This document shows positions 1-5,929 of a stretch of 5,929 nt of DNA, one piece after another. Every line of letters starts with the position of its first letter. Positions within the stretch are counted from its first letter, which is position 1. Source of the DNA: Pseudomonadota bacterium. GTDB lineage: Bacteria > Myxococcota > UBA9042 > PHBI01. The notes under the pieces are model-generated. The model saw nothing but the letters and a program-made list of their open reading frames with translations, had not been told where the DNA came from and made no database searches. Location: assembly GCA_005772945.1 (NCBI GenBank), contig SXIE01000231.1:1-5929 (forward strand). The letters are read 5' to 3'. The position numbers were made by a program, and so were the translations under genes.

Positions 1-221
1 CCGCCGCCCCCGCCGCCACCACCGAAGCGCGCGCCGCCACCGCTGCCGCCGGAGCGCGCGAAGGCGTCGCCGTCGATCGCGAGCAGCGACACGCCGATGA
101 CGGCCGCGACCAACACGATCGCGCCCCAGGGCCACGAGGCCATGCGGCGCACGGCGCCCCCGGCGAGGGTCCTCAGAACGGTGAGAGCGGAGGGGTTCGG
201 TGCGTCGGGTCGCAATTCCAT
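1..221 (-). CDS. Glycine-rich single-pass membrane protein, 5' part only
   Basis: The reading frame opens with ATG at 221 and runs without a stop off the left edge, giving 73 residues; the C-terminal part is outside the window. Residues 1-29 are polar to basic (Arg25, Arg26). Residues 30-49 form one hydrophobic stretch (Trp-Pro-Trp then Ile/Val/Leu/Ala). Next come Asp-Gly-Asp-Ala-Phe-Ala-Arg and an almost pure Gly/Ser run from residue 58 to the edge. Ala-Phe-Ala at 53-55 could also be a signal peptidase I site, so the leader may be cleaved instead of staying as an anchor. A leader followed by Ala-Arg-Ser-Gly-Gly and poly-Gly recalls DUF1517-type and Tim44-like bacterial membrane proteins, but the defining domain is not visible, so no function is given. 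The start lies 48 bases downstream of the phosphatase stop on the same strand, so co-transcription is plausible. An ATG at 232 is in another frame and stops quickly. Confidence 0.62.
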   Translation of the reverse strand, partial: MELRPDAPNPSALTVLRTLAGGAVRRMASWPWGAIVLVAAVIGVSLLAIDGDAFARSGGSGGGARFGGGGGGG

Positions 222-269
222 GGCGGCACCATACACCGAAGCGCCCCCGGAGTCGCGTCGCGACGACGC

Positions 270-929
270 TCAGCGATTCCGCAGGCTCAGCGCGTAGGTG
301 CGAATGACGCGCTCCTGCGACGTCGTCTCGATCGACCCCGGCCGCAGCTGACGGACCTTGGCGATCGCATCGTCCGCGCGCATGCCACCGGCGACGAACC
401 ACGCCGCCAGGAACGTCCCGGTGCGACCACGTCCGCCCTCGCAATGCACCCCGACGGAGAGCCCGGCCGCGCGTGCGGCCCGGACGTCGGCCACGAACGA
501 CGCCAGCTGGTGGAGCTTGGGCGCCGTGAAGTCCTTGACCGGGTAGTGACGCGACTCGAGGCCAGCCGCACGGAGCGCCGCTTGAGGAAGGCCCGCCTCG
601 GTCAGCGACACGAGCAGGTCGACGCCGCGGTCGGCGAGCGTCGCGAGGTCGTCGGCCAGCGGACGCATGGCACCCGGGCGCGGCATGCCGGCCAGCAGGT
701 CGGAGTCGACCCAGGAGAACCCGGGAAACACCCCGGTGGCCGCGGGCTCGTCCGCTGCAGCGGGCGCCGGGACTTCGCGTTCGGGCAAGCCGAGGGCGGC
801 CTCGCGGTTTGCGGCGGGTGTCTCGGTGGCGATGGTGGAGCCATCGTCCTCGATCTCCGGGCGCGCATCTGCATCACACCCCAGCATCGGGACGAACATC
901 CACACCAGTATCTGACGGTTGGTGTGCAT
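270..929 (-). CDS. DUSP23-like dual-specificity/tyrosine phosphatase, probable lipoprotein
   Basis: This 219-residue protein should hydrolyse phosphotyrosine or phosphoserine/threonine through a cysteinyl-phosphate intermediate. The catalytic loop is complete: His162-Cys163-x5-Arg169-Thr170. Asp133 in the Lys-Asp-Phe-Thr-Ala-Pro segment sits where the general acid lies in the family. From memory, residues 68-205 track human DUSP23 (VHZ) closely: Phe-Ser-Trp-Val near 71-74, Leu-Val-Ser-Leu-Thr-Glu at 106-111, Val-Gly-Val-His-Cys at 159-163 and Leu-Arg-Pro-Gly-Ser-Ile-Glu-Thr at 195-202. The bacterial protein adds a leader (residues 1-17, one Arg then a hydrophobic core) ending Met-Leu-Gly-Cys18, a slightly off-consensus lipobox, followed by a disordered Ala/Pro/Glu linker (about 19-67). 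Asp19 at +2 is an inner-membrane retention residue in E. coli. I chose ATG 929 because a GAGG lies just upstream (spacing about 4-5) and the leader then begins correctly; a TTG at 986 would bury the leader behind 19 Cys/Arg-rich residues. Substrate unknown. Confidence 0.9.
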   Translation of the reverse strand: MHTNRQILVWMFVPMLGCDADARPEIEDDGSTIATETPAANREAALGLPEREVPAPAAADEPAATGVFPGFSWVDSDLLAGMPRPGAMRPLADDLATLADRGVDLLVSLTEAGLPQAALRAAGLESRHYPVKDFTAPKLHQLASFVADVRAARAAGLSVGVHCEGGRGRTGTFLAAWFVAGGMRADDAIAKVRQLRPGSIETTSQERVIRTYALSLRNR

Positions 930-982
930 ACGACCTCGGCACGAACATACCACGGGTCGCAAGCATGTACACGTCCGGGGCA

Positions 983-997
983 ACAATTAGTCACAAT
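983..997. repeat. ACAAT direct repeat with 10-base period, possible operator
   Basis: ACAAT occurs at 983-987 and again at 993-997, exactly one helical turn apart, in a patch that is AT-rich against the surrounding GC-rich gap. Read on the minus strand it is ATTGT-N5-ATTGT, 54-68 bases upstream of the phosphatase ATG, a position suited to a tandem-site regulator. The repeat is short and could be chance; no regulator is identified. Confidence 0.25.
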
Positions 998-1042
998 CAC
1001 GGGAACCCCTGATTCCGCGCCGATGCGCGCCCTGTCTGGGTC

Positions 1043-1077
1043 CGCACGCACGGGCGCGCTTTTTCGCGCGAGGTGCG
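1043..1077. other. GC-rich hairpin with T-run in the loop
   Basis: GCGCG at 1054-1058 pairs with CGCGC at 1065-1069 around a CTTTTT loop. CGCAC at 1043-1047 can pair with GTGCG at 1073-1077 as an outer arm, with unpaired bases between. The T-run lies inside the loop, so this is not a standard intrinsic terminator on either strand. It may be structural, or simply a product of high GC. Confidence 0.3.
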
Positions 1078-1148
1078 GGCGCCGCGCGACCATTTGAACG
1101 CGCCGAACGCTCCGAGACGCTGCCGACCACGGGCCTTTGCCGGCGACA

Positions 1149-1200
1149 GGTCGTGCGCGTGTCCGTGGCACCCCTGCGAAGCAACTATCCACGCACGACC
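1149..1200. promoter_or_regulatory. Inverted repeat, candidate activator (UAS) site for the sigma-54 promoter
   Basis: GGTCGTGCG at 1149-1157 and its exact reverse complement CGCACGACC at 1192-1200 are separated by 34 bases. Arm centres are 43 bases apart, about four helical turns, so dimers bound to both arms would face the same side of the helix. Relative to the predicted transcription start near 1278 the arms are centred at about -125 and -82, where enhancer-binding proteins of sigma-54 promoters usually bind. Assignment as a UAS is inference from position and symmetry; nine-base arms in GC-rich DNA can arise by chance. Confidence 0.4.
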
Positions 1201-1251
1201 CGGACGTCGCCCGCACCACTCTGTCAACCGCCATTCATCAAGTCGCGAGCG

Positions 1252-1267
1252 TGGCACATCGATTGCG
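1252..1267 (+). promoter_or_regulatory. Sigma-54 (RpoN) -24/-12 promoter
   Basis: The sequence TGGCAC-N5-TTGC matches the sigma-54 core exactly: GG at 1253-1254 (-24) and GC at 1265-1266 (-12), with correct spacing. The last consensus base is G instead of A or T. The predicted start of transcription is near 1278, leaving a leader of about 24 bases that contains GGAG at 1293-1296 before the ATG at 1302. Sigma-54 promoters need an ATP-dependent enhancer-binding activator, so the operon should be off by default and switched on by a specific signal. Confidence 0.7.
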
Positions 1268-1301
1268 TGGAGAGAAACTTACCACGCACCCTGGAGCCCT
1301 C

Positions 1302-2894
1302 ATGCAGCGACGATCCCTCCCTCTGGCCCTCCGCGCCGCCGTTTCCGCGCTCTGCGCGCTGGCAGCCGCCTGCCAAGCCCCCGAGCCGGCCCCCTTCGGC
1401 GACCTCACGCTGCCCGCAGCCAGCGAGCACCACCTGGTCCTCGCCGACCGCGCCGCCAAGTCCCTCATCGCCTTCCGACTCGAGGACGGCGAAGTCACTT
1501 TGCGCCGCGACATCCCCCTCTCCGGCACGCCTGATGGCAGCCCCATCGCCATCGACGGCAGCGACACCGTGCTCGTCCTCGAGCCCGACGCGCGCGCGCT
1601 CGACCGCGTCGACCTCGGCTCCGGCGACGTCACGCCCATCGCTCTCGGCGCGCCCTTCACGCGCATCGTCCTCACACCCGACGGCAAGGCCGCGCTCGCC
1701 TTCGCGCCCTACGGCGACTCGGCCGAGGCCTTCAACAACGCCAACGAGGTCGCCCTCGTCGACCTCGCCAGCACCCAGGTCGCGCGACGCACGCTCGCCT
1801 CGCTCGGCGGCGCGCCGCTCTTCGTCGCGTTCTCTCCCGAGCTCGACGGCCCCACCGGCCCCCGCCACTACGCCTTCGTCGCCTCCGACGAGCACCTCGC
1901 GATCGTCAATATGGCTGCCCCCACGATGGTCGAGCGCTCCGTTCCACTCGTCTCGCTCACCGCCGGCGGGCAGCGCACCCCCACCGCGATTTCCTTTGGT
2001 GTGCAAACCAATTCGGTCGGCGCGCCGTCGCTGTGGGGCATCGTCACGACCGCCGAAACGACGGCTGTCTACGCGCTCGAGGTCGTCCCGCTGCCGGGCG
2101 CGCCGACCGACTTCGATGTGCACCTGGTGCAGCTCGCCGGCATGGGGCCGGGCGGCGCCGCGACGCTGGCGAACCTTGCCGGAACCGCTTCCGACGGGGT
2201 CACGAAGCTCGTCGTCCTCGCGACGAACCCGAGCCAGGGCACCCTCACCTTGACCGATCTCGACACCGCCAACGGCGTCGCGACGACGCTCGCGACCGGC
2301 CTCGATCGCATCGCGCTCTTCGACACCGCCGACGGGACGCCATCGGCCATCGTCTGGAGTAGCTACGGCGGCGGGACCCTCTACACCGTCGACCTCGCGG
2401 CGCTCGCGGCCGGCCGCGACCGCGTCGCCACGACCCACGCCATCAAGTACCCGTTCACGGCCGTCACGCGCATCGACCAGACGGCTCTCTTCCTGACCAC
2501 CCCGCGCAATCCTGCCGATCCGGTGCTGGTCTTCGACGCCGAGACCGACCGCGTGACCCCCTTCTCGCACGCTGGAAGGTTCTACGAGGCGAGCATCGAC
2601 CCGGCCGCGGGCCGCCTCCACGCGATCGTCAGCGAGCCCGACGGCGCGAGCTGGCTCGTCACGAGCGAGCTCGCGACGGTCCACACCGAGGCCGCGCCGA
2701 TCCCGGGCGCCGGCTCCCACCACTACCGATTCGCGCGCGGGGCGCACACGATCGCGACCTTCGCGATCGGCGCCAGCGGCTACTTCGACGCCTCCAGCGT
2801 GGTGCTCTGGCCGGCCGATCTTCCGGCCGCCACGGAGTCACTCGCGCTCGGCAGCTTCATCCTCGAGGGTGTCTTCCAAGGAGGTGCACGGTGA
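1302..2894 (+). CDS. Beta-propeller lipoprotein (first gene of operon)
   Basis: This 530-residue protein has a lipoprotein leader: Arg3-Arg4, a hydrophobic Ala/Leu core and Leu-Ala-Ala-Ala-Cys24, the probable lipidation site. The rest is rich in short beta-strand repeats resembling YVTN/YncE-type seven-bladed propellers: hydrophobic strand, turn, then Val-Asp-Leu or Phe-Asp-x-Glu. Clear blade turns are Leu-Thr-Pro-Asp-Gly-Lys (124-129), Val-Ala-Leu-Val-Asp-Leu (150-155), Leu-Thr-Leu-Thr-Asp-Leu (315-320), Tyr-Thr-Val-Asp-Leu (361-365) and Val-Leu-Val-Phe-Asp-Ala (408-413). No catalytic motif is visible; such propellers usually serve in binding or scaffolding. I chose ATG 1302 because GGAG lies 5 bases upstream and the leader starts there; the frame is open upstream from 1137, but that adds 55 residues without a signal and spans the promoter. 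The stop overlaps the next start by four bases. It looks like a distant paralogue of the third operon gene. Function unknown. Confidence 0.88.
   Translation: MQRRSLPLALRAAVSALCALAAACQAPEPAPFGDLTLPAASEHHLVLADRAAKSLIAFRLEDGEVTLRRDIPLSGTPDGSPIAIDGSDTVLVLEPDARALDRVDLGSGDVTPIALGAPFTRIVLTPDGKAALAFAPYGDSAEAFNNANEVALVDLASTQVARRTLASLGGAPLFVAFSPELDGPTGPRHYAFVASDEHLAIVNMAAPTMVERSVPLVSLTAGGQRTPTAISFGVQTNSVGAPSLWGIVTTAETTAVYALEVVPLPGAPTDFDVHLVQLAGMGPGGAATLANLAGTASDGVTKLVVLATNPSQGTLTLTDLDTANGVATTLATGLDRIALFDTADGTPSAIVWSSYGGGTLYTVDLAALAAGRDRVATTHAIKYPFTAVTRIDQTALFLTTPRNPADPVLVFDAETDRVTPFSHAGRFYEASIDPAAGRLHAIVSEPDGASWLVTSELATVHTEAAPIPGAGSHHYRFARGAHTIATFAIGASGYFDASSVVLWPADLPAATESLALGSFILEGVFQGGAR
2878..2885 (+). 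promoter_or_regulatory. Ribosome binding site deciding a GTG start
   Basis: AAGGAGGT is a near-complete anti-16S match lying inside the end of the preceding gene, 5 bases before GTG 2891. It selects this GTG over the ATGs at 2912, 2921 and 2927, none of which has a recognisable site. With the GTGA stop/start overlap it indicates translational coupling. Confidence 0.8.
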
Positions 2895-3577
2895 ACGGCG
2901 GCCCGACGATCATGGCTTCGATGACGATGGCGCTCACGCTCGGGGCGTTCAACGGCGCCGCGCGCGCCGAGCCTGGCCGCTTCGGCCTCGAGCTCGGCCT
3001 CGAGGTCGGTTGGTACCCCACCGAGTCGGTCGCGTATGCGAGCGACGACGTGCGCGGCGCCCAAGGGCTCATCGCCCTGAGCTACCAGCCGATCGACCTC
3101 CTCACGGTCTACGCCGGTTGGCGCCACCTCGGACCGCTCGCGCGCGCCGATTCCTTGGCGCCCAATGGGGCCGCTGGCGCGGATGGCACGGACTTCGCGT
3201 TCGAAACCCAAGGCGACGCCATTGTCGCGGGCGCCCGCCTCACCCTGCCGATCATCGCCGGGCTCTCTTTCGTCGGCGAGCTCGATCTCGAGGCGCTCCA
3301 CGTCGGCACCCGCGTGACGCTCGACGGACAGCACGCCGACACCGGCGCTTGGGCCCCAGGCGCGGTCCCGAAGGTCGGCCTCGCCTACCACGTCCCGCTG
3401 GACGACTGCTTCGCGCTCGATTTCCGCGTCATGGCTGGCTACGCGCTGCGCCTCGACCACGACCTCGATCCGGTGGTGCTCGGCCCCGACCCGTCGGTGC
3501 GCACGCAGCCGACCGATCTCGGCCCCCTCAACCTGAGCGGCCCGGTCCTCGCCGGCACGGTCGCCCTCACCTTCTGA
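2891..3577 (+). CDS. Exported outer-membrane beta-barrel-like protein (second gene of operon)
   Basis: This 228-residue protein has a cleavable leader ending Ala-Arg-Ala26 before Glu-Pro-Gly; the n-region is unusual in lacking a basic residue. The mature part (about 202 residues) alternates hydrophobic and polar residues in strand-sized segments, for example 31-40 (Phe-Gly-Leu-Glu-Leu-Gly-Leu-Glu-Val-Gly), 58-66, 71-78, 110-119, 124-137, 160-168, 172-187 and 217-228. Strands are separated by Asp/Gly/Pro-rich loops, and the chain ends in Phe, as transmembrane barrels recognised by BamA do. Size and pattern suit an 8-strand barrel, but no named family is recognised. Translation starts at GTG within the previous gene's stop, so its dosage is tied to that propeller. 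The next gene follows after 40 bases with no terminator, so it sits between the two propellers in one transcript. Role could be an anchor, a channel or a structural partner; this is inference. Confidence 0.82.
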   Translation: MNGGPTIMASMTMALTLGAFNGAARAEPGRFGLELGLEVGWYPTESVAYASDDVRGAQGLIALSYQPIDLLTVYAGWRHLGPLARADSLAPNGAAGADGTDFAFETQGDAIVAGARLTLPIIAGLSFVGELDLEALHVGTRVTLDGQHADTGAWAPGAVPKVGLAYHVPLDDCFALDFRVMAGYALRLDHDLDPVVLGPDPSVRTQPTDLGPLNLSGPVLAGTVALTF

Positions 3578-3617
3578 GCGCCCCTCAGACCCACACCCCA
3601 CGCCCAGGAGCTCTCGC

Positions 3618-5321
3618 ATGCGCCATCCACGTCCGTTCGCGCCACTTTCCCGTCTCGTCCTCACCCTGTGTGCGTCCTGCGGCATCGGCGGCATCGGCGG
3701 CATCGGCGCCTGCGGCGCGGCCGACGGGTCCGCCAGCTTCAGCGAGCTCGGCAACTGGTCGGGCGTCGACACCTCGCCGACCGCTGCGACCGACACCGCC
3801 GCGACCGACACCGGTCCGACCGACACGGCGTCGGACGACGTACTGCCGTTCGACACCGCCGTCGACATGGCCCCCGAGCTGCCGCCGCCGCCGCCCCCCG
3901 AGGAGGAGCTCGACTTCGATCTCCGCACCCCCGAGGCGGCCGAGAGCTTTCTCTACATTCCGTCGGCCGGACTCGACGCGCTCATCGTCGTCGACGCCCG
4001 CTCGCTCGCGGTCGAGGTCGTCGAGGTGGGCGTTGGACCCATCGCCGTGCGCGCGCTCCCCGACGACGGTGGCGCGATCGTCTTGAACGCCGCCTCGAGC
4101 GACGTGTCGATCGTCCGGCCCGATCCCGATCGCGACCCGCCGTTCTCGGTGCTCACGCTCGATGTCGTCCCGGGCGCCAATCGCCTCGTGCTGTCGCCGC
4201 GCGCCGAGCTCGCCTTCGCCTGGTACGACGAGCGCGAGGACCACACCTTGGGAGGGGTCGGCGGGCTCCAAGATGTGTCGGCGATTCGCCTCGCGCCGGG
4301 CGATGAGGGGGTCATGAACCTGGCCGTCGGACGGCGCCCCGAGCGCATCCACTTCGCCGACAACGACAGCCTCGTCCTCATCGACTGCGAGGACGGGATC
4401 AGCGGCGCCTACCTGCGCGACCTCACCAAAAACGTGTTTCTCACGCCGGTGCCGACCAATCGCGACCCGTTCCACGTCCCGCACGATCGCGAGATCGTGA
4501 CGACCCCGGATGGCCACTTCGCGATCGTGCGCGACCTCGATCACGCGTCGCTGGCGTGGGTCGATCTGCAGACGGGGACCTTGGCGACGCTCGAGCTTCC
4601 GGGCTGGGCGACCGATCTCGAGCTCACCCCCGACGGCAAGACGCTCATCGCGACGCTGCCCGGGCTGAAGGAGGCGCTGGTCGCCGATCTGCCGGACGCG
4701 TTCGCGCTGCCGGTCGCAGACGAATCCAACCCCCATGTTCACTTCGTGCCGACCGGGGCGGCCTTCGGTGCGACGGTCCTCACCGCGGACGGCCGCCGCG
4801 CCCTGCTCTACTCGACCACGCCCGGGATCCAGGCGATCGGCATGCTCGACATCGTCGCCCTCTCGGCCGTCATCCGCCCGCTCGACAAGGAAGTACGGGC
4901 GGTGCTCGTGTCGCCGGATTCACGCAAAGCGGCGCTCCTCCACCGCTACTACTCGGGCAGCGGCTCGCTGGCGACCAGCCACGGCTATACCGTCCTCGAT
5001 CTGGCGAGCGGCTACACGAAGCTCATCACCACGCCACACGAGGTGACCGACGTCGTGTTCACCGACGATGCGACCGAGCTCTATGCGCTCGTCCCCGATC
5101 CGACGCGCGCCGCCCACGAGGTCGACCGGGTCGAGACCTCCAGCTTCGCGGTCCAGGTCTATGCGGTGCCGGACGCGCCCGTGTTCGTCGGGGCGCTGCG
5201 CGGCGCGAATCAGGTCGCCATCTCGCTCGCCAATCCGACCGGGTGGATCACGTTCATCGACAGCGCTACGGGGACGGTGCGGCAGCTCAACTCGTTCGAG
5301 CTGAACGGCTTCATCCGCTGA
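3618..5321 (+). CDS. Beta-propeller lipoprotein with Thr/Asp/Pro linker (third gene of operon)
   Basis: This 567-residue protein starts at ATG 3618, with GGAG 7 bases upstream. The leader has Arg2, Arg5 and Arg12 and a short hydrophobic core, then two candidate lipidation cysteines: Cys21 in Cys-Ala-Ser-Cys, or Cys32 in Ile-Gly-Ala-Cys, which fits the lipobox better. Between them is a triple Gly-Ile-Gly repeat. Residues 33-99 are a low-complexity spacer: three ATDTx units (57-71), then six Pro (89-94) and three Glu (95-97), typical of linkers holding a domain away from a membrane. From about 110 onward are propeller-like repeats: Ile-Val-Val-Asp-Ala (122-126), Thr-Thr-Pro-Asp-Gly-His (295-300), Leu-Ala-Trp-Val-Asp-Leu (312-317), Leu-Thr-Pro-Asp-Gly-Lys (336-341), Val-Ser-Pro-Asp-Ser (431-435) and Ile-Thr-Phe-Ile-Asp-Ser (544-549). 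No enzyme motif is visible. The C-terminal Ser-Phe-Glu-Leu-Asn-Gly-Phe (559-565) echoes the end of the first operon gene. Function unknown; likely a surface or periplasmic binding scaffold. Confidence 0.88.
   Translation: MRHPRPFAPLSRLVLTLCASCGIGGIGGIGACGAADGSASFSELGNWSGVDTSPTAATDTAATDTGPTDTASDDVLPFDTAVDMAPELPPPPPPEEELDFDLRTPEAAESFLYIPSAGLDALIVVDARSLAVEVVEVGVGPIAVRALPDDGGAIVLNAASSDVSIVRPDPDRDPPFSVLTLDVVPGANRLVLSPRAELAFAWYDEREDHTLGGVGGLQDVSAIRLAPGDEGVMNLAVGRRPERIHFADNDSLVLIDCEDGISGAYLRDLTKNVFLTPVPTNRDPFHVPHDREIVTTPDGHFAIVRDLDHASLAWVDLQTGTLATLELPGWATDLELTPDGKTLIATLPGLKEALVADLPDAFALPVADESNPHVHFVPTGAAFGATVLTADGRRALLYSTTPGIQAIGMLDIVALSAVIRPLDKEVRAVLVSPDSRKAALLHRYYSGSGSLATSHGYTVLDLASGYTKLITTPHEVTDVVFTDDATELYALVPDPTRAAHEVDRVETSSFAVQVYAVPDAPVFVGALRGANQVAISLANPTGWITFIDSATGTVRQLNSFELNGFIR
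3681..3707 (+). repeat. Triple 9-base tandem repeat in lipoprotein leader
   Basis: Three identical copies of GGCATCGGC (3681-3689, 3690-3698, 3699-3707) encode Gly-Ile-Gly three times, in frame, between two candidate lipid-anchor cysteines. Unit length is a multiple of three, so slippage would alter leader length without a frameshift. Confidence 0.85.
3786..3830 (+). repeat. Three 15-base tandem units encoding the ATDTx linker
   Basis: Units at 3786-3800, 3801-3815 and 3816-3830 differ by a few bases and encode ATDTA, ATDTG and PTDTA (residues 57-71). The sequence divergence shows an older expansion than the 9-base repeat upstream. It forms part of the flexible, potentially surface-spanning linker. 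Confidence 0.85.
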
Positions 5322-5323
5322 TG

Positions 5324-5343
5324 AGTCACCCGGGTGACTTTTT
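5324..5343 (+). terminator. Intrinsic terminator of the propeller operon
   Basis: AGTCACCC/GGGTGACT is a perfect 16-base palindrome (5324-5339) running into five T (5339-5343), starting 2 bases after the stop of the third operon gene. In RNA it would fold as a 6-bp stem with a CCGG tetraloop followed by a U-run. On the minus strand the stem is preceded by A and not followed by T, so it should not terminate the convergent cytochrome gene. Confidence 0.72.
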
Positions 5344-5418
5344 CGACGTCGCCCGCCATTCGAAAGGCTCATCGCGGGTCGCACGGACCCTCTTTGCGGC
5401 GATCGATCCGCGATTCGG

Positions 5419-5929
5419 TCAGGGGCTGGGACAGCCGGTCATCTCGCGCACCCAGCGCGTGACGACGTCGACCCCGGCCTCGTCGATGCGCGCGCTCCCA
5501 AGCGGCGGCATCTGCCCCGGGAGCTCCGTCCCGCGGCGGGCGATGCGGGCGACGAGGACGCTGTTCTCGGGCGCGCCGGGAGCCAGGATCCGGGTGGCCG
5601 CGGCGCCGCCCGGCAGGCCGAGATCGCCGCGCGTCGGTGGCACGTCGCAGATGTTCATCTGCGCGAGCGGGATGGACGCGCGAAGGTCGAGGTTCGTGCC
5701 GCTCGTACCGCCCGGGGTGTGGCACGCGCTGCAGTTGAGGTGGAGCCAGGCGCGGGCGCGGCTCTCGAGGCTCGCGCTCGCGTCGCCGAGCGCGGGATGC
5801 GGTGAGACGGCGCCGAGCGTCTCGGCGCTCGGCACCTCGGGGGTCGGCGCGAAGAGCCCGAAGGCGCGCCACGCCAAGAGCTGGTTCACGCGGGCGCCGC
5901 CCAGCACCCAGGGATAGGCGCTCGAAACC
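5419..5929 (-). CDS. Cytochrome c-domain protein, C-terminal part only
   Basis: The frame is open from the right edge to TGA at 5419-5421, giving the last 169 residues; the N-terminus lies outside the window, so internal GTG or ATG codons (such as 5907) are not starts. A single covalent haem c site, Cys66-Ser-Ala-Cys69-His70 in window numbering, lies in Leu-Asn-Cys-Ser-Ala-Cys-His-Thr-Pro-Gly-Gly. Met140 in Met-Pro-Pro-Leu-Gly-Ser is the likely distal haem ligand. The segment Asn-Ile-Cys-Asp-Val-Pro-Pro, then Gly-Asp-Leu-Gly and Ala-Pro-Gly-Ala-Pro-Glu-Asn-Ser, recalls the C-terminal domain of large SO2930/HNE_0200-type cytochrome proteins (family named from memory), often fused to other domains in myxobacteria. 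It should act in periplasmic or extracytoplasmic electron transfer; the substrate depends on the missing part. It converges on the propeller operon and is probably an independent unit. No T-run terminator is visible after its stop. Confidence 0.85.
   Translation of the reverse strand, partial: VSSAYPWVLGGARVNQLLAWRAFGLFAPTPEVPSAETLGAVSPHPALGDASASLESRARAWLHLNCSACHTPGGTSGTNLDLRASIPLAQMNICDVPPTRGDLGLPGGAAATRILAPGAPENSVLVARIARRGTELPGQMPPLGSARIDEAGVDVVTRWVREMTGCPSP

Follow-up and report, generated by a model that had tools for sequence, protein, structure and literature searches.

An operon of Myxococcota predicted to pair an outer-membrane barrel with two paralogous lipoprotein beta-propellers

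The window analysed here is a stretch of 5,929 nucleotides from a bacterium of the Myxococcota (contig SXIE01000231.1, assembly GCA_005772945.1). Open reading frame (ORF) analysis placed three ORFs, designated A, B and C, on the same strand (Table 1). The GTG start codon of B overlaps the stop codon of A by four bases (GTGA), and B and C are separated by 40 bases; the coordinates, overlap and gap given in an earlier, sequence-only reading of this DNA all agree with the ORF positions. At E≤1e-3, relatives were found for all three ORFs (18 for A and 58 for C among about 8000 candidates scored; 6 for B, the window's own protein included), so A, B and C are real genes. The closest relatives share 99% identity with A, 81% with B (its own copy aside) and 93% with C. 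No Pfam or NCBIfam model matches any of the three proteins above its curated cut-off, in line with the earlier statement that none had a recognised function. Export signals, also proposed there for all three, were found as a lipobox in A and C and as an apparent signal peptide, identified by eye, in B.

The single terminator that had been placed after the third gene was only partly confirmed. A perfect 16-base palindrome (5324-5339) and five T residues (5339-5343), the run beginning on the last base of the palindrome, are present, but the predicted fold is not stronger than that of shuffled sequence (z -0.93), so a strong terminator after C was rejected. The palindrome was also missing from one of the scans of the window.

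Two further genes lie on the minus strand of the window. The first (273-986) encodes a dual-specificity phosphatase (PF22785, 2e-22; also PF22784 and PF00782) with the motif HCEGGRGRT; if translation began at an internal MHTNRQ, with MLGC after it, the product would be a lipid-anchored phosphatase located outside the cytoplasm. The second (5419-5928) is cut and matches TIGR03806, the SO2930-family diheme cytochrome c, over the C-terminal half of the model (E 3.7e-26; score 92 bits, cut-off 313.3).

Table 1. Features of the three-gene locus, in window coordinates.
Feature	Position	Strand	Basis or remark
Gene A: lipoprotein beta-propeller (predicted)	1302..2894	+	530 aa; family matches, AF2 model, paralogy with C
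Lipobox of A, A-A-A-C24 (LAAAC24)	1362..1373	+	cysteine in 39/39 aligned A
Gene B: 8-stranded OmpA-like outer-membrane barrel (predicted)	2891..3577	+	228 aa, GTG start
Probable signal peptide of B, cleavage between ARA and EP	2891..2968	+	by eye; model helix 5-20, low confidence
Long fourth loop of B, residues 188-216	3452..3538	+	alignment, model; extracellular side inferred from strand order
Gene C: lipoprotein beta-propeller (predicted), paralogue of A	3618..5321	+	567 aa; profile matches to PDB propellers
Lipobox of C, I-G-A-C32	3702..3713	+	cysteine in 50/50 aligned C
Low-complexity tether of C, residues 33-93	3714..3896	+	alignment
Site of C family signature QxHPxGR, here LANPTGW (residues 537-543)	5226..5246	+	C family alignment
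Possible terminator (weak): 16-base palindrome and five-T run	5324..5343	+	sequence, folding against shuffles

Both A and C are predicted lipoproteins, with an invariant cysteine in a lipobox that follows a signal peptide. Of the 41 A and 58 C sequences, 39 and 50 respectively were aligned, those outside 480-900 aa being omitted. A relaxed lipobox pattern fits 37 of 40 A proteins and 47 of 54 C proteins, and a stricter filter passes fewer (19/40 and 33/54). Directly after the tether of C lies a P-E-x-E motif, in which E95 is conserved in 96% and E97 in 98% of the 50 C sequences.

The sequence-only reading had also taken the two flanking proteins for propellers, and this is supported for each by a different line of evidence. 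The AF2 model of A (pLDDT 79.5, pTM 0.79) finds propellers as its structural matches, which identifies A as a predicted propeller. The number of blades was left unfixed because the rmsd to the best matches is large (6.4 over 299 residues) and the query-normalised Foldseek TM-scores are low (0.18-0.40 among the 50 matches listed). For C, the assignment as a probable propeller comes from profile matches to solved propeller structures (1l0q, E 1.9e-17; 3scy, 7.2e-5; 3vgz YncE, 0.0033) and from homology to A. In a profile-profile comparison, A and C align over 441 columns with 98.7% probability (E 2.3e-16), which indicates that they are paralogues.

The C family carries a signature, QxHPxGR (Q in 94%, H in 88%, G in 100% and R in 94% of 49 sequences), that is replaced by LANPTGW in the window and by LDNPTGW in L070 and L071; downstream of this site, T-x-T-G becomes Q-x-N-S. 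Since P, T, G and W are invariant among 23 close relatives (alignment A4), the loss appears to be a clade-specific switch in the window's own C subclade.

The middle protein had been guessed to be a barrel, and the structural model of B agrees: eight antiparallel strands are predicted to close into a barrel. The window protein ends in LTF, and the C-terminal residue is F in 32 and F or W in 34 of 41 B sequences, as in the aromatic signal for the BAM machinery. The PF13505 cut-off is passed by four of ten B relatives. With the N-terminus assumed to lie inside, as is usual, the loops of 13, 10, 2 and 29 residues would be external, and the turns of 2, 2 and 5 residues internal. The best-kept stretch of B (LG..N.SG; LG.L..SG phylum-wide) maps near the end of the longest of these external loops. 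Several B relatives are longer, at 276-336 aa (L088, L114, L118, L119 and L124-L128), and the N-termini of most of these, inspected by eye, show a Pro/Ala-rich extension before the barrel.

A first hint of linkage came from six contigs that appeared to be common to the A and C match lists. A scan of species genomes returned three loci, and all three of their genomes also carry A. Within the window's class, the C profile matched 25 of 52 genomes (E≤1e-8) and the A profile 22 of 52 (E≤1e-5, with fragments or C genes among the rows). A B profile made from six closely related sequences matched only 3 of 52 (E≤1e-3). Twenty of the 28 fetched contig stretches with a match hold the order A-B-C, to which the window adds another. 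In 17 of these 20 an ORF of 212-276 aa lies between A and C; in the other three (L072, L089 and L090), which lack such an ORF call, the profile places a B of 214-253 aa there. The remaining stretches comprise two with A-B that end 0.2-0.3 kb short of the contig end (L091 and L092), four with C only (L035, L078, L094 and L095, the last two being fragments at contig ends) and two without a trio (L093 and L096). The A gene of L075 (G046:C14) contains an in-frame TAG codon in one match and appears as two ORFs, which may reflect a broken gene or an assembly error.

The module extends well beyond this class, to about four in ten of the sampled Myxococcota genomes. With the top three candidates per genome scored, C was found at E≤1e-15 in 157 of 377 genomes of the phylum, identified as Myxococcota from the names that related records bear; the C and B counts vary with the thresholds and with the small number of candidates scored. 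Extending the B profile across the phylum needed position-defined B genes as input, and the broader B alignment matched 154 of the 377 genomes (E≤1e-5). Both C and B occur in 139 genomes, C only in 18, B only in 15 and neither in 205 (Fisher p 5.5e-64, a value that takes no account of kinship). For 104 genomes the capped tables give the places of both; in 96 of these the best B match lies within 9 kb of a listed C, and in the other eight the listed places are on different contigs.

Forty C loci from outside the class, 20 picked for long contigs and 20 in rank order, provide further evidence. Scattered homologues had been named beforehand as one of two outcomes that would refute the sequence-only reading, the other being structures without the barrel and propeller folds, and neither occurred: in 36 of these 40 C-selected loci, C is found together with B and a gene in the A position. 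Three of the others are cut at contig ends (L122 in the long-contig set, L134 and L138 in the rank-order set), and one is an orphan C (L121), which leaves 18 of 20 in each set. In the long-contig set all 18 are C-(C)-A-B, and a barrel gene follows the A position in each, with B-profile E values of 8e-5 to 2e-32. This profile was built from position-defined genes of the window's class and their close homologues; because the 18 test loci are absent from it, the matches are independent evidence for the homology of B. The orphan (G122:C108) sits on a 299-kb contig with no A or B nearby, and its genome contains two more C genes, a near-copy located where a contig ends (L122) and one close to a B match (G122:C87).

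Conservation of the trio, which the sequence-only reading had suggested testing in Myxococcota genomes, thus holds for linkage and fails for a fixed order, since A-B-C, C-(C)-A-B and C-A-B-C all occur. Outside the class, 34 of the 40 loci are C-(C)-A-B and two are C-A-B-C (L151 and L152), and C is often duplicated. A adjoins B in every complete locus; the 59 A-B junctions counted range from -37 to +72 bases, with 32 at -4, on gene calls and start codons made by a simple script. The C-A-B-C loci, in which a C gene flanks A-B on either side, form a natural link between the orders C-A-B and A-B-C.

A tree computed with a quick method from 88 proteins of the A and C families, with one long branch and 18 rows of odd composition, separates A from C at a branch with 100% SH-aLRT, three divergent rows apart. 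The A-position genes of L120, L123 and L132 are divergent propellers that fall on the C side of the tree, outside the A clade, and the A position can therefore be occupied by a gene other than an A orthologue. The A proteins of the window's class form one group (support 92) and its C proteins a 20-row group (93). As both supports are below the 95 mark, the tree makes a single change of gene order likely, short of proven.

Among the loci clustered, no neighbour family besides A, B and C occurs in more than five. The ten neighbours scanned are diverse: an S49 protease twice, M66- and matrixin-like peptidases, a glucose/sorbosone dehydrogenase, a DEAD helicase, an RNase III, a kinase, a toastrack protein and one without a match. 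On these grounds, the neighbours were rejected as a clue to function. In four loci (L079, L080, L081 and L082) one gene family, confined to them, lies directly upstream of A, and the two members scanned (L079 and L082) are S49 (SohB-like) proteases. A role in anti-phage defence was also rejected, as neither A, B nor C has a PADLOC match at E≤0.01. No relatives were found on viral contigs.

Taken with the predicted folds, the linkage suggests that A, B and C act together, and the operon may well encode one outer-membrane complex, a multi-propeller surface platform that binds a protein or glycan partner; we hold this reading tentatively. After export of B, the BAM machinery would fold it into an eight-stranded barrel, too narrow to form a large pore, which would serve as an anchor in the membrane or as a landing pad. 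The lipoproteins A and C would be sorted to the outer membrane, where A would dock on B. C, in one or two paralogous copies, would join as a second propeller, carried in the window on a flexible tether of about 60 residues. The assembled platform would most likely stand on the cell surface, and would more probably bind a partner than catalyse a reaction. One complex is favoured by a linkage that survives reordering and by lipid cysteines that are invariant among the aligned rows; against it count the orphan C, the 18 genomes with C and no B match, the 15 with B and no C match, and the three A-position genes outside the A clade.

The surface side is favoured because the best-kept stretch of B sits at the long loop placed outside by strand order. 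Against it count that loop's partly low model confidence (below 50 for residues 202-206), a third outside loop of only two residues, and the Pro/Ala-rich extensions of several B relatives (e.g. L124 and L126), which would be periplasmic. These extensions also suit an unlikely but still serious alternative, in which the same three proteins face the periplasm, the barrel as outer-membrane anchor and the propellers as a BamB- or TolB-like scaffold that helps to assemble the envelope or contacts peptidoglycan. Tethered lipoproteins commonly face the periplasm, and the S49-type genes upstream of A would fit such a role, but these are confined to four loci, and the most conserved part of B lies on the face assumed to be extracellular.

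It is improbable that the propellers are instead enzymes (lactonase, dehydrogenase or nitrous-oxide-reductase-like) that act on a small substrate, with the barrel as a small porin and without a stable complex. The C profile matches hydrazine synthase beta in the PDB (E 5.2e-13), cytochrome cd1 nitrite reductase is among the structural matches of A, and N188, R305 and D333 of C, whether catalytic or structural, are conserved in 96% or more of the 50 aligned sequences. There are also weak C matches to TIGR03866, NF052340 and NF052460, and one C relative matches the first two. Against this, the window scores only 15.8-17.2 bits where the cut-offs are 287-700, the near-invariant QxHPxGR is gone from the window's own C subclade, and an eight-stranded barrel is no obvious metabolite pore. 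Memberships in the lactonase family PF10282 for A (11.4 bits against 21.7), the PQQ-associated propeller family TIGR03866 for C (17.2 against 287.3) and the L-NosZ and hydrazine synthase beta equivalogs for C (15.8 and 16.4 against 700 and 560) were all rejected, as every match of A, B or C to an enzyme family is below its cut-off. Finally, although conserved neighbours need not form complexes, it is very unlikely that the three genes are merely co-inherited with unrelated envelope roles, given that they stayed adjacent through rearrangement and that no other neighbour is as widely kept.

It is quite improbable that B is a dedicated display device, which threads or flips its own tethered propellers to the cell surface and stays as their base; if it were, each operon would carry a private lipoprotein exporter together with its cargo.

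Myxococcota include gliding, social and predatory bacteria, and their outer surface is poorly mapped. The spread of the module and its stability through rearrangement suggest that it does something important, and the trio looks like a conserved yet unstudied part of this surface. With three proteins and one predicted complex, it offers a small, concrete target. No description of a barrel-propeller operon was found in full-text searches of a library that lacks most subscription papers; the papers that surfaced were PMC13018210 and PMC8460266, the latter describing a Tad-like killing apparatus of Myxococcus in a main text that does not use the word 'propeller'.

Several known systems invite comparison. 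Like the BAM complex, where the lipoprotein propeller BamB works with an outer-membrane barrel, the operon combines a lipidated propeller with a barrel; unlike it, the barrel has 8 strands rather than 16, POTRA domains are absent, the genes form their own operon, and neither A nor C has a PQQ-like repeat Pfam match at E≤1. In RcsF-OmpA, a lipoprotein with a disordered linker associates with the 8-stranded OmpA barrel, which parallels a tether beside an OmpA-like barrel; the present operon differs in its propeller domains, its two or three lipoproteins and the grouping of its genes in one operon. It would add a kind of barrel-lipoprotein partnership whose lipoproteins are propellers. B itself resembles the 8-stranded OmpA/OmpW-type barrels (PF13505, OMP_b-brl), but the window protein has no Pfam match and no C-terminal OmpA peptidoglycan domain, and its gene is linked to propeller lipoprotein genes. 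By its PDB profile matches, C resembles propellers of the YncE, YVTN and 6-phosphogluconolactonase type, whereas the operon propellers, at about 550 aa, are longer, carry a lipid anchor and a tether, and are paired with a barrel gene, and A and C of the window score below every Pfam and NCBIfam cut-off. Named C relatives are recorded as 'hypothetical protein', 'YncE family protein' or 'DNA-binding beta-propeller fold protein YncE'; the taxon labels of these records are Myxococcota, Deltaproteobacteria, Kofleriaceae or Oligoflexia, and one distant relative (P0048) carries a precomputed PF10282 label.
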